Source: Oscillospiraceae bacterium
GTDB taxonomy: Bacteria; Bacillota; Clostridia; Oscillospirales; Ruminococcaceae
DNA length: 59,918 bases
Direction of reading: 5' to 3'
Assembly (NCBI GenBank): GCA_030539275.1
Contig: JAUNSK010000025.1
Coordinates: 1-59,918, forward strand
Part shown: positions 1-59,918 of the stretch, in pieces
Layout of the letters: the number at the start of each line of letters is the position of its first letter
How positions within the stretch are numbered: the first letter of the stretch is position 1
Notes under the pieces: generated by a model
Databases searched by the model: none
What the model was told of the DNA's origin: nothing
Seen by the model: only the letters and a program-made list of their open reading frames with translations
Program-made: the position numbers and the translations under genes

Positions 1-103
1 CATGTGTTGTGTCTAATTCATAAATCAATGTGTCCAGAATTCTGGGTACATATCAATCAAAGATGTGAGCTTCCTCTTTTTTATTTTTTTTTATACAGTG
101 TTA
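1..103. other. Window edge, no gene seen
   Basis: This stretch lies downstream of the TerD gene on the minus strand. It holds a perfect 12-bp palindrome (CCAGAATTCTGG, 34-45) and a T-rich run at about 78-92. No open reading frame with a ribosome-binding site was seen, and no convincing terminator stem with a U-tract in the minus orientation could be identified. Confidence 0.4.
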
Positions 104-685
104 TTAACCTGCATTAAGTCCGAAGTTAGCGCACAGAGCACCAAGACCGCCGCCGAAACCGCTGCCGACTGCACAGAACTTCCATTCACCGTTATTTCTG
201 TAGAGTTCAGCAACTACAAGAGCTGTTTCGATAGAGAAGTCTTCACACAGGTCATAACGGATAAGTTCCTGATGTGTTGCATCATCCATGATTCTGATAA
301 AAGCGTTGGAAACCTGTCCGAAATTCTGCTGTCTTGCTTCATAATCATATATAGTAACTGTAAAAGCGATCTTCTGAATGTTTGCAGGTACCTTTGAAAG
401 ATCAATAACGATCTGCTCATCATCACCGTCGCCTTCACCTGTAAGATTATCACCCATATGTGTAACAGATCCGCAGGCAGATGTAAGGTTGCCGTAGAAA
501 ATAAAATCCTTGTCGCTTGTTGCCTTGTCTCCGTCACCAAGCATAAATGCTGATGCGTCAAGATCAAAATCGTTTCCACCGTCATATTTATTTGTATCCC
601 ATCCAAGTCCTACTATTACCTTTGTAAGACCAGGATTTGTTTTTGTAAGGTCTATTTTCTGACCTTTCTGAAGACTGATTGCCAT
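104..685 (-). CDS. TerD-family stress-response protein
   Basis: The 193-residue protein is a single TerD domain, a calcium-binding beta-sandwich of the Ter (tellurite/stress) family. It opens with the family start [15 protein letters not shown], followed by a GLGWDTN segment, an acidic [11 protein letters not shown] stretch and FIFYGNL, all typical of TerD. The ATG at 683-685 is preceded by a GGAGG-type site, and a promoter lies further upstream. It stands alone, not in a terZABCDE cluster; a second, very different TerD protein is encoded at 42865-43806. Family knowledge suggests a cytoplasmic or membrane-peripheral role in envelope or chemical stress. The molecular activity is unknown, and tellurite resistance should not be assumed from the name. 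Confidence 0.93.
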
Positions 686-773
686 ATTAATTTTCCTCCT
701 GTTTTTTGTTCTGATTTTTTAAAATGTATATATCAGGTTTATGTTTATTACATAATTCACTAATATATTGTTT

Positions 774-802
774 AGTATACATGATTATAGCTTAAAAGTC
801 AA
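774..802 (-). promoter_or_regulatory. Promoter of the TerD gene
   Basis: Read on the minus strand, TTGACT (797-802) and TATACT (774-779) are separated by exactly 17 bp. This gives a leader of about 80 nt before the TerD start at 685. Confidence 0.7.
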
Positions 803-824
803 TAGAAATATGACAATTTAAACA

Positions 825-3800
825 TCAGCTGAGCAATGCCTTCATATCCTCACTGCTCATATTCAGTATGCCTGTCTCACCGTCCCTTACGATCTGTGAT
901 GCAAGCTCTGCTTTTGCATTCTGCAGATTCAGAATTTTTTCTTCGATAGTATCCCTGACAAGCAGTTTGTATACCTGGACATTATTAGTCTGTCCTATAC
1001 GGTACGCACGGTCAGTTGCCTGATTCTGAGCTGAGAGGTTCCACCACGGATCAAAATGAATAACTATATCCGCACTTGTCAGGTTAATTCCTGTGCCGCC
1101 GGCCTTCAGCGAAATGAGAAATACCTGCGTATCATCATTGTTGAATTCATTTACAAGTCTTATTCTTTCTTCTGATTTAAGACTTCCTGTCAGTTTTTTA
1201 TACGTTATCCCTGACTGAATAAACTGCTCTTCTATACGTGAGAGCATTGATGTAAACTGTGAAAAAAGAAGTATCTTATGTCCTGATTCCGTACAGCCCT
1301 CAACAAGCTGCATACACTGCTGAAGCTTGACACTTTCACCGTCATAGTTCTCATATACAAGAGAAGGGTCACAGCATATCTGTCTGAGTCTTGTAAGAAT
1401 TGCGAGGATCCTGAATTTGTTCTTATCATTTTCCTGCATTTTGTACGACTGTGCAATTTCTTTTCTCGCAGCTGCTATATTTGCATTGTAAAGCTTTTTC
1501 TGTTTGCCCTCCATTACCGAATACATAATGGTCTCTGTTTTTTCAGGGAGTTCAACTAACACATCTTTTTTTATTCTTCTGAGTATAAAAGGGGAGGCAA
1601 GTTTTTTGAGATCTTCAGAAACCTTTTCATTTTTATCTTTAACTACCGGTATCTCATACGTTTTTTTAAAGTATCCGTAGCTGTGAAAGTAGCCAGGCAT
1701 AATAAAATCGAATATTGACCATAACTCTGCAATCGTGTTCTCAACCGGTGTGCCTGTAAGTGCAAATCTGACTCTGCTCTTTACCGCCTTGACAGCTTTT
1801 GCATTCAGAGTGTTATGGTTTTTTATATACTGTGCCTCATCAGCAAATTCATAATAAAATTCAATATCCTGATACTTATGGATATCCCTTGCAAGGGATG
1901 CATATGAGGTTATCACAACATCGATTTCGCTGATATTTTCTATCATAGAATGTCTGCTGACCGGTGTGCCGCTTATTACTCCGACCCGCAGAGACGGGGC
2001 AAACTTTTTTATTTCACTTTCCCAGTTATATGCCAGTGTGGAAGGACAGACAACAAGAGATTTTCCGTGTTCACCGCTTTCTGATTTTAATGAAAGCATA
2101 AGCGCAATAGTCTGAAGTGTTTTGCCAAGCCCCATATCATCAGCAAGTATTCCGCCAAATCCATAACCTGATATCATTTTCAGCCACCTGTAGCCCTGGC
2201 ACTGGTATGGCCTCATTATACCCTTAAGAACATCAGGTATTTCATAATCAGCAGATGAAAACCTGCTGAAATCAGAAACAGCCTTTTTAAAAACACTGTT
2301 TCTGTTAAAAAATATATCTGTATTTGTATCTATCAGCTTGTCAAGATAGAGCATCCTGTACCTTGGTATTGAAATATTTCCGCTCTTTAACTGCTCATCA
2401 CTTATTTCAAGTTTATCGGTCAGTTCAGAAAAATCTTCAAGCACAGACTGTCTCAGGGCAGCAAATGAACCATCCTTCAGTCTGTGATACTTTTTTCCTT
2501 TTTTGTAGGACCGCAGAATCGCAGCAAGTTCATCAAGAGTTTCATCACCTGCATCGATGTCAAGCTTCAGAAGGTCTGATTCCATTCTGACACCGATACT
2601 CAGACTTATATTATTCCGGAGCTTTAGCGCATTGAAGCTGTCAGATGCAAAAATCTCACATTCCTCTGACAGTGCCTGCAGTCCATTGGTCAGAAGTTCA
2701 TATACCGCATCATCATTATCCGATATATATGCCTTTGTATCTCCAGAAGAAACTTTGCTGAAATATTTTCTGACCATGTTTTCTATTCTGATCTCATTAT
2801 AAATATCAAATGCCTCAGAAGATATCTTTTCAGTAAATCCGCTGTGAGACATTTCTCCGTATTTAAATATAAGCTCTGCTGAAATTATATTCCTTTTAGG
2901 AGAATCAAGCATAAGCTGCGCTGACAGTTTAAGATTTTCGAACTGATCCATCGGCGTCTTTTTTATTAGATTTATAAACGGGGCAGCAGGGGATATAACA
3001 GAAAGATAAAAAGTCTGCATCTCCTGCGCAGCTATGTTCATTGAATAAGTCTGTGATTCGAAGAGTGCATTTATAAACTGTGCTGCCTTTTCACAAAAAT
3101 CCCTGTCTGCGCAGTATACAGTCTGCTCACCTATATAATAACTTCCCTTTAATGAATTATATACGGCATAGTCTCTGTACCATTCATCAAGCGAAACACA
3201 GTACGAACCGTTTTCAGTCATCGAGATCTCTACTGAAAAAACCGGATTATATGCTGCTACTTTATAGCTCTGCTTATTTATATTTATAGTATCATATCTG
3301 TAATTATCAAAAAATATACTGAGATTTGTCCTGGTCAGATCTATACTTCTTCTTGATGATGCATAATACATGTTAGTTTGTGTTCGTCCGTTATACATCA
3401 TTATAAAGTTTACAAGCGGCTGTGATCTTTCATCAAAATTATCTAACCTGTGAGTAAAAGTAAATTTGCTTCCGTAACGGTATGTTTCACAGCGCATCAT
3501 CATCATCGTAAAAGCATCAAGATTTTTTATTACATACATATTGTCAGTGCCGATCTTAAACTCAAGTGAAAGAGTGCTGCAGTTCATTTCAGCATTTACT
3601 TCAATATGAGCAGGCTGCGTATTTCCTTCTTCACTTATAATGAAACGGTCTGCACAGCTGTTCATCAGTCTTGCAGCAGCTGAATCTGTAACCATCTTAA
3701 GCTTTCTGGAGTGTTCGGACATATTTTTATATAGAAGTGCAGCAATGTGGGAACACATACCCCAGCAATTGTATTCAGGGCATGTACAGCATGAAAATGC

Positions 3801-4004
3801 AATTTCGCAGTCATGATTTTTAAGAGTAATTTTAGTAAAATATTTTTTATCTGAGCTGATCAGACCGAGGACATTATGATTTCCGCTTTCAGTCATGCTG
3901 TCATCGGTTATTGTGACCCTGCCGTCATTATACAGGGAATAACCCCCTTCTAAACATTCGTTGCTGTTTACGTATGCTGCCAATTCTTCTTCTGAATAAC
4001 TCAT
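825..4004 (-). CDS. SWIM zinc-finger SNF2-family helicase
   Basis: This 1059-residue protein is a Swi2/Snf2-type DNA-dependent ATPase. Residues about 73-86 form a SWIM zinc finger (CTC, then CSH), which usually binds DNA or protein. The middle third is poorly conserved. The ATPase core begins near residue 600, with a Walker A (GLGKT, near 620), a DEAQ box (near 720) in place of the common DEAH, and a helicase C-terminal lobe with AGGTGINLTSAD, DPWWN and RIGQ. The length and order match the bacterial SNF2 group with an N-terminal SWIM domain. It is monocistronic with its own promoter. The role is probably remodelling of protein-DNA or RNA polymerase complexes (HepA/RapA-like), but no specific function can be assigned. 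Confidence 0.92.
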   Translation of the reverse strand: MSYSEEELAAYVNSNECLEGGYSLYNDGRVTITDDSMTESGNHNVLGLISSDKKYFTKITLKNHDCEIAFSCCTCPEYNCWGMCSHIAALLYKNMSEHSRKLKMVTDSAAARLMNSCADRFIISEEGNTQPAHIEVNAEMNCSTLSLEFKIGTDNMYVIKNLDAFTMMMMRCETYRYGSKFTFTHRLDNFDERSQPLVNFIMMYNGRTQTNMYYASSRRSIDLTRTNLSIFFDNYRYDTININKQSYKVAAYNPVFSVEISMTENGSYCVSLDEWYRDYAVYNSLKGSYYIGEQTVYCADRDFCEKAAQFINALFESQTYSMNIAAQEMQTFYLSVISPAAPFINLIKKTPMDQFENLKLSAQLMLDSPKRNIISAELIFKYGEMSHSGFTEKISSEAFDIYNEIRIENMVRKYFSKVSSGDTKAYISDNDDAVYELLTNGLQALSEECEIFASDSFNALKLRNNISLSIGVRMESDLLKLDIDAGDETLDELAAILRSYKKGKKYHRLKDGSFAALRQSVLEDFSELTDKLEISDEQLKSGNISIPRYRMLYLDKLIDTNTDIFFNRNSVFKKAVSDFSRFSSADYEIPDVLKGIMRPYQCQGYRWLKMISGYGFGGILADDMGLGKTLQTIALMLSLKSESGEHGKSLVVCPSTLAYNWESEIKKFAPSLRVGVISGTPVSRHSMIENISEIDVVITSYASLARDIHKYQDIEFYYEFADEAQYIKNHNTLNAKAVKAVKSRVRFALTGTPVENTIAELWSIFDFIMPGYFHSYGYFKKTYEIPVVKDKNEKVSEDLKKLASPFILRRIKKDVLVELPEKTETIMYSVMEGKQKKLYNANIAAARKEIAQSYKMQENDKNKFRILAILTRLRQICCDPSLVYENYDGESVKLQQCMQLVEGCTESGHKILLFSQFTSMLSRIEEQFIQSGITYKKLTGSLKSEERIRLVNEFNNDDTQVFLISLKAGGTGINLTSADIVIHFDPWWNLSAQNQATDRAYRIGQTNNVQVYKLLVRDTIEEKILNLQNAKAELASQIVRDGETGILNMSSEDMKALLS

Positions 4005-4038
4005 CCTACGGCACTCCCTATTCTGTAACTCAGAATTT

Positions 4039-4067
4039 ATTATATCACAACTCGCACTTTATAACAA
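4039..4067 (-). promoter_or_regulatory. Promoter of the SNF2 gene
   Basis: On the minus strand TTGTTA (4062-4067) and TATAAT (4039-4044) are 17 bp apart, about 35 nt upstream of the SNF2 start. Confidence 0.65.
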
Positions 4068-4129
4068 TAATCAATTATTTATTAACAAAAAATAATATCT
4101 GACATAGAATGCTTTAAGGGGTGATTTGT

Positions 4130-4456
4130 ATGCATATCTTTGTTATTATATCCGTTTTAATTGTAATTTTTATTGCACTCTATGATGTTTTCAGTGATGA
4201 TTATTCAGATTATAAGGCTTTAAGTTCACTGATAACCGGAATCTGCTGTGTCAATGAAAATAATGCTGAGATAATCATACGGACCTGTGCTTCATATATA
4301 CGTAAAAGCAACATCAAATGTTTTCAAAAAATATATCTGATAAATGAGACAGGTTCTGATGAAACAGACAAGATATGTAAGACCTTGTCCGAAAAATATC
4401 CATTTTTTTTGCTTGTAGATAAAAATACAAAAATTACTGAACTGTTAAACAAATAA
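4130..4456 (+). CDS. Small single-pass membrane protein, unknown function
   Basis: The 108-residue protein starts at ATG 4130, which sits 8 nt after AAGGGG. An upstream in-frame GTG at 4121 is part of that ribosome-binding site and is not the likely start. Residues about 1-18 are a strongly hydrophobic membrane anchor (IISVLIVIFIALY). The rest is predicted cytoplasmic and includes INETGSDETDKIC, which loosely resembles the nucleotide-sugar region of glycosyltransferases, but the protein is too short to be one. It does not belong to any family I recognise. It lies between the SNF2 gene (divergent) and an asnS remnant, and could itself be a decayed fragment. Confidence 0.6.
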   Translation: MHIFVIISVLIVIFIALYDVFSDDYSDYKALSSLITGICCVNENNAEIIIRTCASYIRKSNIKCFQKIYLINETGSDETDKICKTLSEKYPFFLLVDKNTKITELLNK

Positions 4457-4497
4457 ACTATGATCTGATCTTATGAGGAAACTGCACATTTTCCGGA

Positions 4498-4632
4498 ATG
4501 TTTAATCCTGACGGAAAAACAGCTGCTGCAGCTGATCTTCTGGTTCCCGGAGCAGGAGAGATCGCAGACTGCGGTGAAAGGAAAGCTGACCCTGATAAGC
4601 TCATGCAGGCTATGAATGAAAGAAAAAAATAA
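4498..4632 (+). pseudogene. Internal fragment of asparaginyl-tRNA synthetase
   Basis: The 44 codons read DGKTAAAADLLVPGAGEI, followed by a segment ending in KLMQAMNERKK. This matches the conserved internal AsnRS segment that in E. coli AsnS reads DGKTVAAMDVLAPGIGEI and precedes GGSQRE. The fragment lacks everything upstream. It also lacks the last roughly 60 residues with the WWYRDLRRYG region and motif 3, so it cannot be functional. No ribosome-binding site is suitably placed before the ATG. The reading frame ends in TAA just before a terminator shared with bioY. It is best explained as a leftover of an asnS copy removed by deletion. No intact asnS lies in this window. Confidence 0.65.
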
Positions 4633-4639
4633 AAACAAA

Positions 4640-4681
4640 AAAAGCATAGCTCAGAAATATTTCACTGAGAGCTATGCTTTT
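4640..4681. terminator. Bidirectional terminator between asnS remnant and bioY
   Basis: A perfect 13-bp stem pairs 4640-4652 with 4669-4681 (AAAAGCATAGCTC and its complement). A-tracts and T-tracts flank it, so it can terminate transcription from both sides. Confidence 0.8.
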
Positions 4682-4723
4682 CCTGTTTTTATGGCCGGTC
4701 AGAACAGTATATGATTTGCATTT

Positions 4724-5296
4724 CTATCTTCTGGAAAAATTAAGCGCAGGAATAAGTCTCTTTGCTAAAACCGCTGCAAAGAAGTTCATAATAATATCGC
4801 CTGGAACGACCAGAACAAAACAATACATAAGTGTCTGTTTTACACTTACATTGCTGCCAAGATAAAGGTTTGATATCATGTAGAAATATACTATGCCGCA
4901 TGCATAAATAACAGCGAGTCCGCAGTAACTTGCTGCAAGCAGCCTTTTCAGTGAAGGTGAGCCCTGTTTGCCTGCTATGAGTCCTGTAACGAATGCACCG
5001 AGTACAAAACCTATTATATATCCGAATGTCGGCTCAAAGATATATCCTATACCTCCGCCTTTTGTAAATACAGGCAGTCCTGCCAGTCCCAGAATTACAT
5101 AAACAAGAACACTTGTAGATCCGAGCTTTTTGCCAAGGAGCAGTCCTGCAAGGGTAGTAAAGAATACCTGCATTGTTATCGGTATGTACGGGACCGGAAT
5201 CTTTATAAATGCTCCTGCGGCTGATAATGCTGCAAATAACCCGCACAGTACTATTTCTGTTGTTTTTGTATTTTTATTTTTTTTAACGCTTTCCAT
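4724..5296 (-). CDS. Biotin transporter substrate-binding subunit BioY
   Basis: The 190-residue integral membrane protein is the S component of an ECF-type biotin importer. It has about six hydrophobic segments and BioY hallmarks: PVPYIPITMQVFF, the LAGLLLGKK region, a GGGIGYIFEPTFGYIIGF stretch that lines the biotin site, and a C-terminal GDIIMNFFAAVLAK segment. The start is supported by GGAGG 9-14 nt upstream. There are no bioMN or ecfAT genes nearby, so it must either share a global ECF module encoded elsewhere or act alone. The gene is monocistronic with a strong promoter. I could not find a clear BirA operator, although such genes are commonly biotin-repressed. Confidence 0.95.
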   Translation of the reverse strand: MESVKKNKNTKTTEIVLCGLFAALSAAGAFIKIPVPYIPITMQVFFTTLAGLLLGKKLGSTSVLVYVILGLAGLPVFTKGGGIGYIFEPTFGYIIGFVLGAFVTGLIAGKQGSPSLKRLLAASYCGLAVIYACGIVYFYMISNLYLGSNVSVKQTLMYCFVLVVPGDIIMNFFAAVLAKRLIPALNFSRR

Positions 5297-5327
5297 AAGG
5301 AACCTCCGAGATTTTAATCCGACTAAT

Positions 5328-5357
5328 ATTATATCACCATACCGTGTAAATTGTCAA
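5328..5357 (-). promoter_or_regulatory. Promoter of bioY
   Basis: On the minus strand TTGACA (5352-5357) and TATAAT (5328-5333) are 18 bp apart. The transcript would start about 25 nt before the bioY ribosome-binding site. Confidence 0.75.
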
Positions 5358-5512
5358 CTGATTTATTTAAATACGGTGACATTTGTCATGCTATATGGCT
5401 GTTATACAGAAAATATTTCTTTCAGATTAAGAGTATAGTTGCATTTTAATATCTTATATAGAAAAAATACAACTAATAAGTGTACTTATTTGACTAATTA
5501 TTCAGAACAGCA

Positions 5513-5541
5513 TTGAATCAATAAGAAAAAAGTGGTACAAT
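5513..5541 (+). promoter_or_regulatory. Promoter of the diguanylate cyclase gene
   Basis: TTGAAT (5513-5518) and TACAAT (5536-5541) are separated by 17 bp. The sequence GGTACAATG recurs 17 bp further on (5551-5559), giving a short direct repeat across the probable start site. Confidence 0.55.
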
Positions 5542-5607
5542 GGAAACAGCGGTACAATGAAAACGATATTAATATTGTAAAATAATATATTGAAAAGGGG
5601 ATGCGGA

Positions 5608-6912
5608 ATGTCTGATACGGATAAAAAAGAATATGATCTTGAAGAAATTTTTAATTTTATTTCAAATGAGATTGATGGGGTATTCATAATTGATGCCATA
5701 AATGATGAGTACATTGCTGTAAAAAGCAATGATATGTTTTGTGACATGTTCGGCAGCACCGGCAGTTATCTTGAACTTTCACGAATTCTTATGTTTCACT
5801 TCAGCGACAGTTCTGAAAAAATTATTGCCAACTATCATGTATTCCTGCCGAAGCTGAACAAATTCAACGGTAAATACAGCAAACGCATCAAAATATTTTA
5901 CAAAGAAAAACCCTATATAATCCAGATGACTATTTATCCTCTCGAGGACACCGGAAAACATGTTCTCCTGCTTACCGAAATGGATACATGTGACTATCTT
6001 CAGGACTTTTTTACTACTGAAAAGGAACAGAATATCAACAGCACTTATCTGTTCACAATGTATGTGGACCTTACAACTGATATGTGCAGCAGTGTCAGTG
6101 TTACAGAGATGTCGGACAGCCCGATGAATTATCAGGAACTCAGATATACGCAGTGGCGTATGATGATCGTAAATATGATATTTCCTGATGATCAGCCGAT
6201 GTTCCTGAGCTACACTGATCCTGAATATATAAAAGAACACCTTGTATCAAGACGCTCAACATCATTTGATTGTCAGATGCAGAATCTTAAGGGTGAATTT
6301 ATCTGGGTAAAAATTATTTTCAATAAGATTGAAACACTTCATAATGATGATTTCAGATTTGTTTACATAGTCCAGGATATTCATGAAAGCTCTATGCGTC
6401 TTATAGAAGACCTCAAAAGATATGAAGAGCTGTCAAACCTTGATTCTCTTACCGGTGTTTTTAATCACGGAAAGATTGAAAACGAACTGTACAAGTATAT
6501 TGAACTGAGGCAGGATGAGAACATTCCGCTTTCGCTGCTTATGCTTGATATCGACTACTTTAAAAATGTCAATGACAAATATGGTCACTCTGCAGGCGAT
6601 GCGGTTCTCAAAAAGCTTGTATCAGTTATAATAAATAACTTTAAAAAATATGACATTACATTAGGCAGATGGGGCGGCGAGGAATTTATCGGAATATGCT
6701 ATGGTCTTAACAAAACACAGCTTTATGAAATAGCTGAAAAACTGAGAATAGCCATATCTAAAACTGAATTTGACTGTGTAGGCCATGTAACATGCAGTAT
6801 GGGGATTATAGAAATAAATCATATGGAAAAAATGCATGATGCATTTGAACGTGTTGACAAAGCATTGTATACTGCAAAATCAAACGGACGCAACTGCGTA
6901 ATCTGCGGATAA
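5608..6912 (+). CDS. Soluble diguanylate cyclase with PAS-like sensor region (GGDEF)
   Basis: The 434-residue protein synthesises cyclic di-GMP. The start is placed at ATG 5608, 7 nt after AAGGGG; an in-frame TTG at 5590 lies upstream of that site. No membrane segment or signal peptide is visible, so it should be cytosolic. The first 270 residues look like one or two PAS-type folds, with a PAC-like ending (FRFVYIVQDIHE). The GGDEF domain begins at NLDSLTGVFNHG and carries an active GGEEF signature plus DIDYFKNVND for metal binding. The usual RxxD inhibitory site five residues before the signature is absent, so product inhibition may be weak. It is a single-gene unit. Confidence 0.9.
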   Translation: MSDTDKKEYDLEEIFNFISNEIDGVFIIDAINDEYIAVKSNDMFCDMFGSTGSYLELSRILMFHFSDSSEKIIANYHVFLPKLNKFNGKYSKRIKIFYKEKPYIIQMTIYPLEDTGKHVLLLTEMDTCDYLQDFFTTEKEQNINSTYLFTMYVDLTTDMCSSVSVTEMSDSPMNYQELRYTQWRMMIVNMIFPDDQPMFLSYTDPEYIKEHLVSRRSTSFDCQMQNLKGEFIWVKIIFNKIETLHNDDFRFVYIVQDIHESSMRLIEDLKRYEELSNLDSLTGVFNHGKIENELYKYIELRQDENIPLSLLMLDIDYFKNVNDKYGHSAGDAVLKKLVSVIINNFKKYDITLGRWGGEEFIGICYGLNKTQLYEIAEKLRIAISKTEFDCVGHVTCSMGIIEINHMEKMHDAFERVDKALYTAKSNGRNCVICG

Positions 6913-6929
6913 GAAACAAAATATATTAT

Positions 6930-7031
6930 CAGCCGTACCGGATAATGAAATAACCCGCTTAAGTAATGCTGCCTGTAAAAATCAAGTGACAGAACCTAAG
7001 CGGGAGCTTCATAATTATCATGGTACGGCTG
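6930..7031. repeat. Long nested inverted repeat (hairpin or MITE-like)
   Basis: Ten-base arms CAGCCGTACC (6930-6939) and GGTACGGCTG (7022-7031) enclose a partly paired ATAATGAA/TTCATAATTAT section. Inside that are arms CCCGCTTA and TAAGCGGG. Together these form a nearly continuous stem of about 35 bp with a loop of about 34 nt. TGTTTGTTTTTT follows the right arm, so it can serve as the terminator of the diguanylate cyclase gene on the plus strand. It is unusually long for a simple terminator. Confidence 0.75.
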
Positions 7032-7041
7032 TTTGTTTTTT

Positions 7042-7566
7042 CTATCTGCTGAACTTAAGAAAATCATTCCGGTGCTCCTGCGGACGAAGTCTGTATCCCT
7101 GAGAAATAAGTGTATCTGACTTTAACGCTACCAGATTGATATCAGATTTCATCGCTATTGCTATCTGCTGTATGTCATATCCACGTTCACAGTACTCAAG
7201 AAACTCATCATCATCTAGAGTCATCTGTGCTGCAAATAAGTTTGCTTCAAATTCCATTCGGTTGTCTCTCATGTCAAAAATATTGAATTCCCTGAAACCG
7301 CCCTTCATCAGGGCCTCGTCTCTGTGGAATACATCATGTCCTATTTCATGTGCCATAACAATACGGTTCATTACAGCAGGAAGGTCATCCTTGATAAAGA
7401 TAAACCTGTTGCGCAGTATTACATTATAAGCACCGCGCTGCTGACGAAACGGGCATGGCTTTACAATTATCCCAAGCTCATCGGCTATACGCGCCGGATC
7501 TCTTGTTGCAAATTTTTTTACAAGCGAATCAGCTTTTTTTACGATCAGATATGTATCTGACGGCAT
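7042..7566 (-). CDS. ImmA/IrrE-family metallopeptidase
   Basis: The 174-residue protein is a zinc metalloprotease with the HExxH motif in MAHEIGHDVFH (about residue 71) and a downstream acidic residue in EFEANLFAAQML-like context (EFEANLFAAQM). These are signatures of the ImmA/IrrE (COG2856) family, whose members cleave partner XRE repressors. It follows the XRE gene by 62 nt on the same strand, the standard immR-immA order seen in ICEBs1 and in Clostridia. The likely substrate is the XRE protein encoded at 7629-8036, with release of the divergent polymerase gene as the outcome. The partnership is inferred from gene order; no integrase or other phage gene is adjacent. Confidence 0.9.
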   Translation of the reverse strand: MPSDTYLIVKKADSLVKKFATRDPARIADELGIIVKPCPFRQQRGAYNVILRNRFIFIKDDLPAVMNRIVMAHEIGHDVFHRDEALMKGGFREFNIFDMRDNRMEFEANLFAAQMTLDDDEFLEYCERGYDIQQIAIAMKSDINLVALKSDTLISQGYRLRPQEHRNDFLKFSR

Positions 7567-7628
7567 GAGTTTTCACCTCCATGGATATCGTGTTGCAGTG
7601 ACCAGGTAATAGTTTAAAAATTATCCGC

Positions 7629-8036
7629 TTATTCAGAGCGGTATTTTTTCGGCCTGAACTTTTTATTGTTTTCTTTTGCCTGCCAGTAGGCTTCCTGAAT
7701 GGCATGCATCATAATATCCATATCTTCCTGTGCCATTTCGCCGCCTGCAAACAATCCGCTTACTTCTGCGATAAGTTCCTGAGCCTGTCTGCTTCCGGAT
7801 GAACCGTATCTGCCTGATGCATCAAGCAAAAAGGCCTCATCGTCTGTCAGAAGATAATTAACATCAACATTCAGTACTTCTGCCATTTTGAAATAAAGCC
7901 CGCGTTTTTTAGGATGTCTGTCTCCCGTTTCATAGTTTGTAACGGTTCTCAGAGATACACCGATCGCCCTGGCGAATTCTTCCTGACTGATTCCAAGAGC
8001 AGTGCGTGCCTTTTTGATCTTCTCCCCGAACTTCAT
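7629..8036 (-). CDS. XRE-family repressor paired with ImmA
   Basis: The 135-residue protein has an N-terminal Cro/CI-type helix-turn-helix (residues 5-65: SQEEFARAIGVSLRTVTNYETG) and a helical C-terminal part with an acidic EMAQEDMDIMMHAIQ segment. It has no LexA-type self-cleavage domain, so inactivation would depend on the ImmA protease encoded next. The ATG is preceded by AAAGGAGG at 6-8 nt. It is transcribed away from the Y-family polymerase, and the 157-bp divergent region contains three similar operator-like sites. The expected role is autorepression and repression of the polymerase unit. A phage-type immunity repressor is possible, but no lytic genes are present. Confidence 0.9.
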   Translation of the reverse strand: MKFGEKIKKARTALGISQEEFARAIGVSLRTVTNYETGDRHPKKRGLYFKMAEVLNVDVNYLLTDDEAFLLDASGRYGSSGSRQAQELIAEVSGLFAGGEMAQEDMDIMMHAIQEAYWQAKENNKKFRPKKYRSE

Positions 8037-8094
8037 ATATGCAGCCTCCTTTTACTGTTTATATATAACAAGAAAATAAATTGTGTTTTCACAC

Positions 8095-8123
8095 TTGACA
8101 AACGCAAGTTAATTGCGTATACT
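8095..8123 (+). promoter_or_regulatory. Promoter of the Y-family polymerase gene
   Basis: TTGACA (8095-8100) and TATACT (8118-8123) have an ideal 17-bp spacer. That spacer is occupied almost exactly by the palindrome ACGCAA-N5-TTGCGT (8102-8118), so a bound repressor would block RNA polymerase directly. Confidence 0.75.
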
Positions 8124-8171
8124 GAATATACGAAATTTACTTGCGTATTTATGATACAACAAGTTGCGTAT
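8102..8171. promoter_or_regulatory. Cluster of three operator-like sites
   Basis: Site 1 is ACGCAA-N5-TTGCGT (8102-8118). Site 2 (8128-8148) reads ATACGAAATTTACTTGCGTAT and matches the reverse complement of site 1 in 16 of about 19 positions. Site 3 (8154-8171) is ATAC-N9-GCGTAT. All share the TTGCGTAT core and lie between the XRE and polymerase genes, as expected for the XRE operator region. They do not resemble the Firmicutes LexA box (CGAACN4GTTCG). Confidence 0.7.
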
Positions 8172-8193
8172 AATGTCAAGGGGGCTGCGAAAA

Positions 8194-9429
8194 ATGTCAA
8201 GAAATATTCTGCATTGCGATATGAACAACTTTTATGCAAGCGTTGAATGCATGCTCACACCGTCACTGAGAGAGCATCCGGTTGCCGTATGCGGAAATGT
8301 GGAGGAAAGACACGGGATCGTTCTTGCAAAAAACTATAAAGCGAAAGCATTTGATGTAAAAACGGGTGATGCGGTCTGGCAGGCAAAACAGAAATGCCCG
8401 GATCTGATCGTTGTTGCGCCGCACTATGAAGAATATATAAAATATTCAAAGCTTGCAAGAAGTATATACGAACGTTTTACAGACAGAGTTGAACCATACG
8501 GAATGGATGAATGCTGGCTTGATATTACAGGTACAGAGAAAATACACGGTTCTCCTGATGCCGTCGCTGACATAATAAGAAAAACTATAAAAAAAGAACT
8601 CGGACTCACTGTTTCAGTCGGGGTTTCATTCTGCAAGATCTTTGCAAAGCTCGGTTCGGATATGAAAAAGCCTGATGCAGTTACAGTTATTCCAAAAGAC
8701 TCATTCAGGGATATAATATGGGATCTTCCTGCGTCTGATATGCTCGGAGTAGGCAGATCAACATACAGAAAGCTCAGCCGGTACTGTATAAGAACAATAG
8801 GCGATCTTGCACGCACAGATCCTGATCTTCTCAGAGACCGCCTCGGAAAAAACGGAACTGCTCTGTGGAACTTTGCAAACGGAAGAGATATCTCACCTGT
8901 AATACCGTCAGGGTTTGCTTCACCTGTCAAAAGTATAGGTCATGGAATAACAACTGTTACTGATATGCAGAATAATGATCAGGCATGGCCTGTATTTCTT
9001 GAGCTGACACAGGATATAGGACACAGACTCAGAGTTCATCAGATGTGTGCTCAGTCAGTTGCAATACACGTACGTGACAGCACACTTTTCTCAAGACAGT
9101 GGCAGACCGGGCTCGATATTCCTACTCAGTCTCCGATGGTTATTGCAGAGTCTGCTTTCAGATTATTCAGACAGCGGTATAAATGGGAAAATTCTGTCCG
9201 CAGCGTTACTGTTCAGGCTATAAATCTTATAAATCAGGACACACCGCGTCAGATAAATATGTTTATGGACTACGAAAAACTTGAAAGAACTGAGAGACTT
9301 GACATGTGTATTGAAAATATCCGCACGCGGTTCGGAAATGACAGCATTAAAAACGGTATTCTCTGCCCGGATATAGGAATGCCGCCGAAGCGAGCACAGA
9401 TAACAATGCCGACAGGTATGATAGGATAA
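8194..9429 (+). CDS. Y-family translesion DNA polymerase (Pol IV/UmuC-like)
   Basis: The 411-residue enzyme copies damaged templates. It shows the catalytic DMNNFYASVE near the N-terminus and the second acidic motif in GMDECWLDITG, then helix-hairpin-helix elements (LGVGRSTYRKLSR) and a little-finger domain. The start is ATG 8194, preceded by AAGGGGG at 8179-8184; upstream in-frame codons would overlap the promoter and operators. There is no beta-clamp motif I can state with certainty. It forms a unit with the 87-residue gene 13 nt downstream, a pairing common in Clostridia. Regulation is probably by the divergent XRE-ImmA switch instead of LexA. DinB versus UmuC-like subgroup cannot be settled by eye. 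Confidence 0.92.
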   Translation: MSRNILHCDMNNFYASVECMLTPSLREHPVAVCGNVEERHGIVLAKNYKAKAFDVKTGDAVWQAKQKCPDLIVVAPHYEEYIKYSKLARSIYERFTDRVEPYGMDECWLDITGTEKIHGSPDAVADIIRKTIKKELGLTVSVGVSFCKIFAKLGSDMKKPDAVTVIPKDSFRDIIWDLPASDMLGVGRSTYRKLSRYCIRTIGDLARTDPDLLRDRLGKNGTALWNFANGRDISPVIPSGFASPVKSIGHGITTVTDMQNNDQAWPVFLELTQDIGHRLRVHQMCAQSVAIHVRDSTLFSRQWQTGLDIPTQSPMVIAESAFRLFRQRYKWENSVRSVTVQAINLINQDTPRQINMFMDYEKLERTERLDMCIENIRTRFGNDSIKNGILCPDIGMPPKRAQITMPTGMIG

Positions 9430-9442
9430 GGGGGGATACAGT

Positions 9443-9706
9443 ATGGAAAGCAGAAGAAAAGTTTACGTAGAGGTCAATGTCACTCATATGACTGACGGCT
9501 CTGCACATCCTAATGCTATAAAGTTTGAAAACGCAATGACCTATAATATAGACCGTGTAATCAGCAGATGCCGTGCTGCTTCTACAAAAGTCGGAGGAAC
9601 CGGCATCCGCTATACAGTACGGATATGCGGCAAAGAAACCTTTTTATTTGATGAGGAGAACGGAAAGTGGTTTGTTGAAGCAAAAACAGGACAGGTACCG
9701 CATTAG
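9443..9706 (+). CDS. Small conserved partner of Y-family polymerase
   Basis: The 87-residue basic protein has a strong start signal (AAGGGGGGATACAGT before ATG). Its pattern, NAIKFENAMTYNIDRVISRCRAAS then GGTGIRYTVRICGKETFLF and KWFVEAK, is one I recall from short proteins encoded directly after Y-family polymerases in many Clostridia. It resembles a compact beta-rich domain. No enzyme motif is visible. It is probably co-transcribed with the polymerase and may be an accessory factor for translesion synthesis, though that role is inferred from context only. Its stop codon overlaps the first TTAGAG repeat of the next promoter. Confidence 0.8.
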   Translation: MESRRKVYVEVNVTHMTDGSAHPNAIKFENAMTYNIDRVISRCRAASTKVGGTGIRYTVRICGKETFLFDEENGKWFVEAKTGQVPH

Positions 9707-9758
9707 AGATAAATTAGAGATATTTTTAGAGGTTTGTTAGAGAAAGCTGTGATATAAT
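9703..9758 (+). promoter_or_regulatory. Four phased TTAGAG repeats plus -10 box before lipoprotein cluster
   Basis: TTAGAG occurs at 9703, 9714, 9726 and 9737, spaced 11, 12 and 11 bp. It is followed by TATAAT at 9753-9758 and no good -35 box at the usual distance. Direct 6-bp repeats at one-helical-turn spacing, ending where the -35 should be, are the layout of OmpR/PhoB-family activator sites such as PhoP boxes. Confidence 0.65.
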
Positions 9759-9788
9759 GACGGTATCAAAGTACAGGAGGCAGATATT

Positions 9789-12026
9789 ATGTTTAAAAAA
9801 ATTTTAGCATTTATTTTTGCATTTTCACTTATATTCACATGCGCCGGCTGCGGCACAAGTGACAGCAGTACAGCTGCAGACGATCCGGTGAGCGGCCGTT
9901 ATACTGAAGAAAATATATCCATAAATGAAAAGCCGTCTGTTGCCGGAGAGCTTTTTACCCTTAACAATAAAACAGCATTTATCGACCAGCAGTCAATGAA
10001 ACTTTATACAGCGGATGACAGCGCGGAGACCTTTAATGCTTCAGAAATGCCGCAGACCAGTGAACTCGGAAGCAAAGTTGCAGTATGTTCTGTTGCAGGT
10101 TCACCAGACGGTGCATATATGTTATCATATATGGATTTCAGCACTGATGAGAATGATGACAATATATATTATGCATATATTTCACCTGACGGCAAAATTA
10201 AAAAGCTTTCATTTGATCTTCAGTGGACGATGATCGATACATTTGATTTTTCTGATGACGGGAAAATTTATGCATGTTCATATGAAGGAAAAATATATGA
10301 AATAAATACAGATGATCAGACTGCAAAGCAGTTGTTCAGTACTAATAAGGAGCCGACTGGTTTTGATGTAGTTTCAGGTTATATAATAGCATCAGACAGC
10401 AACAATATATTTTTTTATAACATTGCAGATAACCAGCTTATGGAAACACCTGAGGTTCTCAAAAACTTCTATAAGGAGCAGAAACTTGACAGTAATGGAT
10501 TTATGGCCAGTGAACCTGCATGTGATTTCTGTAAAGGACCGGACAACTCTATTTTTATCATTACAAAGAACGGACTGTACAGATACGTGATTGACGGAAA
10601 TCAGGTAGAACAGCTGCTTGATGGTATGTCGTATCATATCGGAAGTCCGGCATACACTATAAGATCAGTTATTGCAGAGTCTGAAAACTCATTTCTTGTA
10701 AGCTACAGCGAAGGAAGTATTATGCGCTACAGATATGATCCGGACGCTTCAAACAAGATCTCTTCATCACTGAAAATATATAGTCTGATACAAAATGATA
10801 CTCTTGACCAGACTATCAGCGAATATATAATATACCATCCTGATGTTGATATAAAATATGAAACAGGTATGGAAAAGGACAGCGGTGTTACATATGAAGA
10901 TGCAGTAAAAAATCTGAATACGCAGATATGTTCAGATGAGGCACCTGATATAATTATGCTTGACGGAATGGATATAGATAATTATATTGATAAAAATATG
11001 CTGATTGATCTTAATAAGTATAAAGACAGGATCGATCCAGATGGTTCACTTCTTGAAAATATTGCAGAGCATTCCCAGAATGACGGATTATACACAATGC
11101 CATGTAAATTCAAACTTCCTGTAATTGTTGCCAGGAAAGAAAATATCGAAAAGATAAACAGTTTTTCTGACTTTGCTCAGATGATTGAAGATAAGCACAA
11201 AATAATAAAGGATTCTGCTGTTGCAGGTTTTGTTACCGAAGAAGAGGTTCTTGACACCGGACTTGATATGAATGCAGACAAGATACTTAATGACAAGGGA
11301 ATAGATGCTGATGCTTTACACTGTATGCTCGACGACTGCTGCAGGATATATAAAAGTGAACATGCAGCATACAGTGAAGGATATGTGGCTGATTATAAGG
11401 CAAGCAAAGAATATAACTCATCAGCTGTTGACAGCTGGGGATATGAGGCTTCAGGAATAAGCATAAAGCTTCTTACCAATAACGAAAAACTGGCATGCGG
11501 AACTGCAGACGGATTCAGGAGCAGTCTGAATATTATAACATCACTCAGCGACACAGATCCGGATATAGAGTACAGATACGGTCTGACAGACAGCAGCAGT
11601 GAGTTTATTCCTGTATGCAGCTTTGGAATATGTTCAGCAGGAAATAATACTGACCAGGCCGTAGATTTTCTTAAAACTGCTTTTTCCAGCTCAGTTCAGA
11701 ATATAGAGCTCTATGACGGACTGCCTGTAAACCGTGAGTCACTTGATTATTTTTACTCCAGAAATAAAAATGATGCCGGCGTAAACTTCGGCGTAGGAGA
11801 CCCATCAGGTGATGACGGGGCCTATGTAAAAGCAAAATATATGAATGACACAGAAATAGATTTATTCAAAAACGCCGTTGCGAAGCTTGATACACCTGTA
11901 TATATCGATACGATGACAAGAGACGTCATTATCAGCACAGGTACAAAATGTCTGGACGGAAGCATTTCAACTGATGATGCCGTTAAGGAAATCAATGAAA
12001 AACTGAGTCTTAAAATGCAGGAATAA
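9789..12026 (+). CDS. Lipoprotein with propeller-like region and solute-binding domain, copy 1
   Basis: The 745-residue protein has a lipoprotein signal peptide with Cys21 in CAGC, so it should be anchored on the outer face of the membrane. Residues about 50-330 contain repeated short beta motifs (SPDGAYML, SPDGKIKKL, SDDGKIYACSYEGKIYEI) like a degenerate beta-propeller. From about residue 335 (SSLKIYSL...LDQTISEY) to the end the pattern fits an extracellular solute-binding protein of the ABC family: APDIIMLD, a YTMPCKF hinge-like segment, and a C-terminal EEVLD/VYIDTMTRDVI region. No permease or ATPase gene is near. It is the first of three tandem paralogues. A sensor or binding role is inferred; the ligand is unknown. 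Confidence 0.8.
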   Translation: MFKKILAFIFAFSLIFTCAGCGTSDSSTAADDPVSGRYTEENISINEKPSVAGELFTLNNKTAFIDQQSMKLYTADDSAETFNASEMPQTSELGSKVAVCSVAGSPDGAYMLSYMDFSTDENDDNIYYAYISPDGKIKKLSFDLQWTMIDTFDFSDDGKIYACSYEGKIYEINTDDQTAKQLFSTNKEPTGFDVVSGYIIASDSNNIFFYNIADNQLMETPEVLKNFYKEQKLDSNGFMASEPACDFCKGPDNSIFIITKNGLYRYVIDGNQVEQLLDGMSYHIGSPAYTIRSVIAESENSFLVSYSEGSIMRYRYDPDASNKISSSLKIYSLIQNDTLDQTISEYIIYHPDVDIKYETGMEKDSGVTYEDAVKNLNTQICSDEAPDIIMLDGMDIDNYIDKNMLIDLNKYKDRIDPDGSLLENIAEHSQNDGLYTMPCKFKLPVIVARKENIEKINSFSDFAQMIEDKHKIIKDSAVAGFVTEEEVLDTGLDMNADKILNDKGIDADALHCMLDDCCRIYKSEHAAYSEGYVADYKASKEYNSSAVDSWGYEASGISIKLLTNNEKLACGTADGFRSSLNIITSLSDTDPDIEYRYGLTDSSSEFIPVCSFGICSAGNNTDQAVDFLKTAFSSSVQNIELYDGLPVNRESLDYFYSRNKNDAGVNFGVGDPSGDDGAYVKAKYMNDTEIDLFKNAVAKLDTPVYIDTMTRDVIISTGTKCLDGSISTDDAVKEINEKLSLKMQE

Positions 12027-12045
12027 TTCAGATGGAGGTATAAAT

Positions 12046-14298
12046 GTGGTCAGAAGAAAACTAGCTTTTATCCTTGCTGTCTCATTTGCATTTGCTGCAG
12101 GCGGATGCACAGAAACCGGATCCGGCAGTCAGACAGATGATCCATGTAAAGGCAGATATATAGAAGAGGAAATATCAATACAGGACAGACCCAGTGTCGG
12201 CGGAGAATTATACAGACAAAACAACAAAACATTGTTCTATGACTATTATAATTCAAAACTGTATACACAGGATGATCAGGCAAATACCTTTACCGCGGCG
12301 GATTTTCCGTCACTTGATGAACTGGGTGACGATGTGTCTCCTGATTCGGTCGCATTCCTGCCTGACGGATCATATATATTTACATATTATCTCCCGGATG
12401 ACAGCAGCAAGCCTATTGAGGAAATGACATACTCTGAATACTATGCATATATGTCTGCGGACGGAAAAATCAGAAAACTTGATCTGGGTCTGAAATATTC
12501 TTCGATCGATGCATTTGAATGTTCTGATGACGGAAGAATATTTGCATCCTCTTTTGAAGGCAATGTTTATGAGATCAGCATAGAGGATTCATCAGCAAAG
12601 CTCATTTTCAATGTAAACAGTCAGCCGGTATGTTTTGACGTAGTATCAGACTATATCATATGTGCTGATTCAAGAAATATAAGTTTTTACAGCCTCACAG
12701 ACAATAGTCTCATGGAAACTCCGCAGATACTGAAAGACTTCTGGAAACAACAGAAATTTTCAACTGAAGGCATGTCCGCATTTGATCCTGTCTGTGATTT
12801 CTGTGAGGGAACCGATAACTCAGTTTATATAATAACCGCAAACGGACTTTACCGCTATATAATAGACGGAAATCAGATTGAACAGCTTCTTGACGCAATG
12901 TCATATCATCTGGGAAGTCCCTCATGCAGTGTAAGATCTGTTGTTGCCGAATCTGAGCAGTCATTTCTTGTGATCTACAAAGAAGGACGTGTGATGCGTT
13001 ACAGATATGATCCGTCAGCTTCGAATGCTGTCTCTTCATCACTTAAGATCTACAGTCTTACTCAGAATGATACCCTTGATCAGATTATCAGCGAATATAA
13101 AATACAAAATCCGGATATAGCAGTGGAATACGAAACCGGAATAGAAAAAGACAGTGGGATAACATACGAAGATGCAATAAAAAATCTGAACACTGAGATC
13201 TGTTCGGATGGTGCACCTGATATCATTATGCTTGACGCAATGGATACAGACAACTATATTGACAAGAATATTCTGCTTGACCTGAAAGACTATGAGGATA
13301 AAATTGATCCGGATGATTCGCTTCTTGACAATATAGCAAAGCATTATAAAAATGACGGTCTGTATACAATGTCATGCAGGTTTGAAATTCCTGTATTAGC
13401 AGGAAAAAAAGAAAACCTTGCAAAAATAGACAGCTTTTCGACACTTGCTGATATGATAGAAAGTCAGCATAGTATTGTTACTGACAGAACAGTCGCAGAA
13501 TTCTATACGCCGCAGGAAGTCCTTGAAACAGCATTTGAGTTTACAGCAGATGAAATTATGACTGATGACGGAGTGAATACAAAAGCACTTGCCGGAATGC
13601 TTGATGACTGCCTTAGAATTTATAAAAGTGAAAGATCGGTTCTGACAGATAATCAGGTTGAAAACCATACCTATAACAAAACATGCTCACAATCACCGAT
13701 CTGCAGATGGGGCTATGAAGCAGCCGGTTACAGCATGCTTATCAAAAATAATGAAGAAAAACTTGCATGCGGAACAGCTGACGGATTTTTAAACAGCCTT
13801 AATATTATAACATCACTAGATACGGATAACCCTGATATTGAGTACCGATATGGACTTACGGACAACAGTACTTTATATATTCCGAAGTGCAGTCTTGGAA
13901 TATGCTGTGCAGGTAAAAATTCCGATAATGCTGCAGAATTTATTAAGACAGCCTTTTCACAGTCAGTCCAGGATATAGAGCTGGGCGACGGCTTGCCTGT
14001 AAATAAGAAATCTCTTGAATATTTCTATAGTAAGGGCAAAACAGACAAAGGGAAAGGTTTTTCTCTTGGCGACCCTTTCAGTGACAGGTCAGTATGTTTA
14101 TGGGCAAACTGGATGGACAATGCTGAGGTGAACAGATTCAGCAGTAAACTTCAGATGCTTGATACACCAGTATACCTTGATACAATGACAAGGGATGTTA
14201 TCATTCAAACAGGTTCAAAATGCCTTGATTCAATTATAACAGTTGAACAGGCTGCAGAAGAAATAGATGAAAAGATCAGTCTGAAGCTTCAGGAATAA
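12046..14298 (+). CDS. Lipoprotein with propeller-like region and solute-binding domain, copy 2
   Basis: This 750-residue paralogue of the preceding gene starts at GTG 12046, 7 nt after GGAGG (12034-12038). An overlapping ATG at 12044 is in another frame. Cys21 follows an AGG lipobox. It keeps the same two-part layout: a propeller-like N-terminal half (LPDGSYIFTYY, SADGKIRKL, SDDGRIFASSFEGNVYEI), and a solute-binding half beginning at SSSLKIYSL with APDIIMLD and VYLDTMTRDVI. The gap to copy 1 is 19 nt, so the genes are co-transcribed. Nearly all spacing between conserved blocks is kept, which argues for recent tandem duplication followed by divergence. The binding partner is unknown. Confidence 0.8.
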   Translation: MVRRKLAFILAVSFAFAAGGCTETGSGSQTDDPCKGRYIEEEISIQDRPSVGGELYRQNNKTLFYDYYNSKLYTQDDQANTFTAADFPSLDELGDDVSPDSVAFLPDGSYIFTYYLPDDSSKPIEEMTYSEYYAYMSADGKIRKLDLGLKYSSIDAFECSDDGRIFASSFEGNVYEISIEDSSAKLIFNVNSQPVCFDVVSDYIICADSRNISFYSLTDNSLMETPQILKDFWKQQKFSTEGMSAFDPVCDFCEGTDNSVYIITANGLYRYIIDGNQIEQLLDAMSYHLGSPSCSVRSVVAESEQSFLVIYKEGRVMRYRYDPSASNAVSSSLKIYSLTQNDTLDQIISEYKIQNPDIAVEYETGIEKDSGITYEDAIKNLNTEICSDGAPDIIMLDAMDTDNYIDKNILLDLKDYEDKIDPDDSLLDNIAKHYKNDGLYTMSCRFEIPVLAGKKENLAKIDSFSTLADMIESQHSIVTDRTVAEFYTPQEVLETAFEFTADEIMTDDGVNTKALAGMLDDCLRIYKSERSVLTDNQVENHTYNKTCSQSPICRWGYEAAGYSMLIKNNEEKLACGTADGFLNSLNIITSLDTDNPDIEYRYGLTDNSTLYIPKCSLGICCAGKNSDNAAEFIKTAFSQSVQDIELGDGLPVNKKSLEYFYSKGKTDKGKGFSLGDPFSDRSVCLWANWMDNAEVNRFSSKLQMLDTPVYLDTMTRDVIIQTGSKCLDSIITVEQAAEEIDEKISLKLQE

Positions 14299-14318
14299 TA
14301 CAGATGGAGGTAAAGAAT

Positions 14319-16571
14319 ATGATAAAAAAAGTATTAGCTCTTGTGCTGTCTTTTTCACTTATTCTTAGTATTTCAGCATGCAAAGATAAAAATAACGGCA
14401 CTGAGGCAGGCGACATCGACAGCGGCCGCTACATAGAAGAGGAAATATCATCAGATGCACAGCCCTGGATAGCCGGTGAACTCTTTCATCAGTCAGATAA
14501 AACTGTATTTATAGACAATGAAGATATGAAGCTGTATACTCATGATAAAGACACTGATAAATTTGAACAGACAGATATTCCTCTGACCAGAGAACTCGGA
14601 GGTGATGCTGTTCCGGTTTCCGTTGCAGGGCTCCCTGATGGTTCGTACATATTTACATATTATATATTTAATGATGAAGATGACGGGGAAGAGGAAAAAG
14701 ACTACACACCATTATGTGCATATCTTTCAGCAGACGGCAAACTTCAGAAGCTGGATTTTGATGTGCCGAATTTAATGATAGATGCATTTGACAGTTCTGA
14801 TGACGGCAGAATATTCGCTTCGGCCTATGACGGGAACATTTATGAGATAGATGCAGCCAGGCAGTCTGCAGTCCAGCTTTTCAGTCTTGACAGACAGGCG
14901 GCAGCATTTGATGTTGTATCAGATTATATAATCGGTGCTGATTCTAAAAATATTGAGATATATGACCTGAAGGAACATAAGCTTTTAGATACATCTGATG
15001 TACTCAGAGATTTCTGGAAAGAACAGAAACTTACAACACAGGGTGCTGAGGCAAAGGATCCGGTATGTGATTTTTGTGCAGGATCCGATAATTCAGTTTA
15101 TATAATAACCCCCAACGGACTTTACAGATATATTATAGATGGAAATCAGGTTGAACAGCTGCTTGACGCAACAGCTTACCATCTTGGCAGTCCTTCATAC
15201 CATGTAAGGTCGGTTATCTCAGAATCCGATAATTCTTTTCTTGTAACATATAAGGAAGGAACCGTAATGAGATACAGATTTGATTTGACAGCCTCAAACA
15301 AAATGTCTTCATCACTAAAGATCTACAGTCTTACCGAAAATGACACCCTTTCACAGATAATAAGTGAATATAAAATAAACAACCCGAATGTCAGTGTAGA
15401 GTACAAAACGGGAATGGGTAAGAACAGCGGCGTAACATATGAGGATGCAGTAAAAAACCTGAATACTGAGATATGCTCTGATGAAACGCCTGATATTCTG
15501 ATGCTTGACGGACTGAACATAGAAAATTTTATTCAGAAAAATATGCTTACTGATCTGAAGGATTATGCAGATAAAATAGATCCTGATGATTCGCTTCTTG
15601 ACAATATAGCAAAGCATTATCAGGACGGCGGACTTTATACTATGCCATGCAAATTTGAAATACCTGCAATTGCAGGCAAAAAGGATAATCTTGGAAAAAT
15701 AAACAGCTTCACAGCATTTGCAGATATGATAGAAAATCAGCATAAAATAATCAAAAATTCTCCGGCAGCAAACTTTTTTACGCAGCAGGAGGTTATTGAT
15801 GCGGCACTTGATTTTACTTCAAATGATATTATAACAGGCAGCACTGTAGATAAAAAAGCTCTCAAAACCATGATCGAAGACTGCTGCAGGATCTACAGAT
15901 CTGAAAAATCCGTTATTCCGGAAGACTTCCTGACTGCACATAATTCATATAAGATCACCAGCACATCTTCTGCTGACAGGTGGATATTTAATTTGTCCGG
16001 AAAAAGCATGGATATTCTATATAATGATGAAAGACTGGCAAGCGGAACCACTGATGGATTTCGCAACAGTCTCAATATCATAACATCGCTGAACGATCAG
16101 AATAAGAAAATCGGCTATAGATACGGCCTTACGGAAGACAGCACACTATATATTCCAAAATGCAGCCTTGGAATATGCAGCACAGGAAAAAACAATGATA
16201 ATGCTGTCGGATTTCTGAAAACTGCATTCTCAAGCCAGGTCCAGAATATTGAACTTAATGACGGGTTCCCTGTAAGCACTGTTTCTCTCAACTATTTTTA
16301 CAACAAGGGCAAAACCGAAAATGGTTACGGGTTTGCAGCATCAAATGATTTTGACGAGAAACCATCAATGCTTATGGCAAAATGGATGGACGAATCTGAA
16401 ATAAGTGAGTTCAGCAGCAAGATACAGGAACTCGACACTCCGGTATATATAGATACAATGACAAGAAACATAATAACCAATACATGTACGAAATGTCTTG
16501 ACGGAGTCATGACTTCAGACGAAGCAGTTGATGAGATAACTGATAAGCTGAGTCTGAGAATGCAGGAATAG
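14319..16571 (+). CDS. Lipoprotein with propeller-like region and solute-binding domain, copy 3
   Basis: The third paralogue has 750 residues when started at ATG 14319. GGAGG lies at 14306-14310, and an in-frame ATG at 14304 overlaps that site and is rejected. Cys21 follows ISA in the lipobox. The N-terminal half carries LPDGSYIFTYY, SADGKLQKL and SDDGRIFASAYDGNIYEI. The C-terminal half has TPDILMLDGL, YTMPCKFEIP and VYIDTMTRNII. Copies 2 and 3 share longer identical stretches with each other (for example DPDDSLLDNIAKHY) than with copy 1, so copy 1 probably branched first. A strong terminator follows. The function is presumed to be ligand sensing or capture at the cell surface. Confidence 0.8.
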   Translation: MIKKVLALVLSFSLILSISACKDKNNGTEAGDIDSGRYIEEEISSDAQPWIAGELFHQSDKTVFIDNEDMKLYTHDKDTDKFEQTDIPLTRELGGDAVPVSVAGLPDGSYIFTYYIFNDEDDGEEEKDYTPLCAYLSADGKLQKLDFDVPNLMIDAFDSSDDGRIFASAYDGNIYEIDAARQSAVQLFSLDRQAAAFDVVSDYIIGADSKNIEIYDLKEHKLLDTSDVLRDFWKEQKLTTQGAEAKDPVCDFCAGSDNSVYIITPNGLYRYIIDGNQVEQLLDATAYHLGSPSYHVRSVISESDNSFLVTYKEGTVMRYRFDLTASNKMSSSLKIYSLTENDTLSQIISEYKINNPNVSVEYKTGMGKNSGVTYEDAVKNLNTEICSDETPDILMLDGLNIENFIQKNMLTDLKDYADKIDPDDSLLDNIAKHYQDGGLYTMPCKFEIPAIAGKKDNLGKINSFTAFADMIENQHKIIKNSPAANFFTQQEVIDAALDFTSNDIITGSTVDKKALKTMIEDCCRIYRSEKSVIPEDFLTAHNSYKITSTSSADRWIFNLSGKSMDILYNDERLASGTTDGFRNSLNIITSLNDQNKKIGYRYGLTEDSTLYIPKCSLGICSTGKNNDNAVGFLKTAFSSQVQNIELNDGFPVSTVSLNYFYNKGKTENGYGFAASNDFDEKPSMLMAKWMDESEISEFSSKIQELDTPVYIDTMTRNIITNTCTKCLDGVMTSDEAVDEITDKLSLRMQE

Positions 16572-16637
16572 AAAAAAGAACAATTAACAGATACAAGTCT
16601 TATGTGTAAACAATATTTAATATAATTACTTCTTAAT

Positions 16638-16678
16638 AAACAGATAGAGCCTGCGTTATAAGCAGGCTCTATCTGTTT
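16638..16678. terminator. Bidirectional terminator after lipoprotein cluster
   Basis: A perfect 17-bp stem pairs 16638-16654 with 16662-16678 around a 7-nt loop. It lies between two converging genes (lipoprotein copy 3 and the LRR-dockerin gene) and ends in TTT/AAA on the two sides. Confidence 0.85.
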
Positions 16679-16696
16679 AATCTGATATAATTGAAA

Positions 16697-19600
16697 TTAT
16701 TTCTGATTATATAAAAATATTTCACGAAGACTCATAAGATCAAATATATCTGTTATTCCGTTTTCGTCAATATCAGCACCGGGAACTTCTTCAGGATCAG
16801 TTATGGACAAGAGCAGATACTGCTTGAGTTTTACTACATCAACAGCGCCTGCTGCATTATCCCCGTCGACATCTCCTTTTACAAACAATCTCCTGAATAT
16901 AAGGTTGTTATCATCTGCATATGTCTGGGCTGACGTATGACCGTAACCGTATATAGTAAAATTATTGTCTCTGCCGTATCCGTCAGCCTCTTTGACATAG
17001 TAATACGCAAAAGCCAGCTTATCAATACCTGTTACACTTAAAGGAATTGTAACAGTTTTAAGAGTAGTACAGTTTAAAAATGCACTGTTAGAAATATAGG
17101 TCACGCCTTCCGGAATATTTACATCAGTAAGTGAAGTGCAGTCCCTGAACAGTCCTGTGCTTATGACAGACATACCTTTCGGAATGCTGACAGACACAAG
17201 AGCTGAACAGTGTGCAAAGGCTTCATGTCCGATCGTGGCAACACCGTCAGGAAGAACAAGATTATTAAGGCTTATACAGTCTTCAAAAGCACCGGTGCCG
17301 ATTGAAGCAAGCCCATCAGGCAATTCAATGCTTCCAAGACTGCTGCAGCCGGAGAATACTTCAGGTTCTATTTCAGGCGCACTTTCCGGCCAGTTCACTG
17401 AGGTCAGGGAAGTACAGTTTTTAAAAGCAGCCTGACCGATTATGCTTGTTGTGTCAGGAATACTGACTGACGACAGCGAACTGCAGTCTGCAAACAAGTC
17501 TCTGGAGATTCCTTTTGTACCATCTGCAATAACTGCAGAGGTAATGCTTTTATCTGCACTTACTGCCCAGTTTCCGCAGTAGGTTATATTATCGGTAGTT
17601 CTTGTCAGGCTGTCACATTCATCAAATACACGATGTCCTATTGAGGTTACACTCTCAGGAATATTAAGAGCTGTTAAACTATAGCTGCCCTTAAAAGCAA
17701 TATTATCAATACTTTTGAGACCTTCAGGCAGAGAAACACTGCTCAGATCAAAACATCTGAAAAAAGCACCGGTACCGATATACTGAACATTCTGCGGAAC
17801 AGTAATGCTCTTAAGTCCTGTACACTGTGAAAATGCAGAATTTTCAATACTCATTAGTGAATCCGGAAGAGTTATTGATGTAAGCTCTCTGCAGAAGTAA
17901 AAAGCCATATCACCGATCACAAATACTCCGTCAGGAACCGTGTATGTATCAGTTGTAAGACATCTGCCTTTCGGGTAGTAAATCAGTATTCTTGAGTCTT
18001 TACTGAACAAAACTCCGTCTATATCTCTGTAGTAATTATTATCTGCTGAAACTGTTACCTGAGTAAGACCCATACACTCAGATATGGCATCAGATGCAAT
18101 ATAGCTTACACTGGCAGGAATGGTTAAACTTGTAAGATCAGAATCTGCTGACACAATATGCGATTCAAGTCGTGTAATACCGCTGGGAAGTCGGAATTCT
18201 TTAAGAGAATCACAGAAGAAAAATGCAGATTCTCCGATCTCAGTTACGCTGTCAGGAATAATAACAGATGTAAGTGAGCTGCAGCCGGAAAATGCACTGT
18301 CACCGATATATCTCACTCCGTCAGAAATAGTCAGGGAAGTCATAGCGGTGCATTGATCAAATGCACCTGTATCAATATACGTAACACTGCCCGGTATAGT
18401 TACACCCGTAAGTGAAGTACAGTCCGCAAATGCACCGTTGCCGATAAATGTTAATGTGTCAGGAATATCAAGACTGGCAAGATTGCTGCATCCTCTGAAA
18501 GTAATATCATCAATTGTGGTGAGCGAATCAGGTATGGTCAGGGAAGTGATCATAGTAAACTCAAAAGCACCCTGACCAATATAAGATAAACTTTCAGGCA
18601 GCTCAATTTCAGTAAATCTGCTGCATTCACAGAAAGCAAATTCTCCAACATACTCAAGTCTCTCAGGCAAGGAAAACTGAGCAAGTCCGCTGCACTCATA
18701 AAAAACACTGTTACCGATGTACTTAAGCGTCTTTGGAACAATTGCCTCCTTAAGACCGGTCTTGTCATCAAATAAATAATCAGCTAATCCAGTGGTATCA
18801 TCCCTTAATACGGCTGATTCAATATCATCGTCAGCGCTTATTGCCCATGTACCGGCATAACTGATTTTATTTTCTGTCTGTACTAAACTGCATCCTCCAA
18901 ACGCTTCGGCTCCGACACAGCGTACGCTGTCAGGAATATCAACGCTTGTAAGTGCAGAGCAGCGATTAAATGACCGCTCTGAAATTTCACAAACGCCTTC
19001 AGGAATGATTACAGAGGTAAGGGCAGAGCATTCTTCAAACATTCGCCAGCTAAGTGATTTAATATTTTCTGACAGCTTAACCGAAGCAAGACTGCAGCAG
19101 GCTCTGAATGCTGAATGGTATATATCTGTCACACTGTCAGGTACGGATATGTCCCTAAGAGAAGAACAGCCTTCAAAAGCCATACAGCCGATTATTTCAA
19201 GTGTGTCAGGAAGCTTCACAGAAGTCAGTGAAGAACAGAATTTGAATGCCTCATCTGCAATAGCTTTAGTACCATCAGCAATTTCAGCTTCAAAGATATC
19301 TCCTGATGAACCTACAGCCCAGTTGTCAACATATGAAACACCATCAGCGACTCTGATAAGTTTATCACATCCGGCAAATGAGGTGTTATCCATGCTTGTC
19401 ACGCTGTCAGGGATCCTCAAATCTGTAAGTTCACTGCAGCAGGAAAAAGCATACGAACTTATATATTTAAGTCCTTCTGGCAAACTGACAGATCTGAGAT
19501 TAATGCAGTTTCTGAAAGCAGAGGATTCTATATCATAAACACCTGACCCAATTGAAACCTCCGTCAGTCCTGTGCACCCGGAAAAAACGCTTCTGCTGAG

Positions 19601-19999
19601 GACACGCACTCCTTCAGGAACAGTAATGCCTGTAATTCCGGTACAGCCGCAAAAGGCATATTCACCGATAGATGTAACCGACGAAGGAATTGATACGGAC
19701 ACCAGACTGCCGCAGTTTTCAAATGCGCGCTCAGCAATAGCTGTAACTTTCAGACCGTTTACCTGTTCCGGAATTTCGATGCTTGTCTGATTTTCTGTAC
19801 AGTTACAGTGAGTTATAACAATGCTGTTATCCTGGATAATATATTCAAGTCCATTATCAGAGGGATATTCATCAGCCGAAACGATTTCGGGGGACATAAG
19901 GCTGCATTGAGACGGCAGAAGTGTCTGCAGACAAAATGTTCCTGTCATTGCTGCAGACAAAACTATAACACCTGTTAGTTTTCTGAGATTAAGTTTCAT
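16697..19999 (-). CDS. Secreted BspA-type leucine-rich-repeat protein with C-terminal dockerin
   Basis: The 1100-residue protein has a signal peptide (basic MKLNLRKLTG, then a hydrophobic stretch). About forty LRR_5/BspA-type repeats of roughly 23 residues follow (pattern: AFxxCxxLxxVxIPxxVxxIG), covering residues about 60-1015. The end is a type I dockerin with two calcium-loop repeats, GDVDGDNAAGAVD and ADIDENGITDIFD, each followed by a helix (LKQYLL, LREIFL). Dockerins bind cohesins on scaffoldins, so this protein should be displayed in or on a cellulosome-like complex. BspA repeats usually mediate adhesion to host or substrate proteins. Tandem repeats make the gene prone to recombination. 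No catalytic domain is present. Confidence 0.93.
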   Translation of the reverse strand: MKLNLRKLTGVIVLSAAMTGTFCLQTLLPSQCSLMSPEIVSADEYPSDNGLEYIIQDNSIVITHCNCTENQTSIEIPEQVNGLKVTAIAERAFENCGSLVSVSIPSSVTSIGEYAFCGCTGITGITVPEGVRVLSRSVFSGCTGLTEVSIGSGVYDIESSAFRNCINLRSVSLPEGLKYISSYAFSCCSELTDLRIPDSVTSMDNTSFAGCDKLIRVADGVSYVDNWAVGSSGDIFEAEIADGTKAIADEAFKFCSSLTSVKLPDTLEIIGCMAFEGCSSLRDISVPDSVTDIYHSAFRACCSLASVKLSENIKSLSWRMFEECSALTSVIIPEGVCEISERSFNRCSALTSVDIPDSVRCVGAEAFGGCSLVQTENKISYAGTWAISADDDIESAVLRDDTTGLADYLFDDKTGLKEAIVPKTLKYIGNSVFYECSGLAQFSLPERLEYVGEFAFCECSRFTEIELPESLSYIGQGAFEFTMITSLTIPDSLTTIDDITFRGCSNLASLDIPDTLTFIGNGAFADCTSLTGVTIPGSVTYIDTGAFDQCTAMTSLTISDGVRYIGDSAFSGCSSLTSVIIPDSVTEIGESAFFFCDSLKEFRLPSGITRLESHIVSADSDLTSLTIPASVSYIASDAISECMGLTQVTVSADNNYYRDIDGVLFSKDSRILIYYPKGRCLTTDTYTVPDGVFVIGDMAFYFCRELTSITLPDSLMSIENSAFSQCTGLKSITVPQNVQYIGTGAFFRCFDLSSVSLPEGLKSIDNIAFKGSYSLTALNIPESVTSIGHRVFDECDSLTRTTDNITYCGNWAVSADKSITSAVIADGTKGISRDLFADCSSLSSVSIPDTTSIIGQAAFKNCTSLTSVNWPESAPEIEPEVFSGCSSLGSIELPDGLASIGTGAFEDCISLNNLVLPDGVATIGHEAFAHCSALVSVSIPKGMSVISTGLFRDCTSLTDVNIPEGVTYISNSAFLNCTTLKTVTIPLSVTGIDKLAFAYYYVKEADGYGRDNNFTIYGYGHTSAQTYADDNNLIFRRLFVKGDVDGDNAAGAVDVVKLKQYLLLSITDPEEVPGADIDENGITDIFDLMSLREIFLYNQK

Positions 20000-20039
20000 T
20001 TTAATTTCTCCTTAAATATTTTGGTAATCCTGTATAATA

Positions 20040-20068
20040 ATTATATCTCAGGAAAAATTTCAAGTCAA
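20040..20068 (-). promoter_or_regulatory. Promoter of the LRR-dockerin gene
   Basis: On the minus strand TTGACT (20063-20068) and TATAAT (20040-20045) are 17 bp apart. AAGGAG lies just before the ATG at 19999. Confidence 0.75.
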
Positions 20069-20130
20069 CGAATAAATAAACATATTAAGAATGCAATATA
20101 CTGTTTCGAGCGATCATCATCAACTTTTAT

Positions 20131-21621
20131 CTAACCGATATAGATCCTCTGTGACGCTATATTATCCTGAAAAGCCTCATCATGCTCTACAAATATCATA
20201 GAGGGACTGAAAGTTGTCAGAAGCTGCTCTATCTGCATACGTGAAAATACATCAATAAAGTTAAGCGGCTCATCCCAGATATATAAATGAGCCTGCTGAC
20301 ACAAGCTTGATGCTATAAGCACTTTTTTTCTCTGTCCTGCACTGAAATCATCGATATCCTTTTCAAACTGTTCTCTTGAAAAATCAAGCTTTCTGAGAAT
20401 TGCTTTAAAAAGGCTCTCATCGATCTGCTGATTTTCAGCAAATTCCTTCAGATCTCCATGGAGGAAGGATGTGTCCTGTGCAACATAAGAAATAATGAGC
20501 TGGTTATTCATTATGATCTCTCCGCTGTGCGGGATATCCTGACCGCACAAAAGCTTGAGTATGCTTGATTTTCCGCATCCGTTTTTTCCGCATAAAGCTA
20601 AACGGTCACCCTGATTTATCTGAAAGCTAACATCAGTGCATACATTTTTCACTCCATAACTGACACACAGATCCCTGATGCTCACAAGCTCCCTGCTGTG
20701 AAATTTCAGAGGATGGATCTTCAGATCACTGATCCTTTCAGTATTTTTAAGAAGTCCGGATTTTTCATCGAGAGCTTTTTGCTGTCGTGCCTCGATCTGT
20801 TTGGAACGTGACATCATTTTCTTTGCTTTTCTGCCTTCCATCGGACGTCTTGTCAGACTCTTTTCTACTTTTACAGGATCAAAACCTATTTTTCTGCTCT
20901 CAGCTTTATCCGACCACTGAGAAGTCCTTTTTGCTGCCTCACTTAGTCGTCTTATATCCTTTTTCAGTTTATCATTTTCACTTTGCTCATAGCTGTCCTT
21001 AGCCTGTTTGTTTACAAACCATGAAGAAAAATTGCCTTTCTGAATCTCAATATCAGTAATGTTAATGGATAAAATATGATCCACACAGCTGTCAAGAAAG
21101 TTTCTGTCATGTGATACAAGAATAAATCCCTTTTTGGAATCAAGATATCTTCCGACGATCTGCCTTGCCTGAGTATCAAGATGATTTGTAGGTTCATCGA
21201 TAAGCAGAAAGTTATTTTCTCTTAAAAACAATGCTGCCAGCATGACTTTAGTCTGCTCACCGTTTGACAGTGTGTAAAATGGTCTGTATAGTACATCTTC
21301 ATTTACACTCAGCAGATTAAGCTCACGAATCAGCTGCCATCTCTGAATATCATCGCATATACCATCTGCAATTTCCTGAGTCATCAGCGTTTTATCCGGT
21401 ATATCAAATGGAAAATATTCAAAATCCACACCTGATGTTATAGTACCGGTATACTCAAGCTTACCCTGAAGCAGTTTCAGAAAAGTGGTTTTTCCTCGTC
21501 CGTTTCTTCCTGTAAATCCAAGCTTCCAGTCAGTATCTATCTGAAAGCTGACATTTTCAAATATATTATCATAACTTCCGTCATATCCGAAAGTGAGATT
21601 TGAAATATTTATCAGTGACAT
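20131..21621 (-). CDS. ABC-F ribosome-protection ATPase, Lsa-like
   Basis: The 496-residue soluble protein has two ABC domains and no membrane segment. Domain 1 has Walker A GRNGRGKT, signature LSNGEQTK and Walker B FLLIDEPTNHLD. Domain 2 has CGKNGCGKS, FSAGQRKK and LYIWDEPLNF. A basic interdomain linker (residues about 190-280) would reach the peptidyl-transferase centre. The opening, MSLINISNLTFGYDG..DTDWKLGF, closely matches Lsa-family proteins, which displace lincosamides, streptogramin A and pleuromutilins. The start is ATG 21621, 7 nt after GGAGG; a further in-frame ATG only 1 nt after that site is rejected. The second Walker B has LNF in place of TNH, as in several family members. The drug spectrum cannot be read from sequence. 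Confidence 0.92.
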   Translation of the reverse strand: MSLINISNLTFGYDGSYDNIFENVSFQIDTDWKLGFTGRNGRGKTTFLKLLQGKLEYTGTITSGVDFEYFPFDIPDKTLMTQEIADGICDDIQRWQLIRELNLLSVNEDVLYRPFYTLSNGEQTKVMLAALFLRENNFLLIDEPTNHLDTQARQIVGRYLDSKKGFILVSHDRNFLDSCVDHILSINITDIEIQKGNFSSWFVNKQAKDSYEQSENDKLKKDIRRLSEAAKRTSQWSDKAESRKIGFDPVKVEKSLTRRPMEGRKAKKMMSRSKQIEARQQKALDEKSGLLKNTERISDLKIHPLKFHSRELVSIRDLCVSYGVKNVCTDVSFQINQGDRLALCGKNGCGKSSILKLLCGQDIPHSGEIIMNNQLIISYVAQDTSFLHGDLKEFAENQQIDESLFKAILRKLDFSREQFEKDIDDFSAGQRKKVLIASSLCQQAHLYIWDEPLNFIDVFSRMQIEQLLTTFSPSMIFVEHDEAFQDNIASQRIYIG

Positions 21622-21633
21622 ATGCATTCCTCC

Positions 21634-21679
21634 AAAAATAAAAAGTGAGCCGCAGGAAAGCATCATCCTGCGGCTCACT
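21634..21679 (-). terminator. Attenuator terminator directly upstream of the ABC-F gene
   Basis: On the minus strand a perfect 14-bp stem pairs 21666-21679 with 21644-21657, followed by a run of Us interrupted once. It ends immediately before the ABC-F ribosome-binding site. The upstream segment 21742-21750 is perfectly complementary over 9 nt to the 3' half of the terminator (21652-21660) and can form an antiterminator. Confidence 0.85.
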
Positions 21680-21819
21680 GATTAATACTGATATCTACAA
21701 AAGGATACAGCATACCCGTGGCTCGTAAGGTAAATGCACAGCTTTCCTGCAATGAAATGACATAACAAAATAAAGGTATTGTTAGTACCTGAAAAAATAT
21801 TTTGTTATCAGTTTAATCA

Positions 21820-21840
21820 TTAGCAAGAAATTCTGCGCAT
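21820..21840 (-). CDS. Six-residue leader peptide MRRISC upstream of the ABC-F gene
   Basis: A short frame (ATG CGC AGA ATT TCT TGC TAA) follows a GAGGTGG ribosome-binding site on the minus strand. It lies between the promoter and the attenuator. Short leader frames of this kind couple ribosome stalling by antibiotics to read-through in ABC-F and erm genes. Translation is inferred from the ribosome-binding site and position. Confidence 0.65.
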   Translation of the reverse strand: MRRISC

Positions 21841-21871
21841 TCTTCCACCTCATATCCGATAAATTAAGTAA

Positions 21872-21900
21872 ATTATAACACACAGAGTTATTTTTGTAAA
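21872..21900 (-). promoter_or_regulatory. Promoter of the ABC-F leader transcript
   Basis: On the minus strand TTTACA (21895-21900) and TATAAT (21872-21877) have a 17-bp spacer. The predicted leader of about 245 nt holds the MRRISC frame, antiterminator and terminator. Confidence 0.75.
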
Positions 21901-21935
21901 GCATTAAACTCTGAAGTATGCAAAAATATTATATA

Positions 21936-24900
21936 CTAACTGATCTGTGACAGTATAAACGGATCCTTGATCTTTGTATCCTCAGCAAACAAGATGATTT
22001 TTGACATGATCTCTGCTGTTTTAGGATCCTCATCAATAAACGGCAGGAACAGCTTTCCTCTGTGCTGTGAATGTACAGGGAGCACATTTATCTGTGTACC
22101 GCCGAACTGATGGATTATACCGCTTCCCATATGAATGCTGTATCTGCCTTTTTTACCTTCTATTACTGCATGGTTCTTTTCAAATGTTACATTTGTAAGC
22201 CTGAACATTTCAAGTGTAAACTGTGCTATTGCGATTCTCATTTCAACTGTTGAATGGCTGGTCTCAGGATCAACAGTTCCGGCATGTGCCACGCTTACTG
22301 CAAGATCCACATCACGCATGACCTCACTGAATATTATATCAGGGACCTTATCAATTTCTACAGGCATGAATGTCTTTCTGTCAAAGAACTGAACATATTC
22401 CAGAGTCGGTGCTTCAATTTCACTTGGTGAGAACCAGTCTGCCATTGCATAAATGCATGCAATGATATTTTCCTTGTAGTATATCTTCTGCAGACCATTT
22501 TCGTAATCTGCTATCCAGCGTCGGGATTTAAGACATGCGACCGTTTTCTTTGGCTGGATCTGATTGCCTGCATACCTGAGTGATTTGTTAAGGTGCAGTT
22601 CTTCCTGCGTTTTTACATACAGTTCACGGAAGATCTGCTTGAACGGCTGACTTAACCTGTTGATGAAAACATATTCCTGATACTCGTGCCAGTGACCGTC
22701 TCTGTAAAGATCAAGCGGATGAGCAATTACTATTTCATCGCTGTCAGCAAGCACAGTTTTTCTGCCGTCAAAGCTAACAAGACATTTATCTTTAAGAAAT
22801 CCGATAACATCATTATGCTTATAGACAAGATTTTCTGTAAGCGGCCTGATCACAGGGTTTACACTAAGCTCGGTTATTTCACCGCACGTAAATGCTATTG
22901 CATCCTCCATTGACTGTTCAAGCATAAGTTTTGTTCTTGAATACTGATTTTTGAGGATACCCTGTGTTTCTTTGAGAGTAAGAATATATTCATTCTTTTT
23001 AAGTTTTGCGGGAACTGACCTGAGCTTTCTGTTGTTTTTGATACATTCTATTTCCGGCTTGCCGCTCATGTCAATATTTATTCTTACACTTACATCATCG
23101 ATCTCAACAGGCTCGAACTGCTGAGCCCTGTTTTGTACTATTTTTGATTCCATCTTCATTGTCAGACGGGTTACATCCGCATAGCCTGCATTTGAAGCGA
23201 GATTTGACAACGCTATATTCACTGCCGCTGCTTCACTTGCACGTCGCTGTGCACCAAACTGCTTGCTCTCCTTGAGAAACTGCTGTAAAAACTCATATCT
23301 CCTGGTCAGATCATCCTCTGAGGACAGTGGTATGAGTGAGTATGCCATAAGAGTATCTTTGTTTCTTTTCTTAATTATTTCTTCTCTTGTCTTAATGATA
23401 TCAAACTTGCCGCAGACAGCATCGGCATATTTTCTGGCTCTTGAATGCTTTGAACCGTCAGATATATACTTTGCGGCTTTATAAACTGCGTCAAATCTCT
23501 TTTGGCCAAGTTCTGTATATGCCTGTCTGAACCACTTGATATCAAACGCCCCGCCATTGAGTTCTTCCTCGGACAGAGGAGTATATTTTGCGATAATTGC
23601 CTTTGTAGTATTGTCAAAACGCTCATTCATATGGGCAATGAAATAGTAGCAGGCGGACTTGAAACCGTTCCATCCAAGATATTCACCGATAATATTCATC
23701 CATAATGAGTTATACATTGCCGTTTCAATAAGTCTCTGCTCTGATATATCAGTACTGCCTATAAGCTCACGAAGTTTATCAGCATTGTCATCGTCATTTG
23801 GTGCACATACTGAAAGCAGGTGACTGAGGCTGTCTTTCTTTGAAACGACACGTCCTCTGGATGAATTATAGTAAACATTAAAGTACTGTGATCTGTTGAG
23901 CGTTTCTTTTCCCAGTGCACTTAATATGGCTGCCAGTTTTTCAACGCCGAATACTCGCTTGATATCGTATATGTACTCCGATACAGGTGTCTGAGTATCA
24001 CCGCGGTGAAGTTCTACCCCAAGGATAATATCTGTAGTCTTCGCAAAGACCTGATCCCTTATTTTAATATATTGCTCACTGTATGATTCATTGTCCTTAA
24101 TATACTGCGATGAGATCTCTTTGAGACATGCAGATGGTCCCGCAAGCTCATAGAAAACCTTATACAGGAAGTTCTCATCAATGATACCGGCTGTATATGC
24201 CTTAAGATAATCTGAGTAAGACAGAAGAATACTTCTTATATCATAACTGGACGTATTATAAAGATTGTAACGTATGCAAAGGCTATACAGTATATCAAAC
24301 ACCTCTTTGCCGCAGTTCTGACTGAGAGCATAGTCAAAACTAAAATACGAAGTAAATAGTCTGAATACTGAACCCGAAAGAAGAGATGTCTGATAGTTAT
24401 ATCCGTAATCACTTTTATAATGATATATCATTTTGTCATCTGGTACCTGAGTTACTGCATAATTCATTACAACTTCAGAAATACTGAGCATCAGCGGCTT
24501 GTCACAGTATTCATTGAACAAGGCACTGGTAATAGTATAAATATGACGGAAGTATCTGAAACCTGACTTATAGATAAAGAAATCATTGCCGAAAAGATAT
24601 CTGAATTGTTTATCCCAGAACTCTGTCTGCTTTAATTCTGATTTTGCATTCAGGAAAACATACATTCTGACCAGAAGAGGGAATGACAGGTTTTCTTTTT
24701 TATAGAATTTCCGCCAGTGCTCAGCGAGATAAATACTGCCTTCAAGAGTATCATCACTATGTCTTCTCAGAGTATTGCATGCACCCAGAAGCTGGGCATC
24801 ACCAGAATACTGCTCAATGAACTGAGTATCCTTATGTTCTTCAATATAATTGTCGAGCTTCACAAGACACTGATAATAATCAGGAAGCTTTGTATCAGTA

Positions 24901-27014
24901 TGTGAAAATACAGCAGCAGCTTTTTCTGTTAAGCTTCCTTTCAGATTCTTTCCGACAGCTGCAGCAGGGAACACTTCATGATATTTTTTTATCTCTTCTG
25001 TAAGATCAGGCTTTGACGGAGTGTACTGTTTGTCAGGATCATAAAGGCCGTATCCTTTTTCGCTCAGCACATCAGCAGCTGATATGTCAGAGCTTATTTC
25101 ATCGATCAGTATTTTTTCCTTAGTTGTAGGATTCCTGATAAGACCTGTATATCCGCAGCATTTACTGAAGCATGCCTCTCTTGCTTTATCCTTCGATAGT
25201 GTAAGCATTATATCAAGCGCACCAGTACGCAGTTCTTCGGTTTTGCCGGAAGCCAGACGCTCTACAGTGGCTGAAAGCTCATTGTCATTCTGCTTATACA
25301 AAAGGGTAAAGACATGTGAACGTATATCTGAAGACCTGTACCTGAGCATCTGTTCAACAGCTGCGTACTCATCGGCCGTAAGATCAAGCAGTTTAGCAAT
25401 TTCAAATGCCGTATCCCTTGAATACTGTTCCCGGTCAGACAGCAGCTTTATGAGCATATTTCTCTGAACAGGCGTCTGAGGCTGCGTCAGAAGACAGAGA
25501 ATATATTGCCTTCTGCTGCCGTAATTAGATATATCTATCTCCTGGATATAAGTGCATATTTCATCACATTTATCATTGTCATCAAGTGCATTTGCAAGGA
25601 AACAGAGTCTGGTGATCAGGTCAGTTTTCTTAAGTGCAGTACTGTACCATGGGAATATGCACGGGGAAAATTCTATACTTTTATGCTTCATGTTTCTGAG
25701 GACACCAAGCAGGAGGTTATAGTGCTTTTGTGCTTCCTTTGTGCTGTCAAATACTTTAGTAAGATCACAGTGGCCTCTGTCCTTATAATTCTCAATCCTT
25801 CTGCCGTTTTCCATCGTGCAGACAGCATTGTAAACAATGCCTGTGTATCCATCCATATAACAAGGCATGTAGCAGGCGAGTATCTCCATGTCATCTCCGT
25901 AATTCTCAACAGCATATTTTGCAGTTTTTCTTTCAAGAGACGGCCACTCTATATTTCTCAGATAATACGAACATACAAGTATTCTGTTTTTAATGCCGGA
26001 TTCAAGAATAGATCTTATATTACCTGCTGCTGTCTTAACATTATAGAAGCCATAAGCCCATAATGCACAGTAAAGCTCTATACTGTCATCACTGCAGAGA
26101 TTTTCTTCTCTTCGCTTTTTGTCAGAAAGCGAAATATAGATCGTGTCAAGCAGCTTGTTGCTTATACGTTCCATACTCTGATCGTCAAATATCCCGGTCC
26201 ATGTTGCCGCAGCACGCTTTACAGATGAATATCTTATCAGATCATTTTTAATAATAACATCAAGAAGTGTTATAAATGCCTCCGGAGTTCCGCAGTCCAT
26301 ATTTTCACAGACTGCCTGTCTGACACCTTCCTGAAGTTTTGCAGCAAGCAGATAATCACCAAGCAGCTTATGGAGTTTTGAATTGCTGCTTCTGACTATA
26401 CCCCTTATCATAGCACTTGTAAGGGCACTTGTATTGTTGTCTCCGAGTATAATACTGCTCAGTACATTTTCAAGCTTTTCATTTCCGAGATCGAGTTCTG
26501 CTGCAATTATATTTGTCAGTCTGAATTGTGTATAGTATGTCTGAGCGCGAACTGAATACTCAAGCATTTCTTCAGACATATTACCGCTCACGATATCTTC
26601 TATACTGCACTTATATATGCCCGCTTCACGACAGTCCTTTATCATATTGAGGGCATTCTCCATATGCGGGGCATAATCATCGGTACGCACCGATCTTCTC
26701 ATGTAAGATGATGAATACTGCCATTTTGTCATATTGTCTATAGAGTATAAGAAGGCTTTTTTAAACTGCTCAGGTATGTAAAACTCTGTGATGCTTTTGT
26801 ATTTTCCTTTAAAAATATCGCTTGGAACGTTTATTACTTTGTTTTTCAGATCTTCACATATTTCATCTGTAAATCTGTACAGATCCATTCTCGAATCAAT
26901 GCTTCTTATCAGCTCCCAGGCATCAGTATCAAGTTTTTTCAATGCCTGCGCAGTTTCAGCCTCATACTGCTCCTTTATACTTTTGTATTCTTCTTCAGAC
27001 AATTTATAATCCAT
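21936..27014 (-). CDS. Giant DUF4132-type protein, unknown function
   Basis: The 1692-residue protein is predicted cytosolic, with no signal peptide or membrane segment. Most of it is helical and HEAT-repeat-like. The C-terminal 250 residues match my memory of the DUF4132 family: GIIHQFGGTQINVLPVHSQHRG and LPFIDEDPKTAEIMSKIILFAED. The start is ATG 27014, preceded by GGGAGG, and its A overlaps the TAA of the upstream partner gene. DUF4132 proteins are widespread, often in variable loci and linked to WGR domains, and their activity is not established. The tight coupling to the 139-residue gene suggests an obligate two-subunit complex. I see no catalytic motif I can name. Confidence 0.8.
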   Translation of the reverse strand: MDYKLSEEEYKSIKEQYEAETAQALKKLDTDAWELIRSIDSRMDLYRFTDEICEDLKNKVINVPSDIFKGKYKSITEFYIPEQFKKAFLYSIDNMTKWQYSSSYMRRSVRTDDYAPHMENALNMIKDCREAGIYKCSIEDIVSGNMSEEMLEYSVRAQTYYTQFRLTNIIAAELDLGNEKLENVLSSIILGDNNTSALTSAMIRGIVRSSNSKLHKLLGDYLLAAKLQEGVRQAVCENMDCGTPEAFITLLDVIIKNDLIRYSSVKRAAATWTGIFDDQSMERISNKLLDTIYISLSDKKRREENLCSDDSIELYCALWAYGFYNVKTAAGNIRSILESGIKNRILVCSYYLRNIEWPSLERKTAKYAVENYGDDMEILACYMPCYMDGYTGIVYNAVCTMENGRRIENYKDRGHCDLTKVFDSTKEAQKHYNLLLGVLRNMKHKSIEFSPCIFPWYSTALKKTDLITRLCFLANALDDNDKCDEICTYIQEIDISNYGSRRQYILCLLTQPQTPVQRNMLIKLLSDREQYSRDTAFEIAKLLDLTADEYAAVEQMLRYRSSDIRSHVFTLLYKQNDNELSATVERLASGKTEELRTGALDIMLTLSKDKAREACFSKCCGYTGLIRNPTTKEKILIDEISSDISAADVLSEKGYGLYDPDKQYTPSKPDLTEEIKKYHEVFPAAAVGKNLKGSLTEKAAAVFSHTDTKLPDYYQCLVKLDNYIEEHKDTQFIEQYSGDAQLLGACNTLRRHSDDTLEGSIYLAEHWRKFYKKENLSFPLLVRMYVFLNAKSELKQTEFWDKQFRYLFGNDFFIYKSGFRYFRHIYTITSALFNEYCDKPLMLSISEVVMNYAVTQVPDDKMIYHYKSDYGYNYQTSLLSGSVFRLFTSYFSFDYALSQNCGKEVFDILYSLCIRYNLYNTSSYDIRSILLSYSDYLKAYTAGIIDENFLYKVFYELAGPSACLKEISSQYIKDNESYSEQYIKIRDQVFAKTTDIILGVELHRGDTQTPVSEYIYDIKRVFGVEKLAAILSALGKETLNRSQYFNVYYNSSRGRVVSKKDSLSHLLSVCAPNDDDNADKLRELIGSTDISEQRLIETAMYNSLWMNIIGEYLGWNGFKSACYYFIAHMNERFDNTTKAIIAKYTPLSEEELNGGAFDIKWFRQAYTELGQKRFDAVYKAAKYISDGSKHSRARKYADAVCGKFDIIKTREEIIKKRNKDTLMAYSLIPLSSEDDLTRRYEFLQQFLKESKQFGAQRRASEAAAVNIALSNLASNAGYADVTRLTMKMESKIVQNRAQQFEPVEIDDVSVRINIDMSGKPEIECIKNNRKLRSVPAKLKKNEYILTLKETQGILKNQYSRTKLMLEQSMEDAIAFTCGEITELSVNPVIRPLTENLVYKHNDVIGFLKDKCLVSFDGRKTVLADSDEIVIAHPLDLYRDGHWHEYQEYVFINRLSQPFKQIFRELYVKTQEELHLNKSLRYAGNQIQPKKTVACLKSRRWIADYENGLQKIYYKENIIACIYAMADWFSPSEIEAPTLEYVQFFDRKTFMPVEIDKVPDIIFSEVMRDVDLAVSVAHAGTVDPETSHSTVEMRIAIAQFTLEMFRLTNVTFEKNHAVIEGKKGRYSIHMGSGIIHQFGGTQINVLPVHSQHRGKLFLPFIDEDPKTAEIMSKIILFAEDTKIKDPFILSQIS

Positions 27015-27433
27015 TACCATAACCTCCCTGACAGCATAGTCAGTCTTACAAATGTAATAACTGACTGCTCTGTAAGTATAATATTTGTATCCAGTCCGCA
27101 TAACTCATCATTATCAAGAAAAATTCTGTACAGCCCATCCTCAAATGACTGCAGAGCATTTTCTTCTGCCTGCACAGTATCAGCTTTTTTTTCACCGTAA
27201 TTAACGCCGAAAGCAATTTTGCCTACCATGGCACTATCGTCCATACAGTCTTTATCAGGAACCTTCAGGTTGTCTTTTTCGTCAAAGCGTTTATTATATT
27301 CAGCCGTACAGATACCGACAGTCATAGTTATAAGTTCTCTGACTGTACATGGTACATTTTCAAACTCATAAGGAACAGAAATTATATTGTTTCGTCTTTT
27401 TGCTGCTTGTTTGATATTTATCTTAATTATCAG
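27014..27433 (-). CDS. Partner protein of the DUF4132 gene, probable CTG start
   Basis: The only ATG in the first third would give 103 residues and has no ribosome-binding site. The frame stays open upstream to CTG at 27433, which sits 8 nt after a perfect AGGAGG (27442-27447). The extra 36 codons read as ordinary protein (INIKQAAKRRN, then VPYEFENVPCTVRELI). I therefore propose a 139-residue protein starting at CTG (ATA or ATT just after are alternatives). It ends TAATG, sharing one base with the DUF4132 start, so translation is coupled. The family is unknown to me, though a short protein of this kind before DUF4132 genes seems familiar in Clostridia. Confidence 0.65.
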   Translation of the reverse strand: MIIKINIKQAAKRRNNIISVPYEFENVPCTVRELITMTVGICTAEYNKRFDEKDNLKVPDKDCMDDSAMVGKIAFGVNYGEKKADTVQAEENALQSFEDGLYRIFLDNDELCGLDTNIILTEQSVITFVRLTMLSGRLW

Positions 27434-27465
27434 TGTTTTCTCCTCCTATACAGTATATTTTGTTT

Positions 27466-27494
27466 ATTGTACCATATTATTGTTTAAAAAACAA
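27466..27494 (-). promoter_or_regulatory. Promoter of the DUF4132 operon
   Basis: On the minus strand TTGTTT (27489-27494) and TACAAT (27466-27471) are 17 bp apart, about 20 nt before the AGGAGG site. Confidence 0.55.
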
Positions 27495-27607
27495 TTATAT
27501 TTTTCTTTATTACAGTCAGAATATATTAAAAAACAATATGAATAACAAGCCCTGAAAATCAGAGACTATTATTGTATATACAAATATATATACAAAGGAG
27601 TCTTTAT

Positions 27608-27721
27608 ATGAAATTTAAAAGGGATAAAAATAAACAGCCGGATGAAGAAGCCGATATAGAGTCTTCAATCGTCAGAGGCGGCTTTGCATCAATGCAGCTG
27701 TTCTCATGGACTAACAGATAG
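27608..27721 (+). CDS. 37-residue hypothetical protein
   Basis: A short frame with a clear AAAGGAG site 7 nt before its ATG encodes a highly charged N-terminal half (KFKRDKNKQPDEEADIESS) and a less polar C-terminal half (VRGGFASMQLFSWTNR). It is followed at once by a strong terminator, so it is a complete small transcription unit between two minus-strand genes. It shows no membrane segment, no cysteine and no recognised family. It could be a small regulatory or structural protein, or the residue of a longer gene; no modification enzyme lies nearby to suggest a peptide natural product. Confidence 0.5.
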   Translation: MKFKRDKNKQPDEEADIESSIVRGGFASMQLFSWTNR

Positions 27722-27734
27722 TAAAATAACAAAG

Positions 27735-27768
27735 ACAGCATCCGGACTTTTTTTAGTCTGGATGCTGT
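27735..27768. terminator. Bidirectional terminator between the 37-residue gene and yicI
   Basis: A 14-bp stem (one G-T pair) joins 27735-27748 and 27755-27768 with a T-rich loop and flanking A/T runs. It serves both converging genes. Confidence 0.75.
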
Positions 27769-27773
27769 TATTT

Positions 27774-30107
27774 TCAGAGAACATATTCGCGTGAATATCT
27801 TCCGTCAGGTTTAATTATCTCATAGATGTCTGTCCCGTTTACAGCAAATACAAAATCTTTGTCAGTTGGCGTAAAGCTTATATTCAGCTCTTTTCCTTTG
27901 CGGCATGCAGTAATACTGAATATAATATTTCCGTCGCAGTCAGCTACTTCAGTTTCTGCTTTACCATCGCCCGTACTGTAGAGAGTTACAACACAATTTT
28001 TGATATAATCATACTCAAAATTATCTTTAAAATCACCATATACAATAATACTCGAGTCTCTGACAAGAAGAGGCATTTCCATATATGTACATTTCTTATT
28101 TATATATCTTGCGCCGTTATATTTCTCATTTGTAATAATGTCTGTCCATATTCCTTCAGGAAGATAAAACTTAGCTTCTGAGCGGTCATTGAAAACAGGA
28201 GCGGCAAGAAGACTGTCTCCAAGCATATACTGCTTATCCAGTGTAAGACATACCGGATCATCCGGAAATTCAAGAAACATTGCACGCATCATAGGTATCC
28301 CGGTAACCGAAGTTTTAACTGCCTGATTATACAGATACGGCATCAGCCTGCCTTTGAGCTTGGTGAAAAATCTCAGTACATCTACTGATTCATCATCAAA
28401 GAGCCAGGGAACACGGTATGTAGAATTTCCATGGAGTCTGCTGTGAGTTGACAAAAGACCGAATGCACACCAGCGCTTATATATATCCGGAGTGGCTGTT
28501 TCTTCAAAGCCGCCTATATCATGACTGAAAAATCCAAAACCGCTGCAGCACAGAGACAGGCCGCCCCGAAGGGACTCAGCCATCGATGAATATCTGGCTG
28601 TGCAGTCTCCGCCCCAGTGAACAGGATATTTCTGGCATCCCGCAGTAGCACTTCTGGAAAATACACATGCTTTGTTTTTTCCATATCTCTTTTCAAGTAC
28701 ACTGAAAACAGTCTTGTTATAGAGATACGAATAGTAATTATGCATACTTACCGGATCCATGTTGTTGAAGTAACGTACATTGTGAGGGATACGTTCACCG
28801 AAATCAGTCTTAAAATTAGTAATACCCATATCACACAGCTTCTCAAGCTTCTGACTGTACCATATGCAGGCATCAGGATTTGTAAAGTCTACTATTGCCA
28901 TACCGGGCTGCCAGAGATCACACTGAAAAATACTTCCGTCCGTATTTCTGAGGAAATAACCGCCGGCGACACCCTCATCAAATAAAGCTGAGCGCTGAGC
29001 TATATATGGATTTATCCAGACACATACAGAAATTCCTCTGCTTGTGATTTTTTCTATCATTTTTTCAGGTTCAGGAAAAGCATCCCTGTTCCATTCAAAA
29101 TTTGTCCATTCATATTCTTTCATCCACAGACAATCAAAATGAAAAACCTGCAGCGGAATATCTCTTTGTTTCATTCCGTCGATGAACGACATTACCGTTT
29201 TCTCATTATACTCAGTAATAAATGAAGTTGAAAGCCATAATCCGAATGTATATGCCGGAGGAAGGGAAGGTCGTCCTGTAAGTGCAGTATATCTCATCAG
29301 TACTTCCTTCGGGTCCTTGCCTGCAATAATATAATACTCCAGTCGTTCACCGCGCAGTGAAAACGATACTCCGGATACTATATCAGAAGCTGCCTCAAAC
29401 GATACTCTGTCGCTGCTGTTGACAAATACTCCGTAACCTGCTGATGAAATATAGAACGGAACAGATTTATAACTCTGGTCTGTACATGTTCCTCCGTCAC
29501 AGTTCCAGATATCTGCTGTCTGTCCGTTTTTTATAAAAGGCGTAAACTTTTCACCGAACCCATAAATATATTCGTCAGGATCAAGATCAAGAAGTTCCCG
29601 TATATATGTTCCTTTTGTATCAGACGGACACATCCAGAACGGGTATAAGTCACTATCAGGATCTGACGGAAAACTTAAGTTTTCAGATATGTATGCTGTG
29701 CTTCGGGGTCCGTTTGCAGTCAGCCTTCTGTCTGAGTAAAAAAACTCTGCAAGTCTGTCTGAGCCTTTGCTTATGACTGCTCTCAGGGAACCTGCAGATA
29801 TCTCCACATTTTCTTCATTTTCGCTGACCTGAGCCGTAAAGCCGTTATCCTCACTGAGTTCAAATTCCGGCTTATTATCAGCAGATCCTTTAAAATGAAC
29901 AATGCTTACCTTTATAATGTTTTCAGCTGCTGACGAGTATGTTACCTCAAGATTCGGGCCTGACAGAGTCATTCCTTTATTGCTCACAACATATGGAGTA
30001 TACAGAACATTTATGCAGTTATTGCAGCAGCTTACAGCATATGGCTGTTTCAGATAAGTTATATTGTATTTTCTTTTATTCATCCAGTATCCATCTGTAA
30101 ATTTCAT
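27774..30107 (-). CDS. GH31 alpha-xylosidase, YicI type
   Basis: The 777-residue enzyme aligns over its whole length with E. coli YicI (772 residues), a glycoside hydrolase family 31 alpha-xylosidase that removes alpha-1,6-xylose from xyloglucan oligosaccharides such as isoprimeverose. The catalytic nucleophile is the Asp in FKTDFGERIP (about residue 415) and the acid/base is the Asp in HWGGDC (about 480). YicI-type blocks LWLSTSFITEYNE, HFDCLWMKEYEW and GLLSTHSRLHG are intact. There is no signal peptide, so it acts on imported oligosaccharides. No transporter or other xyloglucan gene is adjacent. The ribosome-binding site GAGGTG lies 5 nt before ATG. Confidence 0.95.
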   Translation of the reverse strand: MKFTDGYWMNKRKYNITYLKQPYAVSCCNNCINVLYTPYVVSNKGMTLSGPNLEVTYSSAAENIIKVSIVHFKGSADNKPEFELSEDNGFTAQVSENEENVEISAGSLRAVISKGSDRLAEFFYSDRRLTANGPRSTAYISENLSFPSDPDSDLYPFWMCPSDTKGTYIRELLDLDPDEYIYGFGEKFTPFIKNGQTADIWNCDGGTCTDQSYKSVPFYISSAGYGVFVNSSDRVSFEAASDIVSGVSFSLRGERLEYYIIAGKDPKEVLMRYTALTGRPSLPPAYTFGLWLSTSFITEYNEKTVMSFIDGMKQRDIPLQVFHFDCLWMKEYEWTNFEWNRDAFPEPEKMIEKITSRGISVCVWINPYIAQRSALFDEGVAGGYFLRNTDGSIFQCDLWQPGMAIVDFTNPDACIWYSQKLEKLCDMGITNFKTDFGERIPHNVRYFNNMDPVSMHNYYSYLYNKTVFSVLEKRYGKNKACVFSRSATAGCQKYPVHWGGDCTARYSSMAESLRGGLSLCCSGFGFFSHDIGGFEETATPDIYKRWCAFGLLSTHSRLHGNSTYRVPWLFDDESVDVLRFFTKLKGRLMPYLYNQAVKTSVTGIPMMRAMFLEFPDDPVCLTLDKQYMLGDSLLAAPVFNDRSEAKFYLPEGIWTDIITNEKYNGARYINKKCTYMEMPLLVRDSSIIVYGDFKDNFEYDYIKNCVVTLYSTGDGKAETEVADCDGNIIFSITACRKGKELNISFTPTDKDFVFAVNGTDIYEIIKPDGRYSREYVL

Positions 30108-30273
30108 TGTACACCTCGTCTTTTTTATAATAAATTATTCTATAATAATAACATATTATGAGGTAATTTGTCCATGAATAGTTATTTAAAATATGTAAGC
30201 GGAATTGTACACCTGAAAAAATCTTTCATTTCAGTTATATTGTTATTTTTCAGCGGAAGAAAGCATTAGTTTG

Positions 30274-30302
30274 TTGAAATCTGTAATAATAAATGCTATA
30301 AT
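30274..30302 (+). promoter_or_regulatory. Promoter of the GGDEF-EAL gene
   Basis: TTGAAA (30274-30279) and TATAAT (30297-30302) have a 17-bp spacer, 36 nt before the start codon. Confidence 0.7.
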
Positions 30303-30338
30303 TTATATATATCATCTGAAAGGAATAAGTGTAAAAGT

Positions 30339-32012
30339 ATGAAAGATAAAAACAAAAAGGTCAAGCAGCATACTATTGCTACTGATTCGTTACTATATAT
30401 ATTTACAGCATTGCTTATTATTTACATATCAAGAGGTAAAGTCAGCATAAATGTAGCCGGCATCATTGTTGATTCAGGCAGATCAAGCGGGATTCTCTCA
30501 GTACTGCTTACGCTGTATTCAGCTCATGTAGTGCTCAGGTGCAAAAAAAGCGGGATGATAAATTCACTTATACTGAATATAACCGAAATACTTATGTTGT
30601 CAAGTACGATTTTTATCAAAAAGTCACTGGAAGCAACCCCCGGTATAGCTATTGTAGCAGGTGGGATCGGAGTCACAGTTCTAATCAGGCATTTTCAGAT
30701 CGAAAGTGATAAAAATGAAGAGAAGCTCGAGAATCTTGTATATCTGGATCCTCTTACAAATATTCCGAACAGAAGATACTTTATGAAGAAGCTTTCAGAA
30801 CTCTCTGAAAAACCCGGATGTCATTTTGCACTTGTATTTATAGACCTTGATAATTTCAAGGCCATCAATGATACCTCCGGTCATGAAACAGGGGACTGCG
30901 TTCTGAACGAAGTAGTAAAAAGATGGAATATGCAGAAGCGAAAAAATGAATTTATGGCAAGACTCGGAGGAGACGAATTTGCTGTAGTAATTCCTGATTA
31001 CACAAATGAAAATATACTAAGAAACAGAGTAGAATCCTTCAGCGTCGCTCTGAATGAAAAGTTTTACTGCAACGGCAGAAATATTTTTATGTCGGCCTGC
31101 ATGGGTGTTGTAAGATATCCATATGACAGCACGGACATCAACTCTGTTTTCAAATACTCTGATATCGCTATGTACAATGCTAAAAACTCAGGTAAAAAAG
31201 GGATCAGCTACTTTGAACATTCTATGGTTTCCGGAATAGAAAAAGCAGCCGATATATTTGATCAGATAAACTATTCTCTGGAAAATGAACTTTTTTATAT
31301 AGTATATCAGCCGCAGTTCAGTCTCAGAGATAATGAACTGAGAGGTTTTGAAGCACTGATAAGAATGAAGGATAAGGATGGCAGTCTGGTAAGTTCAGAT
31401 TTATTTATTCCACTTGCCGAAAAAAACGGGCTTATAAGAGATGTTGAGTGCTGGGTGCTGAGCAGAGCACTTAATCAGTTCAAACCGATACTTGAAAAGT
31501 GCAACAGAAAAATTACACTGTCCATAAATATTTCAGCAGTTCATATACTTCACAATGAGTTTATCAATGATATAAACCTTGCACTTGAGGTTTCTGATTT
31601 TCCTCCTGAAAATCTGGAACTTGAAATAACTGAATCTGCTTTTCTCGTATCTGTAAATGACGCTGTCCGCAAGATCAATATACTGAAAAAATCAGGCATA
31701 AAGATCGCTCTTGATGACTTCGGAACCGGATACGCTTCTCTTACATATATCACCAAGCTGCCGATAGATCTTCTCAAAATAGATAAATCATTTATAGAAG
31801 CTATTAATGATAATCCTGACTACGACAGTATAAAGTTTATAAATACTATAATTTCAATGGCCCACATACTGAATTTTTCAGTAATAGCTGAAGGCGTGGA
31901 AACACAAAAGCAGCTGACCGAACTAACAAATATGGACTGTGACTATATGCAGGGATTTCTTAAGGGAAGACCTGTCAGCTTAAGGGAAGCTGAGGAGTTG
32001 TTTCTCTCTTGA
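30339..32012 (+). CDS. Membrane GGDEF-EAL cyclic di-GMP protein
   Basis: The 557-residue protein has about four hydrophobic segments in residues 15-120, then a GGDEF domain (DPLTNIPNRRYF, RLGGDEFAVV) and an EAL domain. The EAL domain keeps every metal and catalytic element I can check: EALIRM, ELEITESAF, DDFGTGYASL, IDKSFI and AEGVET. Both a cyclase and a phosphodiesterase activity are therefore possible. The membrane part resembles no named sensor that I recognise and probably reports a membrane signal. Together with the cytosolic cyclase at 5608-6912 it shows that this organism uses cyclic di-GMP, as flagellated or adherent Ruminococcus-like bacteria do. Confidence 0.93.
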   Translation: MKDKNKKVKQHTIATDSLLYIFTALLIIYISRGKVSINVAGIIVDSGRSSGILSVLLTLYSAHVVLRCKKSGMINSLILNITEILMLSSTIFIKKSLEATPGIAIVAGGIGVTVLIRHFQIESDKNEEKLENLVYLDPLTNIPNRRYFMKKLSELSEKPGCHFALVFIDLDNFKAINDTSGHETGDCVLNEVVKRWNMQKRKNEFMARLGGDEFAVVIPDYTNENILRNRVESFSVALNEKFYCNGRNIFMSACMGVVRYPYDSTDINSVFKYSDIAMYNAKNSGKKGISYFEHSMVSGIEKAADIFDQINYSLENELFYIVYQPQFSLRDNELRGFEALIRMKDKDGSLVSSDLFIPLAEKNGLIRDVECWVLSRALNQFKPILEKCNRKITLSINISAVHILHNEFINDINLALEVSDFPPENLELEITESAFLVSVNDAVRKINILKKSGIKIALDDFGTGYASLTYITKLPIDLLKIDKSFIEAINDNPDYDSIKFINTIISMAHILNFSVIAEGVETQKQLTELTNMDCDYMQGFLKGRPVSLREAEELFLS

Positions 32013-32080
32013 CATATATGGTATAATATAACCAGACATGTTTTGTTAATTTAAAGGATGATTATTTAAAGGAGGTAAAA

Positions 32081-32260
32081 ATGTTACTTAATTCACTGCT
32101 TATTCAGATGGCTGTTATGGCCGCAGGCTCTCCTGCAACAGGAGATCAGCGAAATACAACGCTTCCGATAGTTTTCGGAATTATAGCTCTAGTACTTATC
32201 GCCGGAAGCATTGTTGCCGGTGCCGTTTCGAAAAAAGATAAAAATAATAAAAAGAAATAA
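32081..32260 (+). CDS. 59-residue membrane protein resembling a bare sortase sorting signal
   Basis: The frame starts at ATG 32081 behind a perfect AAAGGAGGT (32069-32077). The protein has a short hydrophobic start (LLNSLLIQMAVMAA), then SPATGD, a hydrophobic segment (TLPIVFGIIALVLIAGSIVAGAV) and a lysine-rich tail. SPATGD plus membrane segment plus positive tail is the layout of a cell-wall sorting signal of the SPKTG type used by Clostridia. There is almost no protein in front of it. It may be a degraded surface protein, a tiny anchored peptide, or an ordinary small membrane protein. A sortase is encoded at 37989-38672. Confidence 0.65.
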   Translation: MLLNSLLIQMAVMAAGSPATGDQRNTTLPIVFGIIALVLIAGSIVAGAVSKKDKNNKKK

Positions 32261-32271
32261 TTATACTCATT

Positions 32272-32306
32272 AAAAATCCCGCTGCATTTTCGCAAGCGGG
32301 ATTTTT
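32272..32306. terminator. Terminator after the 59-residue gene
   Basis: AAAAATCCCGCT (from 32272) pairs with AGCGGGATTTTT (ending at 32306) around GCATTTTCGCA, with a T-run at the 3' side. Confidence 0.8.
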
Positions 32307-32405
32307 AATGTATATAAACAGATTTGAACACATATTATTAATTGACACATAATAAAAAATAAGGTCGGTGTCATAAAAAATTATAATATATACCGGGAGG
32401 TTCAA

Positions 32406-33347
32406 ATGAAGAAATATTATCCGGAGGGAATGCTGTACGACACTGAAGACAACAAAAGCACAATTAAAGACATAAACTGTCTTATGGAAGCTATCGACAC
32501 AGGTAAAATAATTGAAGCGTATGCCATGATATGTGACAATGATCATAATCTGATCGTTGATCTGCCATGTATCAGAGGCGTTATTCCAAGGCTTGAGGGT
32601 GCAGTGGGAATTGAAGACGGTTCTACAAGGGATATTGCACTCATATCAAGGGTAAGCAAGCCTGTCTGTTTTAAGGTCCTCAGAATAGATACTGACAAAT
32701 ATGGAAGGCAGACAGCCGTTCTGTCCAGAAAAGCAGCACAAGAGGAGTGCCTTATAAAATATCTCGGAAAACTCTCATGCGGAGATATAATACCGGCACG
32801 GATTACGCATATTGAACAGTTCGGATGCTTTGTTGACATCGGATGCGGAATCCCGTCAATGATACCTATAGACGCTATATCGATCTCAAGAATATCTCAC
32901 CCGCGTGACCGTTTCCACGTTATGCAGGACGTCCGTGCTGTAGTCAAAAGCATTGACAATGACTCAGACCATCTGCGGATCAATCTTTCACACAAAGAGC
33001 TGCTCGGAACATGGGAAGAGAATGCATCTATGTTCAAGGCAGGCGAAACGGTTGCAGGTATTGTCAGATCAGTAGAAAATTACGGAATATTTATCGAGCT
33101 TACACCAAATCTTGCGGGCCTGGCTGAACCAAAAGAAAACGTAAAAGTCGGTCAGCATGCGAGTGTTTACATAAAAGCTCTTATTCCGGAAAAAATGAAA
33201 GTCAAACTGATCATTGTAGACGTCTTTGATGATATACCAAGGAATACTGATATAAAATATTTTATTACAGGCAATCACATAGATAACTGGAAATATACAA
33301 CTGACAGCGCTGAAAAAATAATAGAGAGCACATTTACTGACTGCTGA
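32406..33347 (+). CDS. S1 RNA-binding-domain protein
   Basis: The 313-residue protein carries three S1-type OB folds: a degenerate one at about residues 35-107, a clear one at about 115-185 (GDIIPARITHIEQFGCFVDIG...PRDRF...INLSHKELLGTW) and a third at about 200-265 (GETVAGIVRSVENYGIFIEL...GLAEPK). Gram-positive S1-like proteins of this size bind RNA or assist translation; the true ribosomal S1 is longer. The ribosome-binding site GGGAGG lies 6 nt before ATG. The gene converges with rarA and their coding sequences overlap by 14 bp at the stops. It is not associated with IspH or Cmk, which flank S1 fusions in many Clostridia. Confidence 0.9.
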   Translation: MKKYYPEGMLYDTEDNKSTIKDINCLMEAIDTGKIIEAYAMICDNDHNLIVDLPCIRGVIPRLEGAVGIEDGSTRDIALISRVSKPVCFKVLRIDTDKYGRQTAVLSRKAAQEECLIKYLGKLSCGDIIPARITHIEQFGCFVDIGCGIPSMIPIDAISISRISHPRDRFHVMQDVRAVVKSIDNDSDHLRINLSHKELLGTWEENASMFKAGETVAGIVRSVENYGIFIELTPNLAGLAEPKENVKVGQHASVYIKALIPEKMKVKLIIVDVFDDIPRNTDIKYFITGNHIDNWKYTTDSAEKIIESTFTDC

Positions 33348-34599
33348 TCTTTTTTCTGTATTCCAGTGCTGCCTGCTCCTGCTTGTTGCTTCCGAACCGG
33401 TAATACTTTTTATCCTTAAGTTCATCCGGAAGGTACTGCTGACTAACATAATTATTTTTGTAGTTATGCGGAAATTTGTATCCGTCGGATCTTCCGAGAG
33501 AGGATGCCCCTGAATAATGACCGTCCATAAGATATGCAGGTATTTCACCATAGTTTCCTTTTCTGACATCTTCTATCGCAGCATCAACAGCAGTCACAGC
33601 AGTATTGGACTTAGGAGAAGTGCACAGAAGAATAACAGCCTGTGCCAGGGGAATACGTGCTTCCGGTATACCAAGCTGCAGGGCACTGTCAACACAGGAT
33701 TTTACTATAACAACAGCCATAGGGTATGCAAGACCGATATCCTCACTGGCTATAACAAGAAGACGCCTGCACACAGATATAAGATCCGAGGCTTCAAGAA
33801 GCCTTGCAAGATAATGAAGAGCCGCATTTTCATCAGAACCTCTTATAGATTTCTGAAAAGCAGATAAAATATTGTAATGCTGTTCACCGTCACGGTCATA
33901 CCTCATACTGCTTCTCTGAGACAATGACTTTGCAGTTTCAAGAGTAATAAATACTCCGTCTTTTTCAATATCTCCGGCGAGAGTGCATAACTCAGCTGCA
34001 CTTACTGCTTTTCTTACGTCACCGCCGCATGCAGCCGAAATGTGCTGAGCAACTCCGTCTTCCATTGTGATATGATACCCGTTTTCCGATTCAAGAATGG
34101 CGAATGCACGTCTGACTGCTTTCAGGATCTCATCTGCGCTGACAGGCTTGAACTCAAAAACAGTTGAGCGGCTTATGAGTGCATTGAAAACACTGAAATA
34201 CGGATTTTCAGTAGTCGATGCAATAAGTGTTATATCACCGTTTTCTATATATTCAAGCAGCACCTGCTGCTGCTTTTTATTTAAGTACTGTATTTCATCA
34301 AGATACAGAAGAATACCCTCACATCCGGAAAAAGTCTGCGTCTGAGCAATAATGTCCCTGATATCAGACGAAGAAGCTGTTGTTCCGTTGAGTTTATAAA
34401 GCGTCATTCCTGCATTTTCAGCGATTATGCGGGCTACTGTAGTTTTACCGGTACCTGATGGTCCGAAAAAAATCATATTTGATATCTGGCCGCTTTCGAT
34501 AATACGTCGGAGCGGTCTGTTTTTTTGCAAAAGATGACTCTGACCGACTACGTCATCAAGTTTTTTCGGACGTATTCTGTCTGCAATAGGCGTTTTCAT
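33334..34599 (-). CDS. Replication-associated recombination ATPase RarA (MgsA)
   Basis: The 421-residue AAA+ ATPase acts at stalled replication forks with SSB and clamp-loader-like architecture. It opens with ADRIRPKKLDDVVGQSHLL and carries Walker A GPSGTGKTT (about 46-54), Walker B LYLDEIQYLNK, sensor 1 STTENPYFSVF and the C-terminal RarA domain with SEDIGLAYP, GIPEARIPLAQA and FPHNYKNNYVSQQYLP. The length and motifs match the family. Its ATG begins directly after the TAG of the LRR gene, so translation is probably coupled. Confidence 0.96.
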   Translation of the reverse strand: MKTPIADRIRPKKLDDVVGQSHLLQKNRPLRRIIESGQISNMIFFGPSGTGKTTVARIIAENAGMTLYKLNGTTASSSDIRDIIAQTQTFSGCEGILLYLDEIQYLNKKQQQVLLEYIENGDITLIASTTENPYFSVFNALISRSTVFEFKPVSADEILKAVRRAFAILESENGYHITMEDGVAQHISAACGGDVRKAVSAAELCTLAGDIEKDGVFITLETAKSLSQRSSMRYDRDGEQHYNILSAFQKSIRGSDENAALHYLARLLEASDLISVCRRLLVIASEDIGLAYPMAVVIVKSCVDSALQLGIPEARIPLAQAVILLCTSPKSNTAVTAVDAAIEDVRKGNYGEIPAYLMDGHYSGASSLGRSDGYKFPHNYKNNYVSQQYLPDELKDKKYYRFGSNKQEQAALEYRKKISSQ

Positions 34600-35520
34600 C
34601 TAAATGACACCCCGGTCTTCATTTTTATTTTTTTTACTTTTTTTATATCTGTAGCAGACCAGATACAGAAGGGCATTGTTATTACCGGTAATCCGTGCTG
34701 TCATAATATAATCATCAATGTTATTCATGTCTATAAATTCAAGAGCACCGAATTTCATAAGCATTTCAACATTATCCGATTTTATAAAGTATTCAATAAA
34801 CCTGTCCGAGTATGAACCAAGGCAGGATAAATATGAAAATCTGGCAACAGCACTAAGCTCAACAGGATTCTGAAGTCTGAAAAGAGCAATTTTTATTTTT
34901 CCTATCAGAGGGATCCGGGAAGAAAACAGTGAATCGTATTTATCCCATGTAAAGTTTTTATCGCAGATCTTAACATAATCGGAATACAAACCTTTTTCAT
35001 CACGCGGTATATATACAAAAATAGTTTTAACAAGTCTGGATCTGACAGAGGAGTTTTCCTGAAAAAAGAGTTCCGGCAGAAAACCTATCTTTTTTGTAAG
35101 CCGGTCATAAAAAGAAATACTGATACCACTTAGTTTCATACAGCCTTCAAATGCATTATCAGCCATTGAAACCAATGAATCAGTTACTGTAACAGCCTCA
35201 AGATCTCTGCAGTTAAAAAAAGCTGAGTCGGAAATCTTTGTTACGGTAGGAGGCATTTCAATCCGTGAGAGACTTGTACAAGAAGCAAACGCACCGGATG
35301 AAATTTCAGTAAGCCCGTGAGGCAGACTCACGTCAGACAGAAGTTTGCAGCTGTCTGAGCTGCTGTGTCCTGCAAAAGCCCTGAATCCGATACCCCTGAC
35401 CGGATTGCCGTCAATTGCCTGCGGTATACTGATTTCACGGCAGCTGTTGTCAGTCACACCCGTGATCGTAATTCCTTTATCGCCGAGCTCATATTTCAGA
35501 TTCCCAAATTCGTACATCAT
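34600..35520 (-). CDS. Short BspA-type LRR protein, cytosolic
   Basis: The 306-residue protein starts with YEFGNLKYELGDKGITITG, followed by about four LRR_5/BspA repeats (residues about 25-125: GAFASCTSLSRIEMP, SAFFNCRDLEAVTV). The C-terminal half (about 150-290) is helical with an ankyrin-like look (FIEYFIKSDNVEMLMKFGA) and ends in a lysine-rich tail. There is no signal peptide, so unlike the dockerin-bearing LRR protein at 16697 this one should stay inside the cell. It sits in one unit with rarA, with zero intergenic bases. A functional link to fork repair is possible but only from position. Similar short LRR proteins are common in Ruminococcus. Confidence 0.8.
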   Translation of the reverse strand: MMYEFGNLKYELGDKGITITGVTDNSCREISIPQAIDGNPVRGIGFRAFAGHSSSDSCKLLSDVSLPHGLTEISSGAFASCTSLSRIEMPPTVTKISDSAFFNCRDLEAVTVTDSLVSMADNAFEGCMKLSGISISFYDRLTKKIGFLPELFFQENSSVRSRLVKTIFVYIPRDEKGLYSDYVKICDKNFTWDKYDSLFSSRIPLIGKIKIALFRLQNPVELSAVARFSYLSCLGSYSDRFIEYFIKSDNVEMLMKFGALEFIDMNNIDDYIMTARITGNNNALLYLVCYRYKKSKKNKNEDRGVI

Positions 35521-35555
35521 AAAAGTCTGCTCCCTGCAAATATATTTTTAAATTA

Positions 35556-35582
35556 TTTCAGGGGCATACTGTGCCCCTGAAA
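35556..35582 (-). terminator. Terminator-like hairpin after glyA
   Basis: A perfect 11-bp stem pairs 35556-35566 with 35572-35582 (CAGGGGCA core). The U-tract on the minus strand is weak (AATAATTTAAAAA), so it may be partial, letting some transcription run into the LRR-rarA unit. Confidence 0.55.
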
Positions 35583-35608
35583 TACAAAATTCTTAAAATG
35601 TCTTGCTC

Positions 35609-36862
35609 TTATTCATAAAGAGGATACTTTTTACAGATCTCTGTAACACCAGCTCTGATAGCATCAGCATTTGCTTCAAAATCAGTTGCTGTAAGATAAA
35701 TGAATTCTGCAATTTTGACCATATCTTCTTCCTTAAGGCCTCTGCTTGTTACAGCAGGTGTACCTATACGTATACCGCTTGTTACAAACGGGCTCTGAGG
35801 ATCATTTGGTACAGCATTTTTATTTACAGTTATATAAACCTCATCAAGTCTGTGTTCCAGTTCTTTTCCCGTAATATTGAATGACTGCAGATCAACAAGC
35901 ATAAGATGGTTGTCAGTACCGCCTGATACAAGATTGAATCCTTTTTCCATAAGTGAAGAAGCAAGAACCTGTGCATTCTTTACGATCTGCTGCTGATAAG
36001 TCCTGAAGCTGTCAGAAAGTGCCTCACCGAAGCAGACAGCCTTTGCGGCAATTATATGCATAAGCGGGCCGCCCTGAGTACCAGGGAATATTGCCTTGTT
36101 GATCTTCTTTGCAAGATCTTCATTGTTTGTCAGAATAAGACCGCCTCTTGGTCCTCTGAGTGTCTTATGTGTTGTTGTAGTAACAATATCAGCATATGGA
36201 ACAGGAGATTCATGAACACCGGCAGCTACCAGTCCGGCAATATGAGCCATATCAACCATCAGGTATGCACCGTTTGCCTTTGCAATCTCGGAAATTCTCT
36301 TGAAATCAATAGCTCTCGGATATGCACTTGCACCTGCAACTATGAGCTTCGGTTTGTTTTCCTGTGCAAGTTTCTCAAGAACATCATAATCTATTTTTCC
36401 GTCATCACCGAGGCCATATGAAACAAAGTTGAAGTATTTGCCTGAAAGGTTTACAGGGGATCCGTGTGTCAGATGACCGCCATGTGCAAGACTCATTCCA
36501 AGTACAGTATCACCTGGTTCAAGAAGAGCAAAATAAACAGCTGTGTTTGCCTGAGCTCCGGAATGAGGCTGAACATTTGCATAGTTTGCACCAAAAAGCT
36601 TTTTAGCTCTCTCTATTGCAATTGTTTCAACTACGTCTACACATTCACATCCGCCGTAGTAACGTTTTCCCGGATAACCTTCCGCATACTTGTTTGTAAG
36701 TACTGAGCCCATAGCTGCCATAACAGCCGGAGAAACTATGTTTTCACTTGCTATCAGTTCAAGATTACGTCTCTGTCTTGCAAGTTCCTTCTGCATTGCT
36801 TCAGATATTTCAGGGTCTGTCTGAGCAATAAATCCGATTGAATCCATTAGATTTTCGTACAT
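35609..36862 (-). CDS. Serine hydroxymethyltransferase
   Basis: The 417-residue PLP enzyme interconverts serine and glycine and feeds methylene-tetrahydrofolate to one-carbon metabolism. The start is placed at ATG 36862, 9 nt after AAGGAG; an in-frame TTG at 36883 lies before that site. Conserved blocks are [26 protein letters not shown], the PLP lysine in [14 protein letters not shown] and a C-terminal [13 protein letters not shown]. All are intact and the length is normal. It is monocistronic with its own promoter and divergent from the sortase operon. Confidence 0.98.
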
Positions 36863-36912
36863 TGTATAAAACTCCTTATTCAATAAAAATTCTATTGGTA
36901 ATAGATATATTA

Positions 36913-36941
36913 ATTATATACTATTATTCTTGTAATTACAA
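36913..36941 (-). promoter_or_regulatory. Promoter of glyA
   Basis: On the minus strand TTGTAA (36936-36941) and TATAAT (36913-36918) are 17 bp apart. The 314-bp region between glyA and the sortase operon otherwise holds only A/T-rich sequence; no riboswitch-like fold was recognised. Confidence 0.65.
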
Positions 36942-37076
36942 TAATGAAATTATTATTTTTCTTTTAAATGTATCACTCTCTCAGAAATGTCTTATAATAC
37001 TTGTTCGTATTGTCAACAAAGATACAATAGTGATCCTATCTTCGCAATTAATAATATAAAAATTGTAATTTAGTAG

Positions 37077-37105
37077 TTGAAAAAAATCTAAACCTATGGT
37101 ATAAT
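37077..37105 (+). promoter_or_regulatory. Promoter of the sortase operon
   Basis: TTGAAA (37077-37082) and TATAAT (37100-37105) have a 17-bp spacer. The transcript has a leader of about 85 nt. Confidence 0.75.
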
Positions 37106-37198
37106 AAACATGTTTATGGATTGCTTGAAAATAATAAATATTTACAATATAATTACACAGCTTTTTATATACCGTGCTGTGAGAAATGAGGTTATATC

Positions 37199-37999
37199 AT
37201 GAAAAAAGTACTACATAAAGTATTATCTTATATGACTTTTTCAGCTGTAGCATTTGCTGCATTCAGTCCCTTAAAGGTCAGCGCTGCTACTAAGGATGAT
37301 GTTATTTCTGCTACAATGGGAACAAATCTTCCTAAGGAAACTATTCAGCAGGGCATTAATTATCTCAATACAAAAGAATTTACATCTGAACAATATGACC
37401 AGATGTTGGCAGAAATTCAAAAATACACTCAGGATCAGGATAAAAATATACAGGACGAACTAGAGAATAAGAATCCACCTGCTGAAGACAGCAGCAGTTC
37501 TGCCGGGCAGGACAGTACAGCAGAACAGGGTGGTACAACAGACAGTTCATCCGCCGGTTCCGGGGACAGCAGCCAGTCATCAGACAGCATTGTAAGCGAA
37601 AAGGTCGATGACTTTATGAATATGACCCAGGCTGAAAAGGAAGAATACATAAACAACCTGACTCCACAGCAGAAAAATGAAATAATCAAGAATATGGACA
37701 AGGATAAACAGATGGAGATAGTAAACGGTATTATATCTGTCGGTGAGCAATTCGGAATGCACATTACTGTTGATGACTTCCAGGATAATACACTTACATA
37801 CTCTGTCAGAGATTCTGAAGGAAAAGTTGTCGATATATCTTCAGTCGGTGTCATTGTTGATGATACAGGCCTTGACTATTCAAAACTTATCTTAGGTTCT
37901 GCGGCGGTTATCCTTCTTTCATGCGGTGCTGTAGCTGCATTTGCCTATGTGATGGGTCACAGAAAAGAAAACTTCGGAGGCTCTGAAAATGATCAGTAA
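37199..37999 (+). CDS. Secreted, membrane-anchored protein of the sortase operon
   Basis: The 266-residue protein has a signal peptide (KKVLHKVLSYMTFSAVAFAAFSP, likely cut near VSA-A30), an acidic exported region with a Ser/Asp/Gln/Gly-rich linker (residues about 92-130), a helical segment (TQAEKEEYINNLTPQQKNEIIKNM) and a C-terminal membrane segment with a short basic then polar tail. Just before that segment is DDTGLDYSK, which recalls the TG of a sorting signal but is not LPXTG. The gene overlaps the sortase gene by 11 bp, so it is a good candidate for its dedicated substrate or partner. No named family is recognised. Confidence 0.75.
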   Translation: MKKVLHKVLSYMTFSAVAFAAFSPLKVSAATKDDVISATMGTNLPKETIQQGINYLNTKEFTSEQYDQMLAEIQKYTQDQDKNIQDELENKNPPAEDSSSSAGQDSTAEQGGTTDSSSAGSGDSSQSSDSIVSEKVDDFMNMTQAEKEEYINNLTPQQKNEIIKNMDKDKQMEIVNGIISVGEQFGMHITVDDFQDNTLTYSVRDSEGKVVDISSVGVIVDDTGLDYSKLILGSAAVILLSCGAVAAFAYVMGHRKENFGGSENDQ

Positions 38000-38672
38000 A
38001 AAACGCACGCATCATCACAGAGCCACTCCAAAATTTGTCCTGATACTTACACCGGTTTTTATACTTCTTATATGCTGCGCACTTATTATCCTGCTGAACA
38101 TACCGGTATATAACAAGACTCAGACATACATAAATGTAATATTCAGCGATAAGCTTAAATCAAATACAACAGCATCTCAATCAATATCAGTTGATAAAAA
38201 CATAAAAACATACGAAGATACGCAGGCAGACGTAGCGCAGAATGGTGAGATTATCCGTCCTAAATTCGGAGATCAGTATGGAATGATATCATGTGATGCA
38301 ATAAACCTTTATGTTCCGCTGTACTGGGGTTCAAGCGATACGCTTCTGAAAAACGGTGCCTGTCAGTCAACAGCTTCTTTCGTGCTGGGGGAAAAAGGCA
38401 ATGTAGTTATCTCTGCTCATGTCAATACCTTCTTTGCGGATCTGAACAAACTTAAAGAAAATGATATGATCACAATAAACACATCATACGGAAAATTCAC
38501 CTATAAAGTAACAGAACAGGTTACATTTGAAAAAACCAATAAAAAATATGTTACCCCGTCTGAAGAGGACAAACTTACTTTGTACACATGTGTGCCGCAT
38601 ATCCTCGGACCGTCTGATGAACGTCTCGCAGTAATATGCGAACCTGTTGAAAAACTGTTCTCAAATCAATAA
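37989..38672 (+). CDS. Sortase-family transpeptidase
   Basis: The 227-residue protein has one N-terminal membrane segment (FVLILTPVFILLICCALIILL) and an exported sortase fold. The three active-site residues are visible: His in NVVISAHVNTFF, Cys in LTLYTCVPH and Arg in SDERLAVICEP. The TLYTC motif and modest size suggest class C/D-like enzymes without a lid, but class cannot be fixed by eye. It would cut a TG-type sorting signal and join the protein to the wall. It lies between a signal-peptide protein and a polytopic membrane protein in one operon. The N-terminus KKRTHHHR is histidine-rich, like the tail of the next protein. Confidence 0.88.
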   Translation: MISKKRTHHHRATPKFVLILTPVFILLICCALIILLNIPVYNKTQTYINVIFSDKLKSNTTASQSISVDKNIKTYEDTQADVAQNGEIIRPKFGDQYGMISCDAINLYVPLYWGSSDTLLKNGACQSTASFVLGEKGNVVISAHVNTFFADLNKLKENDMITINTSYGKFTYKVTEQVTFEKTNKKYVTPSEEDKLTLYTCVPHILGPSDERLAVICEPVEKLFSNQ

Positions 38673-38701
38673 AACAGCTGTAATATAAAGGAGATGCACA
38701 A

Positions 38702-39655
38702 ATGCACAAACTCAGGAACTATGTTTTATGTGTTTTTATAAGTATAGCACTTTTCTTTTCGCTTCTTGCAACTCAGGCTGTTTTCTTTGTAAAGATCTCA
38801 GTTATGAATTCAAAATCATACTGCAGTATAGTTGAGGAAGGAAGTATCACATTCAATGTTTATAAGCAGCTTGAATCATATTATGATATGACATCAAATA
38901 CCACCGGTATCTCTTCGGAGGTGTTTATGAACAATCTTACTCCCAGCTGCCTTAAAACTATTATCCTCAGCTGCATTCAGAACGGATTTGAATATATTAA
39001 CGGAACTACTGATAAACTCGAATATTCAAGCTTTGAACTCAACGGACTCAACAAAGATTTAGAGCAGGTATTCAGTGAATATGCTGATGATAACTCGATT
39101 GAAAAAGATGCCGAATACAACACCAGGGTCAATGACTTTATTTCTCAGAATGAAGCTGCAGTTTTTGAAACTGCAGATGTATATCAGTTTACGACACTCG
39201 ATAAAATGGGATACCTGAAAACCATGAGAACACTTAACAGGTATTTTAACGCTGGAATGTTTTTATCTGTTCTTCTGACAGCTGTCCTTATTGTCTGTCT
39301 TTTCCTTGCAAACAAAAAGAACAAGAGAAACTGTACATACTGGATCGGAATATCCCTTTCACTGTCATCGCTTATATGTCTTGCAGGAGCATCATATCTT
39401 AACTTTTCAGGTTACTTTAACAGATTTGCCGTTAAATCTCCTCATATCTACACTGCGATCACAAGTATACTTCACAAGTTTTCTCAGCAGCTTATTATAG
39501 TTAATGTTATTTTACTTGCTGCAGGTGTCGGTATGATAGTATACTTTATTTTCAGAGGCAAGGACAAGCGTTATGAAGGAATGGATAATATTCATCATCA
39601 TCGCCATCATCACCATCATCATAGTACTGAATCCAGTCAGTCACAGCAGAACTGA
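38702..39655 (+). CDS. Polytopic membrane protein (DUF1461-like) with histidine-rich tail
   Basis: The 317-residue protein has one hydrophobic segment near the N-terminus, an exported region of about 140 residues, and three more segments (about 182-202, 211-231, 255-280). This layout is that of TIGR01906/DUF1461 membrane proteins. The tail after residue 290 is cytosolic and contains a run of nine histidines broken by one arginine, ending in Ser/Gln. Such a tail can bind nickel, zinc or copper. It follows the sortase by 29 nt with a good AAGGAG site, so the three genes act together, perhaps in assembling one surface structure. The biochemical role is unknown. Confidence 0.75.
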   Translation: MHKLRNYVLCVFISIALFFSLLATQAVFFVKISVMNSKSYCSIVEEGSITFNVYKQLESYYDMTSNTTGISSEVFMNNLTPSCLKTIILSCIQNGFEYINGTTDKLEYSSFELNGLNKDLEQVFSEYADDNSIEKDAEYNTRVNDFISQNEAAVFETADVYQFTTLDKMGYLKTMRTLNRYFNAGMFLSVLLTAVLIVCLFLANKKNKRNCTYWIGISLSLSSLICLAGASYLNFSGYFNRFAVKSPHIYTAITSILHKFSQQLIIVNVILLAAGVGMIVYFIFRGKDKRYEGMDNIHHHRHHHHHHSTESSQSQQN

Positions 39656-39674
39656 CATTAAGTACAAAAACCAC

Positions 39675-39715
39675 ATCAGACGGCTGCATATATTATGTTC
39701 CGTCTGATTTTTTTT
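39675..39715 (+). terminator. Terminator of the sortase operon
   Basis: ATCAGACGG (39675-39683) pairs with CCGTCTGAT (39700-39708), followed by seven Ts. It sits just before recQ and overlaps an unlikely longer N-terminal extension of that gene. Confidence 0.85.
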
Positions 39716-39745
39716 AAGTATAAAATAAGGATATCGGAGATAAAA

Positions 39746-41590
39746 ATGGACAAGTACTCAATATTAAAAAAATATTTTGGTCACAGTGAATTTCGAAGCG
39801 GACAGTCAGAAATAATTGACAACATTATGTCCGGACGTGATGTACTGGGCATAATGCCGACTGGTGCAGGTAAATCCATATGCTATCAGATACCGGCTCT
39901 TATGCTTGAAGGGCTCACCCTTGTAGTATCACCGCTTATATCACTTATGAAAGACCAGGTGGCAGCTCTGAGCGATTCAGGAATAAACGCTGCATTTCTC
40001 AACAGTACACTTTCATCAGTCCAATACCGGGAAGTAATTGAAAATGCATGCGACGGAAGATATAAGATCCTGTATATCGCTCCGGAACGTCTGGGAACCG
40101 ATGCTGCAAAAGAAATAAGCAGGCACGTTAAAATTTCTATGATAACTGTAGACGAGGCCCACTGCGTATCTCAGTGGGGACAGGACTTCAGACCGAGCTA
40201 TCTTAAAATAGTTGAGTACATAGAAACACTGCCTTACAGACCAATTATAAGCGCATTTACCGCTACAGCCACGGCAGAGGTAAGAGATGACATTATTCTG
40301 ATCCTCAATCAGACAGATCCCTTTGTAATGACAACAAGCTTTGACAGAAAAAATCTCCACTTCAGTGTTATGCGTGCAAATGATAAAATGAAGCAGCTGC
40401 TCAGTATTATAAGAAGCAAACCGGACGAATGCGGTATCGTCTACTGCTCAACACGTAAAAACGTTGAGAGTGTCTGTGAGTTTCTCAATGATAACTCCTG
40501 CAAAGCAGTCAGATACCATGCGGGTCTGAGTGATGATGAACGAAGTATAAACCAGGACGATTTTCTCTATGACAGAACCCCTGTCATGGTAGCCACCAAT
40601 GCTTTTGGCATGGGTATAGACAAGTCAAATGTCACATTTGTTATCCATTATAATATGCCTAAAAATCTTGAGAGCTACTATCAGGAAGCCGGCCGTGCCG
40701 GTCGTGACGGCAGCCCGTCTGAATGCATTATCCTTTACAGCCCTCAGGATGTAAGGACAAATCAGTTTCTTATCGACAACTCTGACGAGGTCAATTCTGA
40801 ACTGACGCCTCAGATGCGTCAGTCAGTCAGGGAAAAGGATCATGAACGCCTGAAGCTGATGACATTTTACTGTACTACAAATGACTGTCTGAGGGGATAT
40901 ATACTTAAATATTTCGGTGAACAGGCACCTGCTTACTGCTCAAACTGTTCAAACTGCAATACAAACTTTGAAACGGCAGATATAACAAAACAGGCAATGA
41001 TCATTATCTCCTGTGTTTACAGAATTGCACAGAGAAGACGTTCATTCGGAAGAAATATGATCATCGATATTCTTCACGGCAGCAAAAATGAAAAAATAAG
41101 AAGGATGGAGCTCGACACCCTTTCGACCTATGGTTTAATGGCTGATATACCGGTGCACAGGATAAGGACATTTATTGATTATCTTATTGAAAAACAGTAC
41201 CTGTCACTGTCTGATGATGAATACAGCATAGTAAAGCTTACACCAAGCTGTGCACAAATCCTTAAAGGGCACATTAAAATAACCATGAAGCTTCCTAAAC
41301 CAAAAGAGAAAAAGGCTGCAGAGAAAAGTACTAATAAAGATAAAAATGAAAATATATTTGATATAGACCATGATCTTTTCATGGAACTTAAAACGCTCAG
41401 AAACAAGCTTGCATCGCAGGCACATGTTCCGGCGTACATTATTTTTGCTGATGCGGCACTCAGGGATATGTGCAGAAAAATGCCTGTAAACAGGGATCAA
41501 TTTCTTCAGGTCTCAGGAGTCGGACAGGCAAAGGCAGAAAAATATTGCGAGAGTTTCACAGAAATTATTGCGCGACATAAAAATAAATGA
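39746..41590 (+). CDS. ATP-dependent DNA helicase RecQ
   Basis: The 614-residue 3'-5' helicase works in recombination and fork repair. The start is ATG 39746; earlier in-frame codons fall inside the terminator of the previous operon. Motifs: FRSGQSEIID (motif 0), Walker A MPTGAGKSICYQ, DEAH in TVDEAHCVSQWGQDFRPSY, the aromatic-rich loop, and motif VI QEAGRAGRDG. Then come the zinc cluster (CLRGYILKYF, YCSNCSNC), a winged helix (IDILHGSKNEKIRR), a charged linker rich in Lys/Glu, and a complete HRDC domain (VPAYIIFADAALRDM...GVGQAKAEKY). Domain order and length are those of canonical RecQ. Confidence 0.96.
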   Translation: MDKYSILKKYFGHSEFRSGQSEIIDNIMSGRDVLGIMPTGAGKSICYQIPALMLEGLTLVVSPLISLMKDQVAALSDSGINAAFLNSTLSSVQYREVIENACDGRYKILYIAPERLGTDAAKEISRHVKISMITVDEAHCVSQWGQDFRPSYLKIVEYIETLPYRPIISAFTATATAEVRDDIILILNQTDPFVMTTSFDRKNLHFSVMRANDKMKQLLSIIRSKPDECGIVYCSTRKNVESVCEFLNDNSCKAVRYHAGLSDDERSINQDDFLYDRTPVMVATNAFGMGIDKSNVTFVIHYNMPKNLESYYQEAGRAGRDGSPSECIILYSPQDVRTNQFLIDNSDEVNSELTPQMRQSVREKDHERLKLMTFYCTTNDCLRGYILKYFGEQAPAYCSNCSNCNTNFETADITKQAMIIISCVYRIAQRRRSFGRNMIIDILHGSKNEKIRRMELDTLSTYGLMADIPVHRIRTFIDYLIEKQYLSLSDDEYSIVKLTPSCAQILKGHIKITMKLPKPKEKKAAEKSTNKDKNENIFDIDHDLFMELKTLRNKLASQAHVPAYIIFADAALRDMCRKMPVNRDQFLQVSGVGQAKAEKYCESFTEIIARHKNK

Positions 41591-41653
41591 TATAATTACT
41601 AATGTATTGTATACAAATTTAACAATTAAAAATGTATGATATAAGAGGGAATA

Positions 41654-42835
41654 ATGAATAAAACTCAAAAGCACATTATTATGATTCCGGCAATGCTTGA
41701 TTTTCACTTTCCGCTTATCAGGCTTGCCTTCGAAGCACCCGAATATGAAATAGTCATACTTGAAAACAAAGAACAAATTAAAGAAACAGGACTCAGATAT
41801 ATACATAATGATCTTTGCTATCCTCTGGTTCTGATAGCAGGACAAATGATCAGTGCTCTTAAAAGCGGAAAATATGATCTCTCACGTGTATGGCTGCTTA
41901 TTCCTCAGGCAGGTGATGCCTGCAGAGGATCAAACTATATACACATGCTAAGGCGCGCTGTGGATAATGCCGGATTTCATGACATACCTGTCATGTCACT
42001 CAATGTAACAGGGCTTGAAAGCAAAAACAGATTTCATGTACGGCCTGTTATGATAAGAAAGGCTATTGCAGCTCTGTTTTACAGTGATCTGCTTTTTGCA
42101 CTTTACAATCAGCTGGTTCCTTATGAAGCAGATGCAGGAAGTGTCGATAAAAAAGTTCACGAATGGAGAAATGTGCTGACGCAACAGATCCGAAGCGGAC
42201 ATGGCTTATCTGCAAAATCTATAAAAAATACCATGAATATGATTGCAGAGGATTTCAGACACATTAAATTACTTGATATAAAGCTTAACAAAATCGGCAT
42301 AGCAGGTGAACTTTACGTAAAATACTGCAGTCTGGGCAACAATGACCTCTGCCCGCACCTGATCCGGAAAAAGTGTGAATACATTGTAAGCGGACTTTCG
42401 TGGTACGTGCTGTATTATATAGATACACATCTTGCTCATGAAAATCCTGTTGTCACAAAAGCTGCAGGGCTGTTCTCTGCTTATCTTGTTTCACTTCAGC
42501 GTTCTGTGGTGGATATACTGCGAAAGAACGGATTTGTATCGCTGGATGCTTTTGATGAATATAAACGAAATGCCGGCGGACTTATTAGTTTCACTTTTGA
42601 AACGGCTGATGGCTGGCTTATCGGTGCAGACATATGCAATTACAGCAGATGCGGATATAAGAAAATTATCGCTGCCCAGCCATTTGAATGTATGCCTAAT
42701 CATGTATGCGGAAAAGGGATCTACAGATCACTTCAGAAAAAGCTGGGTGATGTCAGCATATCAAGTATCGATTATGATACATCGCTGCCTCAGGTCAATA
42801 TTCATAACAGAATACAGATGCTGCTTGACAGCTAA
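41654..42835 (+). CDS. Acyl-CoA dehydratase activase-related protein
   Basis: The 393-residue cytosolic protein resembles the C-terminal (DUF2229/HgdC-related) part of large 2-hydroxyacyl-CoA dehydratase activase fusions. Matching features are the opening IMIPAMLDFHFPLI, the GLRYIHNDLCYP and IPQAGDACRGSNY segments, and PFECMPNHVCGKG near the end; Cys residues in these segments may bind an iron-sulfur cluster. In many Clostridia this protein is paired with an ASKHA ATPase half, but none is present here. It begins an operon with the Q/N-rich TerD gene (29-nt gap) and the AIM24-like gene. The substrate and physiological role are not established. Confidence 0.8.
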   Translation: MNKTQKHIIMIPAMLDFHFPLIRLAFEAPEYEIVILENKEQIKETGLRYIHNDLCYPLVLIAGQMISALKSGKYDLSRVWLLIPQAGDACRGSNYIHMLRRAVDNAGFHDIPVMSLNVTGLESKNRFHVRPVMIRKAIAALFYSDLLFALYNQLVPYEADAGSVDKKVHEWRNVLTQQIRSGHGLSAKSIKNTMNMIAEDFRHIKLLDIKLNKIGIAGELYVKYCSLGNNDLCPHLIRKKCEYIVSGLSWYVLYYIDTHLAHENPVVTKAAGLFSAYLVSLQRSVVDILRKNGFVSLDAFDEYKRNAGGLISFTFETADGWLIGADICNYSRCGYKKIIAAQPFECMPNHVCGKGIYRSLQKKLGDVSISSIDYDTSLPQVNIHNRIQMLLDS

Positions 42836-42864
42836 ATAAATATATTAAAGGAAATGAGAACAAT

Positions 42865-43806
42865 ATGTTTAACATACCAATGAAAACAAAACCGCCCGCA
42901 AGTCTGGACAAAATGACTCAGAACGAAGTAAAAATAACAATGCCTCAGGATCTCGGATTTGCAGCACACACAGCTGCTATGCAGCAGTCAGCTTCCTCAT
43001 CAGGCACAGCAGCTGCCGGTTCTTCACTCAGTCAGCAAAGCTATGGTAATCAGCAAAATCAGTATAACAATCAACAGACTCAGAACCGTACTCAGCAGCC
43101 ATACGGCAATCAGCAGGGCTACGGTGCCGGACAGAATCAGTATAACAATCAACAATCTCAGAACCGTACTCAGCAGCCGCAGAATACTTCACCTGCTGCT
43201 CCTGTCAGAAAAAGGCCGGCACTGCCGCCGCCTGCAAAGCTTCTGAGAAAAGGAGAAAAATTCAGTCTGACAAAAAATGCTCCCGGCACTTCATCATTAC
43301 GTGTAGGAATAGGATGGGATTTTTCAACCTCAACTGCCTATGACGTAGATATCGAAGCATTTATGCTCAATGAAAAGGAAGTAGTTCCGGACGACAGCTG
43401 GATTGTATTTTACGGACAGCTTCAGAGTCCTGACCGCAGTGTCACACACAGAGGCGACAGCAGCAGCAGCGGCAGCAATGAGCCGGACTGTGAACAGATA
43501 GATATCAATCTGACTTCTATAGATAAGAGAATAACAAAAATAGCTCTTGTTGTTACTATAAATGAAGCAAAGCTTCACGGATATAATTTCAGCGGTATTA
43601 AAAATGCTTACATACGTATTTCCGACCTTAACACAAAAAAAGAAATAGTCAGATACGAACTCACAGATTATTACAGAGAAGTTGTATCCATGGTAGTAGG
43701 TGAGCTTTACTTCAGAAACGGTGAATGGAGATTCAATCCTGTAGGTATGGGAACCGGCGATGACCTTGAAGGACTTTGCAACAGATACGGAATAGAAGTT
43801 ATTTAA
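42865..43806 (+). CDS. TerD-domain protein with long Q/N-rich low-complexity region
   Basis: The 313-residue protein has three parts. Residues 1-35 are a short conserved-looking start (LDKMTQNEVKITMPQDLGF). Residues about 40-125 are Gln/Asn/Tyr/Ser-rich with a Pro-rich end (KRPALPPPAKL). Residues about 126-313 are a TerD domain (LRKGEKFSLTKNAPG, GIGWDFSTS, DIEAFML, FYGQL, RNGEWRFNPVG). The low-complexity part contains two 44-bp DNA repeats 78 bp apart. Such Q/N/Y-rich tails can self-associate. The gene lies between the activase-related gene and the AIM24-like gene in one operon. TerD and AIM24-like proteins are known companions in Ter-type stress modules. Confidence 0.88.
   Translation: MFNIPMKTKPPASLDKMTQNEVKITMPQDLGFAAHTAAMQQSASSSGTAAAGSSLSQQSYGNQQNQYNNQQTQNRTQQPYGNQQGYGAGQNQYNNQQSQNRTQQPQNTSPAAPVRKRPALPPPAKLLRKGEKFSLTKNAPGTSSLRVGIGWDFSTSTAYDVDIEAFMLNEKEVVPDDSWIVFYGQLQSPDRSVTHRGDSSSSGSNEPDCEQIDINLTSIDKRITKIALVVTINEAKLHGYNFSGIKNAYIRISDLNTKKEIVRYELTDYYREVVSMVVGELYFRNGEWRFNPVGMGTGDDLEGLCNRYGIEVI
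43057..43178 (+). repeat. Two 44-bp direct repeats inside the Q/N-rich TerD gene
   Basis: Copies at 43057-43100 and 43135-43178 are nearly identical (both encode NQYNNQQ-x-QNRTQQP), spaced 78 bp start to start. They mark an internal duplication and a likely site of length variation. Confidence 0.85.
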
Positions 43807-43830
43807 AACAACTAGTGGAGGATAAAAAGA

Positions 43831-44541
43831 ATGATACATTTAAAAACTGTCAATGAACTTACATTAAGTGCCGAATGCGACGGAAGCGGCATATTGTTTA
43901 CAAAAACCGGTGCGATGATCGGATTTTACGGAGACTGCAAATTTGATAAGGTTGTACTCGGACCAACAGGATCACCTATGCAGGCACTGCTTGGTCAGCT
44001 GGGCAGACGTCTTACAGGCGAAAACATTCCTCTTATGAAGGTTATTTCAAACGGACCTACAGAGGGATATTTTGCATGTCAGGCAAAACATGTTACTGTA
44101 GTAGAGCTTCAGGTAGGTCAGGAGCTGATGGTTGAAAGTGAGGATCTTCTTGCATTTACAGACGCTGTAGATTACGGTCTGAAGGCGATCGGATGCGGTA
44201 TCATTTCACAGAAGGGCCTTTTTACAACAAAACTTACAGGCAAGGGAGCAGGTGCTCAGGCAGCATTTATGACAAACGGCAACCCGATCATAATGGATAC
44301 TCCATGCTGTGTTGACCCGGATGCAATGGTCGCATTTACCGGACCTGAACCTCAGTTCAAATCTGACGTTTCATGGAAAACATTCCTCGGTCAGAGCAGC
44401 GGTGAATCATATATGCTTGATTACCGTACACCTGGCTTCAAGGTAGTTATCCAGCCATATGAAAGACACAGCGGTATTGATGTCGGAATAGACAACCACG
44501 GTGCCGGAGCATATGTTCAGAGAAACACTCTTTTCAGATAA
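43831..44541 (+). CDS. AIM24-family protein (TIGR00266-like)
   Basis: The 236-residue protein belongs to the AIM24/TIGR00266 beta-sandwich family. Signs are GSGILFTKTGAMIGFYG, LLGQLGRRLTGENIPLMKV, a long run of short beta strands, and LFTTKLTGKGAGAQAAFMT near residue 130. There is no signal peptide or membrane segment. AIM24 proteins may bind lipids or protein complexes and accompany TerD proteins in stress modules; the activity is unproven. It is the last gene of the operon begun at 41654, 24 nt after the TerD gene, and is followed by a strong terminator. Confidence 0.85.
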   Translation: MIHLKTVNELTLSAECDGSGILFTKTGAMIGFYGDCKFDKVVLGPTGSPMQALLGQLGRRLTGENIPLMKVISNGPTEGYFACQAKHVTVVELQVGQELMVESEDLLAFTDAVDYGLKAIGCGIISQKGLFTTKLTGKGAGAQAAFMTNGNPIIMDTPCCVDPDAMVAFTGPEPQFKSDVSWKTFLGQSSGESYMLDYRTPGFKVVIQPYERHSGIDVGIDNHGAGAYVQRNTLFR

Positions 44542-44555
44542 ATATAAAACATGTA

Positions 44556-44610
44556 ATGGACATCTGATTTATATAATTTTTAAATCAGGTGTCCATATTT
44601 CTTGTTTTTT
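44556..44610 (+). terminator. Terminator after the TerD-AIM24 operon
   Basis: A 16-bp stem with one G-T pair joins ATGGACATCTGATTTA (44556-44571) with the arm ending at 44596, followed by a T-rich run. The tail also contains the -35 box of the recJ promoter. Confidence 0.85.
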
Positions 44611-44630
44611 ATCTTAAAAAATGATATAAT
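44602..44630 (+). promoter_or_regulatory. Promoter of the recJ-relA operon
   Basis: TTGTTT (44602-44607) and TATAAT (44625-44630) have a 17-bp spacer, inside the tail of the previous terminator. Confidence 0.65.
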
Positions 44631-44678
44631 TAAAAAATAAGTATTTATAAAAGAATAGAAATTAAGTTATAAGGAGAA

Positions 44679-44717
44679 ATGATGGTTCAACCGTATAACC
44701 ATCAGATTTGTCTATGA
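44679..44717 (+). CDS. 12-residue upstream frame coupled to recJ
   Basis: AAGGAG (44671-44676) sits just before ATG ATG of a frame encoding MMVQPYNHQICL. Its TGA overlaps the recJ ATG (ATGA at 44714-44717). The perfect 7-bp hairpin GATGGTT-N9-AACCATC (44681-44703) lies within this frame. It may be a translation-coupled leader controlling recJ, or the AAGGAG may serve recJ directly when the hairpin shortens the distance. Confidence 0.5.
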   Translation: MMVQPYNHQICL

Positions 44718-46768
44718 AAAAATGGAGCATTGGTAAACCTGATCCTGATGTTGTAAAATCTCTGATGAACAGCAGCGATCTGAGCCGTCTTTGTGCACAG
44801 GTACTGGCATCACGCTCAATCACCAATATAGAACAAGCATCAAGGCTTTTACAAACAACAGGACTTGAAGATCCTTTCGTACTTAAGGACATGGAGAAAG
44901 CAGCAGAAATAATTAATAATGCAATCAATGACGGAATAAAAATATGCATTTACGGCGATTATGACTGTGACGGCGTTACTTCGTCGGTTATGCTCTTCTC
45001 TTATCTGGAATGTCTTGGAGCAGATGTGGATTTCTATATTCCTGAACGAAGCGAAGGATACGGACTGAATGAGGCAGCCGTAAAAAGCATAGCTGATAAC
45101 GGAACTCAGCTTATAATTACAGTTGATAACGGAATTTCTGCTGTAAATGAAGCAGATCTTATCAGTGAGCTGGGCATGCAGCTTATCATAACGGATCACC
45201 ACCAGCCGGGAGAAGTAATTCCGAATGCACAGGCTGTGATCAATCCGCATCAGAGCGACTGTCCTTCATCATTTAAAAATCTCTGTGGTGCCGGTGTTAC
45301 ACTCAAGCTTATTGCAGCTCTTGAAGGCGGGGATTACGAAACTGCAATGGAACAGTTCGGTGATCTTGCAGCGATAGGAACAGTAGGGGACATTGTTTCT
45401 CTGACAGGAGAAAACAGATATATTGTTCAGTACGGAACTGAGCTAATTAAAAACACAGAACGATGTGGTCTTATTGAGCTTATGAGGGTTTCAGGACTTC
45501 TGGGCGATGATGATGTCTGTCATGATCTTAGTTCTGAGTCAATAGCTTTTATGCTTGTTCCGAGAATAAATGCTGCGGGACGCTTCGGCTCTCCTAAGCA
45601 GGCATTTTCACTTCTTAACTGTGACGATCCCGAAGAAGCAGAGGTTCTGGCCGGGAAGCTCAACTGCCTTAATAATGACAGAAAAAAAGTTGAAGAGGAT
45701 ATAATGAATGAAATATCAGCCTCTATCGAACGGGATCCTCAGATTCTGTCACAGCGTGTTCTTGTATTCAGCGGTGAGGGATGGCACCACGGCGTAATAG
45801 GAATAGTTGCATCAAAACTTATAGACAAATACGGCAAGCCATGCTTTGTTATTACACGTGAGGGTGAACAGTCAAGAGGATCTGCAAGATCATTCGGTGA
45901 CTTTTCCGTCTATGACTCTCTCTGTGCATGCTCTGAGCTTCTCATAAAATTCGGCGGTCATCCGGGTGCCGGAGGATTTTCACTGGACACCGGCGATATA
46001 GAAGCCTTTACAGACTCACTATACAGATATGCATTTAAAGAACATAATACAATGCCGGCATATACTGTATGCGCTGATAAGCTTTTATTACCTGAAGAGG
46101 CAACAGTAGAAAACGCTGAAAGTCTTCATGCACTTGAACCATTCGGGGAGGACAACAGAAAACCTCTGTTTGCTGTTCTTGGCGCTGTTGTCACTGATAT
46201 AGTACCACTGGCAAAGGGTGCACATACAAAGCTCCGGCTCAGCTACGGAAATCTGAGCATTTGCGCACTGATGTTCCGGACAAGGACATGCGACCTTAAA
46301 ATAAATATCCGGGACAAATATGATTTTATAGCATCTCTTGATGTCAATACTTTCAAAGGAAATAAAAGTTTAAACCTGCTTGTGTGTGATTACCGTAAAA
46401 GCGGGATCAGGCAGGAGGCATATTTCGCTGCAAATTCAGCTTATGAAAAATATCTTCGTGATGAACCGCTTCCGGATGCATATTATCAGAGAATGCTGCC
46501 GCAGCGCAATGATCTGATAAGCGTATATTCTCTTATCAGTGATGAACCTGCACCTATAGATTCAATATATATGAAAATTGATCAGAACAATATAAATTAC
46601 TGCAAGCTAAGGATATGCATAGATATTTTTTCAGAAATGGAACTTATAAAACAGACATATTCTGATGCAAGCGTGTCAAAGCTACATATACACAACAAAG
46701 TTAATTTAGAAAATTCAAACATCCTAAGGGGGCTGCGTGAAAAATGGGGAACGAAAGCTGCACAATAA
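44714..46768 (+). CDS. Single-stranded-DNA-specific exonuclease RecJ
   Basis: The 684-residue 5'-3' exonuclease of the DHH phosphoesterase family acts in RecF recombination and base-excision repair. Catalytic motifs are IYGDYDCDGVTS, VDNGIS and TDHHQPGE in the DHH domain, VPRINAAGRFG, and the DHHA1 motif GGHPGAGGFS. An OB fold follows, then an extra C-terminal region of about 110 residues seen in Firmicutes RecJ. The start is ATG 44714; an in-frame TTG at 44708 is possible. It overlaps the next gene by 25 bp. The recJ-relA order is standard in Firmicutes, except that apt, usually between them, is missing here. Confidence 0.95.
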   Translation: MKKWSIGKPDPDVVKSLMNSSDLSRLCAQVLASRSITNIEQASRLLQTTGLEDPFVLKDMEKAAEIINNAINDGIKICIYGDYDCDGVTSSVMLFSYLECLGADVDFYIPERSEGYGLNEAAVKSIADNGTQLIITVDNGISAVNEADLISELGMQLIITDHHQPGEVIPNAQAVINPHQSDCPSSFKNLCGAGVTLKLIAALEGGDYETAMEQFGDLAAIGTVGDIVSLTGENRYIVQYGTELIKNTERCGLIELMRVSGLLGDDDVCHDLSSESIAFMLVPRINAAGRFGSPKQAFSLLNCDDPEEAEVLAGKLNCLNNDRKKVEEDIMNEISASIERDPQILSQRVLVFSGEGWHHGVIGIVASKLIDKYGKPCFVITREGEQSRGSARSFGDFSVYDSLCACSELLIKFGGHPGAGGFSLDTGDIEAFTDSLYRYAFKEHNTMPAYTVCADKLLLPEEATVENAESLHALEPFGEDNRKPLFAVLGAVVTDIVPLAKGAHTKLRLSYGNLSICALMFRTRTCDLKINIRDKYDFIASLDVNTFKGNKSLNLLVCDYRKSGIRQEAYFAANSAYEKYLRDEPLPDAYYQRMLPQRNDLISVYSLISDEPAPIDSIYMKIDQNNINYCKLRICIDIFSEMELIKQTYSDASVSKLHIHNKVNLENSNILRGLREKWGTKAAQ

Positions 46769-48957
46769 ATATGCTGATCCAGAAGATCCTGGATGACGAA
46801 AAGCAATATGATATGAGTAAGATCATTTCAGCATATGAATTTGCCGCAAAGGCACATGAGGGTCAGAAAAGATCATCAGGAGAGCCATATATTGTTCATC
46901 CTGTATCAGTATCATTTATACTGCTTGATCTTGGTATGGATACAGATACGATATGCGCAGCAATGCTTCATGACGTCGTTGAGGACACACCGGTAACACT
47001 CGAAGAAATAAAAAAGCATTTTGGTCAGGACGTGGCAATGCTCGTAGACGGAGTTACAAAGCTGTCAAATGCACCTATTTTCAATAAAGACGAGCAGCTG
47101 GCAGAAAACGTACGAAAAATTCTTCTTGCCATGTCACAGGACATCAGGGTTATGATAATCAAGCTATGTGACAGACTGCACAATATGCGTACACTTGCAT
47201 GCAGACCTGGTTTCAAGCAGCGCAAAACTGCACTTGAGACAATGAATATATATGCACCTATTGCACACCGTCTCGGGATCAGAGCAGTAAAGGAAGAACT
47301 TGAAGATCTTGCATTCAAGTATCTGGACCCGTATGCATATTCAGAAATAGAACATCTGCTTGAGATCAAAAAGGATGAGAGGGAAGCATTTATTGCTACT
47401 ATCAAGTCAAAGATAGCAGAACGCTTCAAAACTGAAAAATTTGAAAAAGAACCGCAGATAGACGGACGTGTAAAGAGTATCTACGGTATATACAAAAAAA
47501 TATATGTCAACAGAAAGAACATTGAAGAAGTCTACGACAAGTATGCTGTCAGAGTAATCGTTTCTACTGTCGCTGAGTGCTATAATGTTCTCGGAATTAT
47601 CCACGATATGTTCACACCGATCCCCAACAGATTCAAGGACTATATATCAACGCCCAAGGCCAATATGTATCAGTCACTCCATACAAGTGTTCTCGGCCGT
47701 GAAGGTATCCCGTTTGAAGTACAGATACGTACGTGGGATATGCACTATACTGCAGAGTACGGAATTGCTGCACACTGGAAGTATAAAGAGGGAATACAGA
47801 GCAGAGACAAGATGGAGCAGAGACTGGCCTGGATAAGACAGGTTATTGAAGCGCAGCAGACTGCAGATGATGTTGAGGAAATCGTAAGAATAATAAAAAC
47901 TGACCTTGCAACAGATGATATTGTTGTCTTTACCCCAAAAGCCGATAACTTCACCATGCCTGTAAATTCCACCATTATAGACTTTGCATACAGAGTCCAT
48001 ACCGAAATCGGTCACAGGACTATGGGCGCAAAGGTTGACGGAAAGATCGTTCCTCTTGATTACAAGCTCCATACAGGTGATATAGTAGAAATACTTACAA
48101 CAAAGGATGAAAAAAGAGGTCCTAACCGCGCCTGGCTTGAAATTGCCCAGACAAATGAAGCAAAGTCAAAGATCCGTTCATGGTTCAAGAAGGAATGCAG
48201 GGAAGAGAATATTGCTCAGGGCAAAGCTGAGCTTGAAAGGGAATTTCAGCATTACAGAATGCATGTTCCTGAAAATGAACTCGAAACATTTCTTCAGGAT
48301 GACCTGAAAAGGCACAGCTGCAACACACTTGATGATTTTTATGCATCAATCGGCTATGGCGGTGTATTAATTCCTAAAATAATGCAAAGACTAAAAGATG
48401 ACTACATCCGCATATACGGCGAATCAAAGGACGATACTTCTCTGCCAGCACCGACGCCAAAGGTAAAGAAGAAAAAACAGTCAAACAGCGGAATAATATT
48501 TGATGACTCAATAAGTAATTTCCAGGTCAGATTTTCACAGTGCTGCAATCCTCTTCCCGGCGATGACATAATCGGATTTGTCACAAGAGGTCATGGTGTT
48601 TCAGTCCATAAGAAAAGCTGTCCGAACTATATTGCATCTATAGCAAACGGAGAAAATGCTGACAGATGGAAAAAAGTCGAATGGTCAGAAACTACAAAAA
48701 TCGAATTTCATGCTGTTATTGAAGTTCTCGCAATTGACAGGACCGGAATGCTTCAGGAAGTGATCACGGTTATTTCTGAAGCCCGTATACCGATCTATAA
48801 TTCGACTTCAAGAAGGCTGAAAAACGGAAATGCTGTTTTCCGTGCTACAGTAGCAGTAACCGGCAAAGAGCAGCTCGAGTCCATAATGAAAAAGCTCGAT
48901 AAGGTAAAGGATGTAATAACAGTAACAAGAGTAGAAAGCAGGAGAGGAATATGGTAG
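46744..48957 (+). CDS. Bifunctional (p)ppGpp synthetase/hydrolase (RelA/SpoT)
   Basis: The 737-residue stringent-response enzyme has the full long RSH layout. The N-terminal HD hydrolase has GQKRSSGEPYIVHP and the metal-binding HDVVEDTP. The synthetase has KSIYGIYKK, YAVRVIV and NRFKDYISTPKANMYQSLHT. A TGS domain follows (VVFTPKADNFTMPVNSTIIDFAYRVH), then a helical and zinc-finger region (SQCCNPLPGDDIIGF) and a C-terminal ACT domain (DRTGMLQEVITVISEARI). Both enzymatic halves look intact. The start codon lies within the recJ end and is preceded by AAGGGGG at 46728-46733, so the genes are coupled. Confidence 0.96.
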   Translation: MGNESCTINMLIQKILDDEKQYDMSKIISAYEFAAKAHEGQKRSSGEPYIVHPVSVSFILLDLGMDTDTICAAMLHDVVEDTPVTLEEIKKHFGQDVAMLVDGVTKLSNAPIFNKDEQLAENVRKILLAMSQDIRVMIIKLCDRLHNMRTLACRPGFKQRKTALETMNIYAPIAHRLGIRAVKEELEDLAFKYLDPYAYSEIEHLLEIKKDEREAFIATIKSKIAERFKTEKFEKEPQIDGRVKSIYGIYKKIYVNRKNIEEVYDKYAVRVIVSTVAECYNVLGIIHDMFTPIPNRFKDYISTPKANMYQSLHTSVLGREGIPFEVQIRTWDMHYTAEYGIAAHWKYKEGIQSRDKMEQRLAWIRQVIEAQQTADDVEEIVRIIKTDLATDDIVVFTPKADNFTMPVNSTIIDFAYRVHTEIGHRTMGAKVDGKIVPLDYKLHTGDIVEILTTKDEKRGPNRAWLEIAQTNEAKSKIRSWFKKECREENIAQGKAELEREFQHYRMHVPENELETFLQDDLKRHSCNTLDDFYASIGYGGVLIPKIMQRLKDDYIRIYGESKDDTSLPAPTPKVKKKKQSNSGIIFDDSISNFQVRFSQCCNPLPGDDIIGFVTRGHGVSVHKKSCPNYIASIANGENADRWKKVEWSETTKIEFHAVIEVLAIDRTGMLQEVITVISEARIPIYNSTSRRLKNGNAVFRATVAVTGKEQLESIMKKLDKVKDVITVTRVESRRGIW

Positions 48958-49577
48958 TACACAAGCTTACCCTTGGCACGCAGTTTCAGGCAAACTGCTA
49001 TGTTTTGGAGAACGATAAGAAAGAAGCACTCGCAATCGATATTGGAGGAGATTCGTCTGAATTTTTAAAGTTTATAGAAAAAAATAACCTCCGGCTTACT
49101 AAAATAATTCTCACGCATGGACATTATGATCATTTCCGCGGTGTTGCTGATGTTGCAGATGCAACAAATGCTGAAGTATTTATCCATAAGGATGATGCTG
49201 CTATGCTGACAAGTGCAGAAAAAAGTTTAGCATTTCAGATAAGCAATGAAGTTTTTTCGCCAGTCGGAAAATATACTGTAGTTACTGAGGATGATATCAT
49301 TGATTTTTCAGGCGAGCCTGTCAGAATAGTTCATACACCAGGACATACACCAGGCTGTGTATGCTATATCTGCGGTGACAATATGTTCTCAGGTGATACA
49401 CTGTTCAGAATGTCAATAGGCAGAACAGATCTTCCCGGAGGTGACTACTCACAGATAATCAATTCACTTAAGAAGCTTAAAGCCCTTGGCAAGGATGCTG
49501 ATTACCATGTATACCCCGGTCATGAAGGCTCTACATCACTGAAGTTTGAAATAAACAACAATCCATATATGCGCTGA
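48951..49577 (+). CDS. Metallo-beta-lactamase-fold hydrolase (glyoxalase II-like)
   Basis: The 208-residue protein carries the binuclear metal signature THGHYDHFRG and later HTPGHTPGCVCY, FSGDTLF and YPGHEGSTS. This is the arrangement of glyoxalase II-like and persulfide-dioxygenase-like hydrolases. It lacks the C-terminal substrate domain of true glyoxalase II. It overlaps the relA end by 7 bp and precedes hemZ by 11 nt. An MBL-fold gene after relA is a conserved Firmicutes arrangement (yqgX/ycbL-like). The substrate is unknown, probably a thioester or a related small molecule. Confidence 0.92.
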   Translation: MVVHKLTLGTQFQANCYVLENDKKEALAIDIGGDSSEFLKFIEKNNLRLTKIILTHGHYDHFRGVADVADATNAEVFIHKDDAAMLTSAEKSLAFQISNEVFSPVGKYTVVTEDDIIDFSGEPVRIVHTPGHTPGCVCYICGDNMFSGDTLFRMSIGRTDLPGGDYSQIINSLKKLKALGKDADYHVYPGHEGSTSLKFEINNNPYMR

Positions 49578-49588
49578 TACGGGAGATC

Positions 49589-51052
49589 ATGATGACAATA
49601 ATCTTAAATAACAACACATTCAAGTACGAAACAGAAGCTGTCGTGAAGCTTTTTATCCCTGCGACAAGATTTACATTTGCGTATGACATAACTGATGCTG
49701 ATTCAGATATCTGTATGACCAGAGTAAAAAATGGCCGAAAGTTTGTTTATCTGTTTGCTTATGTACGTATCGGTACCCAGACAGCGAGAAGATCCGTAAA
49801 GCTCACGATCAGCAAAAAGAGTGACAGCGAATGTGAATATCAGCTGTGCAGGCTTCTGTTCGAATGCCTTGTAAAGCTAACAGGAATTACTCCTGGCTGG
49901 GGACTTCTGACAGGGATACGTCCTGTAAAAAAAGTCAATAGGATGCTTAATGACGGCATGTCTAAGGCAGAGATATTTTCTGCACTTTCAGACAGATATA
50001 TGATAAGCCGCAAGAAGCTTGACACTGCATATCTTACTGCAATGACACAGCTTCCTGTCATTGCAGACTATGATAAAAAAACGATAAGTCTCTATATCTC
50101 CATACCTTTTTGTCCTACCAGATGCAGCTACTGCTCATTTGTATCACATTCAATGCAGAGCGCACAAAAGCTTATTCCACAGTATATAGACAAACTCTGT
50201 GATGAACTGGAGATACTCGGTCAGATAGTAGACAGCTACGGGCTGAAAATTGATACTGTGTATTACGGAGGCGGTACTCCTACAGCTATAACAGCTGACC
50301 AGCTTTATACTTTAATGAAAAAAACCCGCGAATGTTTTGACATTTCGCAGATTCGTGAATATAATGTAGAAGCGGGCCGCGCAGATACTATCACCGTTGA
50401 TAAGCTATCTGTAATAAAAGAAATGGGTGCTACCCGCATTTCCATTAATCCACAGACACTGAATGATGATGTTCTTCGCGTGATCGGCAGACATCATACT
50501 TCTGATCAAACTATAAATGCTTTTAGGCTCGCCAGAAGCATGGGCTTTGATAATATTAACATGGACCTTATCGCAGGACTCCCTACTGAGTCGTTCGAAA
50601 GCTTTAAGTCAACAGTTGACACAGTAACTCAACTCGATCCAGACGGAATAACAGTTCATACGCTGACGCTGAAACGTTCAGCACAACTATACTCTGAAGG
50701 ACATGACAGCATTAAAAGCCCTGCTTCTCAGATGGTTGATTACTCATTTGAGAAGCTTACATCAAACGGATATTTTCCGTACTATCTCTACAGGCAGAAA
50801 AATACTGTAGACAATCTTGAGAACATAGGCTACGCCAGAAAAGGCAAGGAATCCTTATACAACATCTATATTATGGATGAGACCCAGACCATCCTCGGTG
50901 CCGGATGTGCTGCTTCCACAAAGCTTGTTGGTCCGGACGGTTCGATAAGCAGAGTCCATAACTATAAATTTCCTTATGAGTACATCAACAGATTTGACGA
51001 ACTGATGCAAAAGAAAAAAGAGATCACCGATTTTTTCAAAACAGGGGAGTGA
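49589..51052 (+). CDS. Radical SAM coproporphyrinogen dehydrogenase HemZ
   Basis: The 487-residue protein has an N-terminal domain of about 150 residues (LTGITPGWGLLTGIRPVKKV), typical of HemZ. The radical SAM core has the 4Fe-4S motif CPTRCSYCSF (about residue 173), GGGTPTAI, RISINPQTL and the NMDLIAGLP strand. The C-terminus has PYYLYRQKNTVDNLENIGYA, a HemZ hallmark. HemZ-type proteins are annotated as oxygen-independent coproporphyrinogen III dehydrogenases, although the relation to heme in heme-lacking Clostridia is doubtful. It belongs to the recJ-relA operon. Confidence 0.92.
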   Translation: MMTIILNNNTFKYETEAVVKLFIPATRFTFAYDITDADSDICMTRVKNGRKFVYLFAYVRIGTQTARRSVKLTISKKSDSECEYQLCRLLFECLVKLTGITPGWGLLTGIRPVKKVNRMLNDGMSKAEIFSALSDRYMISRKKLDTAYLTAMTQLPVIADYDKKTISLYISIPFCPTRCSYCSFVSHSMQSAQKLIPQYIDKLCDELEILGQIVDSYGLKIDTVYYGGGTPTAITADQLYTLMKKTRECFDISQIREYNVEAGRADTITVDKLSVIKEMGATRISINPQTLNDDVLRVIGRHHTSDQTINAFRLARSMGFDNINMDLIAGLPTESFESFKSTVDTVTQLDPDGITVHTLTLKRSAQLYSEGHDSIKSPASQMVDYSFEKLTSNGYFPYYLYRQKNTVDNLENIGYARKGKESLYNIYIMDETQTILGAGCAASTKLVGPDGSISRVHNYKFPYEYINRFDELMQKKKEITDFFKTGE

Positions 51053-51059
51053 CATACGA

Positions 51060-51413
51060 GTGACAAGTACATTTATGGAAAGTGCAAAGAAATACTTTGA
51101 TACAGCTGCTCTTAAAACAAGCGAAGTAATAGAAATCTCCAGAAAGTACATTGATGTAAACAAAGAAGAGCGAAAACTGAATTCTCTGTATGAACGCTTT
51201 GGAAAAGCAATCTACAACACACAGAAGGATATCAGAGACGAAGAAAAACTAGCCGAAAAGCTCTACAAGGAAATAGATATCCAGAGAAACATCGTTATAG
51301 ATGCAAAAAGAAAACTTGAGGACAGCAAAGGTGTAAAATGCAGACTGTGCGGTCAGAGAAACACAAATAAAAGCCTTTTCTGTTCAAGATGCGGAGAGAT
51401 ATTGAAAAAATGA
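51060..51413 (+). CDS. Small coiled-coil protein with C-terminal zinc ribbon
   Basis: The 117-residue protein is helical and charged over residues 1-90 (ALKTSEVIEISRKYIDV, EERKLNSLYERFGKAIY), suggesting a coiled coil. It ends in a zinc ribbon CRLCGQ...CSRCGEIL. It starts at GTG 51060, 10 nt after GGGGAG; ATG 51075 is an alternative. It overlaps the rlmD start by the ATGA motif. The pattern is common among short uncharacterised Firmicutes proteins encoded next to housekeeping genes. It may bind nucleic acid or a protein complex, but no function is known. Confidence 0.75.
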   Translation: MTSTFMESAKKYFDTAALKTSEVIEISRKYIDVNKEERKLNSLYERFGKAIYNTQKDIRDEEKLAEKLYKEIDIQRNIVIDAKRKLEDSKGVKCRLCGQRNTNKSLFCSRCGEILKK

Positions 51414-52780
51414 TAAGTAAAAACCAGATCATAGAAATAGAAATCACAGGAATGACATCAGAGGGAAACGGAGTCGGCCACGCTCAGGGCATGGCCGTTT
51501 TTGTTCCCTGTACAGCAATAGGAGACAAGCTGGAGGTCAAAATAGTCAAGGTTCTTAAAAGTTACGCCTACGGTATTATTGAGAAAATACTGATCTCTTC
51601 ACCTGACAGAACACAATCAGACTGTCCTGTCTCACAGAAATGCGGCGGCTGTATGTTCAGACACATTACATACGAGGCAGAACTGAAAATAAAATCAGGC
51701 TTTATATCTGACGCATTCAAGAGAATAGGCGGCTTTGACCTTGAATATGAGTCAATAGCCGGCTGTGAAGAAACTGACTTCTACAGAAACAAGGCCCAGT
51801 ATCCGGTAGCCATGCAGGACTCAAAAGCAGTATGCGGTTTTTACTCAAGAAGAAGCCACAGAGTCGTTCCGTTTACTGCCTGCAGACTCCAGCCTCCGGT
51901 ATTCGCACAGATCGTAGACTATGTTATCGATTATATCAACGAACACCATATACCGGCATATGACGAACAGACACATAAAGGTCTGATCCGTCATATCTAT
52001 CTCAGAAAGGGATTTCACACCGGAGAAATAATGCTGTGTATCGTAGCAGCAGATAAAAAGGCTGTGAAATATGTAAGAGAGATGGTAAGCTCGACAGATA
52101 TCCTTGAAAAGTTCGGTGATATAAAATGCATTATTGTTAATGTCAATCCTGATAACACAAACGTTATTCTTGGCAGGAAGAATTTTCAGATATACGGCAG
52201 TGAAAATATCACTGATGTTATGTGCGGCAACAAAATTATGCTTTCACCTATGTCATTTTATCAGGTAAACACCTGTCAGGCAGAAAAGCTTTACAGCATT
52301 GCAGCGGGTTTTGCAGAACTCTCCGGAAACGAAAAAATTCTTGATCTTTATTGCGGGACCGGCACAATAGGGCTATCTATGCATGACAAGGTTAAGTGCT
52401 TGACAGGTGTAGAGGTCATAAATCAGGCTGTTGAGAATGCAAAAATAAATGCTCAGATAAACGGGATCGAGAATGCTGAATTTATATGCGGGGATGCAGG
52501 TACGATTGCGGACAAGATGGCAGCACAGGGGGAAAAACCTGATGTAATTATTGTGGATCCACCTAGAAAAGGATGCGACGGGAATACAATTGAAGCTATT
52601 TTAAAGATGTCTCCGTGCAAGATTGTTATGATCTCTTGTAATCCGGCTACGGCTGCAAGAGATTGCAGGATGATATGTGAGAGTGGGGAGTATGAGATAA
52701 GGAAGATTCGTGGGGTGGATCTGTTTGCACGGACGGGGCACGTGGAGAGTGTTGTCTTGATGTCACGCAAGGGCAAATAA
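51410..52780 (+). CDS. 23S rRNA (uracil-C5)-methyltransferase, RlmD type
   Basis: The 456-residue enzyme methylates a uracil of 23S rRNA (U1939 in E. coli numbering; Gram-positive relatives may also modify U747). It starts at ATG 51410, overlapping the preceding stop. Residues about 1-60 form a TRAM RNA-binding domain (SEGNGVGHAQGMAVFV), followed by an iron-sulfur cluster motif (CPVSQKCGGCMF). The methyltransferase core has LDLYCGTGTIGL for S-adenosylmethionine, DPPRKG, and the nucleophilic cysteine in MISCNPAT. It is the last gene of the operon and is followed by a terminator, which marks the end of the housekeeping region. Confidence 0.94.
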   Translation: MISKNQIIEIEITGMTSEGNGVGHAQGMAVFVPCTAIGDKLEVKIVKVLKSYAYGIIEKILISSPDRTQSDCPVSQKCGGCMFRHITYEAELKIKSGFISDAFKRIGGFDLEYESIAGCEETDFYRNKAQYPVAMQDSKAVCGFYSRRSHRVVPFTACRLQPPVFAQIVDYVIDYINEHHIPAYDEQTHKGLIRHIYLRKGFHTGEIMLCIVAADKKAVKYVREMVSSTDILEKFGDIKCIIVNVNPDNTNVILGRKNFQIYGSENITDVMCGNKIMLSPMSFYQVNTCQAEKLYSIAAGFAELSGNEKILDLYCGTGTIGLSMHDKVKCLTGVEVINQAVENAKINAQINGIENAEFICGDAGTIADKMAAQGEKPDVIIVDPPRKGCDGNTIEAILKMSPCKIVMISCNPATAARDCRMICESGEYEIRKIRGVDLFARTGHVESVVLMSRKGK

Positions 52781-52804
52781 AGTGCCGAAGAACGGCTAAA
52801 ATAA

Positions 52805-52855
52805 GGGGTTTCTGGTATCGGGCTGCTGACTGCCGGATGTCGGAAATCCCTTTTT
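52805..52855 (+). terminator. Terminator of the recJ-rlmD operon
   Basis: GGGGTTTC (52805-52812) pairs with GAAATCCC (52843-52850), with a smaller CGG/CCG stem inside, followed by five Ts. Confidence 0.75.
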
Positions 52856-52894
52856 GTTTATCTGTCAGAACCTATCTATTGTTTAATAGGTGGT

Positions 52895-52973
52895 AGGGTT
52901 GAGTTGACAGGACTGTTTTTTGATAGGTTGTGTTGATAGGACTGATATTTAGTGGGTTGAGTTGACAACATTG
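52895..52973. repeat. Three imperfect 29-bp direct repeats
   Basis: A 19-bp core GGTTGAGTTGACAGGACTG occurs at 52897, 52926 (two changes) and 52955 (end diverged), at an exact 29-bp period. No gene covers it. It lies between the last housekeeping terminator and the controller promoter of the defence island, in an otherwise empty 314-bp gap. Confidence 0.75.
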
Positions 52974-53027
52974 TTTGCTGAAATGGACACATATAGTCCC
53001 TTCATATTCAACTGCAATCATTACAGA

Positions 53028-53075
53028 TTGACAATTTCAACTTAAAGTTTTATAATAAAAAGCGTGAAGTTGAAA
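53028..53075 (+). promoter_or_regulatory. Controller promoter with embedded inverted-repeat operator
   Basis: TTGACA (53028-53033) and TATAAT (53051-53056) have a 17-bp spacer. TTTCAACTT (53035-53043) in the spacer and AAGTTGAAA (53067-53075) past the start site are perfect 9-bp inverted repeats. AACTT-A-AAGTT (53039-53049) is a second, nested palindrome. This is a typical autoregulated restriction-modification controller promoter. Confidence 0.75.
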
Positions 53076-53094
53076 TTAGAAAGAGGTACCGTAT

Positions 53095-53304
53095 ATGAAT
53101 ATATCAGAACAAATAAAGGTGCTTTGTGTGCGTAGTAATATCAGCGTATCAGAGTTGGCACGAAGAGTTGGTACTTCTCCTCAAAATTTTAATGCAAAAT
53201 TGAAGAGAGAGAGTTTTACTATTTCAGATTTAGAACAGATAGCAGAAGCTACTGATAGTTCATTTGAAAGAAAGTTCGTATTAAATAATGGGGAGAATGT
53301 CTAA
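53095..53304 (+). CDS. Small XRE-family controller protein
   Basis: The 69-residue protein is almost entirely a Cro/C1-type helix-turn-helix (residues 5-60: SVSELARRVGTSPQNFNAKLKRESFTISDLEQIAEA). It starts at ATG 53095 after AAAGAGG. The stop TAA shares its last base with the methyltransferase ATG (TAATG), so the two are coupled. Size, position and the inverted-repeat operator match C proteins of restriction-modification systems, which delay nuclease expression until DNA is methylated. It could also act simply as a repressor of the whole island. Confidence 0.88.
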   Translation: MNISEQIKVLCVRSNISVSELARRVGTSPQNFNAKLKRESFTISDLEQIAEATDSSFERKFVLNNGENV

Positions 53305-54494
53305 TGAGCAATAAATATAAAGAGTATTATGATAACCGAGATGTAATCTCCTTGTTTTCAGGCGCAATGGGGCTTGATATAGGTTTGGGAAAAGCTGGAT
53401 TGAATGTTGTGATCGGACAGGATTTTGAGAAAACCTGTGTGGAAACAATGAAAGCCAACGGGCATAACGTACTTGGTGGAGATATTCGTGAAATCCAGCC
53501 GCAGACCTTACTCGATATGACAGGTCTTAAAGTAGGAGAACCATTTTTGATTTGTGGGGGACCGCCTTGTCAGCCATTCTCCACAGCTGGTAAAAGACTG
53601 GGAATCAATGATCCCCGTGGCAGTTTGTTTATGGATTTTATCCGAATGATTGATTATATTCGTCCGAGATTTTTTGTGATGGAGAATGTGAAAGGCATTA
53701 TGTCAGCACCACTAAAGCACGTCCCATATGAAGAAAGAAGCGACACAGACCCGGAACAAAAATTAGGAACTGTCTTGGATGTAATCTTATCTGAGTTTAA
53801 GAAATTAGGATATAAAACAGTTTACGGAGTATTGGATGCCGTGAATTATGGTGTTCCGCAGTTCCGTGAAAGGTTTGTATTAATTGGTAGCAGAGATGAT
53901 GAAGATATTTTCCTTCCGATTCCAACTAATTTTCAGATGCATCAGAACCCGGAATGCCGATGGAAAACGGTGGGAGAAGTCATCAGAGGATTGGAGAATG
54001 ACGGAAGTGACTGCGCACCTCTCAGCGAAGAACGTAAGAAGTATTTACACATGGTTCCGGAAGGTGGGAACTGGAAAGACCTGCCGAAAGAAATAATCCC
54101 GATAGCAATGGGTGGAGCCTATGAATCCGGCGGCGGAAAAGTAGGATTCTATCGTAGGCTTTCATACAGTCAGCCGTCACCGACCGTTGTTACTTCTCCA
54201 GTGCAGAAAGCAACCATGATGTGCCATCCTGTTCTGGACAGACCTTTGAGTTTGACTGAGTACGCTCGCATACAGCAATTCCCGGATGATTGGATTTTTG
54301 TTGGGACGGTAGCTGCAAAATATCGTCAGATTGGTAATGCAGTTCCAGTAGGTCTGGCAGAAGCAATCGGAAAGTCAATTATTTCAACAGCTGATAAAAC
54401 TTCTACCATCGTATCGAAAAGATTTAGAGGTACGGCTGTTCACAGCAAGATTAAGAATGCATTAGAATTGGGAGGAAGTACCTATGGCAATTAA
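53304..54494 (+). CDS. DNA (cytosine-5) methyltransferase
   Basis: The 396-residue protein has the ordered motifs of 5-methylcytosine methyltransferases: motif I LFSGAMGLDIGL, motif IV GGPPCQPFSTAG with the catalytic Cys, motif VI ENVKG, motif VIII QFRERFVLIG, and motif X GNAVPVGLAEAIGKS. The target-recognition region lies between VIII and IX (residues about 205-320). An insert between motifs VI and VIII (ERSDTDPEQK) is modest. It protects host DNA from the endonuclease encoded next, which it overlaps by 11 bp. The recognition sequence cannot be read from the protein. Confidence 0.96.
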   Translation: MSNKYKEYYDNRDVISLFSGAMGLDIGLGKAGLNVVIGQDFEKTCVETMKANGHNVLGGDIREIQPQTLLDMTGLKVGEPFLICGGPPCQPFSTAGKRLGINDPRGSLFMDFIRMIDYIRPRFFVMENVKGIMSAPLKHVPYEERSDTDPEQKLGTVLDVILSEFKKLGYKTVYGVLDAVNYGVPQFRERFVLIGSRDDEDIFLPIPTNFQMHQNPECRWKTVGEVIRGLENDGSDCAPLSEERKKYLHMVPEGGNWKDLPKEIIPIAMGGAYESGGGKVGFYRRLSYSQPSPTVVTSPVQKATMMCHPVLDRPLSLTEYARIQQFPDDWIFVGTVAAKYRQIGNAVPVGLAEAIGKSIISTADKTSTIVSKRFRGTAVHSKIKNALELGGSTYGN

Positions 54495-55224
54495 TAATTC
54501 ATACGATGAGAAAGAGGTAGTGAAAGCAATCGCTACTGCGTTGGAGACTTTTTACGGAACCTTGATTGAAAAAATCGACGGGCTTAATATCCAGAAAGTG
54601 ATGAAAAGAAAGAATCCTTATCTGTACCGAGCAAAGGCAATGGAGAGTGCATCTGAGATTGTTGAATCAGTACTGACTGCATTTGTCAGTTCCAGCGAGG
54701 AGACAATCTTTGGAAATTGCTTCTTTGAGCCGATTGCGATTGCAGCCAGTGGTGGAAATAAGGCACTTGCAGAAGGAATCGACATCATGATTCAGGATAA
54801 TGAAGCAAATGTCATTTCTGCCATCGCAGTTAAGAGTGGGCCTTCTGTTTTTAATGCAGACAGTAAGAAAAGACAGGAGCAAAACTTCATGGCTGCATCG
54901 AAACTGGCGCAGCAGGCTAAGGCGAGATATGAAGCTTATATTGGCTATTGCTATGGTAAGAAAAAGGATAGCGGTCGTGGCAAGCCGAAGATGTATCGGG
55001 AACTTGCAGGTAAGCAGTTCTGGCAGGAAATCACAGGCGATGAAGATTTTTATAAGAAGATTATTACATACATGGGTACTATGCCAGAACAGTATGTGTC
55101 AGAATATAAAGAAAGCTACAGCAAGGCAGCAAATCGCCTTGTGAGAGAGTTTTCAAACAGCTTCTGTAAGGAAGATGGCAGCATTGATTGGGAACAGCTG
55201 GTAGAATTTAATTCTGGTGATTAA
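54484..55224 (+). CDS. PmeII-family type II restriction endonuclease
   Basis: The 246-residue protein follows the methyltransferase with an overlapping start and a GGGAGG site. It shows NPYLYRAKAMESASEIVESVL and FFEPIAIAASGG near the middle. The PD-(D/E)xK-like core is GIDIMIQDN...ISAIAVKSGPSVFNADSKKRQEQNF, where the final acidic position reads V before K, as in several members. This resembles the PmeII family in my memory. No helicase or specificity subunit is present, so it is a simple type II enzyme. The cleavage site is unknown. A 54-nt gap separates it from the next gene, the widest gap in the island. Confidence 0.8.
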   Translation: MAINNSYDEKEVVKAIATALETFYGTLIEKIDGLNIQKVMKRKNPYLYRAKAMESASEIVESVLTAFVSSSEETIFGNCFFEPIAIAASGGNKALAEGIDIMIQDNEANVISAIAVKSGPSVFNADSKKRQEQNFMAASKLAQQAKARYEAYIGYCYGKKKDSGRGKPKMYRELAGKQFWQEITGDEDFYKKIITYMGTMPEQYVSEYKESYSKAANRLVREFSNSFCKEDGSIDWEQLVEFNSGD

Positions 55225-55278
55225 TTGGAATAGTACCATGTAAAAAGATAGAAATGGCTTGAAGGAGGACAGCAGTTT

Positions 55279-56277
55279 ATGCGTGTATTCAACTATGCTT
55301 CTTATGCCCGGACACTTGAGCTGGGAATTTCAAAACCGAATATGACAAAAATTGCAAAGGCCTTGTTCGAGCCAGTCATTAGCATGGACACCGTTCTAAA
55401 CAGGAATGGCAATCCATACACGATTACACCTACAAGGGCTAAGTCGTGGTGGGAACAGACGAGTGACATACCGGGTAACATAAAAATCGCCACAGGAACG
55501 CCAGAGTTAATCAACAGTATTGGAGAATATTTTAACGAAAACATCATTGATGGACTGATTAACCAGATGCTTGAATCGCAAATGTACTCGGCAATGGTCA
55601 CACTTGTAAGAGATTCAGATTTGCAGAAAAATGAGATTGATGAATTACTCCAGTATTATGAAGAAAAGGATAATGACGAGTTTCTTGGACGTGCTTTCCT
55701 TTATGCAGTTGCCAAAGATAACCTCCAGAAAGATGCGGCCACTGTTGAAACACCGATAGATGCAGATATCAGAACATTTAAGGAATTAATCAAAAAGAGT
55801 CACAAGAAACCTGTAAGCATCACACCGCCAGATGAAATCGAGGATCACGAATTAGGTTATGTACAGGAGCTGTACCATGTCTACCATGAGGAAACGGGTG
55901 AGGAATATGCTCGACCTTCTGATTTGGATTCACAGCCGAAGCTAAAAAAGAATTTCAATCGCCAACGCAAGGACTATTATTGTGCAGAAACTATACATAG
56001 AGAATTGAGAGATACGATTCGATTGGATGAAACAGAGGGATTTGATATCTTAAAGGATGAGATGTTTGATGGTGTCATCACAACCTGTGAGAAAGATTAT
56101 GATAGCAGTCTGCAAAGGCTGACCGCCGTTATGGAACACGCTACAGGCGTTCCTATTTCACATAATTTACAAGACCGAATGCTTGATTGGGTTGGCCCCG
56201 GAGAAAAGAAGGGCGTTTGCCATATGCTGGTAAATGATAATCGCCTTACATGGATGGAGGATGATGACGATGATTGA
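55279..56277 (+). CDS. Third component of an ABC-3C-type system
   Basis: The 332-residue protein begins MRVFNYASYARTLELGISK after GGAGG (55264-55268). Residues about 1-150 are helical with no motif I recognise. The C-terminal 100 residues (YYCAETIHRELRDTIRLDETEGFDILKDEMFDGVITT then a helical RLTAVMEHATGV) fit the helical C-terminal domains that link third components of ABC-3C systems to their ATPase. It ends in a run of Asp. It overlaps the middle component by 8 bp. In described ABC-3C systems the third component carries the effector at its N-terminus; here the N-terminal region would be that part, with unknown activity. Assignment rests on context plus this pattern. Confidence 0.6.
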   Translation: MRVFNYASYARTLELGISKPNMTKIAKALFEPVISMDTVLNRNGNPYTITPTRAKSWWEQTSDIPGNIKIATGTPELINSIGEYFNENIIDGLINQMLESQMYSAMVTLVRDSDLQKNEIDELLQYYEEKDNDEFLGRAFLYAVAKDNLQKDAATVETPIDADIRTFKELIKKSHKKPVSITPPDEIEDHELGYVQELYHVYHEETGEEYARPSDLDSQPKLKKNFNRQRKDYYCAETIHRELRDTIRLDETEGFDILKDEMFDGVITTCEKDYDSSLQRLTAVMEHATGVPISHNLQDRMLDWVGPGEKKGVCHMLVNDNRLTWMEDDDDD

Positions 56278-56719
56278 TAGTAAATTATTTAATTCTCCAT
56301 TTGAAATGGAACTCAGGATGCTGTTGCTTCTCTCTGCAAATGCGAAAACAGCATACACAGTAGACAGAATAGTGGCACTTGATTTCATTTCCTGTTATGC
56401 AGCTGATTTTAGTCTTCCGTATGGTAATCTTCACGGACAGAACAACTATAAATACGGAGAAATCTCGAACAGACGAATGCTTGTTCAAGAGGCGGTCAAA
56501 GCATCGGTAACCAAAGGATTAGTTAATGTAGTAATCGACCGTGGTTACCTTTTTGCAATTTCTGAACAGGGGCTAAAATACATACGGAAACTCAAGGATG
56601 CGTATGCTTCTGAGTATAAAACGATTGCAAAAGCAGCTGTGAAAAAATACAGAAAGGACAGTGACGAGGATATTCTTGCATCAATACAGTCTTTTTCCTT
56701 AAGGTCACTCAAGGGATAA
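56270..56719 (+). CDS. ABC-3C middle component (MC2-like)
   Basis: The 149-residue protein starts at ATG 56270, 9 nt after GGAGG and inside the end of the third component. The opening SKLFNSPFEMELRMLLLLS, then VDRIVALDFISCYAADF, LHGQNNYKYGEISNRR and LVQEAVKASVTKGLV are the pattern I recall for middle component 2, a winged-helix-like adaptor between the ATPase and the effector. The wing region DRGYLFAISEQGLKYI follows. It is directly joined (4 nt) to the Rad50-like ATPase gene. Confidence 0.75.
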   Translation: MIDSKLFNSPFEMELRMLLLLSANAKTAYTVDRIVALDFISCYAADFSLPYGNLHGQNNYKYGEISNRRMLVQEAVKASVTKGLVNVVIDRGYLFAISEQGLKYIRKLKDAYASEYKTIAKAAVKKYRKDSDEDILASIQSFSLRSLKG

Positions 56720-56723
56720 TGGT

Positions 56724-58520
56724 ATGTTTTACATTAAGAGAATCTCCCTTCTTACAGGCGGCAATGTTACTTCAACATTGGATTTGGAGTCGGGACTGAA
56801 TATCATATATGGAGAGTCCAATACAGGAAAAAGTCTGATAGTGGATTGTATAGATTATATGTTCGGAGCAACCGAACATCGTTTTGATGCGAAACTGCAG
56901 ATTAAGCAGATTACGATGGTGCTGGATGTTGATGGCAAAAATCTGACAATGCGCCGCGAGATTGACAGTAATGATTTTGAGGTATCCAGTTCTGTTGATT
57001 ACATTGATAGTGATACATATAAAACGGGAAATGCTAAAAAATGTATCAATGCAGTATGGCTTCGCTTAATGGGAATTGAAGATGAAGTTAAGATTATCCA
57101 GACCCTTACGGGTAAACCACAGCGATTAACACTACGCACCTTTTATCATACTCTTCTCATAGATGAACAGAGAGTTCAGGCAATCAGCAGTGTGTTGGCA
57201 TCTAGCATTGGATTTAATAAGAAGGTAGGTGTGCCAGTTCTGTCCTCTTTGTTATATTTTGCGACAGGTAACAATTATCTGCCGGAGAAAGCTGGGAAAG
57301 ATAAAAAGACAAAGAGTGAACGTAAGGATGCCGTTAAGAAATTTGTGGACAGGAGTATGTCTAAATTAGCCGAAAGAAAGGTATCAGAGCTTCAGAATTT
57401 TTCTGAAGAAACACCTGCTCAATTGCAGAAAAAGATAGATTCTGTTATTGATGAGATTGGTGCAGTGGAAGGTGCTTTAGAGGAAGCAACGAACCGAAGC
57501 CGTGATATTGCTGATAAGATTATTGCCATAGATGACCAGATTTCCGAGTCTCGTGTGTTGCGAAATCGTAATACATCACTTTTGTCGCAGTATGAATCTG
57601 ACATTAAGCGTTTGACTTTCATAGCGGATGGCGATATTCATAGTGAAAGCATTATGAAATTGGATCACTGCCCATTCTGCAACGGAGAACTACCAAAGGA
57701 TAAGGAAGAATCCTGTATTGATGCTGCTATTGCAGAGGTCAAAAAAATTGAAGCACAGATAAAAGATTTGCAGTCTGTGCAGGAAGCAATTTCCAGCGAA
57801 ATGGAAGAATTGAACGAAGCAAGGCTTTCACTGATGGCAGAGAGACGCCAAGTGGACTCAATGATTAGAGGAGAACTTCGCCCGCAAATCATACAGCTTC
57901 GGAGTCATCTTGCGGATTATACGATGGTGTTGAATCAATACAAAGCAAAAGAAATGATTGAAGCATTCAGCGATGTATTAGTTGGAGAACTGAAAGTAAC
58001 GGAGGAAGAAGAATCCTCTACACTTCAGATAAATATTCCCGGAAAATTCAATGATATATTCCATGACAAACTGGAGCGAATTCTTAAGGAATTATTGGAA
58101 GTATGCAATTACCAGCGCTTTGCAGGAGTTCGATTTGATACAGATGATTGTGATGTAGTTGTTAATGGTCACTTGAAGAAAAGCCAAGGAAAAGGTTTCA
58201 GAGCGTTCCTCAATACAATCCTTGCTATTGCGGTACAGAATTGCCTTGATGAATTTAATCTGTACAAGCCTCAAATGCTGGTGGTTGATTCCCCTATTCT
58301 TTCGCTTAAAGAAAAAGAGGATCATATCGGAGAAGAGCATACATCTGAAACAATGAAGAGCGGGTTATTCAAATACCTGTTGAAACATCAGAATACGCGC
58401 CAAACGATTATTATAGAGAACGATATCCCAGAAATTGATTATGAAACCGCTCATCTTATTGAATTTACAAAAGATGAAAATAGAGGTAGATATGGTCTGA
58501 TAACAGGATATCGGGATTAA
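56724..58520 (+). CDS. Rad50/SMC-like ATPase (DUF3732 type) of the ABC-3C system
   Basis: The 598-residue protein has an ABC ATPase head split by coiled coils. The N-terminus has Walker A YGESNTGKSLIVDCIDY. The middle has a long coiled coil (about 200-400) with a CPFCNGEL zinc-hook-like turn near residue 315. The C-terminus has a signature-like KKSQGKGFRAFLNTILAI and Walker B QMLVVDSPIL, with SLKEKE after it. This is the layout of DUF3732/Rad50-like ATPases that power ABC-3C systems. It should dimerise at DNA ends or altered DNA and signal to the other two components. It is the last gene of the island and is followed by a terminator. Confidence 0.82.
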   Translation: MFYIKRISLLTGGNVTSTLDLESGLNIIYGESNTGKSLIVDCIDYMFGATEHRFDAKLQIKQITMVLDVDGKNLTMRREIDSNDFEVSSSVDYIDSDTYKTGNAKKCINAVWLRLMGIEDEVKIIQTLTGKPQRLTLRTFYHTLLIDEQRVQAISSVLASSIGFNKKVGVPVLSSLLYFATGNNYLPEKAGKDKKTKSERKDAVKKFVDRSMSKLAERKVSELQNFSEETPAQLQKKIDSVIDEIGAVEGALEEATNRSRDIADKIIAIDDQISESRVLRNRNTSLLSQYESDIKRLTFIADGDIHSESIMKLDHCPFCNGELPKDKEESCIDAAIAEVKKIEAQIKDLQSVQEAISSEMEELNEARLSLMAERRQVDSMIRGELRPQIIQLRSHLADYTMVLNQYKAKEMIEAFSDVLVGELKVTEEEESSTLQINIPGKFNDIFHDKLERILKELLEVCNYQRFAGVRFDTDDCDVVVNGHLKKSQGKGFRAFLNTILAIAVQNCLDEFNLYKPQMLVVDSPILSLKEKEDHIGEEHTSETMKSGLFKYLLKHQNTRQTIIIENDIPEIDYETAHLIEFTKDENRGRYGLITGYRD

Positions 58521-58536
58521 TAAAGATTCTGCTACG

Positions 58537-58570
58537 GAGTCATTCACATTATGTGGGTGGCTCTTTTTTT
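58537..58570 (+). terminator. Terminator of the defence island
   Basis: GAGTCATTCACAT (58537-58549) pairs with ATGTGGGTGGCTC (58551-58563) with several G-T pairs, followed by seven Ts. Confidence 0.75.
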
Positions 58571-58671
58571 ATGCCCTTTTTTAACTATATTCGAACTGTA
58601 TTTCACCTATATTCCATGTCGATTACAGATTTCCAATTTTCAAGTATAGTAAGGACAGGCTTCAGTAAGCC

Positions 58672-58860
58672 ACTCCTCGAAAGAGGAAAAAAATCTCACA
58701 GCCTGAGATGCGCATTAAGGCGGCGGGATACATAGTAGGTTTGAACACAGAGCATATCTGTGGACAAGCCGATGATGTACCCACCGTGTCTTGTCATGCC
58801 ATTTTCAGGTGCAGGAGTCGGTGGACACATAAATCCATCGGCTCCTTTTATGTTCCTGCC
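58672..58860 (+). ncRNA. Structured non-coding leader upstream of the sigma-like gene
   Basis: Three elements follow each other. A GNRA-capped hairpin CCTC-GAAA-GAGG lies at 58675-58686, followed by A7. A small hairpin TCTCA-N5-TGAGA spans 58694-58708. A long-range pairing joins GCCGATG (58768-58774) and CCACCG (58781-58786) with CGGTGG (58819-58824) and CATCGGC (58836-58842). GCAGGA/TCCTGC (58811-58816, 58854-58859) is a competing pair. No open frame with a ribosome-binding site covers the segment. It may be a cis-acting RNA or a part of the transfer or replication region of the mobile element. Confidence 0.4.
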
Positions 58861-58893
58861 GCCACCATCCGGGCGGAAAGGCAGGGATTTCAG

Positions 58894-59376
58894 ATGAGGA
58901 AATTCAAGACAGCGGAAAAGAACCGTACAAATTATGTTTATTACACAGCAGATGACAAGAAGATTGTTCTGACCCCGGAGGATGTAGACAGTGACTGGAT
59001 TGCGTTTTTACACGGAGAAGATGATGAATCCGTGGATGCAGACCGCAGGGAGGATTATCACGTTCCTGTTCATTACGATGCTTACTCTGATGGTGAGGGC
59101 GATGATGCAGCAGACCGTAACGCTTACATGGAGGATGATGCACCTAATCCCCTTGAAAGTCTGATTCAGTCTGTGGATGAGGCAGAACATGAGGACAAGC
59201 TGGAAAGATTGAAAGCAGCGATTCAGACATTACAACCACAGCAGATTGCCTTGATTCAAAAGGTGTTTTATGAAAACCGCACCAACGTGGATATAGCAGC
59301 AGAAGAGGATGTCACAGAAGCGGCAATCCGTAATCGTCTGAAGAAGATTTATACAAACCTCGCAAAAAAGATTTGA
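58894..59376 (+). CDS. Sigma-70 region 4-like regulator of a mobile element
   Basis: The 160-residue protein starts at ATG 58894 after GCAGGG; a longer in-frame extension upstream covers the structured region and is rejected. The N-terminal half is acidic (KKIVLTPEDVDSDWIAFLHGEDDESVDADRREDYH). The C-terminal half has a sigma-70 region 4-type helix-turn-helix (LKAAIQTLQPQQIALIQKVFYENRTNVDIAAEEDVTEAAIRNRLKKIY). Proteins of this kind are common at the start of conjugative elements and phages of Clostridia and probably control element genes. Base composition here is richer in G+C than the island before it. Confidence 0.8.
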   Translation: MRKFKTAEKNRTNYVYYTADDKKIVLTPEDVDSDWIAFLHGEDDESVDADRREDYHVPVHYDAYSDGEGDDAADRNAYMEDDAPNPLESLIQSVDEAEHEDKLERLKAAIQTLQPQQIALIQKVFYENRTNVDIAAEEDVTEAAIRNRLKKIYTNLAKKI

Positions 59377-59377
59377 T

Positions 59378-59400
59378 TCCGGGGGTTCGATTCCCTGCTC
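59378..59400 (+). other. tRNA T-arm-like fragment
   Basis: TTCCGGGGGTTCGATTCCCTGCT resembles the T-arm region of a tRNA (GGTTCGATTCC core). There is no anticodon or D-arm upstream, because the sigma-like coding region ends only a few bases before. It could be an attachment-site remnant or a chance resemblance. Confidence 0.25.
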
Positions 59401-59457
59401 CTTTTGGCTTATAGACAGAGGGGCAGGAAAAGAACCTCTCGGAAAGGAGCTGTTGAT

Positions 59458-59685
59458 ATGGCAGTAAAACACAAAGTCACAATCAATATCTCTGATGCAA
59501 GCGGCGGAAAATCCACGGTCTTGCGAGGTGCGAATATGAAACTCCCGGCAAGAATCATTCGATTCCTGTTTGGAGATTTCACACAGGTGTACCTCTTAAA
59601 ACCGGGACAGACCGTAGACTCCGTGGATGTCAGAGAAATCAAGGAAGGAGGTAGACTTCATGAACAAAGTCACAGCAATGCTTGA
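59458..59685 (+). CDS. Small mobile-element protein, unknown function
   Basis: The 75-residue basic protein starts at ATG 59458, preceded by AAAGGAG. It opens MAVKHKVTINISDASGG and contains KLPARIIRFLFGDFTQVYLLKPG. Short proteins of this kind occur with the sigma-like gene in conjugative elements or phages, but I cannot assign a role. Its last codons overlap the next start (59660) by 26 bp, with GGAGG for that gene inside its own coding sequence. Confidence 0.7.
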   Translation: MAVKHKVTINISDASGGKSTVLRGANMKLPARIIRFLFGDFTQVYLLKPGQTVDSVDVREIKEGGRLHEQSHSNA

Positions 59686-59918
59686 TGCAGCAGTTGCGGT
59701 CATTACCGACATTCGTTCTTTAGCAGACAGCCTGCAGATTCTTGTAGATGCAATGTCAGCGAACAGCGAGGAAGAAAAACAGCCCACAAAGAAGGCTGCA
59801 CCAAAGAAAAAGGCAACCGAAGAGCCTAAGCCGGAACCACAGCCGGAGGAAGAAAAGCCGCTGACTCTGGAAGATGTCAGAGCCGTGTGTGCGGATAAAT
59901 CCCGCAAAGGCTTTACGG
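59660..59918 (+). CDS. Mobile-element rrp5-like protein, cut by window edge
   Basis: The frame starts at ATG 59660 after AGGAGG and is open for 86 codons to the end of the window, so the protein is incomplete here. It starts MNKVTAMLDAAVAVITDIRSL, then a Lys/Pro/Glu-rich linker (EEEKQPTKKAAPKKKA, EEPKPEPQPEEEKPL) and LEDVRAVCADKSRKG. The linker plus LEDVR-A-KSR motif is what I recall from the small phage and conjugative-element proteins annotated as rrp5-like. The linker resembles that family; a link to rRNA biogenesis is not supported by the sequence. Confidence 0.65.
   Translation, partial: MNKVTAMLDAAVAVITDIRSLADSLQILVDAMSANSEEEKQPTKKAAPKKKATEEPKPEPQPEEEKPLTLEDVRAVCADKSRKGFT

What the first reader, a model, noticed from the sequence alone, without database searches (positions are those of the whole stretch)
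53095..58520. Type II restriction-modification joined to an ABC-3C-type system in one apparent operon
Six genes in one orientation read: controller, 5mC methyltransferase, PmeII-like nuclease, then third component, middle component and Rad50-like ATPase. Junctions are TAATG, an 11-bp overlap, a 54-nt gap, an 8-bp overlap and a 4-nt gap. There is one promoter at the front and one terminator at the back, and no obvious internal promoter. R-M and ABC-3C systems are each known, but as far as I know not as one transcription unit under a shared C protein. The R-M half could cut incoming DNA and the ATPase could sense the resulting ends and trigger the effector, making a two-stage defence.
Basis: partly seen in the sequence, partly recalled or inferred. 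Interest (0 to 1): 0.8.

Follow-up and report, generated by a model that had tools for sequence, protein, structure and literature searches.

The report
Swappable restriction module fronting Lamassu defence
A three-gene bacterial anti-phage system called Lamassu sits in one apparent operon behind a DNA-cutting restriction system, and most of its closest relatives keep the same layout with a different cutting system in front, which suggests that cutting the invader's DNA and the follow-up response work as a pair, although this has not been tested.

Summary
Six genes lie in one direction with the stated junctions, behind a perfect sigma-70 promoter, before a strong terminator, with no promoter or terminator match in the 54-nt gap. 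The first half is a type II R-M of the EcoO109I/PmeII family with a small HTH gene; the second is Lamassu (ABC-3C).

New here: a relative (L013) whose Lamassu proteins are 93-99% identical shares the DNA on both sides but has an unrelated R-M module between. The switch point lies 27 nt before LmuA. In a nine-member LmuB clade, 7 of 9 have a restriction module upstream on the same strand, all different (EcoO109I-like, 5mC/N6 fusion plus REase, LlaJI, BglII-like, Mrr-helicase, GmrSD, type I), six with gaps of 21-59 nt. What they share is predicted DNA cutting, not a protein family.

Against: R-M is common in this phage family without Lamassu (10 of 32 loci, versus 23 of 38 with it). None of 10 loci with this nuclease shows Lamassu. 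Two clade gaps hold weak promoter-like matches, and two front regions lack a strong one. DNA-end sensing between the halves is inference. New variant of a known kind.

The parts
52739..52765 (+). att-like core at the 3' end of a gene (51389-52780) that I read, by recall, as an rRNA uracil-5 methyltransferase: left edge of the mobile element
   Evidence: Identity with L013 starts here, where the preceding L013 DNA does not match. A similar stretch in G000:C42 (76% over 207 nt) precedes what reads as a serine-recombinase fragment. No second copy with up to 3 mismatches in the own genome.
52896..52981 (+). three 28-nt direct repeats at 29-nt spacing, in the left flank shared with L013
53028..53056 (+). 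sigma-70 promoter, TTGACA-17-TATAAT, 12 of 12
   Evidence: 0 of 2000 base shuffles of the 159 nt upstream of C reach 12
53033..53077 (+). inverted repeat (22-nt arms, 82% complementary) over the -10 element: candidate operator
   Evidence: binding not tested
53095..53304 (+). 69-aa Cro/C1-type HTH_26 protein, candidate controller
   Evidence: 74% identical homologue in front of the related M-R pair in L006
53304..54494 (+). 5-methylcytosine DNA methyltransferase
   Evidence: PF00145 5e-68
54484..55224 (+). type II restriction endonuclease, EcoO109I/PmeII family
   Evidence: PF14511 3e-68; D100 and K117 invariant in 7 of 7 aligned
55225..55278 (+). 54-nt gap holding the module switch point (DNA shared with L013 starts at 55252) and the LmuA ribosome-binding site (AAGGAGG 55262-55268)
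55279..56277 (+). LmuA: CTD6 C-terminal domain; N-terminal part modelled as all-helical, no enzyme recognised
56270..56719 (+). LmuC (middle component MC2)
   Evidence: PF20288 5e-38; PADLOC LmuC
56724..58520 (+). LmuB, Rad50-like ATPase: Walker A GESNTGKS, zinc hook CPFC, Walker B DSP without the catalytic Glu (motif names by recall and from the review)
   Evidence: PADLOC LmuB 1e-161; alignment of 8
58536..58564 (+). intrinsic terminator; by eye a hairpin and T-run also follow LmuB in the six other clade loci printed
   Evidence: only the window's was folded
58708..59917 (+). first genes of the carrier phage-like element (sigma-like ORF, phrog_7234, phrog_408); in L012 DUF2800 and DNA polymerase A follow

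Best explanation
This is a Lamassu (ABC-3C) defence system carried at the edge of an integrated phage-like element. It is transcribed behind a restriction module that can be exchanged as a cassette. Shown by sequence: the cassette swap with shared flanks, the lack of a promoter match in the window's junction, and seven unrelated restriction modules in the same place in one LmuB clade. Inferred: one transcript under the HTH_26 protein (about 80% likely; lowered from 85% on re-check, because two front regions in the clade lack a strong promoter match and two gaps hold weak ones). Inferred, with less confidence: the front module cuts unmodified invading DNA, and LmuB, a Rad50-like DNA-end or DNA-structure sensor, responds to cut DNA that is not cleared by releasing LmuA, whose helical N-terminal domain then stops the cell or the phage by an unknown action (about 40% likely). 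The argument for this step is that the only property shared by all seven partners is predicted DNA breakage.
For: Swap: window and L013 share 52739-52978 (86%) and 55252-59918 (88%) and have no blastn match between. Seven module types: window PF14511; L013 PF00145+Eco57I fusion plus REase_II (1e-125); L014 LlaJI; L015 Mrr_cat+ResIII; L016 N6_N4 MTase+BglII-like+SNF2; L017 GmrSD; L012 HsdRSM. Gaps from the last gene of the module to LmuA 54, 59, 48, 22, 21, 33 and 416 nt, in that order. All seven fall in one nine-row LmuB group, support 100/100, root drawn at the midpoint only. No promoter match of 8 of 12 or better in the gap plus the preceding 100 nt in window, L013, L015, L016. Lamassu DNA-end or hairpin sensing and LmuA release are reported in papers read in passages. 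Precedents: a small regulator over R-M plus another system (RptR abstract); a Rad50-like break-activated effector (RloC passages).
Against: R-M is frequent in the same phage family without Lamassu: 10 of 32 loci against 23 of 38 with Lamassu, Fisher p=0.018, a modest difference. L026, inside the clade, has no R-M match in 9 kb upstream; L044 is cut by its contig end. Elsewhere in the family R-M (8 loci) or BREX (1 locus) lies 3' of LmuB instead. Promoter-like matches lie at or in the gap of L014 (9 of 12) and L017 (10 of 12, its -10 only 3 nt before the start codon); in front of the module L013 has only 8 of 12 and L016 none. In L015 and L016 the gene next to LmuA is not itself a recognised nuclease. 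L012 has a 416-nt gap and may be transcribed apart. A successful cut would itself trigger the second stage, a cost the model must explain. No RNA or phage data.
Confidence: 0.5

Rival explanations
1. Co-carriage in a defence hotspot: the edge of this phage family collects defence genes, Lamassu simply sits downstream of whatever landed there and borrows its promoter, and the proteins do not act on each other.
For: R-M in 10 of 32 Lamassu-free loci of the phage family; Lamassu next to BREX in L075; a related C-M-R next to Hachiman in L006; no Lamassu in 10 of 10 loci examined with the nuclease.
Against: In the closest clade position and direction are kept with seven different module types, six with short gaps, which needs at least six exchanges or independent gains; excess over Lamassu-free loci, p=0.018.
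Confidence: 0.35
2. Guardian model like PrrC: Lamassu watches the restriction enzyme and fires when a phage inhibits it.
For: PrrC is held silent by its linked type Ic R-M and released by a phage anti-restriction peptide (passages).
Against: Seven unrelated restriction modules are unlikely to share one surface that Lamassu could hold (inference); clade member L026 has none.
Confidence: 0.08
3. The helical LmuA domain is an adaptor that recruits the neighbouring restriction nuclease as the effector of Lamassu.
For: No catalytic domain recognised in this LmuA; the model has no strand of 3 or more residues.
Against: The partner nucleases are unrelated to each other, and L026 keeps a homologous LmuA (50% identical) without one.
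Confidence: 0.05
4. Two separate transcription units that only happen to be close.
For: The 54-nt gap is larger than the other junctions; a 10-of-12 promoter-like site lies at 54439-54468 inside M, before R; weak promoter-like matches at the gaps of L014 and L017.
Against: No promoter-like site of 8 of 12 or better and no terminator in the window's gap; DNA shared with L013 begins 27 nt before LmuA, too short for a promoter.
Confidence: 0.1

Closest known systems
Lamassu type II / ABC-3C / DdmABC
   Same: LmuA-LmuC-LmuB order, CTD and MC Pfam families, Rad50-like LmuB with zinc hook and a lost Walker B Glu (review passages and section 9)
   Different: LmuA N-terminal domain is all-helical in the model rather than a recognised enzyme; no promoter match at the junction behind a swappable restriction module
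EcoO109I / PmeII-family type II R-M
   Same: MTase plus PF14511 nuclease; D100 and K117 invariant in 7 of 7
   Different: Followed by a second defence system; the position two before the Lys is Ala here and Ser or Thr in the three plasmid relatives, where PD-(D/E)XK enzymes have an acid; small HTH_26 gene in front
RloC and PrrC
   Same: ABC-ATPase effectors tied to DNA breaks or to R-M; RloC resembles Rad50 and is switched on with linear DNA (passages)
   Different: No anticodon-nuclease domain found here; RloC is reported as only rarely linked to R-M
RptR-controlled island (type I R-M with embedded DarTG2)
   Same: Small regulator and one promoter over R-M plus another defence system (abstract)
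   Different: Toxin-antitoxin instead of Lamassu; I saw only the abstract and outline, which name no module swap
Nuclease-protease pairs added to Lamassu, Hachiman and Avs
   Same: A partner nuclease gene recurrently placed upstream of LmuA (passages)
   Different: There one nuclease family activated by a fused protease; here whole unrelated restriction systems, no protease found in LmuA

Membership tests
Lamassu (ABC-3C) | LmuB: SMC/Rad50-like ATPase | tested here: met
   PADLOC LmuB 1e-161
Lamassu (ABC-3C) | Middle component and third component with an ABC-3C C-terminal domain | tested here: met
   MC2 5e-38, CTD6 1e-43
Lamassu (ABC-3C) | Zinc hook and loss of the Walker B Glu | tested here: met
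   C316-P-F-C319 and D522-S523 invariant in 8 of 8; the usual change is Glu to Gln, here Ser
Lamassu (ABC-3C) | Catalytic effector domain at the LmuA N-terminus | tested here: inconclusive
   No Pfam, PDB-sequence or significant fold match; best AF2 model all-helical, pLDDT 83.6, pTM 0.49, but only 2 of 5 models above 60
Lamassu (ABC-3C) | Anti-phage or anti-plasmid activity | not testable with these tools
   needs phage assays
Type II R-M, EcoO109I family | MTase with adjacent family nuclease | tested here: met
   PF00145 and PF14511
Type II R-M, EcoO109I family | Intact PD-(D/E)XK site | tested here: inconclusive
   D100 and K117 invariant in 7 of 7, middle position Ala/Ser/Thr; no PDB sequence hit at E<=0.01
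C-protein-controlled R-M | Small HTH protein binding an operator at the R-M promoter | tested here: inconclusive
   HTH_26 gene and inverted repeat over the promoter present; binding untested
RloC/PrrC | Anticodon-nuclease domain | tested here: not met
   No such domain named in the Pfam, PADLOC or NCBIfam scans
Single operon | No promoter or terminator match at the R-LmuA junction, terminator at the end | tested here: met
   three terminator-like matches inside LmuA and LmuB remain
Single operon | Continuous transcript | not testable with these tools
   no RNA data

The most novel reading that the evidence does not exclude
Lamassu of this clade is a portable second stage that accepts any DNA-cutting restriction system as its first stage: type I, several type II, type IV and Mrr-type modules are plugged into one slot in front of it, and DNA ends are the common signal handed on.
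Probability: 0.35. Interest if true: 0.82.

Novelty: new variant of a known kind. Interest (0 to 1): 0.63.

Why it matters
How defence systems cooperate is mostly inferred from loose clustering in islands. Here one Lamassu type keeps its place behind seven unrelated restriction modules, and two near-identical Lamassus (window and L013) have different modules in front. That is a natural swap experiment: if Lamassu reads DNA ends, it should work with any cutter. It could also help to find what triggers Lamassu, and it gives a set of matched cassettes to test. In the paper searches no listed title or start of abstract described such units. Some of these lists were cut short (25 shown of 27, 15 of 127, 15 of 32, 15 of 56), I read passages, one section or an abstract of eight papers only, and the ABC-3C survey and a Lamassu structure paper were not held. 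So absence from print is not shown.

Tried and rejected
Rejected or dropped. (1) The idea that this exact R-M/Lamassu pair is conserved: 0 of 10 loci examined with the nuclease show Lamassu. (2) The idea that R-M linkage alone proves coupling: Lamassu-free loci of the phage family carry R-M in 10 of 32. The R-M reference set came from my own loci, so the count was made leave-one-out; it then misses L015-L017, which do carry restriction genes. (3) LmuA effector by fold: best PDB match is a Salmonella LmuA at E 0.86, not significant; best viral match E 0.90. (4) A second att copy in the own genome: none with up to 3 mismatches.

What was given to the counts. Census of 38: the window; 8 of the 12 loci, 19 loci, of which L058 and L060 repeat L012 and L026 (both kept once) and L074 was dropped as cut, 16 others kept, L040, L041, L043, L044, L046, L085-L088; L007 and L008, that is 2 of the 107 plasmid records. 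Dropped: repeats of one contig, loci cut or lacking LmuA (L002/L018/L048, L003), fragments (L004/L049, L005, L022-L024), four matches under Pfam's cut-off (L035-L038). L042, L045, L047 and L089, whose LmuA I took for the Cap4 nuclease kind by recall, were listed apart. LmuA kinds of the others were set by tblastn likeness, not by Pfam scans. L059 and L087 (LmuA only) and L088 (cut) were kept; LmuB of L062 and L007 holds a stop. Controls: 26 of the 38 DUF2800 places (left out: one with Lamassu, partial or weak matches, contig ends) plus 6 places. Tree: 36 loci given, L062 and L007 dropped by the script for the stop, 34 rows used; L059, L074, L087-L089, L042, L045, L047 were not given.
Full report
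What is there. The six ORFs, their direction and all five junctions are as described. Pfam and PADLOC name them HTH_26, 5mC methyltransferase, EcoO109I-family nuclease, then LmuA (CTD6), LmuC (MC2) and LmuB. 'ABC-3C' and 'Lamassu' are names within one superfamily according to a review of which I read passages and section 9 (PMC10586767). A perfect promoter (53028-53056) with an inverted repeat over its -10 element (53033-53077) stands before the first gene, and a hairpin with z -5.3 and a T-run follows the last. Between the nuclease and LmuA there is a good ribosome-binding site but no promoter-like or terminator-like match. Inside the operon the scan also gives one 10-of-12 promoter-like match before R and three terminator-like matches in LmuA and LmuB; I take them as chance but cannot exclude them.

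The element. Upstream lies a gene that I read as an rRNA uracil methyltransferase (51389-52780, by recall; not scanned). Bases near its end, 52739-52765, reappear in L013 in front of the same flank but after unmatched DNA, as expected for an attachment core. A similar left end in contig C42 of the same genome is followed by what reads as a serine recombinase fragment. Downstream come a sigma-like ORF and phrog_7234/phrog_408 genes; in L012 DUF2800 and DNA polymerase A follow, and look-alike ORFs are seen in L013, L015 and L026. The cassette therefore seems to sit at the edge of an integrated phage-like element. The contig ends at 59918, so the rest of the element was not seen.

The swap. Searches with LmuB and LmuA brought relatives whose LmuB is 95, 81, 76, 65, 50, 44 and 43% identical. 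Aligning L013 with the window shows identity on both sides, 52739-52978 and 55252-59918, and no match between: the window holds C-M-R, L013 an HTH_26 gene, a fused 5mC/N6 methyltransferase and a REase_II of 404 aa. The right switch point is 27 nt before the LmuA start; in L014 and L012 the alignments also begin inside the gap (window 55234 and 55259), in L015 just inside LmuA. Conversely, the homology of the window's C-M-R with L006 ends at the stop codon of R, after which L006 goes on with HamA and a helicase, that is Hachiman. Restriction modules here thus appear to move as cassettes with borders in the intergenic gaps.

One clade, seven cutters. In an LmuB tree of 34 rows (drawn with a midpoint root), one group with 100/100 support holds nine rows: window, L012-L017, L026, L044. 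Seven of the nine have a restriction module upstream on the same strand, and no two are alike: EcoO109I-like (window), 5mC/N6 fusion plus REase_II (L013), LlaJI with two methyltransferases (L014), Mrr-helicase plus an unmatched 234-aa protein (L015), N4/N6 methyltransferase plus BglII-like nuclease, an unmatched protein, SNF2 helicase and NOV_C protein (L016), GmrSD (L017), type I (L012). Gaps from the last gene of the cluster to LmuA are 54, 59, 48, 22, 21, 33 and, for L012, 416 nt. L026 has no R-M match upstream, and L044 cannot be judged because its contig starts 184 nt before LmuA. L059, which has LmuA alone and is not in the tree, has an HTH-methyltransferase fusion and McrBC-type genes 90 nt in front.

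Promoters in the clade. With a lax scan, the gap plus the preceding 100 nt holds no match of 8 of 12 or better in window, L013, L015 and L016, a 9-of-12 in L014, a 10-of-12 in L017 whose -10 is 3 nt before the start codon, and 9-of-12 in L012, L026 and L059; shuffles of the window's stretch give 9 or better in 18% and 10 or better in 3%. In front of the first gene the window has 12, L014 and L059 have 11, L013 has 8 and L016 no match (all). So the claim that every module brings a strong promoter is not borne out by pattern alone.

Wider family and control. Among 38 loci with CTD6 Lamassu taken as the non-Cap4 kind, 15 have R-M in an unbroken same-strand chain with gaps up to 120 nt: 7 upstream of LmuA and 8 downstream of LmuB, the latter all type I and, in 7 of 8, with a small HTH-like gene between; one more has BREX there. 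Counted without regard to strand or gap and leave-one-out, R-M was found in 23 of 38 Lamassu loci and in 10 of 32 Lamassu-free loci of the same phage family (p=0.018). Baseline R-M is therefore high and the excess modest; some Lamassu loci are near relatives of each other; six of the 32 control stretches are shorter than 10 kb (the other 26 give 8 of 26, p=0.024). In the family-level survey LmuB matches are rare: 5 of 297 genomes at E<=0.001, the window's own included. Plasmid records with LmuB-like matches number 107, all under 60% identity; I looked at two.

The nuclease half. Relatives of the nuclease were found in 13 plasmid records, one phage-collection record and six IMG/VR contigs. None of the 10 loci that I examined (3 of the 13 plasmid records plus the other seven) shows Lamassu, though L056 ends 0.4 kb, L057 1.5 kb and L006 2.3 kb after the gene. 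So the pairing of this R-M with Lamassu looks like one draw among many.

LmuA. The C-terminal CTD6 is clear. The N-terminal part gave no Pfam match and a best AF2 model without any strand of three residues (pLDDT 81-96 over the first 140 residues, pTM 0.49; only 2 of the 5 models were confident). The effector domains listed in the review (nucleases, proteases, hydrolases, TIR, SIR2) contain beta sheets as far as I recall, so this domain is probably a different, helical effector. Fold searches found nothing significant. The N-terminal domains of the other branch align poorly with it, and I did not model them.

Mechanism. Shown: cassette exchange, conserved position and direction, no promoter match at the window's junction. 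Inferred: the front module supplies transcription for both parts. Since methyltransferases, regulators and enzyme families all change while predicted DNA cutting stays, a signal made by cutting is the simplest common factor. Lamassu has been described as sensing hairpins or DNA ends and as releasing LmuA on activation (passages of PMC10586767, PMC12904381 and PMC12409362). RloC offers a precedent for a Rad50-like effector switched on by DNA breaks, though it is reported as only rarely linked to R-M and as active in R-M-deficient mutants (PMC3874168 passages). RptR offers one for a small regulator over R-M plus a second system (PMC12255303 abstract). The weak point is that successful restriction would itself raise the alarm; a threshold (ends that persist because degradation fails) would be needed.

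Verdict. I rate it a new variant of a known kind, with the functional link unproven.

Noticed in passing
L006:530-5523: Vsr, then a related C-M-R (68-76% identical), then HamA and a helicase (Hachiman) with the HamA start 17 nt after the R stop: this kind of R-M joined to another defence system.
   Followed up: partly
L075:10891-17753: LmuB followed by an HTH_26-like gene and BrxA, BrxB, BrxC on the same strand with gaps of 2-46 nt: Lamassu joined to BREX.
   Followed up: partly
L061-L063, L085, L086, L020, L041, L065, L066: Other Lamassu branches with type I R-M 3' of LmuB, mostly with a small HTH-like gene between; in L061 the HsdM reading frame is interrupted, in L062 LmuB holds a stop.
   Followed up: partly
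window 52896-52981; L013:282-363; L157:3278-3481: 28-nt direct repeats next to the att-like core, also recognisable in L013 and in a second element remnant of the same genome; possible recombinase sites.
   Followed up: no
L013 (JAQVBQ010000018.1): Contig titled Bacteroidales MAG, but its Lamassu and phage genes are 88% identical in DNA to this window, and the next named relatives (L014, L015) are Roseburia and Lachnospiraceae: perhaps a mis-binned phage contig.
   Followed up: no
L059:3387-9155: HTH_26 fused to a 5mC methyltransferase, then AAA_5 and McrBC-type genes, then LmuA without LmuC or LmuB, followed by a DUF2800 fragment.
   Followed up: no
L049:9449-10585: A 378-aa ORF with an LmuA-like start and the last part of LmuB: looks like an internal deletion remnant.
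   Followed up: no
window 54484-55224, residues 115-117: Nuclease motif reads A-V-K where PD-(D/E)XK enzymes have an acidic residue; the three plasmid relatives aligned have Ser or Thr there.
   Followed up: partly
window 56138-56150, 56859-56879, 57553-57576: Terminator-like matches on the + strand inside LmuA and LmuB; the region has 13 such matches on both strands against 5.2 expected.
   Followed up: no
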